A stretch of 64,000 nucleotides of DNA from Novosphingobium sp. EMRT-2 (GTDB lineage Bacteria > Pseudomonadota > Alphaproteobacteria > Sphingomonadales > Sphingomonadaceae), in contig NZ_CP039695.1 of assembly GCF_005145025.1 (NCBI RefSeq), positions 1,235,501 through 1,299,500 of the forward strand, given 5' to 3'. Below, piece by piece: positions 1-64,000 of this stretch (positions are counted from its first letter, which is position 1; the number at the start of each line of letters is the position of its first letter). A program made the translations under genes and the position numbers. The notes beneath the pieces are model-generated. The model saw nothing but the letters and a program-made list of their open reading frames with translations, was not told the origin of the DNA and did not search any database.

Positions 1-509
1 TCCAGCGCGAATGCCTCGTCCTTGCCAGGCCCACCAAGCACGCGCCGCCAATGGCCGCCGCCATCGTCGGAACGGAAAACACCGTTCATGAAGGCCATAT
101 ACAGCCGATTCGGATCGCCCGGCGCCACGACGATCTCGTAAACCCCGGCAGCCGCCCCGGCCTGCACAACATTCTCCTGAGGCATCGACCGGGCCGAGAC
201 CAGTTGCACCCACCGGTCCGCCGCCGCGTCCCAGCGATAGGCTCCGTACACGTCGGTTCGCGCCACCCACGTCTTGCCCGCGTCATCGGCGGACAACCCG
301 GTGATGAACCCCCCGCCACCGATGGCCACGGGCCGCCAGGCCATCGCCTCGTTCGGGCGTGGGGCGCCCAGTGTCGATTTCGGCGGATTCCAGACGCGCT
401 CGCCGCTGTCCTCGAACAGATGCGGCATCATGCCCCACAGCAGGGCAAGGCTGCCCAGCCCGAGAGAGATCACCAGCAGCACGGCCCTGAAAACGCGGCC
501 GCGCGCCAT
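1..509 (-). CDS. BNR/sialidase-fold membrane-anchored protein, N-terminal part (cut by window edge)
   Basis: About 169 residues are visible; the rest lies left of the window. Residues 1-25 form an Arg-containing start followed by a hydrophobic segment (VLLVISLGLGSLALLWG), a likely signal anchor. The following region has GGGGFITGL, YGAYRWD and FRSDDGGGHW, typical of BNR/VPS10-type beta-propellers such as GH74 xyloglucanases and sialidase-like proteins. The ATG at 507-509 was chosen because it sits directly before the hydrophobic segment. An in-frame GTG about 60 bases upstream would add an Arg-rich leader. Neighbouring polysaccharide genes suggest a glycan-related role, but substrate and activity cannot be told from this fragment. 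Confidence 0.6.
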   Translation of the reverse strand, partial: MARGRVFRAVLLVISLGLGSLALLWGMMPHLFEDSGERVWNPPKSTLGAPRPNEAMAWRPVAIGGGGFITGLSADDAGKTWVARTDVYGAYRWDAAADRWVQLVSARSMPQENVVQAGAAAGVYEIVVAPGDPNRLYMAFMNGVFRSDDGGGHWRRVLGGPGKDEAFAL

Positions 510-722
510 CGACCCCGCAGGCGAACGCCTGCGCCGGCCGGTGCGGCCAGCCTCGATCCCGATCTGATGCACGCTGGCCGGAGCTATGGTCACTTCATGT
601 CACCGCGATCGCCAGGCGCGCGACCGGCATCTGCGCGCTCAGAATTCATACCGGCACCAGCATGGTCCGCACCTGTTTTCCGCTTGGAGTGAAAGTCGCT
701 TCCTCCAAGCTATTTCAAGCGT

Positions 723-1529
723 TTAATCGTGCGTCTTGGTCAGGATATGGTAGATAGCCGCCGGATTGCTGGCAAGATACCGCAATCCCAGCCGGCGCGG
801 TTCCTGCCACGCGCGAAACATCCATTCGATGCCCAGATTCTGCATCCATGCCGGTGCGCGAGGCGCAAAATCGGAATAGAAATCGAACAGGCCGCCGCAG
901 GTGCGTATCCAGCCGAGGCCGGCCAGCTTGTGCCGGTTGCGGATGGCGAAATCTTCCTGCTTGGGGCTGCCGAGACCAAGCCAGAGCACGTCGGCCCCGG
1001 AAGCGACGATCTGCGCGCAGATATCGTCTTCTTCCTCGCGGGTGAAATAGCCGTTCCGCGTACCGACCACCTCCAGTCCGGGATAGGCCTTGGTCAGATT
1101 ATACGCGGACTTTGCGGCGCGGTCATCGCGCGCGCCCAGGAAAAAGAAGCGCACACCGGTTTCCGCCGCGATCGCCGATGCATCGCGCACGAAATCCGTC
1201 GTCGCAACGCGTTCCCGCACGGGGTTTTTGCACAACAGCCGGGTCGCCAGCACCAGCGGCATCCCGTCGACATCGACGATATCGGCCTGGTCGATCAGCC
1301 GGCGAAAATCCGGATCGTGATGATAGTTGGTAATGACCAGTCCATTGGTCGCAACGACCACCCGCGGCATTTCAAGTTGCCCGGCACGAGCCCGCGAAAC
1401 GTCGTTGACCATAACCTCGGCCAATTCAGCACGCGTCAGCCGCGAACTACGAATTCCGCCGATGTACACCACATCGGCTTCATCGGAAGCAGGCGTTCCG
1501 GCAGTGGTATCAGAAATCAGCCGCACCAT
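723..1529 (-). CDS. WecG/TagA/CpsF-family glycosyltransferase (GumM-like)
   Basis: 268 residues, full family length (GT26). Family signatures: VVVATNGLVI around residues 57-66, DIVDVDGMPLV at 83-93, ERVATTD at 106-112, GLGSPKQE at 185-192, GGLFDF at 212-217, and a C-terminal RAPAWMQNLGIEWMFR plus EPRRLGLRYL. Relatives transfer a hexose, ManNAcA or ManNAc from a nucleotide sugar onto an undecaprenyl-pyrophosphate-linked sugar at the inner face of the membrane. Upstream of two membrane acyltransferases, it most likely builds an exopolysaccharide or surface-glycan repeat unit. The exact sugar is not readable. GGGAG lies only a few bases before the ATG, so the GTG one codon later is a possible start. 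Confidence 0.88.
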   Translation of the reverse strand: MVRLISDTTAGTPASDEADVVYIGGIRSSRLTRAELAEVMVNDVSRARAGQLEMPRVVVATNGLVITNYHHDPDFRRLIDQADIVDVDGMPLVLATRLLCKNPVRERVATTDFVRDASAIAAETGVRFFFLGARDDRAAKSAYNLTKAYPGLEVVGTRNGYFTREEEDDICAQIVASGADVLWLGLGSPKQEDFAIRNRHKLAGLGWIRTCGGLFDFYSDFAPRAPAWMQNLGIEWMFRAWQEPRRLGLRYLASNPAAIYHILTKTHD

Positions 1530-1720
1530 AGCTCCCGATTACTTACGGCTTCACTAGCCTACATGAAGAACCAATACCAGTAGTGCAGTGCAGCATAGTG
1601 CCATGCTTAATGGTCCCAAAAGAAGAAAACTAGCGAAATTTTGCGCTCAGGTCGCTTGATGGCCCCAAGAAGAACAATGGCATAACCGAGTTTCGAAAAC
1701 GTTATGCGTGGTCTTCCCGT

Positions 1721-3667
1721 TCATCGCGCCTGAACCGCGATCGCGCTCGCCCATCCTCCGTCGCGCGCGGCCATCACCGATCCGCGCGCACTGAGGTGGG
1801 CGTGATCGGCATACAGAATGACGCCGTCGCGATAGGATTGGCAACGCCCGCCCGGACAAAACCAGCGATCCATGCGCACGACCCCAATATCATGTCCGCG
1901 TTCGGCGGCCTCGAGGAAATGAAGGACGGCCCGCTTTTCCGAGCGATATTCTGCTTCCGCGAAACTGCATTCCGCATTCGCGCCCAGGGTCCACCGCCCT
2001 TCTGTCCGGCGCAGCGCGCACCGGCCGTAGTCAGTGGCCGTCGAAGGAGGCGGTGCCAGGAACACCACCTTTCGCCCCATCCCCCGAATCGCCGCCACGG
2101 TCTCATCAAGCGCGTGCAGCAAGGCTTCTTCGCTGCGTGGCAAAACAACAGGCGCGCCGTTTCCGCGATCGACCAGCAGCGCGAAGCCGGGTTCGGCATC
2201 GGGCAGATACTGGCCGATGGAACTCGACAGGATCACGGTACTAAGCTCCGGATGCCGGGCCAGCATCGCCACGACGGAGCGGTTGAAACGGAGGCACGCT
2301 TCGCCCTGCCTGCGGGGATAGAGTTTCTCGTTGACCGCGGCAACGCCAACAAACGGTCCGCAGAATGTCTTGGTCGCCTGCACGATGCCTCCAGGTGTGA
2401 CCGCCGCTACGCCCGGCGCAACGTGCATCCCGAACGAATCCCCCCATACCAGCGTCTCGGGGGCAGGTCCGGAACGGCAGGCGCGATCCTCCAGCGTGGA
2501 GCCATTGCCATTGCAGGCAGCGGAAAGGCCGAAATTGGGTGCACGGTCCCCCACCGCAGCGCCCGAACGCAGGGTCGCTGCATAGACCAGCCCCACGGTC
2601 ACCAGCGGGATCGCGAGCAAGACCGCCAAGCTGGTCGCGCCCATCCGGAACGAACGCAGACGCCGCTCAACCCAGCGATACTGCGCCTCGGCCCAGACAA
2701 GACAGGGAATGATCAGCAGCAGGTTCACCCACAACGGCACCGGCGCAATCATGACGTTGCCGGCAAAGGCAAACACCGGCCAGTGGACCAGATAGAGCGA
2801 ATAGGAACGATCGCCCGTCGCGCAGATGGGCGCCAGCATGGCGGAAAGCCGCTTGCCCGGCTCTCCGCCCGGCACGAGCAACAGCGCGGTGGCAAGGCAG
2901 CAAACCAGGGCCGCCCAGCCGGGATGGTTCGCATCATCGGCCACCAGCGGCACGATCAGCAGTATCGCAACGGCGAACATCCGCGCCGCCGGCCATCGCC
3001 CGGGCTTTACCCGTCCGCGCGCCAGCGCCAGTGCCAGAACGCTGCCGACACCCAGCTCCCAGGCCCGCGACGGCACCATGTAAAAGGCGGCGGATGGCGC
3101 AAACGAGCGTAGCCAGAGACATCCCGCGAAGCTCGCTACGGTCGCCATCGTCACCAGTGACAGGCGGAAGCGCCGGGGAGCGAACGCCAGCAGCAGCGGC
3201 AGGCCGAGGTAATACTGCTCCTCCACCGCAAGCGACCACATGTGCAACAGCGGCTTCAATTCCGCGCCGCTGCTGAAATAGTCGGCCTGCCGCCAAAGGA
3301 CGACATTGACCACGAATGCAAAGGCGCCGGCCAATTGCGCGGCGAAATCCTTCAGTTCCTTGCTATCCAGCAGGAACACCGCGAAAGCGGCGGTGACGAC
3401 CAGCGTGGCATATGCCGCGGGCAGCAGTCTCCGCGCGCGCCGGGCATAAAAGCCCGCGAAGGTGAAGCTGCCATTGCCCAGTCCGTCGTCGATGATCCGT
3501 GCCATCAGAAAGCCCGACACGACGAAGAAGATGTCGACGCCAAGAAAACCGCCCGGCACGAACGGGACGCGCGCGTGATGCGCCAGAACCAGCAGAATTG
3601 CCAGGCCGCGCAGGGCCTGGATGTCCAGGCGCAGTCGGCCGCCGACTGCGTGCGCCGTGGCCGTCAC
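1721..3667 (-). CDS. Acyltransferase-3 family protein with C-terminal SGNH domain (OafA-like)
   Basis: 648 residues. The N-terminal half is the multi-span acyltransferase-3 domain: DIQALRGLAI at about 15-24, a catalytic-type His pair in LVLAHHARVPF, and FFVVSGFLM followed by YARRARRLLP. The C-terminal third is periplasmic and SGNH-like: VWGDSFGMH (block I) and a late DHAHLSARGS (Asp-x-x-His block). Such fused proteins O-acetylate surface polysaccharides, the membrane part moving acetyl across the bilayer and the SGNH part delivering it. The start overlaps the stop of the next acyltransferase by 4 bases (ATGA), so both are co-transcribed. The acceptor glycan is unknown; the adjacent GT26 gene points to an exopolysaccharide. 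Confidence 0.9.
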   Translation of the reverse strand: MTATAHAVGGRLRLDIQALRGLAILLVLAHHARVPFVPGGFLGVDIFFVVSGFLMARIIDDGLGNGSFTFAGFYARRARRLLPAAYATLVVTAAFAVFLLDSKELKDFAAQLAGAFAFVVNVVLWRQADYFSSGAELKPLLHMWSLAVEEQYYLGLPLLLAFAPRRFRLSLVTMATVASFAGCLWLRSFAPSAAFYMVPSRAWELGVGSVLALALARGRVKPGRWPAARMFAVAILLIVPLVADDANHPGWAALVCCLATALLLVPGGEPGKRLSAMLAPICATGDRSYSLYLVHWPVFAFAGNVMIAPVPLWVNLLLIIPCLVWAEAQYRWVERRLRSFRMGATSLAVLLAIPLVTVGLVYAATLRSGAAVGDRAPNFGLSAACNGNGSTLEDRACRSGPAPETLVWGDSFGMHVAPGVAAVTPGGIVQATKTFCGPFVGVAAVNEKLYPRRQGEACLRFNRSVVAMLARHPELSTVILSSSIGQYLPDAEPGFALLVDRGNGAPVVLPRSEEALLHALDETVAAIRGMGRKVVFLAPPPSTATDYGRCALRRTEGRWTLGANAECSFAEAEYRSEKRAVLHFLEAAERGHDIGVVRMDRWFCPGGRCQSYRDGVILYADHAHLSARGSVMAARDGGWASAIAVQAR

Positions 3668-4707
3668 CGAGGCAGGCTGTCCGCCGTGCGCCGCGCCATG
3701 CGGGGTTTAAGGGACATGCGCATCATCGGCTTTTCCACGAAAGAATGCACCACCACCGCCACCACGCAGGAAAGGAAAACAGCAGGCACAAGACGGAAAT
3801 CCATCGCCCAATCCCCCAGCTTGCGTAGAACGATGAACAATGCGGCGATGCAATACATATGCACCAAGTATAGCGAGTATGAGGCATCGCCCAGCAAAAG
3901 CAACAGGTTGCTACGTGGCAGCGCGGATTCCAGCCGGATGCCCCCCATGACCAGGCAGGTTCCGGCAAGCATGAAACAGGCATCGGCCTGGTTGCTGAAC
4001 AACACCTCGGGCGTCACGCGCATGCCCGCCACCAGAAACACGGCGGCAGCGAGCAGCCAGCCCAGACCGGAACCGATGGAAACCTCCGCATCTCCCCCGC
4101 GCAGGTGCCACAGGCCGATGGCCATCCCGCCAACGAACGTCAGCACCACCGGGCGGCCATAGAATTCAAAGGCCACGCCTTGCGGCTGGAACAGCGCATT
4201 GAACAGCGTGATGCCGAGCAGGACCAGCGCCACCCCGATGAACCGCTTGGCCGCAGTCAGGTAACTGAATGCCGCGAACAGAACGTAGAAGAACATCTCG
4301 TAGTTCAACGTCCATCCCAGCTTCATCATCGGCACGATTTCGTCATTCCCGCGCCGGAACGGGATGAACAGCACGGATTTGACAAAGCCCTCCAGCGAAT
4401 AAGTCGTATTCTTGAGCAGCATCGGAAAGACGATCGCTATCAGCGCGACTACCAGTGTGACCAGCCAATAGAGCGGCGCCACCCTCGCGATGCGCCTGAG
4501 CAGGAAATCCGGAGCTGAAAAAGCGCCGTTGCCCGTCACCGACACCATGATGAACCCGCTTATAACGAAGAACAGGATCACGGCAAAGCTGCCCAGACGG
4601 ACGATCGACGGAATCTCGACATTCAGCGGATGAAGAATCGCATGTACAACGACCACCGCAAGCGCCGCAAACGCCCGAAGATACTGAATCGAGTAAAGCT
4701 TTTTCAT
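3664..4707 (-). CDS. Acyltransferase-3 family membrane protein (no SGNH domain)
   Basis: 347 residues, the usual size of a stand-alone acyltransferase-3 protein with about ten membrane segments. Signature motifs are YLRAFAALAVVVVHA near the N-terminus, VILFFVISGFIM, and LLRRIARVAPLYWLVT. It is first in a two-gene unit, its stop overlapping the start of the SGNH-fused acyltransferase by 4 bases. Two acyltransferases in one unit suggest either two acyl decorations on the same polysaccharide or different substituents (for example acetyl and glyceryl or succinyl). The sequence does not say which. Confidence 0.9.
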   Translation of the reverse strand: MKKLYSIQYLRAFAALAVVVVHAILHPLNVEIPSIVRLGSFAVILFFVISGFIMVSVTGNGAFSAPDFLLRRIARVAPLYWLVTLVVALIAIVFPMLLKNTTYSLEGFVKSVLFIPFRRGNDEIVPMMKLGWTLNYEMFFYVLFAAFSYLTAAKRFIGVALVLLGITLFNALFQPQGVAFEFYGRPVVLTFVGGMAIGLWHLRGGDAEVSIGSGLGWLLAAAVFLVAGMRVTPEVLFSNQADACFMLAGTCLVMGGIRLESALPRSNLLLLLGDASYSLYLVHMYCIAALFIVLRKLGDWAMDFRLVPAVFLSCVVAVVVHSFVEKPMMRMSLKPRMARRTADSLPR

Positions 4708-4948
4708 TGCGTTTTTTTACGCCCCTGCCGAACCAGCGACAACGGGGGTTGCGAAGACCCGAATCCCAAACAGGAACACTTCGGCGCCATGGAAACATGG
4801 TAAATGCACCGGAATACAGAAGCAAAACGTGGACAAGCGCCCTCGAGCACCAGCCCTTTTGCGCCAAACCGCGAAAGTGTGGTCTATGCCTTTGCGATCC
4901 GGTATCCTTTGCCTGGCGCGTACCCACCGATGATCCCGCCGGAGCGCA

Positions 4949-5344
4949 ATGTCCTTCGTTATCCGCCAATCCGCTCTGACCACGATGCGCCAAGCCGCAG
5001 CCGGCGCGGCGCCACGGGAAGCGTGCGGCCTGCTGCTTGGGCAAGGGGCGCATGTGGAGACTGCGATGCCCACCGCAAACGTCGCATCCGACCCGATGCG
5101 CCATTTCGAGATCGACCCGGCGGCCCTGATCGCCGCACATCGCCACGCGCGCGCGGATGGCGCAAAGGTGCTGGGATATTTTCATTCCCATCCCAACGGC
5201 CTACCCCATCCTTCCCGGACCGATCAGGCGGCAGCGGCGGGCGACAACCGGATATGGGCCATCGTGGCGCGCGGGCGCATCACCTTGTGGAAGGATGCGC
5301 CATCCGGTTTCGAACCGCTTTCCTATGACACCGTAGAAGGTTAA
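4949..5344 (+). CDS. JAMM/MPN-domain metallopeptidase (Mov34-like)
   Basis: 131 residues, a single JAMM domain. The full zinc-protease motif is present: Glu24 (REACGLLLG), His79-x-His81 (GYFHSHPNG), Ser89 and Asp92, giving E...HxH-x7-S-x2-D. The Glu followed by CG is typical of bacterial JAMM proteins. Relatives remove C-terminal extensions from ubiquitin-like or sulfur-carrier proteins, or act on similar isopeptide bonds. No MoaD/ThiS-like or E1-like gene lies alongside, so the substrate is unknown. A GGAG 5 bases before the ATG supports the start. Divergent from the acyltransferase pair. Confidence 0.85.
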   Translation: MSFVIRQSALTTMRQAAAGAAPREACGLLLGQGAHVETAMPTANVASDPMRHFEIDPAALIAAHRHARADGAKVLGYFHSHPNGLPHPSRTDQAAAAGDNRIWAIVARGRITLWKDAPSGFEPLSYDTVEG

Positions 5345-5502
5345 GGCGAAGCAACCATGCCGTACCGACACGCCGAGAGGACCGCGCACGCGCCGCTTTA
5401 CGGGCCATCCCGCTCCGGGGCGGGTCATGCGCGCAGGACCGTGTCAACTTCGTCAACTTCACCAGCCCCGAACACTCCATTCCCGAAAGCAAGCGCCGGA
5501 TC

Positions 5503-6144
5503 ATGACCACCGAAGCACTCGAACTCGCCAGCCTGCTCTGCTCCCGGCTGTGCCACGACATGCTCAGCCCGGTGGGGGCGCTTTCCAACGGGCTCGAGCT
5601 TCTGTCCGATGAAAAAGACCCGGAGATGCGCAAGCGCTGCTTCGAACTGCTGGAACAGAGCGCCAAGATCTCTACCGACAAGCTGCGCTTCTTCCGGCTG
5701 GCCTTCGGCGCGGCCGGCGGCTTCGGCGATTCGGTGCCGCTTTCCGAACCCAAGGCGCTGGTCGACGCGCTGGTCGGCAACAACGGCCGCGTCACGGTGA
5801 ACTGGGTGCTGGGCGGAGACACCCTGCCCAAGCCGGCGGTGAAAGTGCTCCTCAACCTCTCGCTGATTGCGCTCGATTCGCTGGTGCGCGGCGGCACGCT
5901 CGACATCGGGGCGGAGCCACGCGACGGCACGAGCGAGATCGTGGTGCGCGCTTCGGGCCAGCGCATCGCCTTCGATCCCGCCATCGGCCGCGCGCTGGAC
6001 GGTAGCGCCGGGGCGGAAGAGCTTTCCAGCCGCACCGCCCCCGCCGCCATGCTGCACCAGCTTGTCGCCAGCATGGGCGGCGGCTTGCAGTATCACCTCT
6101 CCGACGACGCCCTGGTGATGGGCGCGGTGGTGCCCGCGGCATAA
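5503..6144 (+). CDS. chpT: Histidine phosphotransferase ChpT
   Basis: 213 residues. Residues 7-30 carry the dimerisation/phosphotransfer helix with LCHDMLSPVGALSNGLELL; His18 is the phospho-acceptor. The remainder is a degenerate HATPase-like fold without ATP-binding boxes, ending in an acidic/glycine-rich LVASMGGGL segment. In alphaproteobacteria ChpT passes phosphate from the hybrid kinase CckA to CtrA and CpdR, coupling the cell cycle to flagellar and division genes. That makes it a plausible upstream controller of the flagellar genes in this window, although that link is inference. The amidase gene follows after 11 bases, likely the same transcript. Confidence 0.9.
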   Translation: MTTEALELASLLCSRLCHDMLSPVGALSNGLELLSDEKDPEMRKRCFELLEQSAKISTDKLRFFRLAFGAAGGFGDSVPLSEPKALVDALVGNNGRVTVNWVLGGDTLPKPAVKVLLNLSLIALDSLVRGGTLDIGAEPRDGTSEIVVRASGQRIAFDPAIGRALDGSAGAEELSSRTAPAAMLHQLVASMGGGLQYHLSDDALVMGAVVPAA

Positions 6145-6155
6145 GGCGCTCCGGG

Positions 6156-6866
6156 ATGGCGATGAACCGGTGGCTGATCCATCGCGAGGTTCCCTCGCCC
6201 AACTGGAACGAGCGCAAGCTGCCGGTATCGATGGTGGTGCTCCACTACACCGGGATGCGCACCGCCGCCGAAGCGCTGGAGCGCATGTGCGATCCCGCCG
6301 CCGAGGTTTCCGCCCACTACATGATCGACGAGGACGGCACCGTCACGCTGCTGGTGCCCGAGGAAAAGCGCGCGTGGCACGCCGGCCGGTCCTATTGGCG
6401 GGGAATTACCGACGTCAATTCGGCCAGCATCGGCATCGAACTGGTCAATCCGGGGCACGAATGGGGATACCGCCCCTTCCCCGACGCGCAGATGGAAGCG
6501 CTGATCCCGCTGCTGGCGGACATCGTGAAGCGCCACAACGTTCCCCGCGCCAACGTGGTCGGCCATTCCGACATAGCCCCTGCGCGCAAGGATGATCCGG
6601 GCGAACTGTTCGACTGGCCGCTGCTCGCGCGCTACCGCCTGGCGCTGCCCATCCCCAAGCCGACCATGCGGCTGCTCTACGACAACGACGGCGCGTTCTT
6701 TCTCGCGCTCGAACGCTTCGGCTATGACATATCGGACGGCCGCGCGGCGGTGCGCGCGTTCCAGCGCCGCTGGCGCCCGCACAAGATCACCGGCGAGATC
6801 GACGGACAAATCGGTGGCCTTCTGTTCGAGCTGCTGTTGGAACGCGACCTCGGCCATGCTAGGTGA
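6156..6866 (+). CDS. N-acetylmuramoyl-L-alanine amidase (AmpD-like, with peptidoglycan-binding tail)
   Basis: 236 residues. The amidase_2 domain spans roughly 15-165: zinc-ligand His in MVVLHYTGM, SAHYMIDEDGTV, AWHAGRSYW, SIGIELVNPG, and the second His and Asp in GHSDIAPARKDDPG. After a linker, a C-terminal stretch of about 70 residues (YDISDGRAAVRAFQRRWRP) resembles the helical PG_binding_1 domain. No signal peptide is evident, which fits a cytoplasmic AmpD-type enzyme cleaving anhydro-muropeptides in cell-wall recycling, but the binding tail is more like AmiD. Two ATGs (6156 and 6162) are both usable. rnpB starts just after the stop. Confidence 0.88.
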   Translation: MAMNRWLIHREVPSPNWNERKLPVSMVVLHYTGMRTAAEALERMCDPAAEVSAHYMIDEDGTVTLLVPEEKRAWHAGRSYWRGITDVNSASIGIELVNPGHEWGYRPFPDAQMEALIPLLADIVKRHNVPRANVVGHSDIAPARKDDPGELFDWPLLARYRLALPIPKPTMRLLYDNDGAFFLALERFGYDISDGRAAVRAFQRRWRPHKITGEIDGQIGGLLFELLLERDLGHAR

Positions 6867-6872
6867 CCCCTC

Positions 6873-7295
6873 GCCAGGGGGCCGGGCAGCCGCGTCATCG
6901 CAAGATGCCGAGGAAAGTCCGGGCTCCACGAAACAGGGTGGCGGGTAACGCCCGCCGGCCTTCGCGCAAGCGGGGGTCAGGGAAAGTGCCACAGAGAGCA
7001 GACCGCCTATGCGTCGCAAGGCGCAGGCAAGGGTGAAAGGGTGCGGCAAGAGCGCACCGCGCGACCGGCAACGGAAGCGGCACGGCAAACCCCACCCGGA
7101 GCAAGACCGAATAGGGACGGCGCGCCGGGCAACCGGCAGGCGTGTTTCGCGCCAAGGTCTTCGGACCTGCAATGTCCGGGTTGGTTGCTGGAGCGGCACG
7201 GCAACGTGTCGCCGAGAGGAATGGCTGCCCCCGCCGATACGGTGCCGAATGGCATACCATCGGCGGGACAGAACCCGGCTTACAGGCCCCCTGGC
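6873..7295 (+). ncRNA. rnpB: RNase P RNA (M1 RNA, bacterial type A)
   Basis: Contains the conserved 5' core GAGGAAAGTCCGGGCTCC (6910-6927) and the matching 3' core ACAGAACCCGGCTTACAGG (7268-7286). The ends pair as a perfect 11-bp P1 helix: GCCAGGGGGCC at 6873-6883 with GGCCCCCTGGC at 7285-7295. Internal AGAGCAG and GGGTGAAAGGGTGCGG segments also fit. About 423 nt is a normal length. It is the catalytic RNA that matures tRNA 5' ends. The ends were set from P1, so the true termini may differ by a few bases. Confidence 0.95.
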
Positions 7296-7353
7296 ATATC
7301 ATCGCATCCGCAAAGCATTTTCCTGCCGGCCCGGTTCGGGCTAGGAGGCGATC

Positions 7354-8313
7354 ATGTCAGCCGGCCATCACCTCCATCACGATCACCATGGGCATGACCA
7401 CGGTTCAGGGCACGGGCACGGGCATCACCACGCCCCCGCCAGCTTCGGCCGCGCGTTCGCGATTGGCATCACGCTCAATCTGGGCTTCGTCGTGGTCGAG
7501 GCGGCCTATGGCATCATCGCCGGATCGATGGCGCTGGTGGCCGATGCCGGGCACAACCTTTCGGACGTGCTGGGCCTGGTGATCGCCTGGGGCGCGAGTG
7601 TGCTCACCGCCCGGCCGCCGTCCGCCCGCTTTACCTATGGCTTCAAGTCCAGCTCGATCCTGGCCGCGCTGGCCAATACCTCGCTGCTGCTGGTCGCGCT
7701 GGGCGCGATCGTGGTCGAAACCATCCGGCGACTGATCGAGCCGGAACCGGTGGCCGGCGGCCCGGTGATGATCGTCGCCGCGATCGGCATCGTCATCAAC
7801 GCCGCTACCGCGCTGATGTTCATGCGCGGCAGCAAGCACGACATCAACCTTCGCGGCGCCTACCTGCACATGGCCGCCGACGCCGCGGTTTCGGCGGGCG
7901 TCGTCGTGGCGGGCTTCTTCATCGCGACGACCGGCTTTGCCTGGATCGATCCCGTCACCAGCCTCGTCATCGTGGCGGTGATCGCCATCGGCACGTGGGA
8001 TCTGCTGCGCGATTCGGTGAAGATGGGCCTGCATGGCGTGCCCGCCAGCATTGACGAAGGCGCGGTGCGCAGCTTTCTGTGCGGCCAGCCGGGCGTCACC
8101 GCCGTCCACGACCTGCACATCTGGCCAATGAGCACCACCGAGACCGCACTAACCGCCCATCTGGTCATGCCGCAAGGCCACCCCGGCGATGCCTTCCTGC
8201 GCGAACTGGCGCACGAGCTGGAGCACGATTTCCGGATCTGCCACACCACCGTCCAGATCGAAGCCGAGCCCATGCTCGATTGCGCGCACGGGTGCCAGGG
8301 CGGCGACGCCTGA
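7354..8313 (+). CDS. Cation diffusion facilitator (CzcD/ZitB-type zinc exporter)
   Basis: 319 residues. The N-terminus (residues 5-26) is strongly His/Asp/Gly-rich, a metal-collecting tail common in zinc-exporting CDF proteins. Six membrane segments follow; TM2 carries [11 protein letters not shown] (Asp64, His67, Asp71 region) and TM5 carries [13 protein letters not shown], together forming the HD-HD zinc site. The C-terminal cytoplasmic ferredoxin-like domain begins near [10 protein letters not shown] and contains HDLHIWPMS. Role: proton-driven export of Zn2+ (possibly Cd2+ or Co2+) across the inner membrane. AGGAGG lies 7 bases before the ATG. No metal sensor gene is adjacent. Confidence 0.92.
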
Positions 8314-8335
8314 ACGCGAGAAGGCGCTGAATGCG

Positions 8336-8370
8336 AAAGAGGCAGGCTTCCCGAAGGAAACCCGCCTCTT
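8336..8370 (-). terminator. Rho-independent-type hairpin after clpX
   Basis: On the minus strand GAGGCGGGTTTCC-TTCG-GGAAGCCTGCCTC (8339-8368) pairs along 13 positions with two mismatches around a stable TTCG tetraloop, then runs into CTTTCGC. It is placed 31 bases after the clpX stop. Confidence 0.75.
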
Positions 8371-8400
8371 CAGAAGTTCAGCGAACGGGAAGCGCTGCCG

Positions 8401-9657
<1,257 letters not shown>

Positions 9658-9815
9658 TCTATCATCCCAGGCGCCTTCCCACGGAAGGCCGGCCCGATCA
9701 TCCTACTACCCCAAGGGCATTAATCAACCGGACACGTTCAAAGCGAAAATCGGGTTACCGCACGGTGCCTTTCGCCAAGGTTAAGCGCCGCGCGGCCCCT
9801 GTCAGTTCTTCCTCA

Positions 9816-10523
9816 TCAGGCGGCCGGCGCGCCGCCCGAACCTTCTTCGACACCGGTCTGGTCGGTGGCCGGACGCGATTCGAAAACCTTGTCGACAAGG
9901 CCGAATTTCTGCGCTTCGTCGGCTTCGAGGAAGGTATCGCGATCCATCGCCCGCTCGATCTCCTCCAGCGTGCGGCCGGTGTACTTGACGTAGAGCTTGT
10001 TCATCCGTTCACGGATGCGCAGGATCTCGCGCGCCTGGATCTCGATGTCGGAGGCCATGCCCTGCGCGCCGCCGGACGGCTGGTGAATCATGATTCGCGC
10101 GTTGGGCAGCGCGATGCGCATGCCCGGCTCGCCCGCCGCGAGCAGGAAGCTGCCCATCGAGCAGGCCTGGCCGATGCACACGGTGGAAACGCGCGGCCGG
10201 ATGTACTGCATGGTATCATGGATCGCCATGCCCGCCGTGACGACACCGCCCGGCGAGTTGATGTACATCGAGATGTCCTTCGACGGGTTTTCCGATTCGA
10301 GGAACAGCAGCTGCGCGGTGATCAGCGCCGCCATGTGGTCTTCCACCTGGCCCGTCACGAAAATGATGCGTTCGCGCAGCAGGCGGCTGAAGATATCGAA
10401 GCTGCGTTCGCCGCGGCTGGTCTGTTCGACGACGACGGGAACGAGCGCGCCGGTGACAGGATCGGTGGTGAACTTGCCTTGAGCGCCATAGGCGCCGCTG
10501 TTGTGGCCGAACAGGTCGAGCAT
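9816..10523 (-). CDS. clpP: ATP-dependent Clp protease proteolytic subunit ClpP
   Basis: 235 residues. Ser122 (GQACSMGS), His147 (IMIHQPSGG) and Asp196 (MDRDTF) form the catalytic triad. The N-terminus is about 25-30 residues longer than in many ClpP proteins before the conserved [19 protein letters not shown]; this may be a processed propeptide or an extended start. Forms the tetradecameric peptidase chamber with ClpX. The C-terminal [11 protein letters not shown] tail is Gly/Ala-rich and low-complexity. Confidence 0.97.
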
Positions 10524-10752
10524 GAATCCCTCTTGTGGTTGCCGCGTCTATGTCGCGTGCCACGGGAAGATGTTCAAGGGCGTTAACCCGTCCATGCCGG
10601 AAATACCGCTCCGATTGCCCTTTGGACAGCGGAACTGCCACGCGCGATCTTGACGGAACCGTGGCGAATCCCCCGTTCATGCCGTCAAACTGTCACCGCT
10701 TCGACGCGCAGCGGTCACGAAGGCATCCTACGATCAAGGATCGGAGGACACC

Positions 10753-11559
10753 ATGGGTTCGCAGACTCAACTTCGCAGGCTTTCGGTCCGGCTCGCGCGC
10801 GACGACGGCGATCTTCTGGCCGTGCAGAAACTGCGCTGGCAGGTCTTCGCCGCGGAGATGGGCGCGAACATTCCGGTTACCGGTCCATCGGCCAGCGGTG
10901 ATTCCTGCATCGACAGCGATCCCTACGACGCGCTGTGCGATCACCTGCTCGTGGTCGACGAGGACGGGTGCGCCGAAGATGGCGGGAGAGACCCGCTGGT
11001 GGTCGGCACCTATCGCCTGCTGCGCGAAAGCGTGGCGCGCAAGGCCAGCGGCTTCTATTCGGAAGGCGAGTTCGACCTATCCCGGCTGGCCGGCGCGACC
11101 GGCGGCGGCGAGCTGCTCGAACTGGGGCGTTCGTGCGTGCTGCCCGCCTATCGCACCAGCGCGACCATCTCGCTGCTCTGGCGCGGCATCGCGGACTATC
11201 TCGCGCTCCATGACATTGGGCTGATGTTCGGCTGCGCCTCGTTCCCCGGCATCGACCCCGACGCGCACGCGGCGGCACTGTCCTACCTCCACCACGTCTG
11301 CCTCGCACCGGACTACCAGCGGCCCGCCGTGCTTCCCGGCAAGGGCATCGCGCTCGAACGGCTGCCGCGCGGCAGCTATGACGAGCGGCGCGCGCTGGTG
11401 CAGTTGCCGCCGCTGATCAAGGGCTACCTGCGCGCCGGTGCCCGCTTCGGCGACGGCGCGTTCGTGGACCGTGAATTCAACACGATCGACGTCTGCGTCG
11501 TGATGCCGGTGGAGCTGATCTCGGAACGCTACGCCGCCCGTTTCAGCGTGGCAGCCTGA
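10753..11559 (+). CDS. olsB: L-ornithine N-alpha-acyltransferase (OlsB-like, GNAT fold)
   Basis: 268 residues matching the acetyltransferase-5 (OlsB) family: LAVQKLRWQVFAAEMGA near 24-40, DHLLVVD, VGTYRLLRES, ELLELGRSCV, FGCASFPGIDP, and the late region LPPLIKGYLRAGARFGDGAFVDREFNTIDV. OlsB joins a 3-hydroxyacyl chain from acyl carrier protein to ornithine, making lyso-ornithine lipid, the first step to ornithine lipids. GGAGGACACC precedes the ATG. The 3' end overlaps the convergent PlsC-like gene by 31 bases, a pairing that supports the second step (OlsA). Confidence 0.85.
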   Translation: MGSQTQLRRLSVRLARDDGDLLAVQKLRWQVFAAEMGANIPVTGPSASGDSCIDSDPYDALCDHLLVVDEDGCAEDGGRDPLVVGTYRLLRESVARKASGFYSEGEFDLSRLAGATGGGELLELGRSCVLPAYRTSATISLLWRGIADYLALHDIGLMFGCASFPGIDPDAHAAALSYLHHVCLAPDYQRPAVLPGKGIALERLPRGSYDERRALVQLPPLIKGYLRAGARFGDGAFVDREFNTIDVCVVMPVELISERYAARFSVAA

Positions 11560-12326
11560 TCTTCCGTCGGGGCGGCGCAACCGCCCAGCAGGTCGGCCAG
11601 GCGCAGCGCGATTCGGGCTTGCGCTTCACGGACGACCTGCTTGCGATCCCCGCCGCTCAGCGGCTTGCCGAAATCGACGTCGATCGTCGCACCCCCGGCA
11701 GCGGCCAGCGCCAGCGCGTGCGGCAGCAGGGCGTCGTCCCCGACCCAGGCGACCAACTCCCGCTGGCGCGGATCGCGGCAGGCCAGCGTGACCGGACAGA
11801 CCATGCGAAGGTCCACCGCCTGATCGGGAACAAGGCTGGTGCGGAAAGGCAGCACGCCCTCCCCGGTACTGGTCGTGCCCTCGGCAAAGAGAACCAGCGA
11901 GCGCCCCGACGCCAGCCGCGCGACAAGCTCCCGCCCCGCCTCGACCACACCGGCCCGGCGATGACGATCGACGAACACGCTGCCGTGCCGCTGCGCCAGA
12001 ACGCCCAGCAGCGGCCAGCCCGCAACATCCGCCTTGGCAACGAAACCCACGTCCGCCACGCGCGCCAGCACCGCGATGTCGACCCACGACAGGTGATTCG
12101 CCAGCACCAGCGTACCCGGCACCAGGCGCCGGTCGCCATGGCAGCGCACGCGAATGCCGAAGCCGCGCAACAGGATGTCCCACGCCGCGTTCTCGATCGC
12201 GCGGCGTGACGTGCGCCAGCGGCCAGCGAGCCGCCAGGGCACCGACAGCATCAGCACAAGAACGAGCGAGGCAAGCGCGCGACCATAGCGATACCCCACG
12301 CGCAATTTCCGCCAGCCTCCGGCCAT
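11529..12326 (-). CDS. 1-acyl-sn-glycerol-3-phosphate acyltransferase family (PlsC/OlsA-like)
   Basis: 265 residues from the ATG at 12324-12326, chosen because GGGAGG lies 6-7 bases before it; the open frame continues upstream but there it crosses the trigger-factor terminator. A hydrophobic segment (residues 19-30) anchors it to the membrane. The HX4D catalytic motif is NHLSWVD (His78, Asp83) and the substrate motif FAEGTTSTGEG (149-157). It acylates lyso-lipids; next to olsB the likely substrate is lyso-ornithine lipid (OlsA), but lysophosphatidic acid is the alternative. Convergent with olsB, 31-base overlap. Confidence 0.85.
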   Translation of the reverse strand: MAGGWRKLRVGYRYGRALASLVLVLMLSVPWRLAGRWRTSRRAIENAAWDILLRGFGIRVRCHGDRRLVPGTLVLANHLSWVDIAVLARVADVGFVAKADVAGWPLLGVLAQRHGSVFVDRHRRAGVVEAGRELVARLASGRSLVLFAEGTTSTGEGVLPFRTSLVPDQAVDLRMVCPVTLACRDPRQRELVAWVGDDALLPHALALAAAGGATIDVDFGKPLSGGDRKQVVREAQARIALRLADLLGGCAAPTEDQAATLKRAA

Positions 12327-12400
12327 CGCCGATCCCTCCCGCGTGCAGGCCCGCACCCGGCGAGCCATGCGACACGGGCATGACAGGATCGCGACAAACA

Positions 12401-12428
12401 AAAAGGGCGCGCCCTGCGGCACGCCCTT
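12401..12428 (-). terminator. Rho-independent terminator of tig
   Basis: Minus-strand AAGGGCG/CGCCCTT 7-bp stem around a GC-rich loop, followed by TTTT-GTTTG. It lies about 50 bases after the trigger-factor stop and overlaps the open extension upstream of the PlsC-like start. Confidence 0.8.
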
Positions 12429-12473
12429 CCCGTTTCGTCAGTCAGCCCCGGAAGGAGGCGACGTGGCCGGAGA

Positions 12474-14054
12474 TCAGGCCTCTTCAGCCTTTTTCTTGGC
12501 CGGAGCCTTCTTCTTCGGAGCCGGCTTTTCGGCAGCGACTTCCTCGGCCGGAGCTTCAGCGGGAGCGGCCGCCTTCTTCTTCGGCGCGGCCTTCTTCGCG
12601 GCGGGCTTGGCTTCCTCGGCCGGGGCTTCGGCGGCGGGCGCTTCCTCGGCGGGGGCTTCTGCCTTCTTCTTGGCCGGAGCCTTCTTCTTCGCGGCGGGCT
12701 TCGCTTCGGCCGCCGGCGTCACGCCTTCTTCGGCTTCGATGGCGGCCTGCAGCTCGTCACGCGTCACTTCGCGCTCAGCCACTTCGGCCTTGTCGAACAG
12801 GAAGTCGACGACCTTGTCCTCGTAGAGCGGGGCGCGCAGCTGGGCGGCGGCAAGCGGTTCCGAACGGACGTACTCGATGAAGCGCTGGCGATCTTCCTCG
12901 CGGTACTGCTGGGCCGCCTGGCGGATCAGCATTTCCATTTCCTGCGCGGACACCTGCACGCCGTTGGCCTGGCCGATTTCCGACAGGAGCAGGCCAAGAC
13001 GGACGCGGCGTTCGGCGATCTTGCGGTAGTCTTCCTTCTCCGCCTCGATCTCCTTCAGCGCTTCCTCGGGGTTTTCCTCGTGGCTCGCTTCGTGGGTCAG
13101 CTGCTGCCAGATCTGCTCGAATTCGGCTTCGACCATCGACGGCGGCACGGCGAAATCGTGGCCGGCGGCCAGCTGGTCGAGCAGCGCGCGCTTCATCTGA
13201 GTGCGGGTGAGGCCGGCGGTTTCCTGTTCGAGCTGGCCCTTGAGCAGGCCGCGCAGCTGCTCCAGGCTCTCAAGGCCGAGCATCTTGGCGAACTCGTCAT
13301 CGGCCACGAACTCGCCGCCGTGCTTCACCGCCTTCACCGTGATGTCGAAGGTGGCTTCCTTGCCCTTCAGGTTCTCGGCTGGATAGTCTTCCGGGAACGT
13401 GACGGTGATGACCTTCTCGTCGCCGACCTTCAGACCGGTGAGCTGTTCCTCGAAGCCGGGGATGAAGCGGCCCGAACCGATTTCCAGCGGCTGGTCTTCG
13501 GCGGTGCCGCCCTCGAAGGCGACGCCATCGACCTTGCCGAGGAAATCGATGATCAGCTGATCGCCTTCCTTGGCCTTGGCATTCTTCGGCGCGTCGGTGA
13601 ACTTCTTCTGCCCGGCGGCGATGCGGTTGACGGCTTCGTCCACCTGGTCCTCGCCCACGGGCACGACCAGCTTTTCAAGCTTCAGGCCATCGAGCGACGG
13701 CGCGGCGATGTCCGGCAGGACTTCGAGCGCGACGGTCAGTTCGGCGTCCTGCCCTTCGGCATAGCCATCGCCCAGCGCGACCGAGGGCTGCACGGCGGGG
13801 CGCAGCTTGTGATCGGCCACGAGCTTGTCCAGCGCGGCGCGGATGGTGGTGTTGAGCGCTTCCTGGTGAAGCGCCGGGCCGTGAATCTTGCGCACGAGGT
13901 TCGCGGGCACCTTGCCGGGGCGGAAGCCGGGCATCCGCACCTGCGGCGTGATCTTCTTCACTTCCCCTTCGACGCGCGACGCGATGTCGGCGGCCGGGAT
14001 GGTCACGGTGTAGGCGCGCTTCAGGCCCTCGTTGGTGGTCTCGACGATCTGCAT
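12474..14054 (-). CDS. tig: Trigger factor (ribosome-associated chaperone/PPIase) with long basic-acidic tail
   Basis: 526 residues; typical trigger factors are about 430-480. Ribosome-docking region GFRPGKVPANLVRKIHG around 43-59; PPIase domain with DQLIIDFLGKVDG, FEGGTAEDQPLEIGSGRFIPGFEEQL and VTFPEDYPAENLKG; then the helical chaperone domain. From about residue 440 the tail turns into repeated Ala/Lys/Pro/Glu blocks (AAKKKAPAKKKAEAPAEEAP and variants), resembling histone H1-like repeats. It binds nascent chains at the ribosome exit. The tail is the odd part: low complexity, repeated, and likely disordered. Confidence 0.96.
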   Translation of the reverse strand: MQIVETTNEGLKRAYTVTIPAADIASRVEGEVKKITPQVRMPGFRPGKVPANLVRKIHGPALHQEALNTTIRAALDKLVADHKLRPAVQPSVALGDGYAEGQDAELTVALEVLPDIAAPSLDGLKLEKLVVPVGEDQVDEAVNRIAAGQKKFTDAPKNAKAKEGDQLIIDFLGKVDGVAFEGGTAEDQPLEIGSGRFIPGFEEQLTGLKVGDEKVITVTFPEDYPAENLKGKEATFDITVKAVKHGGEFVADDEFAKMLGLESLEQLRGLLKGQLEQETAGLTRTQMKRALLDQLAAGHDFAVPPSMVEAEFEQIWQQLTHEASHEENPEEALKEIEAEKEDYRKIAERRVRLGLLLSEIGQANGVQVSAQEMEMLIRQAAQQYREEDRQRFIEYVRSEPLAAAQLRAPLYEDKVVDFLFDKAEVAEREVTRDELQAAIEAEEGVTPAAEAKPAAKKKAPAKKKAEAPAEEAPAAEAPAEEAKPAAKKAAPKKKAAAPAEAPAEEVAAEKPAPKKKAPAKKKAEEA

Positions 14055-14129
14055 CCTGATCCAACTTTCTGTACGTCATTGACGCACCGCGCGGCGCGTC
14101 GTCCTCGGGTCGGAGCTTGGCGCAGCGAC

Positions 14130-14214
14130 TGGTGCGGGCGAAGGGACTCGAACCCCCACATCTTGCGATACTGGAACCTAAATCCAGCGCGTCTACCAGT
14201 TCCGCCACGCCCGC
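14130..14214 (-). tRNA. tRNA-Leu, anticodon TAG (reads CUA)
   Basis: 85 nt including an encoded CCA. Acceptor GCGGGCG/CGCCCGC, anticodon stem CTGGA/TCCAG with loop TTTAGGT giving TAG, a long variable arm (class II, as expected for Leu), T-arm GGGGGTTCGAGTCCC. Lies between sppA and tig on the same strand. Confidence 0.96.
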
Positions 14215-14312
14215 ATCCGGCGAAAAGCAGGCGGTGCCCCTATCGCAGCGGCGGGAAAAGGGCAAGCGCCTTGGGTCCAATCGGGCAATGCGGCCTTCCG
14301 GACGCCTCCGGA

Positions 14313-16196
14313 TCAGCGCGCCAGGCGCGCCAGCGCGGCCAGCAAGCCCCAGCCCTGATGCGCGGCGGGAGGAGCGGCGGCGCGGTCATCGCCCACGCAT
14401 TCCAGGCAATAGGCCTGCGCACCGCGCCCCGACAGCAAGCGCGAGACATCGGCCATCAACCGGCCCGCCAGCGCCTGCTGGCGCAAGGCAACGAAGCCGG
14501 CCAGATCGCCCGATGGCGCCGCCGCGGCGTCCCCGTCGTCGCTGGCCATCTGTTCCAGCAGGCTGCGCACCGTGCCATCGCCCGATCCCAGGAAAACGGG
14601 GTGCCACTTGTCGACCTTGGCCGCCTTGGCGGTCCACGCCAGCGCATCATCCAGCCCGCCGAACTGGTCGACAAGACCGATCTGACGCGCGGTGCCGCCA
14701 TCCCAGATGCGACCCTGGCCGATGGCATCGACCTGCTCGGGCGTCTTGTGGCGCGATGCGCCGACAAGGCCGATGAAGCGGCGATAGTTGTTTTCGATCT
14801 GGCCCTGCAGCAGCCCCTGGAACGCCGGTGTCAGCCCGCCCAGCAGGTCGGGCTGGCCAGCCAGCGGCGTCGTGCGCAAACCATCGGCGTGGACGCCATA
14901 CTGCGCGATGGTGTCCTCGACGGTCGGGATCACGGCGAAGATTCCGATCGAGCCGGTGATCGTGTCCGGCTCCGCGAAGATGCGCTGGCCAGGCGTGGAG
15001 ACCCAGTATCCACCGCTTGCGGCCAGATTCGCCATCGACACGGCCACCGGCAGCCCCTTGGCCTTGATCCGTTCGATCGCGGCGCGAATCCGTTCCGAGG
15101 CCAGCACCGATCCGCCCGGCGAATCGACCCGCACCACCAGCCCGGCGTAGTCATCGCTGGCCGCCGCCTTGTCGAGCAGCGCGGCAATCCGGTCGCCGCC
15201 CGCGGTCCCCGGCCCGGCATCGCCATCGACGATCTCGCCCGCGATGGTCACCACGGCGATCGCCTTGCCTTCGCGCGGTTCAGGCTTGTCGGCGAGATAG
15301 GTCGCCATGTCGGTGGAGCGGAACGCGCCAAGCCCGGCCGACGGATCGGCGCCCGCGAGTTCGGCCACGCGCTTGCCGAAGGCGATGCGATCGCCCAGCT
15401 TGTCGACCAGCCCGGCCTTGAGCGCCGCCTGCGCCGCATCGTTATTGCTTTCGGCCAGCCACTTCACCGGATCGCCCGTCACCAGCGCTAGGTTCGCCTT
15501 GGGCCGGGCCTTCTTCACTTCGGCCTGCCAGCTGTCCCACAGCGCGGTGTACACCGCGTTTAGCGCTTCCTTCGCTTCGGGCGAGGCATCGTCGCGGATG
15601 TAGGGTTCCACCGCGCTCTTGTAGGTGCCGACCTTGAAGACGTGCGCCTTCACCTTCAGCCGGTCGAGCAGCGCCTTGTAATAAAGGTTGGTGCCACCGG
15701 GGCCGGTCACGATCGCGCCGCCGATCGGATCGACCCAGACCTCGCTGGCATGGGCCGCCAGTTGCACGCCATCGTCCTGATACATCACCGCGCGGACCAG
15801 CACCGGCTTCTTCGCCGCCCGGGCCTTGTCCATCGCCGCGCCGATATGGCTGAGATGGACCTGCCGCCCGCCCGCGAACTTCTCGAGATCGAGCACGATC
15901 ACCTTGATCCGCGAATCGGTGGCCGCCTGCTCGATCGCGCGGGCGATGTCGCGTTCGCGGTATTCCCGACGCGGCTTCTCGCCGCTGGTCAGCAGGCTCA
16001 GCGGATCGATATGGCTACGTTCCTCCACCACCGGGCCATCGAGCACCAGATAGAGCGCGCCTTCACGCACCATGCCGGGGGCCGGACGCAGCGTGAGCAC
16101 CGCGTAGAGCGCCCAGAAGAACAGCAGGAGGAACAGGAGGACGAGAGCGTCCTTGACGGCGACGAGGAGCTTCCAGGCCGAGCGGGCGAATTTCAT
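14313..16196 (-). CDS. sppA: Signal peptide peptidase SppA, 67-kDa type
   Basis: 627 residues, the long two-domain form. An N-terminal membrane anchor at about 18-36 ([17 protein letters not shown]) is followed by the general-base Lys193 in [14 protein letters not shown] (first half) and the nucleophile Ser394 in [11 protein letters not shown] (second half), the arrangement known for E. coli SppA. It degrades cleaved signal peptides in the inner membrane. Divergent from pyrB across an 84-base gap. Confidence 0.95.
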
Positions 16197-16280
16197 GGGG
16201 GATATCTACGGCCTGAACGCGAAGAGTTCCAGCCGCAAGGCTTGAGATGCCTCCGTGCCGGGTCTAGGGCGTGGTCTTCG

Positions 16281-17324
16281 ATGCAACCATCGACCCCCAC
16301 CTCCTCCGCCGCACCGCCTTCGGCCCGCTATCCCGCCGGCGGCCTTGCCTTTCCCCATCGCGATCTGACCGGGATCGGCCGGCTTGCCCGGCACGAGATC
16401 CTGTTCCTGCTGGACGAGGCGGAACAGTGGGTGGAGCTGAACCGGCAATCGCAGAAGCGCGCCGAAGTCCTCTCGGGCCTCACCATCATCAACGCCTTCT
16501 TCGAGAATTCCACCCGCACGCTGCTGTCGTTCGAGATCGCGGGCAAGCGGCTGGGCGCGGACGTGGTCAACATGCACGCCGCCACGTCCAGCGTGAAGAA
16601 GGGCGAAACGCTGATCGACACGGCGATGACGCTGAACGCGATGCGCGCGGACGCCATCGTCATCCGCCACGCCAGTTCCGGCGCGGTGCGGCTGATCGCC
16701 GAAAAGGTCGATTGCCCGGTGCTCAACGCGGGCGACGGCCAGCACGAGCATCCCACGCAGGCACTGCTCGACGCGCTGACCATCCGCCATGCGCTGAAGC
16801 GCCCCCCCGGCAGCGACCTGAACGGCCTGCGCGTGACGATCTGCGGGGACATCCTGCACAGCCGCGTCGCCCGCTCCAACATCCTGGCCCTGACCGCGCT
16901 GGGCTGCGATGTCAGCGTCTGCGCGCCGCCCGCGCTGATGCCGGCCGAGATCGAGGCGATGGGCGTGAAGCCCTTCCACGATTTCGACGCGGCGCTGAAG
17001 GGCGCGCAAGTGGTGATGATGCTGCGGCTCCAACAGGAACGGATGAGCGGCCAGTTCATCCCCTCCCCCCGCGAATACAGGCATCTGTACGGGCTGACGC
17101 TCGACCGGCTCGCCAAGGCGGAAGCCGATGCCTTCGTCATGCATCCCGGCCCCATGAACCGGGGCGTGGAGATCGACAGCCAGGTGGCCGACCATCCAAC
17201 CCGCAGCCTGATTACCCGGCAGGTGGAACGCGGCGTCGCCATCCGCATGGCCTGTCTGGACGTGCTGACACGGCGCGCGAGAGGCGTGCCCGGCTGGGCC
17301 GAAGAACAGGGAGTCCTTACATGA
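16281..17324 (+). CDS. pyrB: Aspartate carbamoyltransferase catalytic subunit
   Basis: 347 residues from the ATG at 16281; the frame is open far upstream but only antisense to sppA. Carbamoyl-phosphate motif STRTLLSFE (77-85), [29 protein letters not shown] and [10 protein letters not shown] are all present. Catalyses carbamoyl phosphate + aspartate to carbamoyl aspartate, the committed pyrimidine step. The stop overlaps the start of the dihydroorotase-like gene (ATGA), and no pyrI-like regulatory subunit is adjacent. That fits the class in which PyrB assembles with an inactive dihydroorotase homologue. Confidence 0.97.
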
Positions 17325-18550
17325 CCCCGCGCCCGCTGACCATCACCGGCGGCAGGCTGGTGCTGCCCGAAGGCGAACCCGTTGCCGGCGCGCTGCGCTG
17401 CGAGAACGGGCGGATCGTGGCGATCGGGAATGTTTCGCCGGCGGAAGGCGATGACGTGATCGACGCGCGCGGCGCGCTGATCGCGCCGGGCCTCGTCGAT
17501 CTGGGCGTCTTCGCCATCGACAAGCCGGCGTTCCACTTCGGCGGCATCACCCGCGCCGCGCTGATGCCCGATCAGGGGCCGCCACTGGACCATCCGGCGC
17601 GCGTCCGCTTCGCCGCGCAATCGGGTAAGCCCGATTTCTGGGTCCACCCGCTCGCCGCCGCCACGCGCGGGCTGGAAGGCGCGGAACTCGCCGAACTGGC
17701 CCTGATGCGCGAGGCCGGCGCACGCGCGGTCGCGACCGGGCGGAACTGGATCGCCGATTCGGGCGTGATGCTTCGGCTGCTGCGCTATTGCGCGATGCTC
17801 GGGCTGGTCGTCATCACCCATGCCGAGGATGCCGGCGTCACCGGCGCGGCCGTGGCCACCGCCGGCGAGATGGCGACCCGGCTGGGCCTGCCGTCCGCCC
17901 CGGCCGAGGCCGAAGCGCTGGCGGTGGCGCGCGACATCACGCTGGCCGAACTATCGGGTTGCCACGTCCACTTCCGGCAGGTGACGACCGCGCGCGCGCT
18001 GGATCTCGTACGCAAGGCCAAGGCGCGCGGCGCGCCGGTGAGCGCGGGCGTGACCCCGGCGCATTTCATGCTGTCCGATCTGGAACTCGCCGATTTCCGG
18101 ACGTTCTGCCGCCTTTCGCCGCCGCTGCGCAGCGATGCCGATCGCAAGGCGGTGATCGCCGCGATCGCCGACGGCACGATCGACGTGATCGCATCGGGCC
18201 ATGATCCGCGCGGCCCCGAGGACAAGCGCCTGCCCTTCGCCGATGCCGAACCGGGCATGGCCGGGGCGGAAACGCTGTTGCCGCTGACGCTGACTCTGGT
18301 GCGCGATGGTCATATCAATCTTGCCCGCGCGTTCGACCTGCTTGCCGGTGCCCCGGCACGCCTGCTGGGCGTGGATGCCGGAAGGCTGGAGACCGGCTGG
18401 GAAGCCGATATCGCGCTGATCGATCCGGTCCGTCCCTGGATCGTCGATTCGGACAAGATGGCAGCCAGCGCCGGCAACACGCCGTTCGACCGGCGGCCCG
18501 TGGAAGGCCGGGTCAACGCCCTGTTCAAGGGCGGCAAGCTGATCGCCTGA
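17321..18550 (+). CDS. Dihydroorotase-like protein, probably catalytically inactive (PyrX/PyrC' type)
   Basis: 409 residues from the ATG overlapping the pyrB stop; amidohydrolase/dihydroorotase fold. The canonical metal motif DxHxHxRePG is replaced by [13 protein letters not shown], so both His ligands are gone. The late catalytic Asp of the DHAPH motif is also replaced ([17 protein letters not shown]). HAED and the C-terminal [24 protein letters not shown] are kept. In Pseudomonas an inactive homologue of this kind is needed to assemble active aspartate carbamoyltransferase; the same structural role is inferred here. A true dihydroorotase should be elsewhere in the genome. Confidence 0.88.
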
Positions 18551-18571
18551 ACGCAGGCGGGCCGAAGCCCG

Positions 18572-19963
18572 TCAGCGCAACCGCGCGAGACGGGTATCGG
18601 AGGGGCGGCCCGGCTGCGGCGGAGCCACACGGGGCGCGGCCATGACGAGGCACGCGCCGCCGCGCGCCTTGACCGAGCGGCACAGCGTGGCGGCGGAAGC
18701 CTGCCCGACGAAGCCAGCCGCCTGCACGCGCCAGAAGTGGCGGCCGTTGACGGTGACCTCGGTGGTCACGTTGCGATAGCCCGCCAGCGCCGGATTGCGC
18801 GACGCGAAGTGACGCCAGGCCCGGCGTGCGCCATCGGCGGTGGAGAACGCACCCAGCTGTACCAGATGCGTGCCCGGTGCGACCGTGGGACGCACCGCCA
18901 GCCTGCTTGCCGGCTTGGCCACCGGGCGCGCGGAAAGACGAACAGCCGGATGCGTCACCGGTGCGGCGATGCGATAGGGCCGGGCCTGCGGCTGAACCAC
19001 CGCGACCGGCGCGGCTTTCGCCGCGGGCGCGTCGATCATCGCCAGTTGCGCGGGGCGCGGCTGCGTCGAAGCGTCCGCCACTCGTGGAGCGGGCGCGGTA
19101 TCGAGCGCCGGCAGTTCCTCCACGGCGGCCTTGGCCAGCGTGGGGGCCGCGCCGGCGTTGCCTGCCTTCGGCGTCTCCGCCTTCGCCGCGGCGGCGTCGG
19201 CCAGTTGCGCCGTTTCCGGGAAGTTGGCGAGCGCCAGCGCCGTCGGCTGGCCGGCATCTTCGCGTACCGGAGCACCGATCAGCGAGGCCACGCGGAGGCG
19301 CACGTCCTCGGGATTGCCCATGGCCGCCCATTGCTGGATGCGCGCGTCGAGCTGGTCGGCGGGCACATCGAACGAAGCCATGACCCGGGCTTCCTTCCAT
19401 TCGCCATGAAGCGCCAGGGCGAATGCAAGATTCTGGCGGATCTTGGGATTGGTCCCGCTGGTACGCAGCGCGTTAGCCATCATTTCGATGCCTTCGCCGG
19501 TACGGCCGGCCAACGCTAGCGCCAGCCCATAGTCCTCGACCGGAATGGCATCGCGATAGCTGTTCAGCGTGTCGACCGCCTCGTTGCTGCGGCCCATGCC
19601 GATTTCGGCCAGCGCAAGGCTCAACGCGGCCTTGCCGCTGTCCTCGCCCAGTTCCATCGCCTCGTCATAGGCCTGCCGCGCGGATTCGAAGCGGCCGGCG
19701 CGCAAGTAGCTGTTCCCCAGCAGGAGGCGGTAAGCGCCGTTGCGCGGATCGGACAACACGGCCTTTTCCGCGAGGGCGACCGCCTTGTCGGCATGGCCGC
19801 CACCCAGTTCCGCGCGGGCATTGGCCGCGATCTTGTCGGCATGCGGCCCGCCGGCCGCACAGCCCGCGAGCAGGCCAGCCGCCAGCGCGGTGGCTAACCC
19901 CATGCGCAGCCGCCGGCGAAGCGGGGCAGCGCGCGGTGCGGTGAAATCGATCGAGGGCTGCAT
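18572..19963 (-). CDS. TPR- and SPOR-domain lipoprotein
   Basis: 463 residues from the ATG at 19961-19963 (AGGGGA upstream); a TTG ten codons earlier is a weaker option. After an Arg-rich stretch the signal segment ends in LLAGC, a lipobox. Residues about 45-200 contain TPR-like repeats (ADKAVALAEKAVLSDPRNGAYRL, AGRFESARQAYDEAMEL). A Pro/Ala-rich linker leads to a C-terminal SPOR domain (HLVQLGAFSTADGARRAWRHF...VQAAGFVGQASAATLC), which in other proteins binds septal, peptide-stripped peptidoglycan. It is last in a same-strand group with a ParA-like ATPase and an RHH-like protein. Confidence 0.82.
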   Translation of the reverse strand: MQPSIDFTAPRAAPLRRRLRMGLATALAAGLLAGCAAGGPHADKIAANARAELGGGHADKAVALAEKAVLSDPRNGAYRLLLGNSYLRAGRFESARQAYDEAMELGEDSGKAALSLALAEIGMGRSNEAVDTLNSYRDAIPVEDYGLALALAGRTGEGIEMMANALRTSGTNPKIRQNLAFALALHGEWKEARVMASFDVPADQLDARIQQWAAMGNPEDVRLRVASLIGAPVREDAGQPTALALANFPETAQLADAAAAKAETPKAGNAGAAPTLAKAAVEELPALDTAPAPRVADASTQPRPAQLAMIDAPAAKAAPVAVVQPQARPYRIAAPVTHPAVRLSARPVAKPASRLAVRPTVAPGTHLVQLGAFSTADGARRAWRHFASRNPALAGYRNVTTEVTVNGRHFWRVQAAGFVGQASAATLCRSVKARGGACLVMAAPRVAPPQPGRPSDTRLARLR

Positions 19964-19989
19964 GATCGGAAAATCCCCTGGCAAACGGA

Positions 19990-20562
19990 TCAAGGCCGCT
20001 TGGCGCGGCAGGCCAGGTCTTCAAGACCGGGCACGGTTTCGAGAAAGCGGTCGAGCGCGTCGGTCACGACCTGCTGCGCGCTGCGGTTCTCCAGAGTGCT
20101 GGCAAGCCGCAGGCGGAAATGGCGATCGGCGTCGAGACGCAGTGTGAAAGCGGCCTTGCGGCCCGAAGCCAGGGCAACGCCATGGCGACGCGCCGGCTGC
20201 GGCGCAACTTCGGGTTCCGACGGTGCCGATACCGGCTCAAATGCGGGAGCTTCTTCCACAACCGGGGCTTCCTCGGCCACGGCCTGCGCGAGCGTCTTCA
20301 TCTGGCGCACCACTTCGGGCACCGCAGGCGCGGCGTCGGCATGATCGGGCACCGGCGCACCATGGGATGAGCCATGCGACGGTGCCTCGCCCATATCGTT
20401 CCAGCCCAGATCGTCGAGAGGAGCATGGCCGCCGCCCAGCCCGACACGGTGCTGTTCGTCATAGGAAATCGGCGCAAGCTGGGGCCGCATGGCGGGGCGC
20501 GCGCCGCCCTTGCGGGCAAGAAGGCTTGGCGTCAGCGAAGCGAAGGAGCGGGGTTCGGTCAT
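19990..20562 (-). CDS. Protein with C-terminal ribbon-helix-helix-like domain, partner of the ParA-like ATPase
   Basis: 190 residues from the ATG at 20560-20562, set by GGGAGGAGCCTG directly upstream. The first about 130 residues are low-complexity, rich in Ala/Pro/Glu (EEAPVVEEAPAFEPVSAPSEP), and likely disordered. The last about 45 residues (AAFTLRLDADRHFRLRLAST...SAQQVVTDALDRFLETVPG) have the beta-helix-helix pattern of Arc/MetJ-type domains. The ATG lies 14 bases inside the 3' end of the upstream parA-like gene. A ParB-like or adaptor role is inferred from the gene pair; no named family is recognised. Confidence 0.7.
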   Translation of the reverse strand: MTEPRSFASLTPSLLARKGGARPAMRPQLAPISYDEQHRVGLGGGHAPLDDLGWNDMGEAPSHGSSHGAPVPDHADAAPAVPEVVRQMKTLAQAVAEEAPVVEEAPAFEPVSAPSEPEVAPQPARRHGVALASGRKAAFTLRLDADRHFRLRLASTLENRSAQQVVTDALDRFLETVPGLEDLACRAKRP

Positions 20563-20575
20563 CAGGCTCCTCCCT

Positions 20576-21298
20576 TCACGAACCACTGACGCGGCGGCCG
20601 AAGCCTCCGGCCGCGCGTGGAGCAGCGCCGATGACTGGCGCCGGCTGCGCGGGCACCGCGAAGACGGTACGGCGGAAATTGCGTTCGAGCCGTTCGGAAA
20701 TATAGGTCCACAGCGCAGTGACTTCCTGCGCCGAACGCCCCTTGGGATCGACTTCCATCACCGTGCGCCCATCGATCATCGAGGCCGCGAAATCGGTGCG
20801 GTGGTGCAGCGTTACGGGGGCTACGGTGCCGTGCTGCGACAGCGCGATCGCCGCTTCGGAGGTGATGCGTGCCTTGGGCGTCGCGCCGTTTACCACGAAG
20901 ATCAGCGGCTTTCCGGCGCGCTCGCACAGATCGACCGTGGCGCCAACGGCGCGCAAGTCATGCGGGCTGGGGCGCGTGGGCACGACGATCAGTTCCGCCA
21001 CGGAGATAACCGACTGGATCGCCATCGTGATCGCCGGTGGCGTATCGATTACGGCCAGCTTGAAGCCCTGCTGGCGCAGAACGGCAAGGTCGGCGGCCAG
21101 ACGGGCCACGGTGGTCTGGGCGAAGGCCGGGTATTCCGCCTCGCGCTCATTCCACCAATCAGCCAGCGACCCCTGCGGATCGATGTCGATGAGAACGACC
21201 GGGCCGGCGCCGGCGCGCTGCGCCTGCACGGCAAGATGACCGGACAGGGTGGTCTTTCCCGATCCGCCCTTCTGCGATGCCAAAGCCAATACGCGCAA
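20576..21298 (-). CDS. ParA/MinD-family ATPase
   Basis: 240 residues, ParA fold: deviant Walker A QKGGSGKTT at residues 9-17, switch VVLIDIDPQGSLADWW, and VIDTPP near 84-89. It lacks an N-terminal HTH, so it is the short ParA type used for chromosome, plasmid or protein-cluster positioning. Chromosomal parA normally sits beside parB and gid genes; here the partner is an RHH-like protein and then a SPOR lipoprotein, so the cargo may be an envelope or division component. MipZ is an alternative but its typical context is absent. Confidence 0.85.
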   Translation of the reverse strand: MRVLALASQKGGSGKTTLSGHLAVQAQRAGAGPVVLIDIDPQGSLADWWNEREAEYPAFAQTTVARLAADLAVLRQQGFKLAVIDTPPAITMAIQSVISVAELIVVPTRPSPHDLRAVGATVDLCERAGKPLIFVVNGATPKARITSEAAIALSQHGTVAPVTLHHRTDFAASMIDGRTVMEVDPKGRSAQEVTALWTYISERLERNFRRTVFAVPAQPAPVIGAAPRAAGGFGRRVSGS

Positions 21299-21514
21299 TG
21301 GGTATCCCCCTCTTATACCGAAACGGTCCTGAACGGGAGATCGCAGAACAGACTGAAATTTCCGTTAATGCCGCGCGGGAGGGGGAAGGGACAACACGCA
21401 CCCGATTTCGTGGCAATGAGGCTCGCAAGGCCGCAATTCTTTGCTAATGCGGGGTTAACCGATCACAAATACCATACCCAATCCAGCAGCTACTACACGA
21501 GCGGGGGCCTTGCC

Positions 21515-22591
21515 GTGCTTCGACCGAAAGCGGGAACAACCATAGGAATTGCCATACTGGCAGCCTGCGCGGCCGCCCCGGCCCTGTCCGCCCAAGCCCA
21601 GACGACAGGCAGCGGTGCGAACGCGAACGTGGTGAAATCCGGCGTCGATGCCTGGCAACGGCAGGACTATGCAGGCGCGGTCCGCCAATGGGAGACAGCC
21701 GCCGCCAAGGGCGATGCGGACGCGGAGTTCAACCTGGGGCAAGCCTATCGGCTGGGCAAAGGCGTGCCGCAGGACATGGCCAAGGCCGAATTCTATTTCG
21801 GCCGCGCCGCGCGCAAGGGACATCCGCAGGCCGGCGACAACTATGGCATCGTGCTGTTCCAGTCGGGCCGCCAGACGGAGGCCCTGCCCTGGCTCAACAC
21901 CGCCGCTGATCGCGGAGAGCCGCGCGCGATGTACATCCTCGGCATCGCCGCCTTCAACGGCGATTACGTGGGCAAGGACTGGGTGCGCGCTTATGCGCTG
22001 ATGACCCGCGCCGCGGCCAGCGGCCTGCCGCAGGCGACATCCAGCCTCGCCACCATGGACACCGTGATCCCGCTGGAGCAGCGGCAAATGGGCATTTCGC
22101 TGGCCGGCGATCTCGAACGGAAAGCGGAACAGGCGCGCAGCGTGCAACTCGCCGCCAGCGATCTGGGCGCCAAGGCCCCGCCGGTGCAAACGCCCGCCAA
22201 CGCCGCGCCCCGGCCGTTGCCCACCATCAGCGTACCCGCCTCCACCGTCGCGGCGGCTCCGCCACCGCCCGCACCCCCGCGCCCGGCAACGCCCCGACCG
22301 GCAACGCCCCGACCGGCACCTCCCCCGCCAGCCCAGCATACCCCGCCCACCGTCCGCGCGACCGGCAACTGGCGCATCCAGCTGGGCGCGTTCTCGCAGC
22401 GCGGCAATGCCGATGCGCTGTGGAGCCGGGTGAAGGCCCGACCGGGCTTGGCCGGCCATCCCCGGATCGACATTCCCTCCGGCGGCGTGACGCGCCTGCT
22501 CGCCGGCGGCTACGGCGGACAGGCGGACGCGGAAAGGGCGTGCGACGGCCTCAAGGCTGGTGGCATCGCGTGCCTGGTGATAAAGCCGTAA
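21515..22591 (+). CDS. Sel1-repeat and SPOR-domain exported protein
   Basis: 358 residues from a GTG at 21515 (GGGGG 8 bases upstream); the open frame extends further back but looks non-coding. An N-terminal signal peptide (IAILAACAAAPALSAQA) is followed by Sel1/TPR-like repeats (ADAEFNLGQAYRLGKGVPQDMAKAE and the next repeat), a proline-rich linker with tandem PRPATPRPATP units, and a C-terminal SPOR domain (WRIQLGAFSQRGNADALWSRV...RLLAGGYGGQADAERAC). Likely periplasmic and recruited to septal peptidoglycan. Divergent from the ParA gene, so two SPOR proteins flank that ATPase. Confidence 0.82.
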   Translation: MLRPKAGTTIGIAILAACAAAPALSAQAQTTGSGANANVVKSGVDAWQRQDYAGAVRQWETAAAKGDADAEFNLGQAYRLGKGVPQDMAKAEFYFGRAARKGHPQAGDNYGIVLFQSGRQTEALPWLNTAADRGEPRAMYILGIAAFNGDYVGKDWVRAYALMTRAAASGLPQATSSLATMDTVIPLEQRQMGISLAGDLERKAEQARSVQLAASDLGAKAPPVQTPANAAPRPLPTISVPASTVAAAPPPPAPPRPATPRPATPRPAPPPPAQHTPPTVRATGNWRIQLGAFSQRGNADALWSRVKARPGLAGHPRIDIPSGGVTRLLAGGYGGQADAERACDGLKAGGIACLVIKP

Positions 22592-22595
22592 GGCT

Positions 22596-23861
22596 TTGAC
22601 GAATCACGCTTCGGACCAGCCCGCTTCCCTCCCACTTCCAGCGCATGGCGGCCCTTCGCGGATCGCGGCGATCGATTTCGTGCGCGGCATTGCCGTGCTG
22701 GGCATCCTGACGATCAACATCACCGGGTTCTGGGGTCCGACGCTCGCCAGCTTCTCGCCCGCCCTGCCCCGCGTCGAACCCGGTGCCGACGCGTGGTTCG
22801 CGCTGTCGTTCCTGCTATTCGAAGGCAAGATGCGCGCACTGTTCACGCTGCTGTTCGGGGCCAGCATGATGCTGTTCATCGAAGCCGCCGAACGGCGCGG
22901 GTTGAACGGCGATGCGATGCAGGCCCGCCGGCTGTTCTGGCTCGCCCTGTTCGGATACGCGCATTACTTGCTGCTATGGTGGGGGGACATCCTGTTTCCC
23001 TATGCCCTGTGCGGCCTGGGCGCGCTGGTGTTACGCCGCCTGCCGCCTGCCGCGTTGGCCGCCATTGCCATCGCGGTGTTCTGCGCCGCACACGGACTGG
23101 ACGGCATCGGCGATGTGCCCGGCATAGCGGCCGAACAGCGCGTGCTGTCCGGGCATGGCACTGCAGCGGAACAGGCTGAACAGGCCGCGATGATGGCGCG
23201 GATCGCGCAATCGATGGCGCAGGACACGCAGATCCTGAACGCCGGCTTCCTCCAGGCGATCCGGCTGCGGCTTGCTCTGGCACCATTCCTGCCGTTCAAG
23301 ATCGCGCTGGCGACGGCGACCGAAACGCTGCCGCTGATGCTGGTGGGCATCGCCCTGTTCCGCAGCGGCTTTTTCACCGGCGGCTGGAGCCGTCGCGCGA
23401 TCGCCCGCATGGCGGCGGTCGGCATCGGCATCGGCGGGATGCTGACGCTGCCGGTCCTTTGGTGGATCTGGGCGCATCATTTCCCCCCGCGCGCGATGCT
23501 GGGCGTAATGGACCACATCGCGGCGATCCCGCGCGCGATCATGGCGCTGGGCTACCTCGCCGCACTGTTGCTGTGCTGGCCGCGCGCAAGCGGCCATCCG
23601 CTCGCCCGCCGCCTCGCAGCCGCCGGACGCTGCGCCTTCACCAACTACCTGGGGACCACGGTGCTGATGGGCGCCGTGTTTTCGGGCTGGGGCCTGGGCC
23701 TCGGCCCCGAACTGCCGCGCCTGTGGCTGCCGGCTTTCGTCGTACTCGGCTGGATCGCGATGCTGGCCTGGCCGGCATGGTGGCTTGCCCGATTCCGCCA
23801 GGGGCCGATGGAAGCGGCGTGGCGACGCCTGACGTTCCTGTTCGTCGCGAGGCCATCCTGA
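22596..23861 (+). CDS. DUF418-domain membrane protein
   Basis: 421 residues; about nine to ten hydrophobic segments. The N-terminal RIAAIDFVRGIAVLGILTINI is the DUF418-family hallmark, and the C-terminal half contains ALGYLAALLLCWPR, CAFTNYLGTTVLMGAVFSGWGLGL and PAWWLARFRQGPMEAAWRRLTF, the conserved end of the family. It starts with TTG four bases after the Sel1-SPOR stop, so translation is probably coupled. Family function is not established; membership in the acyltransferase-3-like membrane superfamily is suggested by topology only. Confidence 0.85.
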   Translation: MTNHASDQPASLPLPAHGGPSRIAAIDFVRGIAVLGILTINITGFWGPTLASFSPALPRVEPGADAWFALSFLLFEGKMRALFTLLFGASMMLFIEAAERRGLNGDAMQARRLFWLALFGYAHYLLLWWGDILFPYALCGLGALVLRRLPPAALAAIAIAVFCAAHGLDGIGDVPGIAAEQRVLSGHGTAAEQAEQAAMMARIAQSMAQDTQILNAGFLQAIRLRLALAPFLPFKIALATATETLPLMLVGIALFRSGFFTGGWSRRAIARMAAVGIGIGGMLTLPVLWWIWAHHFPPRAMLGVMDHIAAIPRAIMALGYLAALLLCWPRASGHPLARRLAAAGRCAFTNYLGTTVLMGAVFSGWGLGLGPELPRLWLPAFVVLGWIAMLAWPAWWLARFRQGPMEAAWRRLTFLFVARPS

Positions 23862-23870
23862 TCCCGCGGC

Positions 23871-24542
23871 TCAGGATGGCGTATCCGCCGCCTTCTGCGG
23901 ATGCTTCGGACTCAGGATCAGGACCCCGCCTTCCACGCGCCACGACTTGAGCCGTGACAGCAGGTTCATGCCCAGCACGTTGAGGCCGCCGGTCGACCCG
24001 GTGACGATCACGTCCATGTCGCGCGCCACGATCGATCCGAAGCGCAATTCGCCCACCCGCGCCATGCGCGCCTCCACTTCTCCGTTCGCCGTGCGCACCG
24101 ATATCGGCAGGCGCAACGGATCGGGCCTGATGTCGGCGGCGGCGGCGGCATCTTCGGACAGCGCCGTGATGGTGGCCCCGGTATCGACCATGAAGCGCTG
24201 GCGCACGCCGTTGACGCGCGCTTCGATCCAGTAGTGCCCGTCGGCCGCCAGGGGAATGCGCGTTTCGCCACCCGCCACGCTCTGCGACGGCATCCCGATG
24301 TTGGAGGTGAGGGAATCGAACGTGGGATCGAGATGCACGAAGCGCACCACCGTCAGCGCGAACACCGCCAGCAACGCGACATTGCCGACAAAGCCCAGCA
24401 GCCGCCCGGTCAACGGTAGAAAGCCGCGAATCATGCCGGCGATCATCACCAGCACGATCGCGCCGCCCGCCGCCAGAAGCAGCGGCGGGGCACCGGTCAG
24501 CGCCGGCGGCAAGGCAGCGATCAGATTTCCCGGAATGTCCAT
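23871..24542 (-). CDS. Retropepsin-like aspartic protease (TIGR02281-type)
   Basis: 223 residues. Two or three N-terminal hydrophobic segments (about 20-40 and 45-68) anchor it, then a single-lobe aspartic-protease domain with the active-site motif FMVDTGATITALS and the closing hydrophobic-Gly motif GLNVLGMNLLSRL. Single-lobe proteins act as dimers. Bacterial members are membrane-anchored and poorly characterised. Convergent with the DUF418 gene with 9 bases between the stops. Confidence 0.85.
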   Translation of the reverse strand: MDIPGNLIAALPPALTGAPPLLLAAGGAIVLVMIAGMIRGFLPLTGRLLGFVGNVALLAVFALTVVRFVHLDPTFDSLTSNIGMPSQSVAGGETRIPLAADGHYWIEARVNGVRQRFMVDTGATITALSEDAAAAADIRPDPLRLPISVRTANGEVEARMARVGELRFGSIVARDMDVIVTGSTGGLNVLGMNLLSRLKSWRVEGGVLILSPKHPQKAADTPS

Positions 24543-24622
24543 CGAATCGCGCGTACCATGCCTTTCCTTTCACGCGGCTGACATCATCGGAACGCATGGG
24601 CGGTCAAACCATTGGAGCGATC

Positions 24623-25417
24623 ATGATCCTCACCATAGCCACCCGCCTTTCCTGCCGCATGTATGGCGCAACCGATGCCTTGCTCCAGATCGAAGCGGCC
24701 CCGACCTCGCAACAGTCCATCCTTTCCGCAAACATCGCCAGCACGCCCACCCCGCACTTTCTGCGCGTGGGGGCACAGGATGGCATCGGCGAAAGGATAT
24801 GGGTTCACCACGACGGCGAATTCTCGGTCAGTTATGATGCGCGGATCGAAGTGCTGCGCAACGATTTCGACCTGGCGTCGCTAGCCGGGCTGCCGCCGCA
24901 CCGCCTGCCGGGAGAGGCGGTGCCCTATCTGCTCGATTCGCTCTATTGCCCGGCCAGCCGGCTCCAGCCCTTCGTGCAGGAGGAATTCGGCGCACTGGCG
25001 GGCGGTGCGAAGGTGGAGGCGATGCGCGCCTGGATCGCCGGCCACTTCCGTTACGTTCCGGGATCGAGCAATTCCGCGACCACCGCGCTGGACAGCTTCG
25101 TCGAGCGACGGGGCGTGTGCCGCGACTATGCCCATACGCTGATCGCCCTTGCCCGCGCGGCGGCCATCCCGGCCCGGTTCGCGTCCGGCTATGGCCCCGG
25201 CGTATCGCCGCAGGACTTTCACGCCGTGGCCGAGGTTTTCCTGGCCGATCCGGCGGGCCAGGGCGGAAGCTGGCGCATCGTCGATGCCACGGGCATGATC
25301 ACGCCAGACGCCTTCGCGGTCATCGGCGTGGGGCGCGATGCGGCGGACGCCAGCTTCGTCACAAGCTACGGCACGATGGACCTTGTATCGAAGGACATCA
25401 CCGTCCGCAGCGAATAG
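24623..25417 (+). CDS. Transglutaminase-like protein with bacterial N-terminal domain
   Basis: 264 residues from the ATG at 24623, favoured by GGAG 7 bases upstream. The C-terminal transglutaminase-like domain holds a complete Cys-His-Asp triad: Cys in ERRGVCRDYAH, His in DFHAVAEVF, Asp in RIVDATG. The N-terminal 100 residues match the beta-rich domain usually preceding it. Many relatives are cytoplasmic cysteine proteases or amidases; substrate unknown. No signal peptide. Confidence 0.85.
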   Translation: MILTIATRLSCRMYGATDALLQIEAAPTSQQSILSANIASTPTPHFLRVGAQDGIGERIWVHHDGEFSVSYDARIEVLRNDFDLASLAGLPPHRLPGEAVPYLLDSLYCPASRLQPFVQEEFGALAGGAKVEAMRAWIAGHFRYVPGSSNSATTALDSFVERRGVCRDYAHTLIALARAAAIPARFASGYGPGVSPQDFHAVAEVFLADPAGQGGSWRIVDATGMITPDAFAVIGVGRDAADASFVTSYGTMDLVSKDITVRSE

Positions 25418-25482
25418 CGGCCGCCGCCGATAGCGGGAGGAACGATCGGGTTTACTTCCCTTTCAGCCCTGTGTGTTAAGCC

Positions 25483-26259
25483 GTGCGCAAGGCCGCGCGA
25501 AGCATGGACGCACGGCGCGCGACCGAAGGCGATGAAAGGCCGGCACCTGTGACAGACGATGGACCGATGAATCTGCTGCGCAAGCGCTGGATTCGCGTCC
25601 CCGCCGGCTTCATCGCCATGTCGCTCGCCTCGATGCTGGCGTTCCACGTCGGGCAGGATGCGGCGCAGGTATTCTTCCCGCACAAGGACGGCACCGCGCA
25701 ACCGGCGACGGCGAAGCCTGCCGCCAAGCCGCCGCAACCCGCCCCTGCGCCCAAGCCGCCGGCCGACGATCCGTTCGTGGTCAAATCGATCCTGAAAATC
25801 GACGAACCGATCAAGTTCGGCCAGTTCTTCTGGGACGAAAGCAAGGGCGAACCGGGGCCGCTGGTGGTCACTGTCGATCTGGAGGCCCGCACGCTGTCGG
25901 TGTTCCGCAACGGCCACGAGATCGGCGCGACCGCGATCCTCAAGGGCTATGGCGACAAGCCCACCCCGGTCGGCGTGTTCCCGATCACCGAGAAGGACGC
26001 CGATCACGTTTCCAACATCTATGACGCGCCGATGCCCTACATGCTGCGGCTGACCAACGACGGCGTCTCGATCCACGGCAGCAAGGTGGAAAAGGGCTAT
26101 GCCACCAACGGCTGCATCGGCGTGCCCGATGCCTTTGCCAAGCGCCTGTTCGAACAGGCGAAGCTGGGCGACAAGGTCATCATCACCGACGGCAAGCGCA
26201 TCGGCGTGGGCGATCCCATCGTGGTGGAGCAGCAGGCCCAGACGCCATCGGGCGCCTGA
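25483..26259 (+). CDS. L,D-transpeptidase (YkuD) family protein
   Basis: 258 residues from a GTG at 25483; ATGs at 25504 and 25567 are alternatives, the last lying just before a membrane-type segment (VPAGFIAMSLASMLAF). After a Pro/Ala/Lys linker the YkuD domain runs from about 120 to 240: VVTVDLEARTLSVF, TPVGVFPI, SIHGSKV and the catalytic TNGCIGVP. The usual Arg after GCI is Gly here. It would form 3-3 peptidoglycan crosslinks or attach proteins to the wall from the periplasmic side. Ends 25 bases from the convergent SDR gene. Confidence 0.87.
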   Translation: MRKAARSMDARRATEGDERPAPVTDDGPMNLLRKRWIRVPAGFIAMSLASMLAFHVGQDAAQVFFPHKDGTAQPATAKPAAKPPQPAPAPKPPADDPFVVKSILKIDEPIKFGQFFWDESKGEPGPLVVTVDLEARTLSVFRNGHEIGATAILKGYGDKPTPVGVFPITEKDADHVSNIYDAPMPYMLRLTNDGVSIHGSKVEKGYATNGCIGVPDAFAKRLFEQAKLGDKVIITDGKRIGVGDPIVVEQQAQTPSGA

Positions 26260-26284
26260 ACCTTGCGGCATAGGCGAATGGGCA

Positions 26285-27067
26285 TCAGCGGGGCGCCATC
26301 CGGATCGCGCCGTCAAGGCGGATGTTCTGACCGTTGAAATAGGAATTGCGCACCAGTTCCATCGCCAGCGACGCGAATTCCTCGGGCTTGCCCAGCCGCT
26401 TCGGGAACGGGACCGAGGCGTTGAGGCCATCCAGCACCTTTTCCGGCAGGCGGCCCAGCAACGGCGTGCCGAAGATGCCGGGCATGATCGAGTTCACGCG
26501 GATGCCAAGGTCCATGAGATCGCGCGCCATCGGCAGCACCAGCCCGTTCACGCCCGCCTTCAGCGAACCGTAGGCGACCTGCCCCACCTGCGCGTCCTGC
26601 GCGGCGACCGAGGCCGTCAGGATGATGGTACCCCGTTCGCCGTCCTCCAGCGGGGCCAGCGCGGCCATGCCCAGCGCGGACAGCGAGGCAACCCGGTAGC
26701 TGGCAATAAGGATACCCTGCGCGGCGAATTCATAGTCCTCGGTCGAAAGGCGCACGAACTCCCCGGTTTCCTTGTTGCGGCCGACGGTCTTGCCCTTGCG
26801 GTTGGCCATGGCGCAATGGACGCAGATGCGTTCCTGCCCATGCGCGGCGCGGGCCTTTTCGAAGCCGGCCACCACCGATTGTTCGCTGGTGATATCGACC
26901 TTGCAGAACAAGCCACCGATCGCGCCGGCTACCTCCCGGCCCAGTTCCTCGTTCAGATCGAATATCGCGACCTGCACCCCGCTGGCGGCCAGCGCCTCTG
27001 CCGTGGCGCGTCCCAGTCCGGAAGCCCCGCCGGTAACGACGGCGGCCGTGCCCGCATCAATCCGCAT
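26285..27067 (-). CDS. Short-chain dehydrogenase/reductase (3-hydroxyacyl-CoA dehydrogenase type-2-like)
   Basis: 260 residues. NAD(P) motif TGGASGLG at 13-20, acidic residue FDLN at the end of beta-2 (NAD preference), catalytic Ser in ILTASVAAQ and Tyr-x-x-x-Lys in VAYGSLKAG, then IRVNSIMPGIFGTPLL. The overall pattern resembles type-2 3-hydroxyacyl-CoA dehydrogenases and 17-beta-HSD10-like SDRs. It sits beside, but is not obviously part of, the flagellar genes. A 38-bp palindrome overlaps its ribosome-binding region, so it is probably controlled separately, for example by a TetR-type regulator. Confidence 0.88.
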   Translation of the reverse strand: MRIDAGTAAVVTGGASGLGRATAEALAASGVQVAIFDLNEELGREVAGAIGGLFCKVDITSEQSVVAGFEKARAAHGQERICVHCAMANRKGKTVGRNKETGEFVRLSTEDYEFAAQGILIASYRVASLSALGMAALAPLEDGERGTIILTASVAAQDAQVGQVAYGSLKAGVNGLVLPMARDLMDLGIRVNSIMPGIFGTPLLGRLPEKVLDGLNASVPFPKRLGKPEEFASLAMELVRNSYFNGQNIRLDGAIRMAPR

Positions 27068-27072
27068 CTTGC

Positions 27073-27110
27073 TCTCCCATGATTTAACCGATCGATTAAA
27101 TCATGGGAGA
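27073..27110. promoter_or_regulatory. 38-bp near-perfect palindrome before the SDR gene
   Basis: Arms TCTCCCATGATTTAA and TTAAATCATGGGAGA (15/15 match) around CCGATCGA, whose centre CGATCG is itself symmetric; only one position pair breaks the full symmetry. The inner TTAACCGATCGATTAA resembles TetR-type operators. In the SDR mRNA the second arm contains the GGGAG ribosome-binding sequence. It lies between the fliA stop and the SDR ATG, so a role as fliA terminator is also possible. Confidence 0.7.
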
Positions 27111-27128
27111 CGATGCGGCAAGAGCCGA

Positions 27129-27860
27129 TCAGAGAATGTCGGCCTCATCCCCCAGCGCGGCCCGCAGCTTTTCGAGCGCCTGCGCCTTGAGCTGGTGAAC
27201 GCGGGGAATGCTGACGTCGAGCACCTGCGCGATTTCGGCAAGGTTCAGTTCCTCGACGAAGTAGAGCTGGATCACGAGCTGGAGCCTTTCCGGCAACGCG
27301 GCGATAGCGAAGGCCACCCGCGCGCGCATCTGTTCGTCGGCCAGCAAGGCGAAGCTGTCGGGCCGGTCGTCGGCAAAGGCCGGATCGCTATCGGAATAGG
27401 CGCTGTCGATCGTTTCAAAGCGCACTGGTTCGCTCCCGGCGTGCAAGGTGGCAAGTTCCTGGTCGGTCAGGCCCATGGCGGCGGCCAGTTCGGCATCGGT
27501 GGGATCGCGCCCCAGTTCGTTGCGCAGCGTCGCGGTATGATCGGCCAGCATCCTGCGCCGTTCGGACACGCTGCGCGAAAGCGGCGTCACGCGGCGCACC
27601 AGATCGACCATGGCCCCGCGCACGCGCATCTTGGCATAGGCGGCAAAGCCGTCCTCTGTCGGGCCGGAGTGCTTCTGGGCGCATTCGGTCAAAGCAACCA
27701 GCCCGGCCTGCACCAGGTCTTCCAGTTCCATGCCGGCGCGCCCGGACCCATGGATATGCCACGCCAGGCGCCGGACCATGGGCAGAAACCGGCGGATACG
27801 ATCCGCGGTATCGTCACGGTAGGCACGCGCGGCGGCAAATCGACGTTGATCATGTTTCAT
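27129..27860 (-). CDS. fliA: Flagellar sigma factor FliA (sigma-28)
   Basis: 243 residues from the ATG at 27858-27860, which overlaps the flhA stop by 4 bases; the frame remains open antisense further up. Region 2 (FLPMVRRLAWHIHG, ELEDLVQAGLVALTECA, FAAYAKMRVRGAMVDLVRRV), region 3 with GRDPTDAELAAAMGL, and region 4 helix-turn-helix ALPERLQLVIQLYFVEELNLAEIAQVLDVSIPRV are all intact. It directs late flagellar and chemotaxis transcription and is held by FlgM, whose gene is 3.5 kb away. Candidate target promoters are marked in this window. Confidence 0.95.
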   Translation of the reverse strand: MKHDQRRFAAARAYRDDTADRIRRFLPMVRRLAWHIHGSGRAGMELEDLVQAGLVALTECAQKHSGPTEDGFAAYAKMRVRGAMVDLVRRVTPLSRSVSERRRMLADHTATLRNELGRDPTDAELAAAMGLTDQELATLHAGSEPVRFETIDSAYSDSDPAFADDRPDSFALLADEQMRARVAFAIAALPERLQLVIQLYFVEELNLAEIAQVLDVSIPRVHQLKAQALEKLRAALGDEADIL

Positions 27861-29974
27861 GCAGCAAGGCCCTCGGGGTGCAGCACTGACGGTTGGGGAA
27901 GCGCGGGAACGGGCCTGTGCGCCTCGTTTCCGATGACGGAAATGACCTCGATCGGCTGCGTCGGCGGCAGTTCCGAGATCGAAATGACAAGACAGGTCGG
28001 CGCACGCATCCGCAGCAGCGCCGAAAGCGCACGGCGCGCGCGGGGCTGGACCACCAGCGCCACCGGCGACGCGGTCGGCCCGCGATCGCTGATGATCTGC
28101 GCCACCCGTTCGCCGATCCCGCGCGCGAGATCGGGCTCGATCACCGGCTGGCCGGTTACCGGGTCCTGCAATCCCTGCACGATCATCTGTTCCAGCGAGC
28201 CGTCGAGCGTCAGCACCGGCAGGCGATCGTTCGGCCCGCACACCCGCGCGACGATCATCGCACCAAGGCGGGCGCGCAGGATGTCCACCAGGCGATCGTG
28301 CTCGGTCGTCTGCAACACCGCTTCGCTCAAGGCCGAGAGGATCGGCAGCGGATGGGCGATGCTGACGCCGTCTTCCAGCAGCGCATGGAACAGGCGCGTG
28401 ACGGCGCCCAGCGACAGCGGCTGCGGGTAGATCGTTTCGACCAGGCCGGCCGCGCGGACCTTGACCGCGTCGAAGATGGCACGAACTTCGTCTGGTCCCA
28501 GAAGCACTTGCGGCCGTTCGCCGAGAAGCTGGTTGAGGTGCGTGGCGATAACCGTGCTGGCATCGACCGTCAGGAATCCTTCGGCGATGGCATGGTCGCG
28601 CTGGGCGGCATCGATCCACAGCGCCGGGCAGCCGAAGCTGGGATCGCGCGTGGCATCGCCCTGCAGCCCGTGGTTCTCGCGCGCCTCGCCCACGTCGATG
28701 GCCAGGATCTTCTCGCCCTTGATGCTCGCCCCGCCCAGTGTGACGCCGCCCAGCACGATGCGATAATCGTTCGGCGGCAGATCGAGCGCATCGCGGACGC
28801 GGAATTGCGGCACGATGAAGCCGAAGGTCTGGCTGAGCTGCTTGCGCACGCCGGTAATCCGGGCGACCAGCGGCGAACCGCGCCGGTCGTCGACCAGATG
28901 GACAAGGCCATAGCCCAGCTCGATGGTAACGAGCGTCTGGTCGCTGACCTCTTCCAGCGTGATGCGCGAGGGATCGACCGGGATTTCCTCTTCGACCACT
29001 TCGGGCGCGGGGCGTTCGGAGCGCTTCTTCAGCGCCCACCACAGCCAGCCCGCAAGCGCGGCCGCCGGCAGGAAGATCGACTGCGGCATCGCCGGTATCA
29101 TGCCGATCGCACCCAGGATCACCGCAACCGGCAGCCAGGTGCGCGGATCGGCGAGCTGGCCGCCGATCTGCCCGGCAAGGTCGCGGGTATCCGACACGCG
29201 GGTCACGATCACGGCGGCGGCAATGGAGAGCAGCAGCGAGGGGACTTGCGCCACCAGCGCGTCGCCAACCGCCAGCGTCACGTATTTCTGCGCGGCATCG
29301 CCGGCGGTCAGCCCGTGGCTGATCATGCCCAGGCAGAAGCCCGCGATGATGTTGACCGCAAGGATCAGCAGGGCGGCGATGGCGTCGCCCTTCACGAACT
29401 TGCTGGCACCGTCCATCGAACCGTAGAAGTCCGCCTCGGTCGCCACTTCGCGGCGACGGGCCTTGGCTTCGTCGGCGGTGAGCAGGCCGGCGGCAAGGTC
29501 GGCGTCGATCGCCATCTGCTTGCCCGGCAAGGCATCCAGGGTGAAACGCGCGGACACTTCCGACACGCGGCCCGCACCCTTGGTCACCACCATCAGGTTG
29601 ATGATCATCAGGATCATGAACACGAACAGGCCGACGGCGAAGTTGCCGCCGATCAGGAACGCGCCGAACGCCTCGATCACATGGCCGGCCGCCGCGCCGC
29701 CCTGGTGCCCGTTGACCAGCACGATGCGCGTGGAGGCGACGTTGAGCGCCAGGCGCAACAGGGTGCCGAACAAGAGGACGGATGGGAAGGACGAGAAATC
29801 CAGCGGCTTCTCGGCGTTCATCGACGCCATCAGGATCGCCACCGAAAGGGCGATGTTGAGGACGAAGAACACGTCGAGCATGAACGACGGGATCGGCACG
29901 ATCATCAGGACGATGAGCGTGAGAATCCCCGCCGGCAACGCGAGAGCACTGGGTGAGCCTAGGCGTTTGAGCAT
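27857..29974 (-). CDS. flhA: Flagellar type III export gate protein FlhA
   Basis: 705 residues, normal length. About eight N-terminal membrane segments up to residue 320, including PSFMLDVFFVLNIALS and FPSVLLFGTLLRLALNVASTRIVL; the conserved FHIPEP-type cytoplasmic loop appears as RVSEVSARFTLDALPGKQMAIDADL. The soluble C-terminal domain (about 345-690) docks chaperones and substrates. Second gene in the transglycosylase-flhA-fliA unit; six bases separate it from the transglycosylase stop. Confidence 0.97.
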   Translation of the reverse strand: MLKRLGSPSALALPAGILTLIVLMIVPIPSFMLDVFFVLNIALSVAILMASMNAEKPLDFSSFPSVLLFGTLLRLALNVASTRIVLVNGHQGGAAAGHVIEAFGAFLIGGNFAVGLFVFMILMIINLMVVTKGAGRVSEVSARFTLDALPGKQMAIDADLAAGLLTADEAKARRREVATEADFYGSMDGASKFVKGDAIAALLILAVNIIAGFCLGMISHGLTAGDAAQKYVTLAVGDALVAQVPSLLLSIAAAVIVTRVSDTRDLAGQIGGQLADPRTWLPVAVILGAIGMIPAMPQSIFLPAAALAGWLWWALKKRSERPAPEVVEEEIPVDPSRITLEEVSDQTLVTIELGYGLVHLVDDRRGSPLVARITGVRKQLSQTFGFIVPQFRVRDALDLPPNDYRIVLGGVTLGGASIKGEKILAIDVGEARENHGLQGDATRDPSFGCPALWIDAAQRDHAIAEGFLTVDASTVIATHLNQLLGERPQVLLGPDEVRAIFDAVKVRAAGLVETIYPQPLSLGAVTRLFHALLEDGVSIAHPLPILSALSEAVLQTTEHDRLVDILRARLGAMIVARVCGPNDRLPVLTLDGSLEQMIVQGLQDPVTGQPVIEPDLARGIGERVAQIISDRGPTASPVALVVQPRARRALSALLRMRAPTCLVISISELPPTQPIEVISVIGNEAHRPVPALPQPSVLHPEGLAA

Positions 29975-29980
29975 CGTGGC

Positions 29981-30892
29981 TTAGAGTCCGAAAGAGCGGA
30001 GCCGGTCGTAGGCGGCGCGGACATGGCTGGGGGTGGCGGAAGCGTCGTTCAGCGCGAAGGCATCGCGCAGCGTGTCCGCCATAGAGGAAGCCGGCCGGGC
30101 CGGTTGCTGGCCGGCGGCATAGGCCGTCGCCTGAAACTCCTGCGCGATCGGACCACCGGTGAAGGTGGGTGTATTGTCAACCGGCATGACATTGCCGGAC
30201 GCTGCCGGCAAATAGCCGCCGGCCCAGGCCATGTCGCTGTTGGCCGCGCCACCGGCGGCGGCAAGGCGGCCGCTGAGCAAGCTCATCACGCCCTGCAGCG
30301 AACGCGGCGCGCCGCTATCGTCATAGAAGATCGACCGGTTCGAAGCCGCAGCCTGCGGCAGCAGTGCCGCCGCCGATTGCGAGGGATCGGTCGCCATGGC
30401 GGTCAGGAAGCGTCCCGCTCCTTCCGCGCCGAGAAAGTGCGCGAGATAGAGTTCGGAATTCCCCGGCTGCCGCCCCAGCACGCCGAATAGATAGTTGCGG
30501 TTGTCGTTGGCCAGTTCGCCCGCCATCAGCGCCGAAAGCTGCGGATCCGAGCGCATCGACATGATCTGCTGGCGCAGCGCCGGATCGCGGACGCTGCCGT
30601 TCTCGATGACGCTGCCGGCCCAGTCATAGCCATGATCCGCGCCATGCTTGTCCAGCGTGCGAAGCCAGGTGGAATTGGTGAACTGGTAAAGCCCGGTGGC
30701 GCTGGACGTGCGCGCGCGCGCATTGGGATTGAGGCCGGATTCAAGCCGTGCCTGCGCCAGCAGGTAGCCGAAGTCGACTCCCGTCGCCTGTGCGGCCCGC
30801 GAGATGGCGGCGCGCACATCGCCCGGCCCGGTTGTTCCGTCCATGGCAGCGGCCCATGCGGCCGGCCCGGCGGGAGACTGGACTGAACTCAC
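29981..30892 (-). CDS. Flagellar-associated soluble lytic transglycosylase (SltF-type)
   Basis: 303 residues from a GTG at 30890-30892 with AAGGGA upstream. SLT motifs: catalytic Glu in LAQARLESGLNPNARA, SATGLYQFTNSTWL, and SELYLAHFLGAEGAGRF. The last about 120 residues are linker-like with a short conserved end (ASATPSHVRAAYDRLRSFGL), possibly an FlgJ-contact tail as in Rhodobacter SltF. It opens peptidoglycan for rod growth; FlgJ in this window has no muramidase domain, so this gene supplies it. First gene after a sigma-54 promoter and upstream of flhA. Confidence 0.85.
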   Translation of the reverse strand: MSSVQSPAGPAAWAAAMDGTTGPGDVRAAISRAAQATGVDFGYLLAQARLESGLNPNARARTSSATGLYQFTNSTWLRTLDKHGADHGYDWAGSVIENGSVRDPALRQQIMSMRSDPQLSALMAGELANDNRNYLFGVLGRQPGNSELYLAHFLGAEGAGRFLTAMATDPSQSAAALLPQAAASNRSIFYDDSGAPRSLQGVMSLLSGRLAAAGGAANSDMAWAGGYLPAASGNVMPVDNTPTFTGGPIAQEFQATAYAAGQQPARPASSMADTLRDAFALNDASATPSHVRAAYDRLRSFGL

Positions 30893-30951
30893 AAAAATCC
30901 CTTTCCGTCACGCTGCTTCCGAATTTCGAAAGCGGCTTCAGGAAAGGGATA

Positions 30952-30967
30952 AGCAAAGATCGTGCCA
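30952..30967 (-). promoter_or_regulatory. Sigma-54 promoter for transglycosylase-flhA-fliA
   Basis: Minus strand TGGCACG-ATCT-TTGCT, an exact match to the sigma-54 -24/-12 consensus with correct GG-GC spacing. It lies about 60 bases before the GTG start. The leader can form a hairpin around GCTTTCGA...TTCGGAAGC. Confidence 0.88.
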
Positions 30968-31001
30968 AACACCCCGATTAAGGGGCGCAAGGAAATAAAT
31001 A

Positions 31002-31352
31002 TCAGGCCCGGTAGTTCAGCCGGCGGGTAGAGCGATGCGCATTGTAAAGCGTCGGCGCACCGACCATCGCGTCCAGCCGCGCCGAGACGTTCGAGGCGAT
31101 CAGGTTGCGCACACGGCGGTTGGCTTCGTTGAGGCGCCGCGCTGCATCCAGCAGGCCGCGGCATTCCTCATCGACCAGATCCGGCGAGGCTTCACCCAGG
31201 CGCCCGCACAGGTTGCTCTTGTCCACCGCGCATCCCATGATCGCATCCACGTCAAGTCCGGCAAGCGCGTGCCGTTCCTTTTGCAGGACGGCAACCATCT
31301 GCCGCAGCGTGTCGCGCATTTCGATGGGACGGACGGCGGCTTCATGGCTCAT
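31002..31352 (-). CDS. flgN: FlgN-like flagellar chaperone
   Basis: 116 residues, all-helical: MRDTLRQMVAVLQKERHALAGLDVDAIMGCAVDKSNLCGRL matches the FlgN start pattern (helix with ALxxxDxxAL...K). The C-terminal part is NEANRRVRNLIASNVSARLDAM. FlgN keeps FlgK and FlgL export-ready. Start overlaps the flgM stop by 4 bases, the classical flgM-flgN pair. Assignment rests on context and pattern because FlgN proteins diverge strongly. Confidence 0.75.
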   Translation of the reverse strand: MSHEAAVRPIEMRDTLRQMVAVLQKERHALAGLDVDAIMGCAVDKSNLCGRLGEASPDLVDEECRGLLDAARRLNEANRRVRNLIASNVSARLDAMVGAPTLYNAHRSTRRLNYRA

Positions 31353-31651
31353 TGCGGGCTCCTCCAGAGCATACCGGCAGCAATCATCGCGTCAGCGATC
31401 TTGGCGGGGATCAGGGGATAGCGGCCGCTCTCGATCGCCTTGCGGATTTCCGCAACCCGTTCGGAGTTGACCGGCGCAGTGCCGGCTTTGACCGCTTCGC
31501 TGGTTTCCACCTGCGGTGTGGACGAAGCCACACTGCCGGAGGTTGCCGGCTGATCGTCCGCTTTGACCGATTGCAGGCCAGTCTCGGTGTTCACAGTCTT
31601 GACCTGAACCGCGCCAACCGGGCGCGTCGGTCCGATTTCAAATGATGGCAT
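31349..31651 (-). CDS. flgM: Anti-sigma-28 factor FlgM
   Basis: 100 residues. The N-terminal half is disordered-type and polar; the C-terminal helix region SERVAEIRKAIESGRYPLIPAKIADAMI is the FlgM sigma-binding motif (VaeIkaAIasGxYxvdaxkIAdaml). It blocks FliA until the hook is finished and FlgM is exported. A FliA-type promoter lies 32 bases upstream, giving the usual feedback loop. Confidence 0.9.
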   Translation of the reverse strand: MPSFEIGPTRPVGAVQVKTVNTETGLQSVKADDQPATSGSVASSTPQVETSEAVKAGTAPVNSERVAEIRKAIESGRYPLIPAKIADAMIAAGMLWRSPQ

Positions 31652-31682
31652 GGTCCCGCTCCTATAGCGTTTCTCATGCCCA

Positions 31683-31709
31683 AGAACGGCGTTGAAGCCG
31701 GTGCGTTAA
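31683..31709 (-). promoter_or_regulatory. FliA-type promoter of flgM
   Basis: Minus strand TTAA-N15-GCCGTTCT, with a predicted leader of about 25 nt to the flgM ATG. It shares spacing and core with the flagellin and fliD candidates. Confidence 0.65.
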
Positions 31710-31740
31710 GGCCACCCGGAAAAAAATTGCCGAATGGCGG

Positions 31741-32268
31741 TCATTCGATCGGTAGTTCCACCAGTCCCGGACGCACGATCTGCGCACGCACAGGGTCGGA
31801 TTTGGCCGAGGTCTTGACCCGTATCCACGCGCCAACAGCCCCGGAATCCATGGCTTCTCCGGGTTGGGAGACGGCAAAGCCCTCGCCCGTCACGGAAACG
31901 GTCACGGCTTCGCCGCGCAGAACCGCCGGGGCGGCAGCTTCTTGCCGGGTTGCCGGCGCAAGGCCGACCACCGGCACGAAAATGCGCCAGCTGCCGGCGT
32001 CGGGACACTGGACGATCACGCTGTCGCGCGTGCCGCCCCGCCAGGACAGCGCCAGCGGCGCGCGGCAGGCGGCAAGGCGCATCCGGCGATCCACCGGCAA
32101 GGCCGCGCCGCCCGGCACGCCGATCGGCGCACCAGTGAAGCGCGCCACGGCGATGTCGATATCGGTCAGATCGGCCAGCCCGGCCCGCTGGGCCTGTGCA
32201 GGCGTGCCGATCGCAACGCCAGCCAGCGCCATGGCCAGTAGGGTAAAGGCAGGAATCTTGCGCTTCAT
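31741..32268 (-). CDS. flgA: Flagellar P-ring assembly chaperone FlgA
   Basis: 175 residues; an N-terminal signal peptide (IPAFTLLAMALAGVAIGTPAQA) and the SAF-type C-terminal domain: VLRGEAVTVSVTGEGFAVSQPGEAMDSGAVGAWIRVKT...VRAQIVRPGLVEL, as in FlgA proteins. Shorter than E. coli FlgA (219), as is common in alphaproteobacteria. It helps FlgI polymerise in the periplasm. Its own sigma-54 promoter lies 40 bases upstream, overlapping the end of the MotB-like gene. Confidence 0.88.
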   Translation of the reverse strand: MKRKIPAFTLLAMALAGVAIGTPAQAQRAGLADLTDIDIAVARFTGAPIGVPGGAALPVDRRMRLAACRAPLALSWRGGTRDSVIVQCPDAGSWRIFVPVVGLAPATRQEAAAPAVLRGEAVTVSVTGEGFAVSQPGEAMDSGAVGAWIRVKTSAKSDPVRAQIVRPGLVELPIE

Positions 32269-32307
32269 GGGTTAGGACCCCGGATAAGTAAGTGTCTCAC
32301 GCAAATA

Positions 32308-32323
32308 AGCAAACATCGTGCCA
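32308..32323 (-). promoter_or_regulatory. Sigma-54 promoter of flgA
   Basis: Minus strand TGGCACG-ATGT-TTGCT, exact -24/-12 consensus, 40 bases before the flgA ATG. TTGCCGG-type repeats inside flgA (about 31943-31963) could be activator sites. Confidence 0.87.
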
Positions 32324-32327
32324 TCCA

Positions 32328-32777
32328 TCAGCTGGCCGATGCGCTTTCTTCGGTATCGAAGCCAAGCGTAACCGTGGCGCCGCGCGAGGTGCCCGGCTCC
32401 ACGACAACGCGGGCGTTTTTGCCGCGTTCGCCCGCGCTCTGCGCCAGCGCCGCGGCGCGCGCGAACGCGGCCGCCTGATCGCCGGGGCCATGACGCACCA
32501 CGATCGTCACGCGCAAACGCGGATCGCTGCCCTGATCGGCCAGCCATTGCGCCAAAGGCGGAGCGCCGGCACCGTCGGACCACACGCCCACAGGCTCGGC
32601 GCGAACGGAGGCCTGGACGGGCGCGGGCGGTGGCGTGTGCGCGGCGGCGGCATGAGCCTTCGCAACAGGCTGCGCCTTCTCCGGCGTGTTGGCCAGCGCG
32701 GAAGCCGCGATCATGAACAGGATCATCGACAGGTCGGCCAGAATGGTCTGCCAGCCGGTCGACGGGCGGACGATCAT
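32328..32777 (-). CDS. MotB-like small membrane protein with reduced periplasmic domain
   Basis: 149 residues. One N-terminal membrane helix, GWQTILADLSMILFMIAASALA (residues 8-29), places an Asp (ADLSM) exactly where MotB has its proton-carrying Asp (YADFMTAMMAFFLLMW-type). After an Ala/Pro/His linker a short beta-helix-beta segment follows (LRVTIVVRHGPG...AFARAAALAQ...ARVVVEPG). It is too short for a normal OmpA-like peptidoglycan-binding domain and may be a reduced form. Its start overlaps the MotA-like stop by 4 bases. A second stator or an ExbD-like partner are both possible. Confidence 0.7.
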   Translation of the reverse strand: MIVRPSTGWQTILADLSMILFMIAASALANTPEKAQPVAKAHAAAAHTPPPAPVQASVRAEPVGVWSDGAGAPPLAQWLADQGSDPRLRVTIVVRHGPGDQAAAFARAAALAQSAGERGKNARVVVEPGTSRGATVTLGFDTEESASAS

Positions 32778-33499
32778 GCCGCTTCCCCCGCACGCGTCGC
32801 CGCAGCGGCGTGATCGTCCGCGCCGTGGCGTGCAGCGGTATGGCCGCCATGGTGATCGCCCTCCAGGCGCGCGTGGCGCGGCGTGGCGAGCGCGACCTGC
32901 TGAACCAGCCAGTCGATCACCGACTGACGCGCGGCCTCTTCGTCGCGGGCGCGCCGCTCGACCATCTTGGCCAGCGGTCCCAGCACGAGATTGGCGAAGA
33001 TCAGCCCGTAAAGCGTGGTCAGCACCGCCATGCCGATGGCGCTGGAAAAGGCGCCGCGTGCCACGCCGTCAGCCGGCAGTTGCGTCAGCGACACCAGCGT
33101 TCCGGCAAGACCGAACACCGGCGCCAGATCGGCCGCCTGCGCCAGCATCCCGGCCGCCTCGCCCGCTTTCGTCCGGCGCGTGGCGCGAAAGGCCTCGTGC
33201 TTTTCGAGCAGGCCGGAGACCGACCGGGTCGACAGCATGGCGTTGGTGGCTTCATCAAACTCGCGATCGCCGCTGCGGCACGGCTGGGCGCGCAGCAGGC
33301 CGTTCGCGCGAATGTCGGCGGCCTGCCCGGCCAGGACGGCGCGGACGGTATCGGCACGGAAGCGCGGCCGGAACAGGTCCGTCAGCGCCTTCCCCGTCGT
33401 GGCGGTCGCGGACAGGCCACAGCGCAGCACCGCGGCCAGCGCGGTGCCGCCAAAGACGATGACGGCGGCGGCGGGATTGTAGAAATGCGTGAAATCCAT
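32774..33499 (-). CDS. MotA/TolQ/ExbB-family proton-channel protein, three-helix form
   Basis: 241 residues. The MotA-type ending is clear: LAPVFGLAGTLVSLTQL (TM3) and SAIGMAVLTTLYGLIFANLVLGPLAKMVERRARDEE (TM4). The N-terminus begins at what is TM2 in MotA (AAAVIVFGGTALAAVL), so TM1 is missing and the topology becomes three helices as in ExbB/TolQ. The C-terminus is His-rich (HARLEGDHHGGHTAARHGADDH). Forms a unit with the MotB-like gene and is divergent from flgB. A complete motA-motB pair is also in the window, so this is an extra, atypical energising complex. Confidence 0.75.
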   Translation of the reverse strand: MDFTHFYNPAAAVIVFGGTALAAVLRCGLSATATTGKALTDLFRPRFRADTVRAVLAGQAADIRANGLLRAQPCRSGDREFDEATNAMLSTRSVSGLLEKHEAFRATRRTKAGEAAGMLAQAADLAPVFGLAGTLVSLTQLPADGVARGAFSSAIGMAVLTTLYGLIFANLVLGPLAKMVERRARDEEAARQSVIDWLVQQVALATPRHARLEGDHHGGHTAARHGADDHAAAATRAGEAA

Positions 33500-33567
33500 G
33501 GATCAGGAACTCCTGCTCGGGGCGAAGAACGGCTTTGTTTTCCGAGGTTTCAGGGAGTGGCCGAACT

Positions 33568-33653
33568 TTGCCGGTCCCTGCCGCGAAACGGCAAACCCTT
33601 GCCGGAAACGCGCCGCGATTTTGCCGGTTGGACGATGTTCGGGAGCGGCAAAA
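33568..33653. promoter_or_regulatory. Cluster of TTGCCGG/CGGCAA elements (probable FlbD sites)
   Basis: Copies at 33568-33574 (TTGCCGG), 33589-33595 (CGGCAAA), 33599-33605 (TTGCCGG), 33621-33627 (TTGCCGG) and 33646-33653 (CGGCAAAA), ending 5 bases before the flgB sigma-54 promoter. Five copies in 86 bp fit an enhancer for an NtrC-type activator; FlbD, encoded at 46265, is the natural candidate. Confidence 0.6.
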
Positions 33654-33658
33654 CGATT

Positions 33659-33674
33659 TGGCACGATGCTTGCA
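33659..33674 (+). promoter_or_regulatory. Sigma-54 promoter of the flgB operon
   Basis: TGGCACG-ATGC-TTGCA, exact -24/-12 consensus, 39 bases before the flgB ATG, with a block of TTGCCGG repeats directly upstream. Confidence 0.9.
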
Positions 33675-33713
33675 AAATCGATGTCGGCAACACCTATGCG
33701 GAGCTGACCGACG

Positions 33714-34061
33714 ATGAGCGACAGTCTTTTCGGGATACATGGCAAGGCGCTTGAACTGCGTTCGCAGCGCATGGGCCTGCTGACGTCCAACATCGCGAAC
33801 GCCGGAACACCGGGCTACAAGGCCAAGGACATCGATTTCCAGGCCGCGCTGAAGGCGCGCGCCACGGGCGCGAGCGAAGACCAGGCGATGGCATCGGCCA
33901 CGCGCTATCGCGTGCCGGTCATGCCCAGCCTTGACGGCAACACCGTCGAGATGGCGACCGAGCAGACCGCCTTCGCCGAAAACGCGGTGGGCTACACCGC
34001 CACCCTCTCCTTCATCCGCGGACGCATCGACAACGTCACGCGCGCGCTCAAGGGCGAATAA
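33714..34061 (+). CDS. flgB: Flagellar proximal rod protein FlgB
   Basis: 115 residues. The rod-family N-terminal helix SQRMGLLTSNIANAGTPGYKAKDIDF and the C-terminal FIRGRIDNVTRALKGE-type helix are present. Part of the rod between MS ring and hook; like other early rod proteins it has no large middle domain. First gene of the plus-strand rod/hook operon, behind the sigma-54 promoter. Confidence 0.95.
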   Translation: MSDSLFGIHGKALELRSQRMGLLTSNIANAGTPGYKAKDIDFQAALKARATGASEDQAMASATRYRVPVMPSLDGNTVEMATEQTAFAENAVGYTATLSFIRGRIDNVTRALKGE

Positions 34062-34064
34062 ACC

Positions 34065-34481
34065 ATGGCAGGCCCAAACACCTCCCCCATGACGCTGTTC
34101 AACGTGGCCGGCCGCGCGATGTCCGCGCAGCTCGTGCGCATGAACGCGGCGGCATCGAACCTCGCCAACGCGGGTACGGTCTCATCCAGCGAAAGCACGG
34201 CCTACCGCCCGCTGCGTCCCGTCTTCTCCGAAGAACTGGACCGGTCGACGGGCCTTGCCACCGTCAAGGTCAACGGCGTGTACCGTTCGTCGGCGACGCC
34301 GATCAAGGATCACCAGCCGGACAACCCGCTCGCCGACCAGAACGGCGATGTCTGGTCCGCTCCGGTCGATGAAAGTGCGGAAATGGTCGAGATGCTCGAA
34401 AGCTCTCGCCAGTACCAGAATGTTGTCGAAGCGATGCAGACCGCCAAGCAACTGATGCTCGATACGATGAGGATGAAATAA
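34065..34481 (+). CDS. flgC: Flagellar proximal rod protein FlgC
   Basis: 138 residues; N-terminal [22 protein letters not shown] and C-terminal [32 protein letters not shown], the FlgC signature. Builds the proximal rod with FlgB and FlgF. Its TAA stop shares one base with the flgD ATG (TAATG at 34479-34483). Confidence 0.95.
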
Positions 34482-34762
34482 TGACCAGCAGCGTTTCCAA
34501 TACGTCGGGCACCGGTTCGACGACCAACACGTCCACCGCCAAGAACTCGTGGGGTTCGCTCGGCGCGGGTGACTTCCTGAAACTGCTGACCACGCAGCTT
34601 CAGAACCAGGACCCGACCGCCCCGGTGGACAACACCCAGATGGTCGCGCAGCTCGCGCAGTTCTCGAGCCTTTCGACCTCGAACGACATGAGCAGCACGC
34701 TCAAGACCATTTCCAGCCAGATCGCCACCCTGAACACCAAGCTCACGGGCACGGCGAGCTAA
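34481..34762 (+). CDS. flgD: Hook-capping protein FlgD, short form
   Basis: 93 residues, versus about 220-230 in enteric bacteria. Only the N-terminal hook-cap segment is present: [38 protein letters not shown]. The C-terminal tandem beta domains are absent, and the reading frame ends cleanly with a new operon gene 27 bases later, so it looks like a natural short version rather than a frameshift. Assembles FlgE into the hook. Confidence 0.9.
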
Positions 34763-34789
34763 GACCTTCAACCGGAAAGGACCTCCACC

Positions 34790-35584
34790 ATGTCTTTCTA
34801 CACTTCACTCACCGGCCTGAAGAACGCCCAGACCGATCTGGGCGTCATCAGCAACAACATCGCCAACGCGGAAACCAACGGCTTCAAGTCGAGCCGTACC
34901 GATTTCGCGGATATCGTGGCCACCACCGCGCAGACCTCGCCGACCATGACCATCGGCATCGGCGCGCAGGTTTCCGCGATCAAGCAGAACTTCAAGGCCG
35001 GCGCCACCGACCTGACAGGCAACGCGCTCGACGTCGCCATCACCGGTGAAGGCTTCTTCACCACGCGCGATGCGGTGACGGGCAACACCTATTATACCCG
35101 CAACGGTTCGTTCGACATGGACAGCAGCGGCTACATCCATGACGACACGAACAACCGTCTGCAGATCTACGCTCCGGGCGGCAGCACGCTGACCGACGCG
35201 CAGATCCCGCTGACCAACGGCGCCGGTTCGGAATACGCTGGCATCACCATTGCCGAGAACGGCGATGTCACGGCGTCCTATGCCGATGGTTCGAACACCG
35301 TGATCGGTAAGGTCGCGCTGGCCTCGTTTACCACGCCCACCGGCCTGCGCCAGGAAGGCTCCTCTAACTGGAGCGCGACCGGCATTTCCGGCGCAGCCAC
35401 TTATGGCACGCCTTCGACCGGCAGGTACGGCGGGCTTCTCGCCGGCGCGGTCGAGCGTTCGAACGTCGACATCGCCGAGGAACTGGTCGGGCTGATCACC
35501 GCGCAGCGCAATTTCCAGGCGAACGCGAAGGCGATCGATACGGCGACGCAAATCTCGCAGACCGTGATCAACCTGCGGACCTGA
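34790..35584 (+). CDS. flgE: Flagellar hook protein FlgE, short form
   Basis: 264 residues, versus about 400 in E. coli. N-terminal LTGLKNAQTDLGVISNNIANAETNGFKSSRTDFADIV, middle LDVAITGEGFFTTRDAVTGNTYYTRNGSFDMDSSGY and C-terminal SNVDIAEELVGLITAQRNFQANAKAIDTATQISQTVINL are conserved; the outer D2-type insertion is largely missing, so it is nearly FlgG-sized. FlgE assignment rests on its position after flgD and on the separate flgF and flgG that follow. AAAGGA precedes the ATG. Confidence 0.88.
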   Translation: MSFYTSLTGLKNAQTDLGVISNNIANAETNGFKSSRTDFADIVATTAQTSPTMTIGIGAQVSAIKQNFKAGATDLTGNALDVAITGEGFFTTRDAVTGNTYYTRNGSFDMDSSGYIHDDTNNRLQIYAPGGSTLTDAQIPLTNGAGSEYAGITIAENGDVTASYADGSNTVIGKVALASFTTPTGLRQEGSSNWSATGISGAATYGTPSTGRYGGLLAGAVERSNVDIAEELVGLITAQRNFQANAKAIDTATQISQTVINLRT

Positions 35585-35593
35585 GGCTAAACC

Positions 35594-36337
35594 ATGGACC
35601 GTCTGATCTACACCGCCTATTCGGGCATGAGCACGTCGATGACGAAGCAGCGGATGATCGCCAACAACATGGCGAACGCGCAGACCGTGGGCTTCCGTGC
35701 CGAAATGCTCACGACCACGCCGATGACTCTGAAAGGCCCAAGCCTGGAGGCGCGGGCCATGACGGATGGCGAGGTCTATGGCGCGGACATGAAGCAGGGT
35801 GCCATCATCGCGACGGACAATCCGCTCGATATCGCGATGACGGGCAAGACCATGCTGACGGTCCAGGCGGACGACGGTTCCGAGGCCTATACCCGTCGTG
35901 GCGATCTTGCGGTCGACGCGACCGGGTTGCTCGTCAATGGCGACGGGCGGCCGGTGATCGGCAGTGGAGGGCCGATCACCGTGCCGCTCGGTTCGAAGAT
36001 CACCGTCGCGCCCGACGGCAGCGTGATGGCCGCCGACCCCGCGACGCCCGACACCCCGCCGCAGGTGGTGGACCGGATCAAGCTGGTCAGCACCGATGGA
36101 TCGCCGATCAAGAAGGGCATCGACGGCTTCTTCCGCGTCGAAGGCGGCGGCGTGCTGCCCGGCGACGAGGACGCCCGCGTGGTGACCGGATCGCTCGAGC
36201 AGTCGAACGTCAATCCCGCCGACGTCCTGGTCCAGATGATCGAAGCGCAACGCAGCTTCGACATCCGCACCAAACTGATCTCGACCGCGCGCGAGGTCGA
36301 TGAAAACAGCGCCGCGCTCATGCGCATCAGCAGCTAA
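35594..36337 (+). CDS. flgF: Flagellar rod protein FlgF
   Basis: 247 residues. It starts IYTAYSGMSTSMTKQRMIANNMANAQTVGFRAEMLTT and ends SNVNPADVLVQMIEAQRSFDIRTKLISTAREVDENSAALMRISS, the FlgF-type ends. Proximal rod subunit. Follows flgE by 9 bases. Confidence 0.93.
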   Translation: MDRLIYTAYSGMSTSMTKQRMIANNMANAQTVGFRAEMLTTTPMTLKGPSLEARAMTDGEVYGADMKQGAIIATDNPLDIAMTGKTMLTVQADDGSEAYTRRGDLAVDATGLLVNGDGRPVIGSGGPITVPLGSKITVAPDGSVMAADPATPDTPPQVVDRIKLVSTDGSPIKKGIDGFFRVEGGGVLPGDEDARVVTGSLEQSNVNPADVLVQMIEAQRSFDIRTKLISTAREVDENSAALMRISS

Positions 36338-36351
36338 CGGAGTACCGAACG

Positions 36352-37140
36352 ATGCCAAGTTCAGCCCTTCACGTCGCCCGTACCGGGCTTGAGGCGCAGG
36401 ACACGCGGATGCGCGTGATCGCGAACAACCTCGCCAACGTCGGGACCACCGCCTTCAAGCGCGATCGCGCCAACTTCGCCACGCTGGCCTATCAGGACGC
36501 GCGCGTCGCCGGCCAGCAGTCGTCGAACGAAACCGCCTATGCCACGGGCCTCAATCTCGGCACCGGCGTCGGCATCCAGTCGACCACGCGCATCGAATCG
36601 CAGGGATCGTTGCAGAACACCGACAACGCGCTGGACCTGGCGCTCGATGGAGACGGCTTCTTCCAGGTGACTCTGCCGGGCGGTCAGCTGGCCTATACCC
36701 GCGCGGGCAACTTCAGCCGTTCGGCCGAAGGCCAGCTCGTCACCGCGCAGGGCTATGTCGTGCAGCCCACGATCACGATTCCGGAAGGCGCATCGGCGAT
36801 CACGGTTGCCCAGGACGGCACCGTATCGGCCACGCTGCCGGGTAACGCCGAACCGACCCAGCTCGGCCAGTTGACGGTCGCCAGCTTCGCCAACCCGGCG
36901 GGCCTGCGCGCCAGCAGCGACAACTTCCTGATGGAAACCGCCGCCAGCGGCACCGCGCAGATCGGCATCCCCGGCGACAATGGCCGCGGCCATATCAAGC
37001 AGGGCTTCCTCGAAGCGAGCAACGTCAACGTGGTGCAGGAGTTGGTCGACATGATCGAGACCCAGCGCGCCTACGAGATCAACTCCAAAATGATCTCCGC
37101 CGTCGACGAAATGCTCAAGAACGCGAACCAGACGCTGTGA
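36352..37140 (+). CDS. flgG: Flagellar distal rod protein FlgG
   Basis: 262 residues. It starts ALHVARTGLEAQDTRMRVIANNLANVGTTAFKRDRANFATLAYQ, has the middle LDLALDGDGFFQVTLPGGQLAYTRAGNFSRSAEGQLVT and the ending EASNVNVVQELVDMIETQRAYEINSKMISAVDEMLKNANQTL, all diagnostic. Forms the distal rod that crosses the P and L rings. Confidence 0.96.
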   Translation: MPSSALHVARTGLEAQDTRMRVIANNLANVGTTAFKRDRANFATLAYQDARVAGQQSSNETAYATGLNLGTGVGIQSTTRIESQGSLQNTDNALDLALDGDGFFQVTLPGGQLAYTRAGNFSRSAEGQLVTAQGYVVQPTITIPEGASAITVAQDGTVSATLPGNAEPTQLGQLTVASFANPAGLRASSDNFLMETAASGTAQIGIPGDNGRGHIKQGFLEASNVNVVQELVDMIETQRAYEINSKMISAVDEMLKNANQTL

Positions 37141-37142
37141 CC

Positions 37143-37835
37143 ATGATGCATTCTCCCTTGAAGCGCGCGAACGCCGGCAAGGCCCTGCTGATCGGTGCGG
37201 CACTGCTGGCGCTGAACGTCGCAGGCCCGGCGCAGGCCGGCCGCAAGCCGCCGGTGGGCTTCAGCCCGACCTTGCCGCAGCAGCCCGCCCCGCGCCCCGC
37301 GGACGGCAGCATCTTCAATGCCTCGGCAGGTTACGCGGGTCTGGTCGAAGGACGCCGCGCTCATTCGGTCGGCGATCCGCTGACGATCGTGCTGGTCGAA
37401 CAGATGACAACCTCGAAGTCGGCCAGCTCCAAGACCGACCGCGCCGGCAGCGCCAATATCGTGCCGCCGAGCGCGGGGCCTTTGTCGTTTCTTGACCCCA
37501 ACGCCCTTAAAGCGTCGGCCGGATCGTCGTTCAACGGTAAGGGCAATGCCGCACAGACGAACTCTCTCGGGGGTTCGCTGTCCGTCACGATCGCGGAAGT
37601 GCGACCGAACGGCACCGCCCTCGTCAGAGGGGAAAAGCGCTTGTTGTTGAGCCAGGGTCAGGAATGGGTTCAGTTTTCCGGGATCGTGCGCCTTGGCGAC
37701 ATCGACCAGAACAACAGCCTCGTTTCGACGCAAGTCGCCGACGCGCGGATCGAATATGCCGGAAACGGCGCGATCCAGCGGGCCAGCCGTGAAGGCTGGC
37801 TCAGCAAGTTCTTCAACATTCTCAGCCCCTTCTGA
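37143..37835 (+). CDS. flgH: Flagellar L-ring protein FlgH without lipobox
   Basis: 230 residues from the ATG at 37143 (a second ATG follows at once; a GTG at 37137 is also in frame). FlgH core: SIFNASAGYAGLVEGRRAHSVGDPLTIVLVEQ, VTIAEVRPNGTALVRGEKRLLLSQGQEWVQFSGIVRLGDID and ADARIEYAGNGAIQRASREGWLSKFFNILSPF. The signal segment ends ALLALNVAGPAQAGRK and has no cysteine; indeed no Cys occurs in the whole protein. FlgH is normally an acylated outer-membrane lipoprotein, so this one would be cleaved by ordinary signal peptidase. Confidence 0.93.
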   Translation: MMHSPLKRANAGKALLIGAALLALNVAGPAQAGRKPPVGFSPTLPQQPAPRPADGSIFNASAGYAGLVEGRRAHSVGDPLTIVLVEQMTTSKSASSKTDRAGSANIVPPSAGPLSFLDPNALKASAGSSFNGKGNAAQTNSLGGSLSVTIAEVRPNGTALVRGEKRLLLSQGQEWVQFSGIVRLGDIDQNNSLVSTQVADARIEYAGNGAIQRASREGWLSKFFNILSPF

Positions 37836-37855
37836 GGCTTTCCTCGAGGTCCGTC

Positions 37856-38965
37856 ATGCGCCGCCTGCTTCTTTCCCTGACCGCCGCCTTCGCCGCCGCG
37901 CTCGCTACTGTCGCCCCCGTGGCGGCCCATGCCGAGCGCGTGCGCGATCTGGGCGCGTTCCAGGGCGTCCGCACCAACCAGCTGACCGGGTACGGCATCG
38001 TCGTCGGACTGGCCGGAACGGGCGATGACAACCTGGAATACCTGACGCAGGCGATGAAAGGCACCGCTGGCCGGCTTGGCGTGCAATTGCCGCCGGGCGT
38101 GTCGCCGGGCCTCAAGAATGCGGCCGCCGTGCTCATCACCGCCGACCTGCCCGCCTTCGCCAAGCCGGGCCAGCGCATCGACGTTACCGTCTCCACGCTG
38201 GGCAAGGCCAAGTCGCTGCGCGGCGGCGCGCTGATCATGACGCCGCTCTACGGTGCGGACGGGCAGATCTACGCGATGGCGCAGGGCAACCTGGCCGTCG
38301 GCGGCCTGGGCGTCGCCGCCAAGGACGGATCGCAAGTCACGGTGAACATTCCCACCGTCGGCCGGATCGCCGAAGGCGCCAGCGTGGAACGCGCGGTCGC
38401 CACCGGCTTCGACGACAACCCGATCCTGCGCTGGAACCTGTTCAACGCGGACTTCCTGACTGCATCGCGCGTGCGCGACGCGATCAACGCGCGCTATCCC
38501 GGCATGGCTTCGGTGGAAGACGGCGTGACCCTGGCGCTGCATCTGCCCGAAGGGGCCGACGCGCGCGCCAGCACGATGGCCGCGGTCGAGATGATCGAGG
38601 TCAACCCGGCGGAAACCCCCGCGCGCGTGATCGTCAACAGCCGCACCGGCACCGTGGTGATCAACAGCGCCGTGCGCCTTGCCCCGGCGGCGATCAGCCA
38701 CGGCAAGCTGGTGGTCAAGATCGACGAAAAGCCGCAGGTTTCGCAGCCCGCGCCCTTCAGCAACGGCCGCACCACGGTCACGCCGAACAGCCAGATCGAC
38801 GTGCAGGAACAGCAGGCGCATGTCGCCCTGTTCAAGCCGGGCGCCTCGCTGTCGTCGATCGTCGATGCGCTCAACAAGCTGGGCGTCACGCCCTCGGACC
38901 TCGTCGCGATCCTGGAAGCGCTGAAGCAGGCCGGATCGCTCAAGGCGGAAATGGTGGTGATATGA
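37856..38965 (+). CDS. flgI: Flagellar P-ring protein FlgI
   Basis: 369 residues with a signal peptide (LLLSLTAAFAAALATVAPVAAHA). Conserved ERVRDLGAFQGVRTNQLTGYGIVVGLAGTGDD, VTVSTLGKAKSLRGGALIMTPLYGADGQIYAMAQG, RIVVNSRTGTVVI-like segment (ARVIVNSRTGTVVINSAVRLAP) and C-terminal LVAILEALKQAGSLKAEMVVI. Ring around the rod in the peptidoglycan layer; needs FlgA. Ends overlapping flgJ (ATGAG). Confidence 0.96.
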   Translation: MRRLLLSLTAAFAAALATVAPVAAHAERVRDLGAFQGVRTNQLTGYGIVVGLAGTGDDNLEYLTQAMKGTAGRLGVQLPPGVSPGLKNAAAVLITADLPAFAKPGQRIDVTVSTLGKAKSLRGGALIMTPLYGADGQIYAMAQGNLAVGGLGVAAKDGSQVTVNIPTVGRIAEGASVERAVATGFDDNPILRWNLFNADFLTASRVRDAINARYPGMASVEDGVTLALHLPEGADARASTMAAVEMIEVNPAETPARVIVNSRTGTVVINSAVRLAPAAISHGKLVVKIDEKPQVSQPAPFSNGRTTVTPNSQIDVQEQQAHVALFKPGASLSSIVDALNKLGVTPSDLVAILEALKQAGSLKAEMVVI

Positions 38966-39279
38966 GCATTCTTCCGATCAACGTCGGCGGCGTAGTATCC
39001 GCCGCCACCGACGCCCTCTCGACCGAGCGCGGGAAACTGCGCCAGGCGGCGCAGGGTTTCGAGGCGATTTTCCTCCGCCAGATGCTGTCGGCGGCCCACA
39101 AGACGAATTTCGCGGGCGAGGACGATCCTTTTGCGGGCCGTGGCAACGAAACATTTACCACGATGCGCGATGAACAGTTCGCCGACATCGCTTCCAAGAC
39201 GGGCGCGCTTGGTTTCGCCAAGCAGATCGAGGCGCAGATTGCCGCCCGCTTCCCGCAGGCTTCGGCGAAAAAGGAGTAA
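38962..39279 (+). CDS. flgJ: Rod-binding protein FlgJ, scaffold domain only
   Basis: 105 residues, covering only the N-terminal rod-binding domain of FlgJ: KLRQAAQGFEAIFLRQMLSAAHKT...DEQFADIASKTGALGFAKQIEAQI. The glucosaminidase/muramidase domain of enteric FlgJ is absent. The lytic transglycosylase at 29981-30892 is the likely replacement enzyme. Overlaps the flgI stop by 4 bases. Confidence 0.9.
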   Translation: MSILPINVGGVVSAATDALSTERGKLRQAAQGFEAIFLRQMLSAAHKTNFAGEDDPFAGRGNETFTTMRDEQFADIASKTGALGFAKQIEAQIAARFPQASAKKE

Positions 39280-39285
39280 CCGGCG

Positions 39286-40626
39286 ATGTCGTCAGACCTT
39301 CTCTCGATTGCCCGCAGCGGCGCGAAAGCTGCGCGGATCGCGCTGGACGTCACCGCCCAGAACATCGCGAACGCGTCGACGGAAGGCTATGTCCGCCGCA
39401 CGGCCAAGATGTCCGAGGTTTCGACCACGGGCTACTTCGGACAAACGTCCGATGTTTCGCTGTCCGGCGTCCGTGTCAGCCAGGTGGTGCGCAACGCCGA
39501 TGCCTTCCGGCAATCGGAAGTGCGCCGGACCGGCTCGGACACGGCGCGCGCCGATGCCGAAGTAACCGGTCTCAGCAACGTCGAAACGGCGCTGGAACAG
39601 TCCAACGTCTATGATTCGATCACCGGGTTCGAATCCGCCCTTCAGAAGCTGAAGGAAGATCCGACCGACAGTTCGCTGCGCGCATCCGTCGTGGAAAGCG
39701 CGCGGACGATGACCAACACCTTCCAGATCGCCTCGCAGCAGCTCGACGCGGTGGGCAATGGCCTGCACTTCGAGGCCAACGCCGGCGTGACCGAGGTGAA
39801 CCGCCTGGCGCAGGAACTGGCCCGCACCAACGTCCGCCTCGCGCGGGCATCGGACGCGACCAGCGACCAGACCTCGCTGCTCGACCAGCGGGACAATCTG
39901 TTGCAGCAGATGAGCCAGTACGGCGACATCGCGACCACGTTCTCGCCGGACGGCACCGTGAAAGTGCAGATCGGCGGCGCATCTGGCCCGGCTATCGTCA
40001 ACGGCGGCAACACCGATGCGCTGACCGCCGCGACCGCCGCGGATGGCACGATCACGTTTTCGACGGCGTCGGGCGCCAGCGTTGCCCTTTCCGGCGGTTC
40101 GCTCGCCGGCCAGAACCTCGCGCTCGGCAAGCTGTCGCAGCTTCATGGTGATCTCGATGCGCTCGCGGCGAACATCGTCACCACGGTGAACGGCGTCCAG
40201 ACCGGCGGCGTGGACGTGGACGGCAACCCCGGCGTGGCCATGTTCTCCGGCACCGACGCGGCCAGCTTCTCGCTGGCACTGACAAACGGATCGCAGATTG
40301 CCACGGCCCCGGCCGGCGCCGCGGCCAAGAGCCTTAACACGACGAACCTCGACGCGCTGCGCAACGCGCTCGGCAACGCCGACCCGGCAGGCAAGATGGA
40401 CTCGATCCTGTTCGACGTCTCGTCGGCCGTATCGGGCCGCACGGTAACGCGCGATGCGCTGAAGACCATTTCCGATTCCGCCAAGACCACGCTGGCCGCA
40501 CAGTCCGGCGTCGATCTCGATAGCGAGGCGGTCAATCTCGTCCGTTACCAGCAGGCGTTCCAGGCATCTGGCCGCGTCATGCAGGTGGCCTCCAACATCT
40601 TCGACACGCTGATAGGCATCAGGTGA
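39286..40626 (+). CDS. flgK: Hook-associated protein 1, FlgK
   Basis: 446 residues. N-terminal LLSIARSGAKAARIALDVTAQNIANASTEGYVRRTA and C-terminal SGVDLDSEAVNLVRYQQAFQASGRVMQVASNIFDTLIGIR, with the central coiled and variable region between (LLDQRDNLLQQMSQYGDI is the FlgK hinge helix). First hook-filament junction protein; exported with FlgN help. Confidence 0.95.
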   Translation: MSSDLLSIARSGAKAARIALDVTAQNIANASTEGYVRRTAKMSEVSTTGYFGQTSDVSLSGVRVSQVVRNADAFRQSEVRRTGSDTARADAEVTGLSNVETALEQSNVYDSITGFESALQKLKEDPTDSSLRASVVESARTMTNTFQIASQQLDAVGNGLHFEANAGVTEVNRLAQELARTNVRLARASDATSDQTSLLDQRDNLLQQMSQYGDIATTFSPDGTVKVQIGGASGPAIVNGGNTDALTAATAADGTITFSTASGASVALSGGSLAGQNLALGKLSQLHGDLDALAANIVTTVNGVQTGGVDVDGNPGVAMFSGTDAASFSLALTNGSQIATAPAGAAAKSLNTTNLDALRNALGNADPAGKMDSILFDVSSAVSGRTVTRDALKTISDSAKTTLAAQSGVDLDSEAVNLVRYQQAFQASGRVMQVASNIFDTLIGIR

Positions 40627-40630
40627 TATC

Positions 40631-41551
40631 ATGACCACTTTCGCTACCAGCACCAGCGCGTTCTACAGCCGCTCGACGCTCGATCTCACATCGCTGCGCG
40701 CCCAGGCGGAAAAGCTGCAGACGCAGATCAGTTCGGGCAATCGGCTGACGACCTCGTCGGACGATCCGGTTGCGGCATCGCGGCTGCGCGCGCTGTCGCG
40801 CACCGACACGCTGTCCAAGATCGATACCGACGCCGCCAACCGTGCGACGTCGGATCTCAATCTGGCGGATTCGGCGATGACCGAGTTTTCCAACACGATC
40901 ATCCGCGTGCAGCAGCTGGCGACGCAGGCCGCGAGCGGCACAATGTCCGACACGCAGCGTTCGAGTATCAGCACCGAACTGAAACAGTTGCAGGGCAACC
41001 TGGTGGCGCTCGCGAATACGCGCGATTCCGCCGGGCACGCGCTGTTCGGTGGCCAGACGGGCGGCGACGCCTACACGGTCGATGCTTCGGGCAACGCGTC
41101 CTATGTCGGCACCGGTTCGGCCGGGCAGCTTGCGCTGGGCGACGGACAGACCGTCACGCGCGGCGTGACCGGTCCGGAATTTCTGTCGTTCAACGTGAAC
41201 GGGACGCAGACCGACATCATGTCGGTCGTGAAGACCCTGTCCGACGCACTCGATGCGGGGGGCGCCGGGGCGACCACCGCCGCCAACAATGCGCTGACGT
41301 CGCTCCAGGCGGGGCTGGATTCGGTCACCACCGCCCAAACGGTGGTGGGTTCGCGACTGTCGTGGATCGACATCAACGTCCAGCGGCAGACCGCGATGGC
41401 CACATCGCGCGCCACCGAACAGAAGGACATCGGCGGCACCGACATCACCGAAGCCTTCACCCGGCTCCAGGAACTGTCGACGGTGCTTCAAGCCAGCCAG
41501 GCCAGCTTCACCAAACTTTCGGGCCTGTCATTGTTCAGCATGTTGAGCTGA
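40631..41551 (+). CDS. flgL: Hook-associated protein 3, FlgL
   Basis: 306 residues; flagellin-like N-terminus RSTLDLTSLRAQAEKLQTQISSGNRLTTSSDDPVAASRLRAL, central TRDSAGHALFGGQTGG, and C-terminal RLQELSTVLQASQASFTKLSGLSLFSML. Second junction protein between hook and filament. Directly after flgK and 43 bases before motA. Confidence 0.93.
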   Translation: MTTFATSTSAFYSRSTLDLTSLRAQAEKLQTQISSGNRLTTSSDDPVAASRLRALSRTDTLSKIDTDAANRATSDLNLADSAMTEFSNTIIRVQQLATQAASGTMSDTQRSSISTELKQLQGNLVALANTRDSAGHALFGGQTGGDAYTVDASGNASYVGTGSAGQLALGDGQTVTRGVTGPEFLSFNVNGTQTDIMSVVKTLSDALDAGGAGATTAANNALTSLQAGLDSVTTAQTVVGSRLSWIDINVQRQTAMATSRATEQKDIGGTDITEAFTRLQELSTVLQASQASFTKLSGLSLFSMLS

Positions 41552-41594
41552 TCCCGAACCATACCGCTTTCGAATTCTGAAGGGTTGAACTTCC

Positions 41595-42458
41595 ATGTAC
41601 GCTGGTATCGGCATCATTATCCTGCTGGTCATGGTCTTCGGCGGCTTTGCCATCACTGGCGGCGCGCTGGGGCCGGTCATGGAGGCGATCCCGCACGAAA
41701 TGCTCATCATCGGCGGCGCGGCCGTCGGCGCGCTGGTCACGGGCAACTCGATGCACGAGCTGAAGGCGATCGGCGGCGGCTTCGCCAAAGTGTTCAAGGG
41801 GCCGAAGCACACCAAGCAGGATCACATCGACGCGATCATCCTGTGCACTAAGCTGATGAAGATCCTGCGGTCGGACGGGCCGGTGGCGCTGGAAAGCCAT
41901 GTCACGGACCCCGCCAGCTCACCTATTTTCGCGGAATTTCCGCGCCTTTTCGCCAACAAACCCTTGATTTCGCTGATCTGTGACACGCTGACCCTGATCG
42001 TCGTCTCCTCCGGCACGCTGGAGGTTCACGCTGTCGAGGACGTGATGGATCACGCGATGAAGACGCACTTCCACGAGGAAGCCGAGCCGCAGCACGCGCT
42101 GCAGGGCCTGGCCGACGCCCTGCCCGCGCTGGGTATCGTCGCGGCCGTTCTGGGCGTGGTGAAGACCATGGGCTCGATCGACAAGCCGCCAGCCATCCTT
42201 GGCGGCATGATCGGTTCGGCGCTGGTCGGCACGTTCATGGGCGTGCTTCTGGCCTATGGCATCGTCGCCCCGCTGGCGAGCCGCCTCAAGCAGGTGCTCG
42301 ATCAGGACGAGATGATCTTCCAGGCCGTCAAGCAGGTCATCATCGCTTCGCTTCACGGGTGGCCGCAGCCGCTGGTGGTGGAAAGCGCGCGGTCGGGCCT
42401 TGGCCATGCCTTCCGCCCCGGCCTGTCCGAACTGCTCGACGCGCTGCGCGGCCGCTAA
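41595..42458 (+). CDS. motA: Flagellar stator protein MotA
   Basis: 287 residues, four membrane helices, MotA of the long-N-terminus type: YAGIGIIILLVMVFGGFAITGG, EMLIIGGAAVGALVTGNS, then the cytoplasmic loop, ADALPALGIVAAVLGVVKTMG and IGSALVGTFMGVLLAYGIVAPLASRLKQ. Proton channel part of the stator acting on FliG. No sigma-54 or FliA motif was seen in the 43 bases upstream, so it probably reads through from the flg operon. Confidence 0.95.
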   Translation: MYAGIGIIILLVMVFGGFAITGGALGPVMEAIPHEMLIIGGAAVGALVTGNSMHELKAIGGGFAKVFKGPKHTKQDHIDAIILCTKLMKILRSDGPVALESHVTDPASSPIFAEFPRLFANKPLISLICDTLTLIVVSSGTLEVHAVEDVMDHAMKTHFHEEAEPQHALQGLADALPALGIVAAVLGVVKTMGSIDKPPAILGGMIGSALVGTFMGVLLAYGIVAPLASRLKQVLDQDEMIFQAVKQVIIASLHGWPQPLVVESARSGLGHAFRPGLSELLDALRGR

Positions 42459-42472
42459 GGGAAGGCTGAACC

Positions 42473-43312
42473 ATGGCCAAACCTCCCAGAGGCAAGAACG
42501 AGCCGCCTCCGGCGCCAATCATCGTCAAGAAGGTCACGGTGGTAGCCGGCGGCCACCATGGCGGCGCGTGGAAAGTCGCCTACGCCGACTTCGTGACCGC
42601 GATGATGGCCTTCTTCCTGCTGCTGTGGCTGCTGGGCGCGACCACCGAAAAGCAGCGCAAGGGCCTTGCCGATTACTTCACGCCCACCCTGGTCAAGATG
42701 AAGGAAGGCGAAGCCGGCTCCTATGGCCTGCTCGGCGGCTCCTCGATCACCGACGCGGACAACTATCCGCACAAGGCCGCGCAGACCGGCACCAAGACTC
42801 TGACCGTGCCGCGCGACGCCACCGGCGGCGCCAAGGACGGCGGATCGAAGGCCAAACGCACGGCCGTCGAGAAGAAGTTGCAGGAAAAGCTGGCCGCCAA
42901 CGCCAAGCTGCGCCAGCTCGCCCGGCAGGTCCGCATGGTGGACACCACCGAAGGAACGCGCATCGACCTGGTCGACGACGCCAACTTCTCGATGTTCCGC
43001 CTCGGCACCACGCTGCTGACGCCCGACGCGACCGAACTGTTGCAGGCGATCGGCCAGGCGATCGGCCCCGATCCATCCGGCATCACCGTGCGCGGCCATA
43101 CCGATTCGGTGCAGTGGAAGCCCGGCCAGGCTGCCAACAACTGGTCGCTATCCGCCGGCCGCGCCGAAGCCACGCGACAGGCGCTGATGCACCAGGGCGT
43201 GGCCGAAAGCCGCTTCCGCCGGATCGAAGGCGTGGCCGACCGCGAACTGCTGGTGAAGGACAACCCGTCCGATCCGCGCAACCGCCGGATTTCCATCCTG
43301 CTCGTGAACTGA
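42473..43312 (+). CDS. motB: Flagellar stator protein MotB
   Basis: 279 residues. Cytoplasmic N-terminus, then WKVAYADFVTAMMAFFLLLWLLG with the proton-binding Asp; plug/linker region; OmpA-like domain from about 165 with FRLGTTLLTPDATELLQAIGQAIG, ITVRGHTDSVQW, NWSLSAGRAEATRQALMHQGV and NPSDPRNRRISILL. Anchors the stator to peptidoglycan. 14 bases after motA; ends 10 bases from the convergent CLC gene. Confidence 0.96.
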   Translation: MAKPPRGKNEPPPAPIIVKKVTVVAGGHHGGAWKVAYADFVTAMMAFFLLLWLLGATTEKQRKGLADYFTPTLVKMKEGEAGSYGLLGGSSITDADNYPHKAAQTGTKTLTVPRDATGGAKDGGSKAKRTAVEKKLQEKLAANAKLRQLARQVRMVDTTEGTRIDLVDDANFSMFRLGTTLLTPDATELLQAIGQAIGPDPSGITVRGHTDSVQWKPGQAANNWSLSAGRAEATRQALMHQGVAESRFRRIEGVADRELLVKDNPSDPRNRRISILLVN

Positions 43313-43322
43313 CGCCTGCCCC

Positions 43323-45089
43323 TCAGGTTTCGCCGAAAATGTCCCGCTGCGCGCTTTCGAGTTTCTCGAAATAGCGCCGGCGGGCATGGCGTTCGGTGAC
43401 CACGCCGACGACGTGCTGTCCGGCATCGATCACCACCATTTCGTCCACGGCCAGCCGATCGAACAGGGCCAGCATCTCCTGGATGCCGGTCTCGGGATGC
43501 AGCGCGGTATCGACCAGCGTGGCTACCGAACTGACCAGGCCATCCATGGCAAGATCGGACCGATAGGCCAGCGCCGTGGGAACGATCCCGCGATAGCGCC
43601 CTTCGCGATCGACAAGCACGGCCTTACTCACCGACCCCAACGGGATCGCCGCGCGAAACGCGGCAATGGTGCTGTCGTCCGCGATGCTGACCCAGTCCTT
43701 GCGCATGATTCGGCCGGCGTGAAGGTCCACGACCCAGCTGATGTCGCGCGGGCTGCGCACGATCGATCCGCGCACGTGAAGACGCCAGGTGGAGAAGGAA
43801 TAACCGAAGGCTTCGCGTGTGACGGCGCTCGAAATAAGCGATGCGGTCAGCACCACGCCCATCAGCGCGAAATCGTGCGTGGTCTCCAGCATCAACATGG
43901 CCAGCGTCATCGGACCACCCACCACGGACACGCTGAATGCGGCCATGCCCACCAGCGCCGCATCGTTGGAATCGATCGCCAAGCCGGGAAACAGCATGTT
44001 GCCCACACCGGCAAAAATCTGTCCGACCAGTGAACCGAGGAACAGCGAGGCGAAGAAAAGCCCCCCGCGGAAACCGAAGCTGAGCGAGATCACAGACGCC
44101 GCTATCTTGAGGGCCAGCACCGTCAGCAGAAACATGATCGGCGGATGCAGCAGAAGGTTGAGATGCAGCGCGCCATGTCCGGCCGACAGCGCCTGCGGCG
44201 ACAGCCAGGCGATCGGCATGAGCAGGCAGCCGCCGATCACCGGCCGCCACGCGCCGATGCGCGTCCAGGATTGGACCACCAGCTCCATCGCCGTCACCAA
44301 GCGCATGACCACGATGCCGATGAACGCACAGACCAGCCCGAGCGCCGCATAGACAAGGTAATCGGGCGTGTGCAGCACCCGGTTCGCCGTCGTCGCGATC
44401 AGATAAGGCTCAACGCCAAGCAGGCGCGTGATGAAGACCGCCGACAACGCGGCCGTGACCACCGGCGCGATCGCGGCCGGGGTGTAGGCTCCGATCACGA
44501 TCTCGAAGGCATAGAAGGCGCCGGTCAATGGCGCGCCGAAAGCCGCGCCGACGGCTGCGCCGGCCCCTGCCCCGGTCAGCGTGCGCAGATCCGCGCGGCG
44601 CAGCTTGAACCATTGCCCCAGCGCGGAGGCGACGCCCCCGCCCATCTGGGCATAAGCGGCTTCGAGCCCGACCGAAGCGCCCGCGCCGTTCGATACGATC
44701 GTCTGCCCGGCGATGATCAGGCTGTCGGACAGTGGCAACCGCCCACCGTGCAGCGCATTCGCCTCGACCACGTCGATCAGCGTCCGGCGGCGGCGATGGA
44801 GCCATCGCGCCATGAACACCAGCACCAGCCCGCCGGTCGGCAGGGCCAGCAGGCGCCAGGGGTGATGGATCGATCCCAGCGCGCTCAGGCGGTTGATCGT
44901 GACGCCATAGAAGAAGTGCTGGATGCCATGCGCCAGGAACTGCTGCGCATTGGTGAGGATGCCGGCCGCAAGCCCGGCCAGCAGCGCGAGCACGATAAAG
45001 GCCGCCTCGCTTTCGCGCAGGCGGCGGCGGAACCGGATGGCGGCGGACCGCACGAGATATTTGCCAGACGAAGCCACGGCTCCCGCCAA
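43323..45089 (-). CDS. CLC-type chloride channel/antiporter with tandem CBS domains
   Basis: 588 residues; a TTG (45089) or GTG (45077) start is needed, so the first residues are uncertain. CLC membrane domain with GASVGLEAAYAQMGGG (gating Glu kept), FGAPLTGAFYAFEIVIGAY and FRGGLFFASLFLGSLVGQ. The C-terminal 150 residues hold two CBS motifs (MRKDWVSIADDSTIAAFRAAI and LHPETGIQEMLALFDRLAVDEMVVIDAGQHVVGVVTERHA). Likely Cl-/H+ exchange or channel with nucleotide-sensing CBS pair. It interrupts the flagellar cluster and has no evident flagellar role. Confidence 0.92.
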   Translation of the reverse strand: MAGAVASSGKYLVRSAAIRFRRRLRESEAAFIVLALLAGLAAGILTNAQQFLAHGIQHFFYGVTINRLSALGSIHHPWRLLALPTGGLVLVFMARWLHRRRRTLIDVVEANALHGGRLPLSDSLIIAGQTIVSNGAGASVGLEAAYAQMGGGVASALGQWFKLRRADLRTLTGAGAGAAVGAAFGAPLTGAFYAFEIVIGAYTPAAIAPVVTAALSAVFITRLLGVEPYLIATTANRVLHTPDYLVYAALGLVCAFIGIVVMRLVTAMELVVQSWTRIGAWRPVIGGCLLMPIAWLSPQALSAGHGALHLNLLLHPPIMFLLTVLALKIAASVISLSFGFRGGLFFASLFLGSLVGQIFAGVGNMLFPGLAIDSNDAALVGMAAFSVSVVGGPMTLAMLMLETTHDFALMGVVLTASLISSAVTREAFGYSFSTWRLHVRGSIVRSPRDISWVVDLHAGRIMRKDWVSIADDSTIAAFRAAIPLGSVSKAVLVDREGRYRGIVPTALAYRSDLAMDGLVSSVATLVDTALHPETGIQEMLALFDRLAVDEMVVIDAGQHVVGVVTERHARRRYFEKLESAQRDIFGET

Positions 45090-45137
45090 TCGCCTCGCGC
45101 GCGCGGAGTCAAGCAGTCAAGACGAATGTCCGCGCTC

Positions 45138-45176
45138 AAAACGCCAAAGGCCCGGCGATCTCGCGATCGCCGGGCC
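45138..45176 (-). terminator. Strong rho-independent terminator of the flagellin gene
   Basis: Minus-strand GGCCCGGCGATC-GCGA-GATCGCCGGGCC, a perfect 12-bp stem with GCGA loop (45149-45176), followed by TTTGGCGTTTT. It lies 37 bases after the flagellin stop. Confidence 0.92.
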
Positions 45177-45213
45177 GCCACCTGGTGGAGGCAGGTGTCA
45201 GGTTGCGTCAGGC

Positions 45214-46041
45214 TTAGCGAAGCAGCGAGAGAACGTTCTGCTGGCTCTGGTTGGCCTGGGCGATCATCGCCGTCGAAGCCTGGCTCAGGATCTGGGCCTT
45301 GGCGAGCGCCGTCGTTTCCGCCGAGTAGTCGGTGTCCTGAATGCGCGAGCGGGCATCCGACAGGTTCGTGACGTTGCTGGTCAGGTTGTTCACCGCCGAC
45401 TGGAGGCGGTTCTGACCGGCACCCAGCGTCGAACGGGCCTTCGAGATGTCTTCGAGTTCCGTGTTCAGCGAAGTGAGCAGGCCATTGGCCGCCGTCGCCG
45501 TCGAAACGTCATAGGAACCGGCAGCGCCGCCGCTGGCAGCAAGCGTGGTAAGGTCGGACATTTCCAGATCGACCGTGTCGGTGGCGTTCGCGCCGGCCTG
45601 GATCGTCACGGTCGTGGTCGTGCCGTCGAACAGCGCAACACCGTTGAACTTGGTGTTGGTGATGACCTGGTCGATCTGCGAGGTCAGCTGGTCGACTTCC
45701 GTCTGCATGTAGGTGCGGTCGGTGGTGTCCTGATAGGTGCCCGAGGCCGACTGGGTGGCCAGTTCGCGGATACGCTGCAGCATGTTGGTCACTTCGCCCA
45801 GCGCGCCTTCAGCGGTCTGCGCCAGCGAGATGCCGTCGTTGGCGTTGCGGATGCCCTGGTTCATGCCAGTGATCTGCGAGGTCATCGAGGTGGCGATGGC
45901 GAGGCCGGCGGCGTCGTCCTTCGCGCTGTTGATGCGGGTGCCGGTGGACAGGCGCTGCATGGCAGTGCCCAGCATCTGGCTGGCCGAGTTCGAAGCGTTC
46001 GCCGCGCGCAGTGCGCTGATGTTGGTGTTGATAACGGTCAT
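45214..46041 (-). CDS. fliC: Flagellin
   Basis: 275 residues from the ATG at 46039-46041 (GGAG 8 bases upstream). N-terminal D0/D1: [50 protein letters not shown]-terminal D1/D0: [63 protein letters not shown]. The exposed middle is only about 90 residues, so the filament surface is thin. A single flagellin gene occurs in the window. FliA-type promoter upstream, strong terminator downstream. Confidence 0.96.
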
Positions 46042-46111
46042 GTCAGTCTCCAGTGAGGATCGTTCCCGAGAGGACCGCCGAGTCACGGGGATAACGCGGC
46101 TGTCGAGGCAA

Positions 46112-46138
46112 AGACCGGCATGGGGATCAGGTTTTTAA
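46112..46138 (-). promoter_or_regulatory. FliA-type promoter of flagellin
   Basis: Minus strand TTAA-N15-GCCGGTCT, about 70 bases before the flagellin ATG, leaving a leader of about 64 nt. Same spacing and core as the flgM site. Confidence 0.65.
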
Positions 46139-46198
46139 GGGGAAAAAATGCGCGGCATGCAAAAAACTACGCTCAACGCCTAAGTACGAACACTGAGG

Positions 46199-46213
46199 TT
46201 AATGGTTCATTTA
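46199..46213. promoter_or_regulatory. Possible CtrA box upstream of flbD
   Basis: TTAA-N7-TTTA, one mismatch from the CtrA site TTAA-N7-TTAA, with a half-site ATGGTTAA (complement TTAACCAT) about 40 bases on. It sits between the divergent flagellin and flbD genes. Such AT-rich sites arise by chance, so confidence is low. Confidence 0.3.
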
Positions 46214-46264
46214 GGATTTAGAGGCAAACCGTCACCAGATATGGTTAAGACGGGGACCATTAAC

Positions 46265-47611
46265 ATGGATCAGCATACGGACGGATTGAACGTCTCTGAA
46301 CAGGCCGGAAGCGTTAACGCGCCACTGGTTCAGCGGGCGGACGCTATTGTCGGGAGTTTCGGCAGCAGCGCTGGTACGTATGTGTACGCATCGGAAGAAG
46401 GCGTGCAGCATGATCCCAGAAAGATCGCGATCGCGCTAGAACGCGCACCGCACAACGAACTGATCCGCGCGCCGGGAGGCCGCCAGTTCACGCTGCGCTA
46501 TGTCGATGGAGCTTCGGAAGGCGCGCTCGCCGCGCTGCTTGCCTGTGCCGCCCCCGCCGGTACGCCCGTAGCCGCCGATCCAGAAAGCCTTTCCGTCCTC
46601 GCCCTGGCCGAACGCATCGCCGCGAGCGACATCCCCGTGCTCATCAACGGCCCGACCGGAACCGGCAAGGAAGTGTTGAGCCGCTTCATCCACGATCGGT
46701 CGCGCCGCGCCGACAAGCCGTTCATCGCCATCAACTGCGCCGCCATGCCGGAAACGATGCTGGAAGCACTGCTGTTCGGCCACCAGAAGGGCGCCTTCAC
46801 CGGCGCCAACGCCGCTAGCGAAGGTTTCTTCCGCGCGGCCGACGGTGGCACGCTGCTGCTCGACGAAATCGCCGAGATGCCGCTGTCGCTTCAGGCGAAG
46901 CTGCTGCGCGCCCTGCAGGAAGGCGAAGTCCTGCCGCTGGGCGCGACGCAGCCGGTCAAGGTTGACGTGCGCGTGATCGCCTGCGCCAACCGGGATCTGC
47001 CGCTGGAAGTCGAGGAAGGCCGCTTCCGCGCGGACCTTTACTACCGCCTCAACGTTTTCCCGCTGTCGCTGGGCGCGCTGTGCGAGCGCCCGGAAGATAT
47101 CGCGCCGCTCGCCTTCGCGATGATGCTGCGCCACGTTCCGCGCGGCATGAACACGCCGTGGATTTCCGATGCCGCGATCGCGCTGCTGGCCCAGCACACC
47201 TGGCCGGGCAACGTCCGCGAACTGGAAAACGTGGTGCGCCGCGCGCTGCTTCTGGCGGGCGACGCGCCGGAAATCCTGCCGCAGCACGTCGTGTTCGATC
47301 GCCCTGCCCGCCTGGTCACCGACCGCAACGGCGCGCAGGCCGCAGCGATGCCAGGCACGGTAACGCCGATCAACCCGGCAGTACCAGCCGCGCCCGCCGA
47401 AATCGTCGGCGACGACATGGGCGCGTCCGGAGCCAAGCTTTCCAACATCGTTCAGATTTCCGAAGCGCGGGCAATCCTGGCCACGCTCGAGGCCTGCGGC
47501 GGCAGCCGCGTGGCCGCGGCACGCCAGCTCGGCATTTCGGAACGCACGCTACGCTATCGCCTTGCCAGCTTCCGTGAAGCCGGCATCGCAGTCGCTGGAG
47601 GTCGTCGATGA
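46265..47611 (+). CDS. flbD: FlbD-type sigma-54-dependent transcriptional activator
   Basis: 448 residues from the ATG at 46265 (GGGG upstream; ATG 46202 is a weaker start). AAA+ domain: Walker A GPTGTGKE (129-136), GAFTGA sigma-54 contact loop (176-181), ADGGTLLLDEIAEM, FRADLYYRLNVFPL, WPGNVRELENVVRRALLLAG. A C-terminal Fis-type HTH (ARAILATLEACGGSRVAAARQLGISERTLRYRL) binds DNA. The N-terminal 110 residues show no receiver Asp pattern, so control is not by simple phosphorylation; in Caulobacter FlbD activity depends on assembly through FliX. Overlaps fliE (ATGA), heading the fliEFGHIJ unit. Confidence 0.92.
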   Translation: MDQHTDGLNVSEQAGSVNAPLVQRADAIVGSFGSSAGTYVYASEEGVQHDPRKIAIALERAPHNELIRAPGGRQFTLRYVDGASEGALAALLACAAPAGTPVAADPESLSVLALAERIAASDIPVLINGPTGTGKEVLSRFIHDRSRRADKPFIAINCAAMPETMLEALLFGHQKGAFTGANAASEGFFRAADGGTLLLDEIAEMPLSLQAKLLRALQEGEVLPLGATQPVKVDVRVIACANRDLPLEVEEGRFRADLYYRLNVFPLSLGALCERPEDIAPLAFAMMLRHVPRGMNTPWISDAAIALLAQHTWPGNVRELENVVRRALLLAGDAPEILPQHVVFDRPARLVTDRNGAQAAAMPGTVTPINPAVPAAPAEIVGDDMGASGAKLSNIVQISEARAILATLEACGGSRVAAARQLGISERTLRYRLASFREAGIAVAGGRR

Positions 47612-47985
47612 GTGGTATCAACGGAATCGGCGGAAGTGCCGCCGGGGTGCAGCAGATCATCGCGCTGCGTCAGCAGATCATTGATCGTTCCAACCTGCTT
47701 CAGCAGATCCACAAGCCCGATGCAGCCGCATCGGGCGCGGCCGAGACCCAGAGCAGTGGTCCGGCCGGCGGTTTCACCGAAGCACTCAAGTCCGCGCTCG
47801 ACAGCGTCAGCGCCACGCAGAACAAGGCGGAAGCGGTCAGCGAAGCCTATGAACGTGGCGAAGTGACCGATGTCGCGAAGGTCATGCTCGCCCGACAGGA
47901 AGCCGGCGTCGCCTTCGAAGCCACGCTCCAAGTTCGCAACCGCCTGCTGTCCGCCTACCAGGACATCATGCGGATGGGGGTCTGA
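47608..47985 (+). CDS. fliE: Flagellar MS-ring/rod adaptor FliE
   Basis: 125 residues; C-terminal FliE signature FTEALKSALDSVSATQNKAEAVSEAYERGEVTDVAKVMLARQEAGVAFEATLQVRNRLLSAYQDIMRM. Joins the MS ring to the rod. Starts within the flbD stop. Confidence 0.93.
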   Translation: MSGINGIGGSAAGVQQIIALRQQIIDRSNLLQQIHKPDAAASGAAETQSSGPAGGFTEALKSALDSVSATQNKAEAVSEAYERGEVTDVAKVMLARQEAGVAFEATLQVRNRLLSAYQDIMRMGV

Positions 47986-47988
47986 TAA

Positions 47989-49728
47989 ATGAGTGACCTT
48001 GTTCCCGCTGTCGCCGGTGGCAGTAGCCCTTCGGTGCTGACGCCGCTGACAGATCCCGCGCTCGGCGGCGCTTCGGCGCGGCTGCGCGCCTTCATGGGCC
48101 AGACGTCGGTTCGCCGCGCCCTGCCCTGGTTTGCCGGCATGTCGGCAGCCGGGCTTGCCGGCGTGCTGTGGATGACCATGGCCCCTGCCCCGCAGCGGAT
48201 GCTCTATTCGCAGCTTTCCGACAACGAACGCGCCCAGGTGGTCGCCGCGCTCGACAAGGCGTCGATCCCCTACACAATCGACAATTCGACCGGCGCGATC
48301 ACCGTGCCGGAAAGCGATCTCTACAAGGCGCGCATGGTCGCCGCCTCGGACGGCGCGATCGCCGCGCCCGAAACCGGGCAGCAGATGATCGACAAGCTGC
48401 CGATGGGCGCAAGCCGCACATTGGAAGGCCAGCGCCTTCAGGCCGCGCGCGAGCGCGAGCTGGAACTGACGATGATGGAAATCGACGGCGTGGAAGCCGT
48501 GCGCGTCCATCTTGCCGAACCGGAAAAGTCGGTGTTCGTGCGCGACAACGTCGCGCCTTCGGCATCGGTGATGGTCAAGCTTGCCCGTGGCCGCCAGCTT
48601 TCCGACAGCCAGGTTTCGGCGATCGTCAACCTGATGGCGGGATCGGTGCCGGGCCTGTCGGTCGATTCCGTGAAAGTGATCGACCAGCACGGCCGTCTGC
48701 TGTCCGCCGCCAAGGCCGGCGACAGCGATCGCATCGAAATCCAGGGCCGCATGGAGGACAAGCTCCGTCAGCAGGTTTCCCAGTTGCTGACCCCGATGCT
48801 GGGCGATGGCAACTTTTCGAGCGAGATCCAGGTCGATCTGGACATGGATCAGGTGACCTCGGCCCGCGAAAGCTATGACAAACAGGGCGCGGTCCGCACG
48901 GAATCGCAGTCCGCTTCCCAGTCGGCCGGAGCGGCCGGCGCGATCGGGGTGCCCGGTGTGCTGTCGAACACGCCGCCGCCGGCGACCACCGCCCAGCCTG
49001 GCGCGCCGCAAGGCACGCCGGCACAGGGAGCGCAGGCCGCCAACGGCCAGGCGCCGGGAACTCCGGGTACGCCCGGAACGCCCGCCACGCCGCCCGCCAA
49101 TGGCGAAAGCTCGTCCACGCGCACCTACGAACTGGGCCGCGAAGTGGCCGTGTCCAACGTGGCGCCGGGCAAGATCAAGCGCCTGTCGGTTGCCGTGGCC
49201 GTGAGCCAGGAGGCGATGGCCAAGGCCAAGCCCGCCGATATCGAACAGATCAAGCAGCTCGTCAGCGCCGCCGTTGGCGCGGACCAGACGCGCGGAGACC
49301 AGGTCGCCGTTGCCATCCGCAGCTTCAAGCCGGCGGTTGTCGAAGCGCCCAAGTTCTACGAAACGCCGTGGTTCGCCACGATCCTGCGCAATGCCGTTGC
49401 CCTGCTCGCGGTGCTGCTGGTGCTGCTGCTGGGCGTGCGCCCGCTGATCAAGGCGCTGAAGCGTGATACGGCCGCATCGAAGCGCAACAAGGCTGAAAAC
49501 GACGACGAAGAGGCAGCGGAGGATGGCGAAGGCGCCGTTTCCGCCCCCAAGCCGCTGGTCGCCAAGGCCGATCTGCGCCCGGCGCAGGACGCCTCCACGG
49601 GCGTCGTCGATACCGAATTGCTGAGCCGCCAGGTTGGCATCGCCCAGCGGCTGGTGAAGGAAAAGCCTGACAGCGCCGTTGCCGCCCTGCGCCAGATGCT
49701 GAAGGAAAACACGGAGGAAGCGGTATGA
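47989..49728 (+). CDS. fliF: Flagellar MS-ring protein FliF
   Basis: 579 residues. Two membrane helices (about 40-58 and 460-480). Periplasmic ring-building domains with RMLYSQLSDNERAQVVAALDKASIPYTID and LEGQRLQAARERELELTMMEIDGVEAVRVHLAEPEKSVF; a Pro/Gly/Ala-rich loop (about 325-365) and the C-terminal FliG-binding tail LLSRQVGIAQRLVKEKPDSAVAALRQMLKE. Overlaps fliG by 4 bases. Confidence 0.96.
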   Translation: MSDLVPAVAGGSSPSVLTPLTDPALGGASARLRAFMGQTSVRRALPWFAGMSAAGLAGVLWMTMAPAPQRMLYSQLSDNERAQVVAALDKASIPYTIDNSTGAITVPESDLYKARMVAASDGAIAAPETGQQMIDKLPMGASRTLEGQRLQAARERELELTMMEIDGVEAVRVHLAEPEKSVFVRDNVAPSASVMVKLARGRQLSDSQVSAIVNLMAGSVPGLSVDSVKVIDQHGRLLSAAKAGDSDRIEIQGRMEDKLRQQVSQLLTPMLGDGNFSSEIQVDLDMDQVTSARESYDKQGAVRTESQSASQSAGAAGAIGVPGVLSNTPPPATTAQPGAPQGTPAQGAQAANGQAPGTPGTPGTPATPPANGESSSTRTYELGREVAVSNVAPGKIKRLSVAVAVSQEAMAKAKPADIEQIKQLVSAAVGADQTRGDQVAVAIRSFKPAVVEAPKFYETPWFATILRNAVALLAVLLVLLLGVRPLIKALKRDTAASKRNKAENDDEEAAEDGEGAVSAPKPLVAKADLRPAQDASTGVVDTELLSRQVGIAQRLVKEKPDSAVAALRQMLKENTEEAV

Positions 49729-50735
49729 GCGACCTGTCTCCCATCAGCGGCGCCGAACGCGCCGCGGTGATGGTCATGCTGCTTGAGGACGAGCAGGCCG
49801 CCGAAATCCTCGGTCAGCTTGAACCGGAAGAGCTGCGGACGCTGGGCGAGAAGATGTGCGCGCTGGGCGAGATCGGCCCGATGGCGATCGCGCAGGCGAT
49901 CACCGGCTTCGTCGAACGCACTGAACGGCTTGGCCTGACCGCGCACGACCGCATCGGCCAGGTCCGTTCGCTGATGACCCGCGCCGTGGGCGAGATCAAG
50001 GCGGAAAGCCTGATGCAGCGCATCACGCCGGCCGACCTGCCGCGCACCTCGCCGCTGGAACTCGCGCGCTGGCTGACGCCCCAGGTGCTGACCCCACTGA
50101 TCCGCGACGAACACCCGCAGGCGATCGCGGTGCTGCTGGTGCAGCTCGATCCGGAAGTGGCCGCTGCCGTGCTGCACGCGCTGCCGGACAACATCCAGCC
50201 GCAGGTCGTGCACCGCATCGCCACGCTGGGGCCGGTTTCGCCGGATGCCATCGCGATGCTCGAACAGATGCTCAACCGCCGCATCGGCGAATGCCATGGC
50301 CAGTCGGTGATGACGATGGGCGGGCCGCGCGAAGCGGCCGACATTATCAACGCCGCCGCGCGCGCCGTCGAAAAGCGCGTGATGCCCGAGATCAACAAGA
50401 TCGACAAACAGCTCGCCAAGCAGATCGAGAACGAGATGTTCAAGTTCGAGCACCTGTTCGTGCTCGACAGCAAGTCGATGGGTTCGCTGCTGCGCGAAGT
50501 GGACAGCGACACGCTGATCGCCGCGCTGAAGGGCATTCCGGACACGCAACGCGAGGTGTTCTTCGACGCCATGTCCTCGCGCGCCGCCGATGGTGTGCGC
50601 GACGAGATCAACGAACGCGGCCGCATGAAGATGGCCGAAGTGATCGAGGCGCAGAAGGCCATGGTCACCGCCGCGCGCCGGCTTGCCGCCGAAGGCGTGA
50701 TCGTGTTCGGCGCGAGCGACGACGATTATGTCTGA
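49725..50735 (+). CDS. fliG: Flagellar motor switch protein FliG
   Basis: 336 residues. Middle-domain EHPQ motif (IRDEHPQAIAVLLVQLDPEVAAAVLHALP), the FliM-binding region, and the C-terminal torque helix LREVDSDTLIAALKGIPDTQREVFFDAMSSRAADGVRDEINERG, which keeps the charged residues that face MotA. Overlaps fliH by 8 bases. Confidence 0.97.
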   Translation: MSDLSPISGAERAAVMVMLLEDEQAAEILGQLEPEELRTLGEKMCALGEIGPMAIAQAITGFVERTERLGLTAHDRIGQVRSLMTRAVGEIKAESLMQRITPADLPRTSPLELARWLTPQVLTPLIRDEHPQAIAVLLVQLDPEVAAAVLHALPDNIQPQVVHRIATLGPVSPDAIAMLEQMLNRRIGECHGQSVMTMGGPREAADIINAAARAVEKRVMPEINKIDKQLAKQIENEMFKFEHLFVLDSKSMGSLLREVDSDTLIAALKGIPDTQREVFFDAMSSRAADGVRDEINERGRMKMAEVIEAQKAMVTAARRLAAEGVIVFGASDDDYV

Positions 50736-51369
50736 GCCGACCCGCGCGGTTGCGCTTTCCGCATTGACGGAACGGCGCGTCGGCTTTGCCCCGGACAAGC
50801 GCTTCGTGGGCGGCGGCCGCATGGAAGTATCGCCGCTGGCGCGTCGAGCCCAAACGCCGCCTGCCCCGGTTGTCGAGCATGTCCCTGAACCGGAGCCTGA
50901 AAATCCGGTCACCCGCGCTTTCGCGGATGGCTATGCCAAGGGCCACGCCGAGGGACGCGGCGCCGCCGAAGCCGAAGCGGCGATCGCGGACGCCACGCGC
51001 CACCGGATCGAAATGGCCATGACGCGGATGGACGGTGAACAGCTTGCGCTGCTGCACGAACGGCTGCGCGAAACGGTTCTCGCCTTGTGCCAGTCCGTGC
51101 TGGACGAAGCCGCCATCGCGCCCGACCGGCTTACCGAACGCGTGAAGATCGCCGCCGGAATGCTCGCGCGCGCGCAGGACGCGCGTATCGTCAGACTGCA
51201 TCCCGAGGATCTTGCACTGGTTGCCCATAACCTGCCCGAAGACTGGCACTTCGAACCTGATCCCGCCCTCGAACGCGGCTCCATCCGCGTGGAAGGCGCG
51301 CAGGGTGGCGTCGAGGACGGGCCGGAACAGTGGCGCATCGCTTTGCAGGAGGCGCTTCGCGCATGTTGA
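50728..51369 (+). CDS. fliH: Flagellar export apparatus protein FliH
   Basis: 213 residues. A short, variable N-terminus (LSALTERRVGFAPDKRFV), then FADGYAKGHAEGRGAAEAEAAIADATRHRIEMAMTRM with Gly-spaced helix repeats (GxxxG-like) typical of FliH, and a V-type-ATPase-E-like C-terminal domain (LAQSVLDEAAI-type: LALCQSVLDEAAIAPDRLTERVKIAAGML). Regulates FliI. The stop lies inside the fliI start (ATGTTGA). Confidence 0.8.
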   Translation: MSEPTRAVALSALTERRVGFAPDKRFVGGGRMEVSPLARRAQTPPAPVVEHVPEPEPENPVTRAFADGYAKGHAEGRGAAEAEAAIADATRHRIEMAMTRMDGEQLALLHERLRETVLALCQSVLDEAAIAPDRLTERVKIAAGMLARAQDARIVRLHPEDLALVAHNLPEDWHFEPDPALERGSIRVEGAQGGVEDGPEQWRIALQEALRAC

Positions 51370-52733
51370 ATCCCGCGCTCGCGCCGGACGCCATCCCTCC
51401 TTCCCGCATGAACCCGGCCCTGGCGATGCTCCACCGTTTCGCCGCGGCGGAGCCGGACCTGGCGCCGGCGCGCTATGGCCTGCTGACGGCCTGTGATGGC
51501 GGCATGCTGGAAGTGACCGGCCTTTCCGTACCGATCGGCACCCAGTGCCGGATCATGCACGGGCGCGGTTCGCTGGCGGCCGAAGTCATTGGCTTCCGCA
51601 ACGGCAATACCCTGATGATGCTGCTCGGCGATCCCGTGCTGCTGCGCCCCGGATCGCGTGTGAAACCCGAAGGCCGCCCCGGCATGTTGCCGGTGGGCGA
51701 AGCCTTCCTGGGGCGCGCGGTCGATGGCGAAGGCAAGCCGATCGACGGCGGCGCCCCGATCGTCGCGCAGAAGGAGTGGCCTTCTGGAGGCGTCCGCGCC
51801 GGCGCGCTGGATCGCAGCCCCGTCCGCCAGACTTTCGATACCGGCGTTCGGGCGCTCAATGCCATCACCACGTTCGGGGTCGGCCAGCGCATTGGCATCA
51901 TGGCCGGTTCCGGCGTCGGCAAATCGGTCCTGCTCGACATGGTCGCGCACGGGGCCGAGGCGGAAATCGTCATCGTCGGCCTGATCGGCGAGCGCGCGCG
52001 CGAAGTGTCCGATTTCGTCGAACGCCACATGAATGGCGAGAAGCGGTCGCGCAGCGTCGTGGTGGCCGTTCCGGCGGATCACGCGCCGAACCTGCGCATT
52101 CGCGGGGCGTTGCTCGCCACCAGCCTGGCCGAATACTTCCGCGCGCAAGGCAAGCGCGTTCTGCTCATCATGGACAGCCTGACCCGCGTGGCCCACGCCG
52201 GGCGCGAGATCGCGCTCTTGCTGGGTGAACCCGGCGCGGCGCGCGGCTATCCGCCGTCCGCGCTGGCGACGATCACCAAGCTGGTCGAACGCGCAGGCAA
52301 CTCCGCTGCCAGTGGCGGTTCGATCACCGGCCTCTACACAGTGCTGGCGGATGGCGACAACCAGGACGATCCGGTGGTCGATACCGCCCGCTCGATCCTC
52401 GATGGCCACGTCGTGCTCTCACGCGACCTCGCGCAGCGCGGGCAATATCCGGCCATCGACATCGCCGCCTCGCTCAGCCGCGTGATGAACGACATCACCG
52501 CGCCGCGACACCAGAAGCTGGCGCGCGATTTCCGTGCCCTGATCGCCAGTTACGAAGCCAATCGCGATCTTGTGCTGATGGGAGCCTATCGATCGGGCGC
52601 GGACCCGCAGCTCGATCGGGCCATCGCCATGCATGACGAGCTGACGCAGTTCCTGTGCCAGCCGGCGCCCGAAATCGTCCCGCTCGATGCGAGCGTCGCC
52701 GCGTTGACCAAGCTGCTGGACCATGAAGGCTGA
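51363..52733 (+). CDS. fliI: Flagellar export ATPase FliI
   Basis: 456 residues from the ATG at 51363, which overlaps the fliH stop; a Met 16 codons in is an alternative. F1-beta-like ATPase: Walker A GIMAGSGVGKS, GLIGERAREVSDFVE, Walker B VLLIMDSLTRVAHAGREIAL, GEPGAARGYPPSALATITKLVERAGN, GQYPAIDIAASLSR. Energises substrate entry into the flagellar type III gate with FliH and FliJ. Confidence 0.96.
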   Translation: MLNPALAPDAIPPSRMNPALAMLHRFAAAEPDLAPARYGLLTACDGGMLEVTGLSVPIGTQCRIMHGRGSLAAEVIGFRNGNTLMMLLGDPVLLRPGSRVKPEGRPGMLPVGEAFLGRAVDGEGKPIDGGAPIVAQKEWPSGGVRAGALDRSPVRQTFDTGVRALNAITTFGVGQRIGIMAGSGVGKSVLLDMVAHGAEAEIVIVGLIGERAREVSDFVERHMNGEKRSRSVVVAVPADHAPNLRIRGALLATSLAEYFRAQGKRVLLIMDSLTRVAHAGREIALLLGEPGAARGYPPSALATITKLVERAGNSAASGGSITGLYTVLADGDNQDDPVVDTARSILDGHVVLSRDLAQRGQYPAIDIAASLSRVMNDITAPRHQKLARDFRALIASYEANRDLVLMGAYRSGADPQLDRAIAMHDELTQFLCQPAPEIVPLDASVAALTKLLDHEG

Positions 52734-53154
52734 ACGCGCCAAACTTGCGCGCCTGCAACGCCTGGAACGCATCCGCGACATCGCGCGACGCAATGCGCTG
52801 GTCGAAGCGGGAGTGGCGGAGGGCACCCTTGCCCAGTTGCAGGGGCTGGCCGAACGCACTGCGCGCATGTCGCTCGACTATGCCGCGCGCAGCGATGCCG
52901 AAGACGCGGCCGCGCTCCAGCACCTGCACCAGTTCGTGCGCGGGCTGGACGAGGTTACCAACGGAACCCGCGCCGACATGGAACGGGCGCGCGCCATCGC
53001 CGATGCAAAGGCCCGCGAAGCCGCGGAAGCCGAACGCAGGCGGGCGGCGGTGGAGGAGAGGGTCGAGGCCCAGTCCCAGCTCATTGCCCGCAAAACGGCG
53101 GCCAACGCCGTGGCATTGACGGCAAAAAAGGCATTTGGCACGAACCTTGAATAG
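52723..53154 (+). CDS. fliJ: Flagellar export protein FliJ
   Basis: 143 residues, long alpha-helical coiled-coil (RAKLARLQRLERIRDIARRNALVEAGVAEGTLAQLQGLAE and ARAIADAKAREAAEAERRRAAVEERVEAQSQLIARKTAANAVAL). FliJ sequences diverge, but its position directly after fliI with an 11-base overlap and before fliK supports the call. A degenerate sigma-54 site lies in its last codons. Confidence 0.8.
   Translation: MKAERAKLARLQRLERIRDIARRNALVEAGVAEGTLAQLQGLAERTARMSLDYAARSDAEDAAALQHLHQFVRGLDEVTNGTRADMERARAIADAKAREAAEAERRRAAVEERVEAQSQLIARKTAANAVALTAKKAFGTNLE
53136..53151 (+). promoter_or_regulatory. Degenerate sigma-54 promoter before fliK
   Basis: TGGCACG-AACC-TTGAA: perfect -24 half but the -12 GC is GA. 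It lies in the last codons of fliJ, 33 bases before the fliK ATG, with a block of CGGCAA elements downstream in fliK. Confidence 0.5.
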
Positions 53155-53183
53155 AAGATCGCGGAACCACCAGGGAGTCCGCG

Positions 53184-54407
53184 ATGTTCGAAATTGCCGC
53201 CTTCAATTCTGCGACGGCCGCGCGTGCAGGCAGCGATGCCGCACTGTCCGCGATCGACGAGAATGCAGGCAGTCCGGCGTTTCAAGCCGTTCTGGACCAA
53301 CGGCGGGCGTCCGCCGCTCGCAATGCGAACGACGATCGCGCCGCGTCCACCCAACGCGATACGGCAAAACCGGCAGACGATTTGCCGGCAAGCGGCAAAA
53401 CCTTGCCGGTTGCCGGCAAGACATCCGGCAACGATGACGATGACGCCTCCGAAAAGGACGAAGATCGCAAGGATGCCGAGGCCCGGGCAACGGCAAACAT
53501 CGATCCCGCACTGATCGCCAGCTTTCTGCGGCAAACGCAGGCGAACGGAAACGCCGCTGGCGCTTCCGATGCCACCGGCGGCGCAAGCGCGGCCGCAACC
53601 GCTCCCGCCCTGCCCGCCGCCATCGCGCAAACGGCCAAGGCCGCTGGCGCGCAGATCGTCAATGCCCTGGGCATTCCCGAAGACGTCGCGGCCGCCAAGC
53701 TCACGCTTGAGCCGCAAGGCGCGGCACCGGCGGCGACCACCGGCGACAAGGCGCAGGCCGCGGCCCACGCCGCAGCCCCGCAGACGGCGGACATGCTGGC
53801 CCAGGCGATGGCGCCTTCCGAAACCGCCCACAAGGCACAGTCCGCCACGCTTGCCGCCGCCGTCTCCACCAAGGTAGAGAGCGATGCCCTGCCGACCGAC
53901 GGCTACTCGCTTGCCGCCATTCAGACCGCGCCGGCCACCGCCGCGCAGCCCCAGGGCGCCGCGCCAGCCAACGGCGCTTCGGCGGCGCAACCCGTCAACT
54001 TCGCCACGCTGGTGGAAACGATCGCCCGCGCGAAGGAAGAAGCTGGCATGGGAACGGTTGGCGTTTCGCTCGCCCACGCCGAATTCGGCAAAGTCTCGCT
54101 GCAGTTCCGCCAGGAACACAATGGCCTGTCCGTGGCGATGAGCAGCGCCGACCCGGCCTTTGCCCCTGCCGTGGCCGCCGCCAGCCGCGCGGAAGCCGGC
54201 TCCACCAACGCCGATGCCAACGCGCCGCGATCGGAAGCGCAGCCGCGCCACGCCGGCGGCCAGGCGCAGACCTCGGCCGACGGCGCAAACGCGCAGGGCC
54301 GCCAGGGCCGCGCGCCGATCGCCGATACGCGTCCCCAGACCGCCGCGCCGCGCGTCGGCAGCCAGGACACCGCGACCGATCCCAACGCTGACGGCATCTA
54401 CGCCTGA
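53184..54407 (+). CDS. fliK: Flagellar hook-length control protein FliK
   Basis: 407 residues. Long Ala/Pro/Thr-rich low-complexity N-terminal two thirds, then a compact C-terminal domain (about 270-330): FATLVETIARAKEEAGMGTVGVSLAHAEFGKVSLQFRQEHNGLSVAMSSADPAF, the Flg_hook pattern. Measures the hook and switches export specificity through FlhB. Codons 59-85 use TTG, GCA and AAA unusually often, coinciding with the CGGCAA repeats. GGGAGT lies upstream of the ATG. Confidence 0.85.
   Translation: MFEIAAFNSATAARAGSDAALSAIDENAGSPAFQAVLDQRRASAARNANDDRAASTQRDTAKPADDLPASGKTLPVAGKTSGNDDDDASEKDEDRKDAEARATANIDPALIASFLRQTQANGNAAGASDATGGASAAATAPALPAAIAQTAKAAGAQIVNALGIPEDVAAAKLTLEPQGAAPAATTGDKAQAAAHAAAPQTADMLAQAMAPSETAHKAQSATLAAAVSTKVESDALPTDGYSLAAIQTAPATAAQPQGAAPANGASAAQPVNFATLVETIARAKEEAGMGTVGVSLAHAEFGKVSLQFRQEHNGLSVAMSSADPAFAPAVAAASRAEAGSTNADANAPRSEAQPRHAGGQAQTSADGANAQGRQGRAPIADTRPQTAAPRVGSQDTATDPNADGIYA
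53362..53431. promoter_or_regulatory. CGGCAA/TTGCCGG repeat block inside fliK (probable FlbD sites)
   Basis: Copies at 53362-53367, 53371-53375 (partial), 53382-53390 (TTGCCGGCA), 53393-53400 (CGGCAAAA), 53403-53409 (TTGCCGG), 53411-53418 (TGCCGGCA) and 53426-53431 (CGGCAA): about seven in 70 bp. Same element as upstream of flgB. It starts about 225 bases downstream of the fliK sigma-54-like site, as some FlbD sites do in Caulobacter. Confidence 0.55.
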
Positions 54408-54448
54408 CGCGCCCCACCATTCCACGAATACCGATCGAAGGACCTCGC

Positions 54449-55042
54449 ATGAGCGATAAGAAGGACAAGGAAGCCAAGCCGAAGAAGGGCGGTGGCATGA
54501 TGATGAAGATCGGCATGGCCGTTGGCCTGATCGCCGTCGGCGGCGGCGGGGCTTACGGCCTTGTCGCGGCCGGGATCATCGGCGGCTCGCACGAGGCGAA
54601 GAAGGAAGACAACACGCCCAAGCTGATCCGCAAGGGCGCCAAGGACCCCTTCGCGCCCGTGGCCAAGGAAGGCGAAGGCGAAGGCGCGGCGGCCGAAGGC
54701 GCCGAGGGCGATGGCGGCAGCGAATACCGCACGCTGTACTTCAGCTTCGCCGAGGATTTCACGTCGAACCTCAAGGATTCCGACGCGCTCGTGCAGACGA
54801 GCATCGCCGCTTCCACGCGCCGCGATTATCGCGTGATGCTGTGGCTGAAGAAGCATGAGCTGGCGCTCCGCTCCGCGATCCTCGCCGATCTCGCCGATAC
54901 GCCCGAAGCGGACATCCACACTGCCGAAGGCAAGGATCGCCTGCAGAAGCGGCTGACCGCCACGATCAACAAGGTGCTGACTTCGGCCGAAGGTTTCGGC
55001 GGAGTCGACGCGGTCTATTTCAAGACTTTCATCGTCCAGTAA
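54449..55042 (+). CDS. fliL: Flagellar basal-body protein FliL
   Basis: 197 residues. Lys-rich cytoplasmic start (DKKDKEAKPKKGGGMMM), one membrane helix (GMAVGLIAVGGGGAYGLVAAGII), then an acidic linker and a stomatin-like periplasmic domain (YRTLYFSFAEDFTSNLKDSDALVQTSIAASTRRD...GGVDAVYFKTFIVQ). Supports stators. Seven bases before fliM. Confidence 0.93.
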   Translation: MSDKKDKEAKPKKGGGMMMKIGMAVGLIAVGGGGAYGLVAAGIIGGSHEAKKEDNTPKLIRKGAKDPFAPVAKEGEGEGAAAEGAEGDGGSEYRTLYFSFAEDFTSNLKDSDALVQTSIAASTRRDYRVMLWLKKHELALRSAILADLADTPEADIHTAEGKDRLQKRLTATINKVLTSAEGFGGVDAVYFKTFIVQ

Positions 55043-55049
55043 GGCAACC

Positions 55050-55946
55050 ATGAAGCCAGAACGCGCCTTTATTGCCGAACGCCCGCTGGCCCAGCACAGC
55101 GAAGCGTTGCTGCGCCCCGGCCCCGGACCGGCGGAACTGATCCCGGCGCTTTCCCGCGCCACGGAACGGTTCGCCCGCTCGCTCCGCGTCGCGCTTGCAC
55201 CGCTGCTGGGCAACGAGGGACCGCAGGTGGCGGTTGCCGAACCGACGAGCTGCAACTTCAAGGAATTCGTCACCACGGTTGAATCGCTGGCGGCAAACAG
55301 CCTGATGGCAGCCGGCTCCCAGGCTGCTCCGCTGCTCTGCACGATCGAGGCGGAAGCGGTGCTCAGCCTGGTGGACCGCGCGTTTGGCGGCCGCGGCCAG
55401 GTGCCGGAGGTGCTTCCCCGCGAATTCCCCCTCTCTGCGGAACTGATGATCGACCGGCTGGAACGCCAGATCGGCATCGGGCTGGCCGCCGCGCTGGGAT
55501 CGAATTCGGCGGACGCCGTCCAGCCGATCCGCCGCGACAGCAGCCTGCGTCAGCTTCACCCCTTCCCGGCGGCGACGCAGCTGGCCGTGCTGACCGTGTC
55601 GGTGACGGAGGAAGGCCTCGCACCGTGGACCATGCGGATCGCGTTCCCGCTGACCACGCTGGCCCACCTGTTCGGGCATGGCGAGAAGCCACCGATCGCG
55701 CGTACCCGCGTTGGCCCGGCCGATCCGCTGTCGCAACCGTTCGCGGACATGCCGCTGCCGGTCAGCGCGCTGCTGGTCGACGTGGCGCTGCCGCTTTCCA
55801 CGATATCGTCGCTGGAAGTGGGGCAGATCCTGTCCCTGCCGATCGCCCGCAACATTCCGGTCCGCGTCGGCAAACGAACGATCGCGCACGGAACGCTTGG
55901 CTCGGTCGATGACCGGGTCGCCATCCAGATCACCAACCCTTCCTGA
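55050..55946 (+). CDS. fliM: Flagellar motor switch protein FliM with degenerate CheY-binding peptide
   Basis: 298 residues; middle domain with CTIEAEAVLSLVDRAFGGRGQ (GGxG motif kept) and a C-terminal SpoA/FliN-like domain (LPVSALLVDVALPLSTISSLEVGQILSLPI). The usual N-terminal LSQxEIDALL peptide that binds phospho-CheY is replaced by PLAQHSEALLRPG, with the Ile-Asp pair missing. Somewhat shorter than standard FliM (334). Confidence 0.9.
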   Translation: MKPERAFIAERPLAQHSEALLRPGPGPAELIPALSRATERFARSLRVALAPLLGNEGPQVAVAEPTSCNFKEFVTTVESLAANSLMAAGSQAAPLLCTIEAEAVLSLVDRAFGGRGQVPEVLPREFPLSAELMIDRLERQIGIGLAAALGSNSADAVQPIRRDSSLRQLHPFPAATQLAVLTVSVTEEGLAPWTMRIAFPLTTLAHLFGHGEKPPIARTRVGPADPLSQPFADMPLPVSALLVDVALPLSTISSLEVGQILSLPIARNIPVRVGKRTIAHGTLGSVDDRVAIQITNPS

Positions 55947-55982
55947 TTTTGCCAGACCACACGCATTCGAACGAGGCACCCC

Positions 55983-56270
55983 ATGAGCTTTATTCCCCGC
56001 AGCTTTGATCTTCTGAAGGACGTGGACGTCCGCCTGACCGTGGAACTCGGTCGCACCGAAATGAAGTTGAAGGACGTTCTCGGCCTGAGCGAGGAAAGCG
56101 TCATCATGCTCGACCGCCAGACCGACGAACTGCTCGACGTCATGGTCAACGGCAAGCTCATCGCGCGCGGCGAAGTCGTGGCGCAGGGCGATCGCTTCGG
56201 CCTTCGCATCGTCGAACTGGCGGGCGACGCAACGCCTGTCGCCTTCACCGGAAAGGGCGAGGCCGCCTGA
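55983..56270 (+). CDS. fliN: Flagellar motor switch protein FliN
   Basis: 95 residues: DVRLTVELGRTEMKLKDVLGLSEESVIMLDRQTDELLDVMVNGKLIARGEVVAQGDRFGLRIVEL, the complete SpoA-type FliN domain without the N-terminal extension of enteric FliN. Forms the lower C-ring with FliM. The last base of its TGA stop is the first base of the fliO ATG. Confidence 0.95.
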   Translation: MSFIPRSFDLLKDVDVRLTVELGRTEMKLKDVLGLSEESVIMLDRQTDELLDVMVNGKLIARGEVVAQGDRFGLRIVELAGDATPVAFTGKGEAA

Positions 56271-56560
56271 TGTTCTGGTATATTCTCAAGCTGCTGATCC
56301 TGCTGCCGCTGATTGGCGGCCTGGCCTGGGCCAGCCTGAAGTTCGCCAAGCGGATGGAAGGCAAGTTCGGGCAGGGACAGGGCACGCGTTCGGTGAAGAT
56401 CATCGAAACGCAGATGCTTTCGCCCACCCTGCGGCTTGCCGTGCTGGAATTCCACGGTCGCGAAATCCTCGTCTCGGCCTCGAAGAACGGGCTTGTTGCC
56501 CTGGCCGAAGCACCGGCGCGCAGCGCCTCGCACGAGCCGCTGATCGACACCACGGCCTGA
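56270..56560 (+). CDS. fliO: Flagellar protein FliO
   Basis: 96 residues; one N-terminal membrane helix ([25 protein letters not shown]) and a short soluble domain ([38 protein letters not shown]) typical of FliO. Assists FliP assembly. Overlaps fliN by one base and precedes fliP. Confidence 0.88.
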
Positions 56561-56588
56561 CGCCGCCCACCCGCAGGATCTTCTTCGC

Positions 56589-57461
56589 ATGCGTATCTTC
56601 GGCCCCCTGGCATCCGCCCTGTTCAGCGCGTTCCTGACCATTTCCCTGATTTTCGGCAGCGTGCCGGCCGCCCATGCGCAAGCCGTGGCGCCCGCTTCCG
56701 CCGCCCCCGCTTCCACCATCGCCGCGCAGGCCGCGCCCGCTTCAGCCCCGGCTGCCGCGACCCCGTCGCCTTCGGCCGTTTCGGGCGCGCTCGACCGCGC
56801 CTTCGGCCAGATGGCCGGCAACCAGCAGGGTGGCAGCCTTTCGCTGTCGCTGCAGCTCCTGCTCATCATGGGGCTGCTCACGATCCTGCCTTCGCTGGTT
56901 CTGATGATGACCAGCTTCACCCGCATTCTCGTGGTGCTGGCGATCCTGCGGCAAGCGCTGGGACTTCAGCAGTCGCCGCCGAACCAGGTGCTGATCGGCC
57001 TTTCGCTGTTCCTGTCGCTGTTCGTCATGGCGCCGACGCTGGACAAGGTGAACGCCAACGCGATCCAGCCCTATGCCGCCGGCACGATCAACGCCGAACA
57101 GGCGATCAGTGCGAGCGGCAAGGAATTCCACGCCTTCATGATCCGCCAGACGCGCGAGCACGATCTGTCGATGTTCGCCGACATGGCCCACGCGCCCCGG
57201 TTCACCAACGCCGCCGACGTGCCGTTCTCGATCCTGCTGCCGGCTTTCGTGACCAGCGAGCTGAAGACCGCCTTCCAGATCGGCTTCATGCTGTTCCTGC
57301 CCTTCCTGGTGATCGACCTGGTGGTTTCGTCGGTGCTGATGAGCCTGGGCATGATGATGATGTCGCCAACGGTAATCTCTTTGCCATTCAAGCTTTTGCT
57401 GTTCGTTCTTGTGGACGGGTGGGCACTGCTGATGGGCAGCCTTGCGGCCAGCTTCGGCTAG
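56589..57461 (+). CDS. fliP: Flagellar export gate protein FliP
   Basis: 290 residues with a cleavable signal peptide ([16 protein letters not shown]). After an Ala/Pro-rich segment the FliP core: [58 protein letters not shown], and later [41 protein letters not shown]. Five FliP build the export pore with FliQ and FliR. Confidence 0.97.
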
Positions 57462-57474
57462 GAGGAGACGCGCC

Positions 57475-57747
57475 ATGGACGATACTTCCGCCCTCCTTGC
57501 CCTTGCCGACCGGATGCTGTGGGTGACCGCGCTGGTTGCCGCCCCGGTCCTGCTCGCCTCGCTGGCCGTCGGCCTTGTCGTCGGCGTCATCCAGGCGGCG
57601 ACCTCGGTGAACGAACAGACGCTGACCTTCGTGCCCAAGCTGGCGATCATTGCGCTGGTCCTGGTGCTGCTGGGCGGCGCGATGATGGGCCTGATCGGCG
57701 ATTTCATGAAGGACATCTTCGCCCAGATCGCGGCTACCGGGAACTGA
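57475..57747 (+). CDS. fliQ: Flagellar export gate protein FliQ
   Basis: 90 residues from the ATG at 57475 (GGAGGAG upstream). Two membrane helices: LWVTALVAAPVLLASLAVGLVVGVIQAATSVNEQTLTFVPKLAIIALVLVLLGGAMMGLI, the standard FliQ. Pore component beside FliP and FliR. Confidence 0.96.
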   Translation: MDDTSALLALADRMLWVTALVAAPVLLASLAVGLVVGVIQAATSVNEQTLTFVPKLAIIALVLVLLGGAMMGLIGDFMKDIFAQIAATGN

Positions 57748-57757
57748 GCGCCACCCG

Positions 57758-58540
57758 ATGATCCAGCTCAACTTCGGCTTCGGCGGACTGGAACATGAGT
57801 TCTGGCGGATGCTGTTCGTGATGACGCGGATCGGCGCCGCCATCCTCGCCGCCCCGCTGTTCGGCGCGATGGCCGTTCCCTATCAGCTGCGCGTCGTGCT
57901 TTCGGCATCGCTGGCCATCATGATCTGCGCCTGGTCGCCGGTCGCCCCGCCGCCGGCGCTGCTGTCGCTGGCCGGGCTGATGGCCACGCTCAACGAGATC
58001 ATGATCGGCCTGTCGCTCGGCTTCGTGCTCCAGCTTTCCTTCGCCGCGCCCACGATAGCCGCCGAAGTGATCGGCGCCAGCATGGGCATGAGCATCGCCA
58101 CCGCCGCCGACCCTTCCAGCGGCGCGCATTCGCCCGCGCTCGGCCAGTATTTCGCGGTGGTGCTGACCGTGCTGTTCCTGGGCCTTGGCGCGCATCTCAA
58201 CTGGATCGCGCTGATCGTGGAAAGCTATCGCGCATTCCCGCCCGGCAGCGCCTGGTTCGCGCCCGGCCGGTTCGAAATCATCATGGGCTTCGGTTCGGTG
58301 ATGTTCGCCACCGCGCTTTCGATCGCGCTGCCGGTCACGCTGCTGCTGCTGCTGGTGCAGGTGATGACCGGCGTGATCAGCCGGTCGGCCCCCAGCCTCA
58401 ACCTGTTCTCGCTGGGCCTGCCCGCCGGCATTCTTGCCGGACTGGTCGCCCTGATCGCCGCGATGCCGCTGCTGACCGACCGGCTGGAAGACCTTTCCGC
58501 CGCCGCCGTCACGCAGGCCGGCGCGATGATCGCCAAGTAG
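57758..58540 (+). CDS. fliR: Flagellar export gate protein FliR
   Basis: 260 residues, about six membrane helices: FVMTRIGAAILAAPLFGAMAVPYQLRVVLSASLAIM, GLSLGFVLQLSFAAPTIAAEVIGASMGMSIATAADPSSGAHSPALGQYF, LILLLLVQVMTGVISR-type segment and ILAGLVALIAAMP. Closes the FliP-FliQ-FliR pore. Confidence 0.96.
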   Translation: MIQLNFGFGGLEHEFWRMLFVMTRIGAAILAAPLFGAMAVPYQLRVVLSASLAIMICAWSPVAPPPALLSLAGLMATLNEIMIGLSLGFVLQLSFAAPTIAAEVIGASMGMSIATAADPSSGAHSPALGQYFAVVLTVLFLGLGAHLNWIALIVESYRAFPPGSAWFAPGRFEIIMGFGSVMFATALSIALPVTLLLLLVQVMTGVISRSAPSLNLFSLGLPAGILAGLVALIAAMPLLTDRLEDLSAAAVTQAGAMIAK

Positions 58541-58550
58541 GAGCGCCGCC

Positions 58551-59690
58551 GTGGCCGAGGACAATGGCGAAAAGACATTCGCCCCAAGTGAGAAGCGCAA
58601 ACGGGACGCCGCCAAACGCGGCGACGTATTGCGCTCCCGCGAAGTCACCACCGCCATTGCCGTGCTGGTGGGCGCCGCCTGGCTGAAGTTCGCCGGCCCC
58701 TGGGTGCTGACCGAACTGGGCGATACCGCCCGCGCCGGCTTCACCTGGGATCGCGGCACGCTGGAAGATTTCTCGCCCGATCAAATGATCGTGCCGGCCA
58801 TCGTCGCGCTACTGCCGCCGGTGCTGGTCCTGGGCGGCCTGATCATGGCCGCCTCGCTCGGCTCGCAGATCGGCCTCAGCGACGGACGCTGGGTAGGCAG
58901 CAACCTTGCCCCCAAGGCATCGCGGATCAACCCGCTTTCGGGCCTGAAGCGGATGCTCGGCCTGCAGGGCTGGATCGAACTGGGCAAGGGCCTGGCCAAG
59001 CTCGCGCTGCTGGGCAGCATTGCCTACCTGTGGATGCGTGGGCGGATTTCGGGCCTTGTCGGCCTGGGCGGCGGCGAAGTCAGGATGCAGCTGGCCTACG
59101 CCTGGGATTCGCTGCTTTCCCTTCTGTTCATGCTCGCCGGCGGGCTTGTCCTGATCGCGATGATCGACTTCCCGGTCCAGTGGGCACGCCGCTTCATGCG
59201 CCTGCGCATGAGCCACCAGGACATGCGCGACGAAAGCAAGGAAGCCGAAGGTTCGCCCGAAAAGAAGGGCGCGATCCGCAACAAGCAGCGCCAGCTTGCC
59301 ATGGGCGGCGTGCAGAAGGCGATGCGCGAGGCGCAGTTCGTGATCACCAACCCGACCCACTTCTCGGTCGCGCTGGCCTACGATCCGGACAAGGCCTCTG
59401 CCCCGATCGTGCTGGCCAAGGGCCGTGGTGAAAAGGCGCTGGCGATGCGCGAACTGGCCGCGGAACTGAACGTGCCGACGCTGGAATACCCCGCACTTGC
59501 CCGCGCCGTGTACTTCACCACGCGCGAAAACCAGGTGATCCGCGAGGAACTCTACGTCGCGGTCGCCTCCGTCCTGGCTTTCGTCTTTTCGCTCAAGCGC
59601 GGCGAGACGCCGCCCGCGCCGCAGGTGGACGTGCCGATCGAGGTTCGCTTCGACGCGGACGGCCGACCGGAACGCCAGACAATGCATTGA
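58551..59690 (+). CDS. flhB: Flagellar export switch protein FlhB
   Basis: 379 residues from a GTG start. Four membrane helices, then the cytoplasmic domain with the self-cleaving FVITNPTHFSVALAYD site (Asn-Pro-Thr-His) and RENQVIREELYVAVASVLAFVF at the end. Works with FliK to switch from hook to filament export. Eleven bases after fliR. Confidence 0.97.
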   Translation: MAEDNGEKTFAPSEKRKRDAAKRGDVLRSREVTTAIAVLVGAAWLKFAGPWVLTELGDTARAGFTWDRGTLEDFSPDQMIVPAIVALLPPVLVLGGLIMAASLGSQIGLSDGRWVGSNLAPKASRINPLSGLKRMLGLQGWIELGKGLAKLALLGSIAYLWMRGRISGLVGLGGGEVRMQLAYAWDSLLSLLFMLAGGLVLIAMIDFPVQWARRFMRLRMSHQDMRDESKEAEGSPEKKGAIRNKQRQLAMGGVQKAMREAQFVITNPTHFSVALAYDPDKASAPIVLAKGRGEKALAMRELAAELNVPTLEYPALARAVYFTTRENQVIREELYVAVASVLAFVFSLKRGETPPAPQVDVPIEVRFDADGRPERQTMH

Positions 59691-59701
59691 TCCGTCACCC
59701 C

Positions 59702-59728
59702 TTAACTCACCAGCCAAGGGACCGTTCT
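59702..59728 (+). promoter_or_regulatory. FliA-type promoter of fliD
   Basis: TTAA-N15-ACCGTTCT; the -10 half matches the flgM site in seven of eight bases. The predicted start is almost at the fliD ATG, so the transcript would be leaderless or the fliD start is misplaced. Confidence 0.5.
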
Positions 59729-59735
59729 TTTCGTC

Positions 59736-61202
59736 ATGGCTACGACCTCATCCACTTCGAGCACGACCTCGTCGACATCATCCTCGTCGGTTACGTCGAC
59801 ATTGCTGTCGGCCCTCGGCGGTGGCAGCGGCATCAACATGGCGTCGCTGGCGGAGCAGCTTTCGTCTGCGCAGTACGCGAGCCGGATCGACCAGCTCAGC
59901 ACCAAGTACGACAAGCTGACGACGCAGATCTCGGCCGCGTCCACGCTGAAAAGCATGATTTCCTCGCTGGCCACGTCGCTCGGCACGCGCGTGCGTACGG
60001 GCGACCTTGCCGTGACGCCGACGATTGCCAACGCGAGCGTGGCTACCGTCACCAAGGGAACGCTTTCGGGCAGCGGCACCTATTCGCTGGAAGTGACTTC
60101 GGTCGCCAAGAGCCAGACGCTCAGCTCGCCCGTCTATGCCGCGTCGACCTCGACCGTCGGTTCGGGCACGCTGACGCTGAAGTTCGGCACCGTGTCCGGC
60201 TCCTCCTTCACCGAGGATACGAGCCACAGCGCCGTCAACATCACCGTGCCGACCGGCGCCACGCTCAGCGATGTGGCAACGGCGATCAACGCTTCGGGCG
60301 CAGGCGTCACTGCCTATGTCGCGAACGGCTCCAACGGCGCGCAGCTGGTGCTCAAGGGCAAGAATGGCGCGGCCAACGGCTTCGTCCTGGAAGCGTCTGA
60401 GAACGCCTCCGATCCCGGCTTGTCGAATCTCGCCTGGTCCCCTTCCGGCGATCTTTCGCGCCTGACCACGACGGCCACCGACGCGGTGTACAAGCTGGAC
60501 GGCGTGCAGCGCACGAGCACGTCCAACACGATCACCGATGCCGCGCCGGGCCTGACGCTCAAGCTGACGGGCACCAACGCGGGTTCGCCCACGACGATCG
60601 GCTTTTCCGATCCGACCAGCGCGATTTCGACGGCGATGACCGATCTCGTTGATGCGCTGAACTCGGTCGCAAGCGAACTGAAGAACGATACCGATCCCAA
60701 CACGGGTGCACTGAACAACGATCCCGGCGCGCGCTCGCTGCAGAACACGCTGACGACGCTTGGCAGCACGGTGATCATGCCCAACGCCGCGGCCGGCGCG
60801 CCCAAGACACTTTCCGATCTCGGCCTGGTGATCCAGCGCGACGGCACGTTCGCGCTGGATTCCAACCGCCTGTCCGCCACGCTGGCGAACTATCCTTCTG
60901 AATCCGCGGCCATGTTCACCAACGGCCTGTATGGCGTCTATGCCTCGTTCGACAAGATCTCGCGCAACCTCACCTCGGCAGTGGACCCCAGTTCGCTGAC
61001 CGGGACCGTCAACCGCCTGACGGCGGCGCAGACCAAGGCCGCGAGCGACAAGAGCGATCTTGCCGCCCAACAGGAAACGCTGCGCCAGCAGATGGTCAGC
61101 CGCTTCGCCTCGCTCGACACGCGGCTTAGCGCGTCGAAATCGACGCTGTCCTTCCTGCAGGCGCAGATTTCCGCCTGGAACTCCAAGAGCTCCAGTGGCT
61201 GA
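59736..61202 (+). CDS. fliD: Filament cap protein FliD
   Basis: 488 residues. Ser/Thr-rich N-terminus, then INMASLAEQLSSAQYASRIDQLSTKYDKLTTQISAASTLKSMISSL and a C-terminal coiled coil (AAQTKAASDKSDLAAQQETLRQQMVSRFASLDTRLSASKSTLSFLQAQISAWN), both FliD signatures. Caps the filament and folds incoming flagellin. The nearest purine-rich stretch, AAGGGA, is 14 bases before the ATG, too distant for a normal start site. Overlaps fliS by one base. Confidence 0.93.
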   Translation: MATTSSTSSTTSSTSSSSVTSTLLSALGGGSGINMASLAEQLSSAQYASRIDQLSTKYDKLTTQISAASTLKSMISSLATSLGTRVRTGDLAVTPTIANASVATVTKGTLSGSGTYSLEVTSVAKSQTLSSPVYAASTSTVGSGTLTLKFGTVSGSSFTEDTSHSAVNITVPTGATLSDVATAINASGAGVTAYVANGSNGAQLVLKGKNGAANGFVLEASENASDPGLSNLAWSPSGDLSRLTTTATDAVYKLDGVQRTSTSNTITDAAPGLTLKLTGTNAGSPTTIGFSDPTSAISTAMTDLVDALNSVASELKNDTDPNTGALNNDPGARSLQNTLTTLGSTVIMPNAAAGAPKTLSDLGLVIQRDGTFALDSNRLSATLANYPSESAAMFTNGLYGVYASFDKISRNLTSAVDPSSLTGTVNRLTAAQTKAASDKSDLAAQQETLRQQMVSRFASLDTRLSASKSTLSFLQAQISAWNSKSSSG

Positions 61203-61582
61203 TGCGGTATCTCCGGGATCCCAGCGAAGCCTATCGCCGGGTCGATTTTGACGCGCGCGTGTTTGGCGCCGATCCGCGCCAACTGGTGGACCTGTGCCTG
61301 GAACAGTTCACCGGCTCGCTATCGCGCGCGATCTACGCGGCAGGGCGCGGCGACAACGCCGCGAAAAGCGCGGCGCTGACGCGCGCGGTTTCCTCGCTGC
61401 TGGCGCTGGAAATGGGGGTGGATACCAGCAACCCCACCGGCCCGGCGCTCATCCAGCTCTATCAGGCGGCACGGCGCTCCGTGCTCGATTCCGCGGTGAA
61501 CTTCGACGCCGACCGTCTTTCCATAATCCGCGCCGATTTCCTCGAGATCCGGCAGGCCATGCTGCAAGCGGCGCGCGGCTGA
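61202..61582 (+). CDS. fliS: Flagellin export chaperone FliS
   Basis: 126 residues: YRRVDFDARVFGADPRQLVDLCLEQFTGSLSRAIYAAGRGDNAAKSAALTRAVSSLLALEMGVDT, the FliS helical bundle pattern with Leu/Phe repeats. Binds flagellin before export. Start overlaps the fliD stop (TGATG). Confidence 0.88.
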   Translation: MRYLRDPSEAYRRVDFDARVFGADPRQLVDLCLEQFTGSLSRAIYAAGRGDNAAKSAALTRAVSSLLALEMGVDTSNPTGPALIQLYQAARRSVLDSAVNFDADRLSIIRADFLEIRQAMLQAARG

Positions 61583-61629
61583 CGCCACGGCCGCTTCATT
61601 CGGCTACCTTCCGGGATTGCTAAAGGATT

Positions 61630-61736
61630 GATCGATCCGGACCGGTCGCGGACACATCTGTCCGCCGGTCACGATCCCCCGCACCGGCCCCGCCCCTTGT
61701 CCCCGAAGGCAATGGGACGCACGGTCCGGATCGATC
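61630..61736. other. Structured palindromic element between fliS and cheB (possible ncRNA or mini-element)
   Basis: A perfect 15-bp inverted repeat (GATCGATCCGGACCG at 61630-61644 and its complement at 61722-61736) encloses two further hairpins: GCGGACA-CATC-TGTCCGC (61648-61665) and GTCCC...GGGAC (61699-61718). Together they can fold as a three-helix junction. No ORF with normal features lies here. It could be a small RNA, an intergenic repeat with terminal inverted repeats, or part of a bidirectional terminator. Confidence 0.5.
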
Positions 61737-61741
61737 GTCGT

Positions 61742-61774
61742 GCCGGCATCGGGTCAACACCGCCCGATGCCGGC
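61742..61774. terminator. Perfect 12-bp hairpin at the end of cheB
   Basis: GCCGGCATCGGG-TCAACACCG-CCCGATGCCGGC, starting one base after the cheB stop. No clear T-run on either side, so it may act with Rho or as an RNA stabiliser between the convergent fliS and cheB transcripts. Confidence 0.55.
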
Positions 61775-61775
61775 C

Positions 61776-62804
61776 TCAACCAATATGGCAACAGCCGATC
61801 ATGGCGGTCGCGAGTTCATCGAGCGCCACCTCGCGCGAGGCGGCATCGAGTTCGATGGCGGCCGTCGGCGCTTCGGCAACGAGCGCCGTCTTGCGGTCCT
61901 GCGCGAAGGTATCGCAGCCGGCATCGCGCAACAGCTTGAGCCCTTTCGCGCCATCGTTGCCCATGCCGGTCAGCACCGCGCCCACCGCGGGAACCGCGCC
62001 GCGCGCGATCGAGCCGTAGAGCAGGTTGGCGGAAGGCCGTGCGCCTTCGATCGGTTCGCGCGCGATCAAGCGAATACGAGGGGGTGTGCCCGGTTCCACG
62101 ACGACGTGGCATTCCGGATCGGCCGCGATGTGGATCGTGCCCTGGCTGAGCGTCGCGCCGTCCTTCGCCGCCTTCACCGCGCACTTCAGATCGGTGTTAA
62201 GGCGCTTGATGAACGTTTCGACGAGCGCCGGTTCCGCCTGCAACGCCACAATGGTCGGCGGACAATTGGACGGGAAATCGGATAGCAGCGTCGTCAGCGC
62301 GTCGATCCCGCCCATCGAGGCGCTGCACGCCACGATGCGGCCGTTCCATTCGAACTGGGCATCCACCTGCTTCTGGTCGCGCACCGTCTTGCGATCGCGC
62401 ACATTGCTGTTGGCGGCCGCCAGCACGATCTTGCCAAGTTTGCCGACCGACTTGTTGAACTGTTCCGGCGTGGCGCGCAGCGGCTTGGGAAAGCACTCCA
62501 CCGCGCCCAGCTCGAAGGCCTTGAGCGAGGTTTCGGTGCCCGCCTGCGTCAGGCTCGACAGCATGACCACGGGCAGCGGATTGTGCTCCATGATCTCTTC
62601 CAGGAACTCGATTCCGCTCATGCCCGGCATTTCCACATCGAGCGTGATCACGTTCGGGCGCAGCGCGTCGATCTGGTCGCGCGCCTCGGCGGCGTTGGCC
62701 GCCGCGCCCACGACCCGGACGTTCTTCGCCTGGTCCAGAATATCCGAAAACAGCGCGCGCATGGCGGCTGAATCGTCAACGACAAGAACTCTTGCTTCGT
62801 GCAT
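61776..62804 (-). CDS. cheB: CheB-like chemotaxis response regulator, methylesterase domain lacking its catalytic His
   Basis: 342 residues. Receiver domain with Asp10-Asp11 and phospho-acceptor Asp56 (VITLDVEMPGMSG); C-terminal CheB domain with nucleophile Ser163 (ACSASMGG) and Asp284 (LTGMGNDGAKGL). The catalytic His of the QHMP motif is Ala190 (VALQAEPALV). CheB normally removes methyl groups from chemoreceptors; without the His activity is doubtful. A FliA-type promoter lies upstream; divergent from the STAS-cheA genes. Confidence 0.88.
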   Translation of the reverse strand: MHEARVLVVDDSAAMRALFSDILDQAKNVRVVGAAANAAEARDQIDALRPNVITLDVEMPGMSGIEFLEEIMEHNPLPVVMLSSLTQAGTETSLKAFELGAVECFPKPLRATPEQFNKSVGKLGKIVLAAANSNVRDRKTVRDQKQVDAQFEWNGRIVACSASMGGIDALTTLLSDFPSNCPPTIVALQAEPALVETFIKRLNTDLKCAVKAAKDGATLSQGTIHIAADPECHVVVEPGTPPRIRLIAREPIEGARPSANLLYGSIARGAVPAVGAVLTGMGNDGAKGLKLLRDAGCDTFAQDRKTALVAEAPTAAIELDAASREVALDELATAMIGCCHIG

Positions 62805-62848
62805 CTGCTTGCAAACCTTCGCCTGCAGGCGTGCCCAGGCGGCACCCC

Positions 62849-62875
62849 TTCACGGCAAACAGGCTTAACGCTTTA
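62849..62875 (-). promoter_or_regulatory. FliA-type promoter of cheB
   Basis: Minus strand TAAA-N15-GCCGTGAA, close to the enteric consensus TAAA-N15-GCCGATAA, about 45 bases before the cheB ATG. Confidence 0.65.
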
Positions 62876-62952
62876 TCACCGAGCAAATTGCATCCGAGGG
62901 GATAGGTATCTCAACCTAGGTTCTCCGCAAGGCAGCCTTTGCGCCTCGATGG

Positions 62953-62979
62953 TTAAATGCCTTCCAGCGAAACCGACCG
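62953..62979 (+). promoter_or_regulatory. FliA-type promoter of STAS-cheA
   Basis: TTAA-N15-ACCGACCG, about 52 bases before the STAS gene ATG. Back to back with the cheB promoter. Confidence 0.5.
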
Positions 62980-63030
62980 GGCAGCCAGCCTGACGGGATC
63001 GGATGCACGCCACGCGAAGGAACCGTCACG

Positions 63031-63291
63031 ATGCCGACCATCACCCTGCCATCGCGCTGCGATCGGGCCGCCGCCGAAGCGGTGCTGCCCACCATGATCG
63101 CAGCGCTTGGCTCAGGTCCGCTGCACATCGATGCGCGCGAATGCTCGCAGATCGGGCAGGCCATGCTGCAACTGCTGGTCAGCGCGCGGCGCTCGCAAGG
63201 AGGGGCGACCATTCTTCCCTCCCCCGTCCTGCGCGATATCGCCCGGCTGGCCGGCCTAGAAGCGGACCTGTTCGATGGAGGCGCGGCATGA
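63031..63291 (+). CDS. STAS-domain protein next to cheA
   Basis: 86 residues, a single STAS fold: GPLHIDARECSQIGQAMLQLLVSARRSQGGATILPSPVLRDIARLAGLEADLF. A Ser in ARECSQIG corresponds to the phosphorylatable Ser of anti-anti-sigma proteins. It overlaps cheA by 4 bases (ATGA), so it is a co-translated part of the chemotaxis operon; exact function unknown. Confidence 0.8.
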   Translation: MPTITLPSRCDRAAAEAVLPTMIAALGSGPLHIDARECSQIGQAMLQLLVSARRSQGGATILPSPVLRDIARLAGLEADLFDGGAA

Positions 63292-64000
63292 CGAGCGAGG
63301 AAATCCAGGCCATCTTCTTCGCGGAATGCGAGGAATCGCTGGCGGCCGCCGAAACCGGGCTGGCCGCCTGCCAGGCCGGCACACAGGACGATGACACCGT
63401 CAACGCGGTGTTCCGGGGCGTCCATTCGATCAAGGGCGGCGCGGGTGCGTTCGGCTTCATTGCGCTCCAGGCCTTTACCCACACGTTCGAAACGCTGCTT
63501 TCGGATGTGCGCGACGGCACCGTGCCGCTGACCGATCCGCTGATCGAGCTGCTGCTGCGCGCGCTCGATACGCTGAGCGATCATGTTGCCGCGGCGCAAG
63601 GCGCCGGCGAGACGCCGGAAGACACGGCCCTGCTGGCCGAGCTGACGGCGGCCCAGGCAGCCAACGCCGGTGGCCCAACGGCTCCGGCTCCCCAACCGAA
63701 GGCCAAGCCGGCCAAGGCCACCAAGGCGAAGCCGGCTCCCGAACCCGCGCCCGAAGCGCAGGATGCGCCCGATGCGGAGATCGACATCGATCTTGACGCC
63801 ATGCTCGATGATCTGGCCGGGGCAATGGGCGGATCGTCACCCGATGCGGAAGGCGATGACGATGATGCGGCGGGCCGCTGGGAAATGCGCGTCCGGCCGC
63901 ATGCCGGTGCCATGCGCAACGGCAGCGAGCCTGTGCTCATGCTGCGCGAAGCCATCGAACTGGGCGGCCGCTGCGAACTTTGCGACATCTCGGAAGTCCC
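63288..64000 (+). CDS. cheA: Chemotaxis histidine kinase CheA, N-terminal part (cut by window edge)
   Basis: About 237 residues visible. The HPt domain has the phosphorylated His46 in VFRGVHSIKGGAGAFGF; an acidic/Pro/Ala linker (about 128-190) with PKAKPAKATKAKPAPEP follows, then the start of another domain (GRWEMRVRPHAGAMRNGSEPVLMLREAIELG). The kinase and regulatory domains lie to the right. Receives receptor signals through CheW and phosphorylates CheY and CheB. Confidence 0.92.
   Translation, partial: MTSEEIQAIFFAECEESLAAAETGLAACQAGTQDDDTVNAVFRGVHSIKGGAGAFGFIALQAFTHTFETLLSDVRDGTVPLTDPLIELLLRALDTLSDHVAAAQGAGETPEDTALLAELTAAQAANAGGPTAPAPQPKAKPAKATKAKPAPEPAPEAQDAPDAEIDIDLDAMLDDLAGAMGGSSPDAEGDDDDAAGRWEMRVRPHAGAMRNGSEPVLMLREAIELGGRCELCDISEV

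Follow-up and report, generated by a model that had tools for sequence, protein, structure and literature searches.

ExbB/ExbD and TolQ/TolR combine a three-helix A-type subunit with a short B-type subunit, and SiiA/SiiB, a proton channel resembling MotAB, acts for a type I secretion system. In the available part of the account that defines flagellar ion transporters (FIT), these motors are characterized by a square four-helix fold, an unbroken TM3, an expanded cytoplasmic torque interface of at least four helices, a plug with a linker beside the TM helix of B, and an OmpA domain that is likewise expanded; the account treats flagellar A and B subunits as uniform in structure (PMC12505986).

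We analysed a stretch of 64,000 nucleotides from Novosphingobium sp. EMRT-2 (the window), which encodes a reduced stator-like gene pair, termed A and B, within a flagellar cluster. The pair shares the sodium-site threonines, the transmembrane Asp and the A-B gene order with the sodium-type stator PomA/PomB (TGI4 group), and PomA is the best family, sequence and fold match of A. It differs from PomA/PomB in that A lacks TM1, the window's A lacks the E96/D114 charges, and B has only 149 residues, no detectable plug and a degenerate OmpA-like domain. With MotA/MotB (TIGR03818), which is present in full in the same cluster, the pair has the superfamily and the A-then-B gene order in common, whereas in MotA the MotA_N/TM1 segment is present and two threonine positions hold Ala/Gly, and MotB carries full plug and OmpA domains. 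A three-helix A-type and a short B-type subunit are also shared with ExbB/ExbD and TolQ/TolR, from which A is set apart by a sequence outside their families, a structure nearer to PomA/MotA and its flagellar location. No description of the A/B pair was found among the top matches in the open-licence literature searched, and the available part of a study on Sphingomonas flagellins contains no mention of motA, motB or stator (PMC13015449).

Organization of the locus

A and B overlap by 4 nt on the minus strand (Table 1), which suggests that they are co-translated. The order A then B on one strand, with a spacing of -4 to +2 nt, was found in all 54 measurable loci of 57 tried, window included; in the other three, B lies off the contig piece (L017) or the script found no A start (L037, L069). 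An earlier note on this DNA had placed the pair between flgA and flgB and a complete motA-motB at 41595-43312, and these positions and strands were correct. The complete motA and motB follow flgL, approximately 8 kb from A/B. fliL is also present, and a transglycosylase gene lies three genes past flgA.

Table 1. Features of the A/B locus and its surroundings in the window
Feature	Position	Strand	Description and basis
A	32774-33499	minus	MotA/PomA type, 241 aa, TM1 missing; three membrane helices, a cytoplasmic loop like that of PomA, and a tail with His residues modelled at low confidence; Pfam, NCBIfam, PDB sequences, AlphaFold, Foldseek
B	32328-32777	minus	Mini-MotB of 149 aa; Asp15 in TM helix 8-29, then a linker of low confidence and, at ~58-145, a compact OmpA-like domain in degenerate form; Asp15, AlphaFold model, fold and profile comparisons
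flgA	31741-32268	minus	P-ring chaperone; downstream flank; Pfam ChapFlgA 2e-9
flgB	33714-34061	plus	Rod protein; divergent upstream flank; Pfam Flg_bb_rod 4.7e-6, named by cluster place
Complete motA	41595-42458	plus	TIGR03818 over cut-off; Ala/Gly/Thr at PomA threonine positions in its family
Complete motB	42473-43312	plus	Plug and OmpA domains
Sigma-54-type site	30953-30967	minus	Exact; ahead of SLT transglycosylase gene
Sigma-54-type site	32309-32323	minus	Exact TGGCACN5TTGC, 0 mismatches; between B and flgA
Sigma-54-type site	33659-33673	plus	Exact; ahead of flgB
ClC-type chloride channel gene	43323-45089	minus	CBS match; directly behind motB, convergent
Flagellin gene	45214-46086	minus	Slightly past the motAB end of the cluster

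A is a MotA/PomA-type protein without the first membrane helix

A matches Pfam MotA_ExbB (5.6e-9) and shows no match to MotA_N; the window's own MotA matches both. MotA_N was likewise undetected at E ≤ 0.01 in all 39 A orthologues, the starts of which were picked by script, and no TM1 ahead of the A match was seen by eye in the orthologue loci inspected. Reading back in frame from the ATG of the window's A, the codons are TCC and then TGA; with a stop so close to the start, a TM1 cannot fit ahead of A. The missed upstream start of a four-helix MotA, which the earlier note had named as a possible objection, is thereby ruled out for the window. In alignments to PomA chains and PomA-like relatives, A starts approximately where PomA TM2 starts. 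The AlphaFold model of A (mean pLDDT 86.7) contains three long membrane-spanning helices (residues 9-27, 94-139 and 150-203), with the cytoplasmic portion formed by helices 29-42, 49-66, 79-91 and the start of 94-139; TM3 is predicted as one unbroken helix (94-139). With an in-frame stop, no MotA_N and three long membrane helices, the window's A lacks the square four-helix fold, and the absence of TM1 proposed earlier is confirmed.

Among NCBIfam models, PomA fits A best (9e-16), at a score of 57.9 bits that is far under the model cut-off of 341, and TolQ/ExbB models are absent among its 8 NCBIfam matches. All 9 PDB sequence matches are PomA/MotA chains, with PomA best. Furthermore, flagellar MotA/PomA chains account for all 23 Foldseek matches of the model at E ≤ 1e-3 (TMq 0.61-0.74), and ExbB/TolQ appear only from E 0.02, with TMq ≤ 0.49. 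An ExbB/TolQ identity of A, the second objection raised earlier, is ruled out by these NCBIfam, PDB sequence and Foldseek results. The A profile aligns over the PomA-like cytoplasmic loop, which is spanned in 12 of the 16 rows listed for full-length relatives. The His-rich tail that had been pointed out in the window's A is present there and is not a general feature, as by eye only 3 of 39 A tails (window, L003 and L009) are His-rich.

B is a reduced MotB-type protein

The sole membrane helix in the model of B (residues 8-29) holds Asp15, which is aligned in 40/40 B homologues, and B thus has the single TM helix with conserved Asp of the MotB/PomB type. Neither Pfam nor NCBIfam models, MotB_plug included, match the window's B, and Foldseek alone returned no match at E ≤ 1e-3. 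In the model, the portion in the periplasm adopts a compact, OmpA-like fold that comprises ~80 residues, and the top rows in VIA-align are mostly OmpA-like, with non-OmpA folds (FakB, DegV, reductases) also among them. In addition, hhalign links B to less reduced orthologues with an E of 1e-8. Some of the B orthologues retain Pfam MotB_plug and OmpA, and the less reduced ones carry the automatic names 'flagellar motor protein MotB' or 'OmpA family protein'. The OmpA Arg column holds Arg in 8 of 24 window-clade B vs 16 of 16 less reduced B, and a plug-like motif occurs in 0/24 vs 9/16. Next to its TM helix, the window's B has a linker, modelled at low confidence, and no detectable plug (no MotB_plug match), and it lacks an expanded OmpA-type peptidoglycan-binding domain. 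The MotB-type Asp in the membrane helix reported in the earlier note was recovered; its description of B as being without a full OmpA domain needs correction in that a small, degenerate OmpA-like domain is present.

Judged against the part of the FIT account available, the pair lacks the square fold, the plug and the expanded wall-binding OmpA domain, and retains the unbroken TM3, the channel residues and the place in a flagellar cluster; A/B is thus a relative of FIT motors and no standard member.

Residue conservation and selection

PomA residue numbers were counted along the alignment to the PDB hit, and L126 served as the anchor for the conservation columns. In all 39 A, the residues equivalent to PomA P151, G154, T158 and P199 are unvarying. 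The T185 position holds Thr in 31, Ser in 4 and Ala in 4 of these proteins, the T186 position Thr in 35 and Ser in 4, and the window's A, unlike its own MotA, has Thr at all three threonine positions (T158, T185 and T186), which are occupied by Ala, Gly and Thr, respectively, in 27 canonical MotA. According to the available text of a PomAB study, the three threonines are conserved across all sodium-driven stator units (PMC10374538).

The positions that contact the rotor behave differently. At R88, E96 and D114 the window's A has R, Q and S, and among 22 window-clade A, Arg88 is found in 13, Glu96 in 8 and Asp114 in none. In contrast, the 16 full-length PomA-like relatives contain Arg88 in 16, Glu96 in 12 and Asp114 in 16, and the three residues are kept in 24, 27 and 22 of the 27 MotA. 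The 17 less reduced A have Arg88 in only 3; their E96 position holds D/E in all 17, and their D114 position holds D in 9 and N in 7. FliG-contact charges are thus relaxed in window-clade A, whereas channel residues are strictly conserved. As the same text describes the PomA charges at these positions as indispensable for motility (PMC10374538), Gln and Ser at E96 and D114 argue against the window's pair being an ordinary second stator.

Compared with the closest named records, Novosphingobium sp. MD-1 and SCN 66-18, in which A is 97% identical, dN/dS is 0.071 (A) and 0.024 (B) for MD-1 and 0.108 (A) and 0.035 (B) for SCN 66-18, all of which fall within the 0 to 0.19 seen for flagellar genes nearby. 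For the distant L105 and L003, the ratios are 0.27-0.48 and 0.32-0.44 at dS 0.7-1.2. The low dN/dS together with the constant A-B pairing indicates that the pair is not a chance occurrence.

Distribution and synteny in Sphingomonadaceae

An A-profile match (E ≤ 1e-17 to the profile of alignment A1) was found in 90 of 199 Sphingomonadaceae genomes. As the earlier note had suggested checking, the pair tracks flagellar genes: A occurs in 89 of 136 FliF-positive genomes (E ≤ 1e-3; 133 over the family cut-off) and in 1 of 63 FliF-negative ones (Fisher p 3.5e-20, not corrected for kinship). Three weaker matches, with MotA1 distant or on another contig (G067, G112 and G116), may be full-length PomA-like proteins; without them the counts are 86/136 and 1/63. 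The sole FliF-negative genome with A (G203) is fragmentary; there, too, flgA and flgB flank A. A and MotA1 share a contig in 83 genomes, lying 8.0-11.7 kb apart in 80 of these and on opposite strands in all 80.

Within the genus, A, B and motA of the cluster type were found in exactly the same 29 of 37 genomes sampled, with MotA1 split post hoc by score into a cluster type (E 1e-93 to 1e-98) and a second-system type (1e-103 to 1e-108). A TIGR03818 MotA of the second class is encoded at another place in G005, G007, G025, G028, G031 and G034 and probably belongs to a second flagellar system; G028 and G034 have only this MotA and no A or B match.

The gene order in 29 A loci, in which some small or diverged genes went undetected and some ends are cut, is flhA, transglycosylase, flgN, flgM, flgA, B, A, flgB to flgL, motA and motB. 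Both flgA and flgB flank A in 28 of these loci, the remaining one being at a contig end, and a B-type ORF directly follows A in 27, the exceptions being G079 and the contig end. Among 20 stretches from FliF- and MotA1-positive genomes without A, 15 show both flgA and flgB, and in 14 of the 15 the slot is empty, with flgA and flgB frames overlapping or ≤179 nt apart. The flanked loci and the empty slots indicate that the A/B pair is an optional module in a fixed slot. In G145 (L142:11779-13238), the slot is filled by LPP20 (FlgP-like) and FlgT_N genes, and it thus houses other flagellar accessory genes in another lineage. G079 (L090:9423-10124) encodes a diverged A in which the conserved threonine motif of the channel is lost, with no B found, and G165 of the same genus has an empty slot (L135). 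A single-contig genome with A/B and no MotA1 match (G096) was considered as a case of A/B as the only stator and rejected; an IS240-type transposase gene (L080, 1701-2453) lies ~3 kb past flgI in the place of flgJ to motB, and the cluster therefore looks damaged.

Origin of the pair

All 16 loci fetched from relatives in the order outside the family encode PomA-like proteins with a TM1 segment, with flhA nearby in 15, and all of these genomes except G060 also encode a TIGR03818 MotA (MotA1, 15/16). Two stator types are thus common in the order, and A/B appears to be a reduced version of the PomA-like type. The alternative scenario that MotAB replaced an ancestral PomA-type stator was discarded, since MotA1 is present in 22 of 24 order relatives outside the family. 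A class-wide search with a single-protein query (E ≤ 1e-13), which would miss a strongly diverged A, matched 36 of 385 genomes, 4 of them within the family; among the 32 other matches, 8 loci were inspected, all of which have TM1 upstream, and none encodes an A without TM1.

Phylogenetic analysis groups window-clade A with L095-L098 and L102 (support 97/89) on a long stem, and PomA-like, MotC and MotA1 proteins (9 of 27 MotA1 rows kept) form a separate group (93/93); the position of the TolQ/ExbB root is unsure owing to long branches among A lineages. Alignments A1 and A2 comprise 39 A and 40 B from the orthologues fetched, with the A of G079 left out of A1, and alignments A3 (66 rows) and A4 (44 rows) are each part of 120 proteins listed. 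A/B is a derived relative of the PomA/MotA-MotB stators. The suggestion in the earlier note of a new energising complex thus does not hold in the sense of an unrelated one, as less reduced orthologues are already named MotB or OmpA.

Proposed function and alternative explanations

We favour, as a fairly likely explanation, that A/B is a reduced second stator of the PomA/PomB type that would form an ion-driven unit of the 5:2 type and is probably not a normal wall-anchored torque generator. A second stator of this type would have been reduced in Sphingomonadaceae, with A losing TM1 and B being shortened, and in window-clade B the plug would have disappeared as well, together with the conserved Arg through which the OmpA domain contacts peptidoglycan. 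By analogy with the family, five A and two B would be expected to assemble, and ions, sodium judging by the residue signature, would pass between TM3/TM4 of A and Asp15 of B and turn A around B. In the available part of the PomAB study, TM1 is peripheral and is unresolved in two of the five subunits (PMC10374538), suggesting that its loss need not stop the motor. With the channel fixed and the contacts to FliG and the wall loose, the unit of the window clade would turn without being coupled like an ordinary stator, and its most likely role, alongside the complete MotAB, is that of an accessory at the base of the flagellum, either energiser or modulator. Candidate driven steps include a step at the flagellar base, with flgA adjoining and the transglycosylase gene near, or modulation of MotAB. 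Going by sequence features, it is plausible that A/B energises something other than rotation. More specifically, and only tentatively, we propose a flagellum-dedicated, sodium-type 5:2 motor that is free of rotor and wall and drives a different step at the base of the flagellum, such as the passage of the P-ring or rod through the wall, or the remodelling or gating of the proper stators.

Alternatively, A/B could be an ordinary second stator that generates torque at the rotor and is anchored by its OmpA-like domain, by FliL or by pairing of A with the canonical MotB. The profile match of A over the cytoplasmic loop of full-length PomA-like proteins is consistent with this, as are the retained R88 in the window, the presence of fliL, the MotB_plug and OmpA domains of some B orthologues and, in the 17 less reduced A, D/E at E96 (17/17) and D/N at D114 (16/17). 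Lineages in which B has the OmpA Arg and often plug-like motifs may still have a true second stator. For the window, however, where the E96 and D114 charges are replaced, B has no detectable plug and the wall-contact Arg is not conserved in the clade, an ordinary stator appears rather unlikely.

A general envelope energiser of the TolQR/ExbBD kind, which would merely reside within the flagellar cluster, is improbable. A three-helix A, with its N-terminus probably outside, and a small B recall ExbB/ExbD, and wall-binding residues are not conserved; yet the family and PDB sequence matches of A are to PomA/MotA and not to TolQ/ExbB, the pair is strongly linked with FliF and with a single slot of the flagellar cluster, and the genome encodes two further MotA_ExbB genes over cut-off elsewhere. 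That A/B is the remnant of a former second stator, now decaying and without present function, as the empty slots in relatives and the state of G079 might suggest, is highly improbable in view of the dN/dS of 0.07-0.11 (A) and 0.02-0.035 (B) among close relatives and the channel residues invariant in 39/39 aligned A, with G079, outside this alignment, illustrating what decay looks like.

In A/B, the ion channel has been separated naturally from the contact with the rotor and from the anchor in the wall, and a single family offers graded intermediates, which makes the need for TM1 in a 5:2 motor and the re-use of a stator as an energiser testable.

Putative sigma-54-dependent regulation

The exact motif TGGCACN5TTGC occurs at three sites only in the window, before the SLT transglycosylase gene, flgA and flgB (Table 1), pointing to putative sigma-54 control of these three operons. 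The site behind B suggests that flgA probably has its own promoter. On the strand of A, no sigma-54-type site (≤3 mismatches, GG/GC kept) was found in the 214 nt 5' of A in the window. Across 29 loci, sites with ≤2 mismatches were identified for flgA in 17 and for flgB in 29, and a candidate for A was found in 9. The latter include all five intermediate loci (L095-L098 and L102), in which the site lies close before A and no sigma-54-type site was found ahead of flgA. Since shuffling gives a chance of ~0.10 for a candidate site in 400 nt, the weight rests solely on these five consistent loci, in the lineages of which A-B probably belongs to the flagellar sigma-54 regulon. The site is located 12-14 nt before the chosen A start in L095, L097, L098 and L102 and 65 nt before it in L096; with a gap of 12-14 nt, the A transcript may have hardly any leader, or translation of A may in fact begin downstream of the chosen start.
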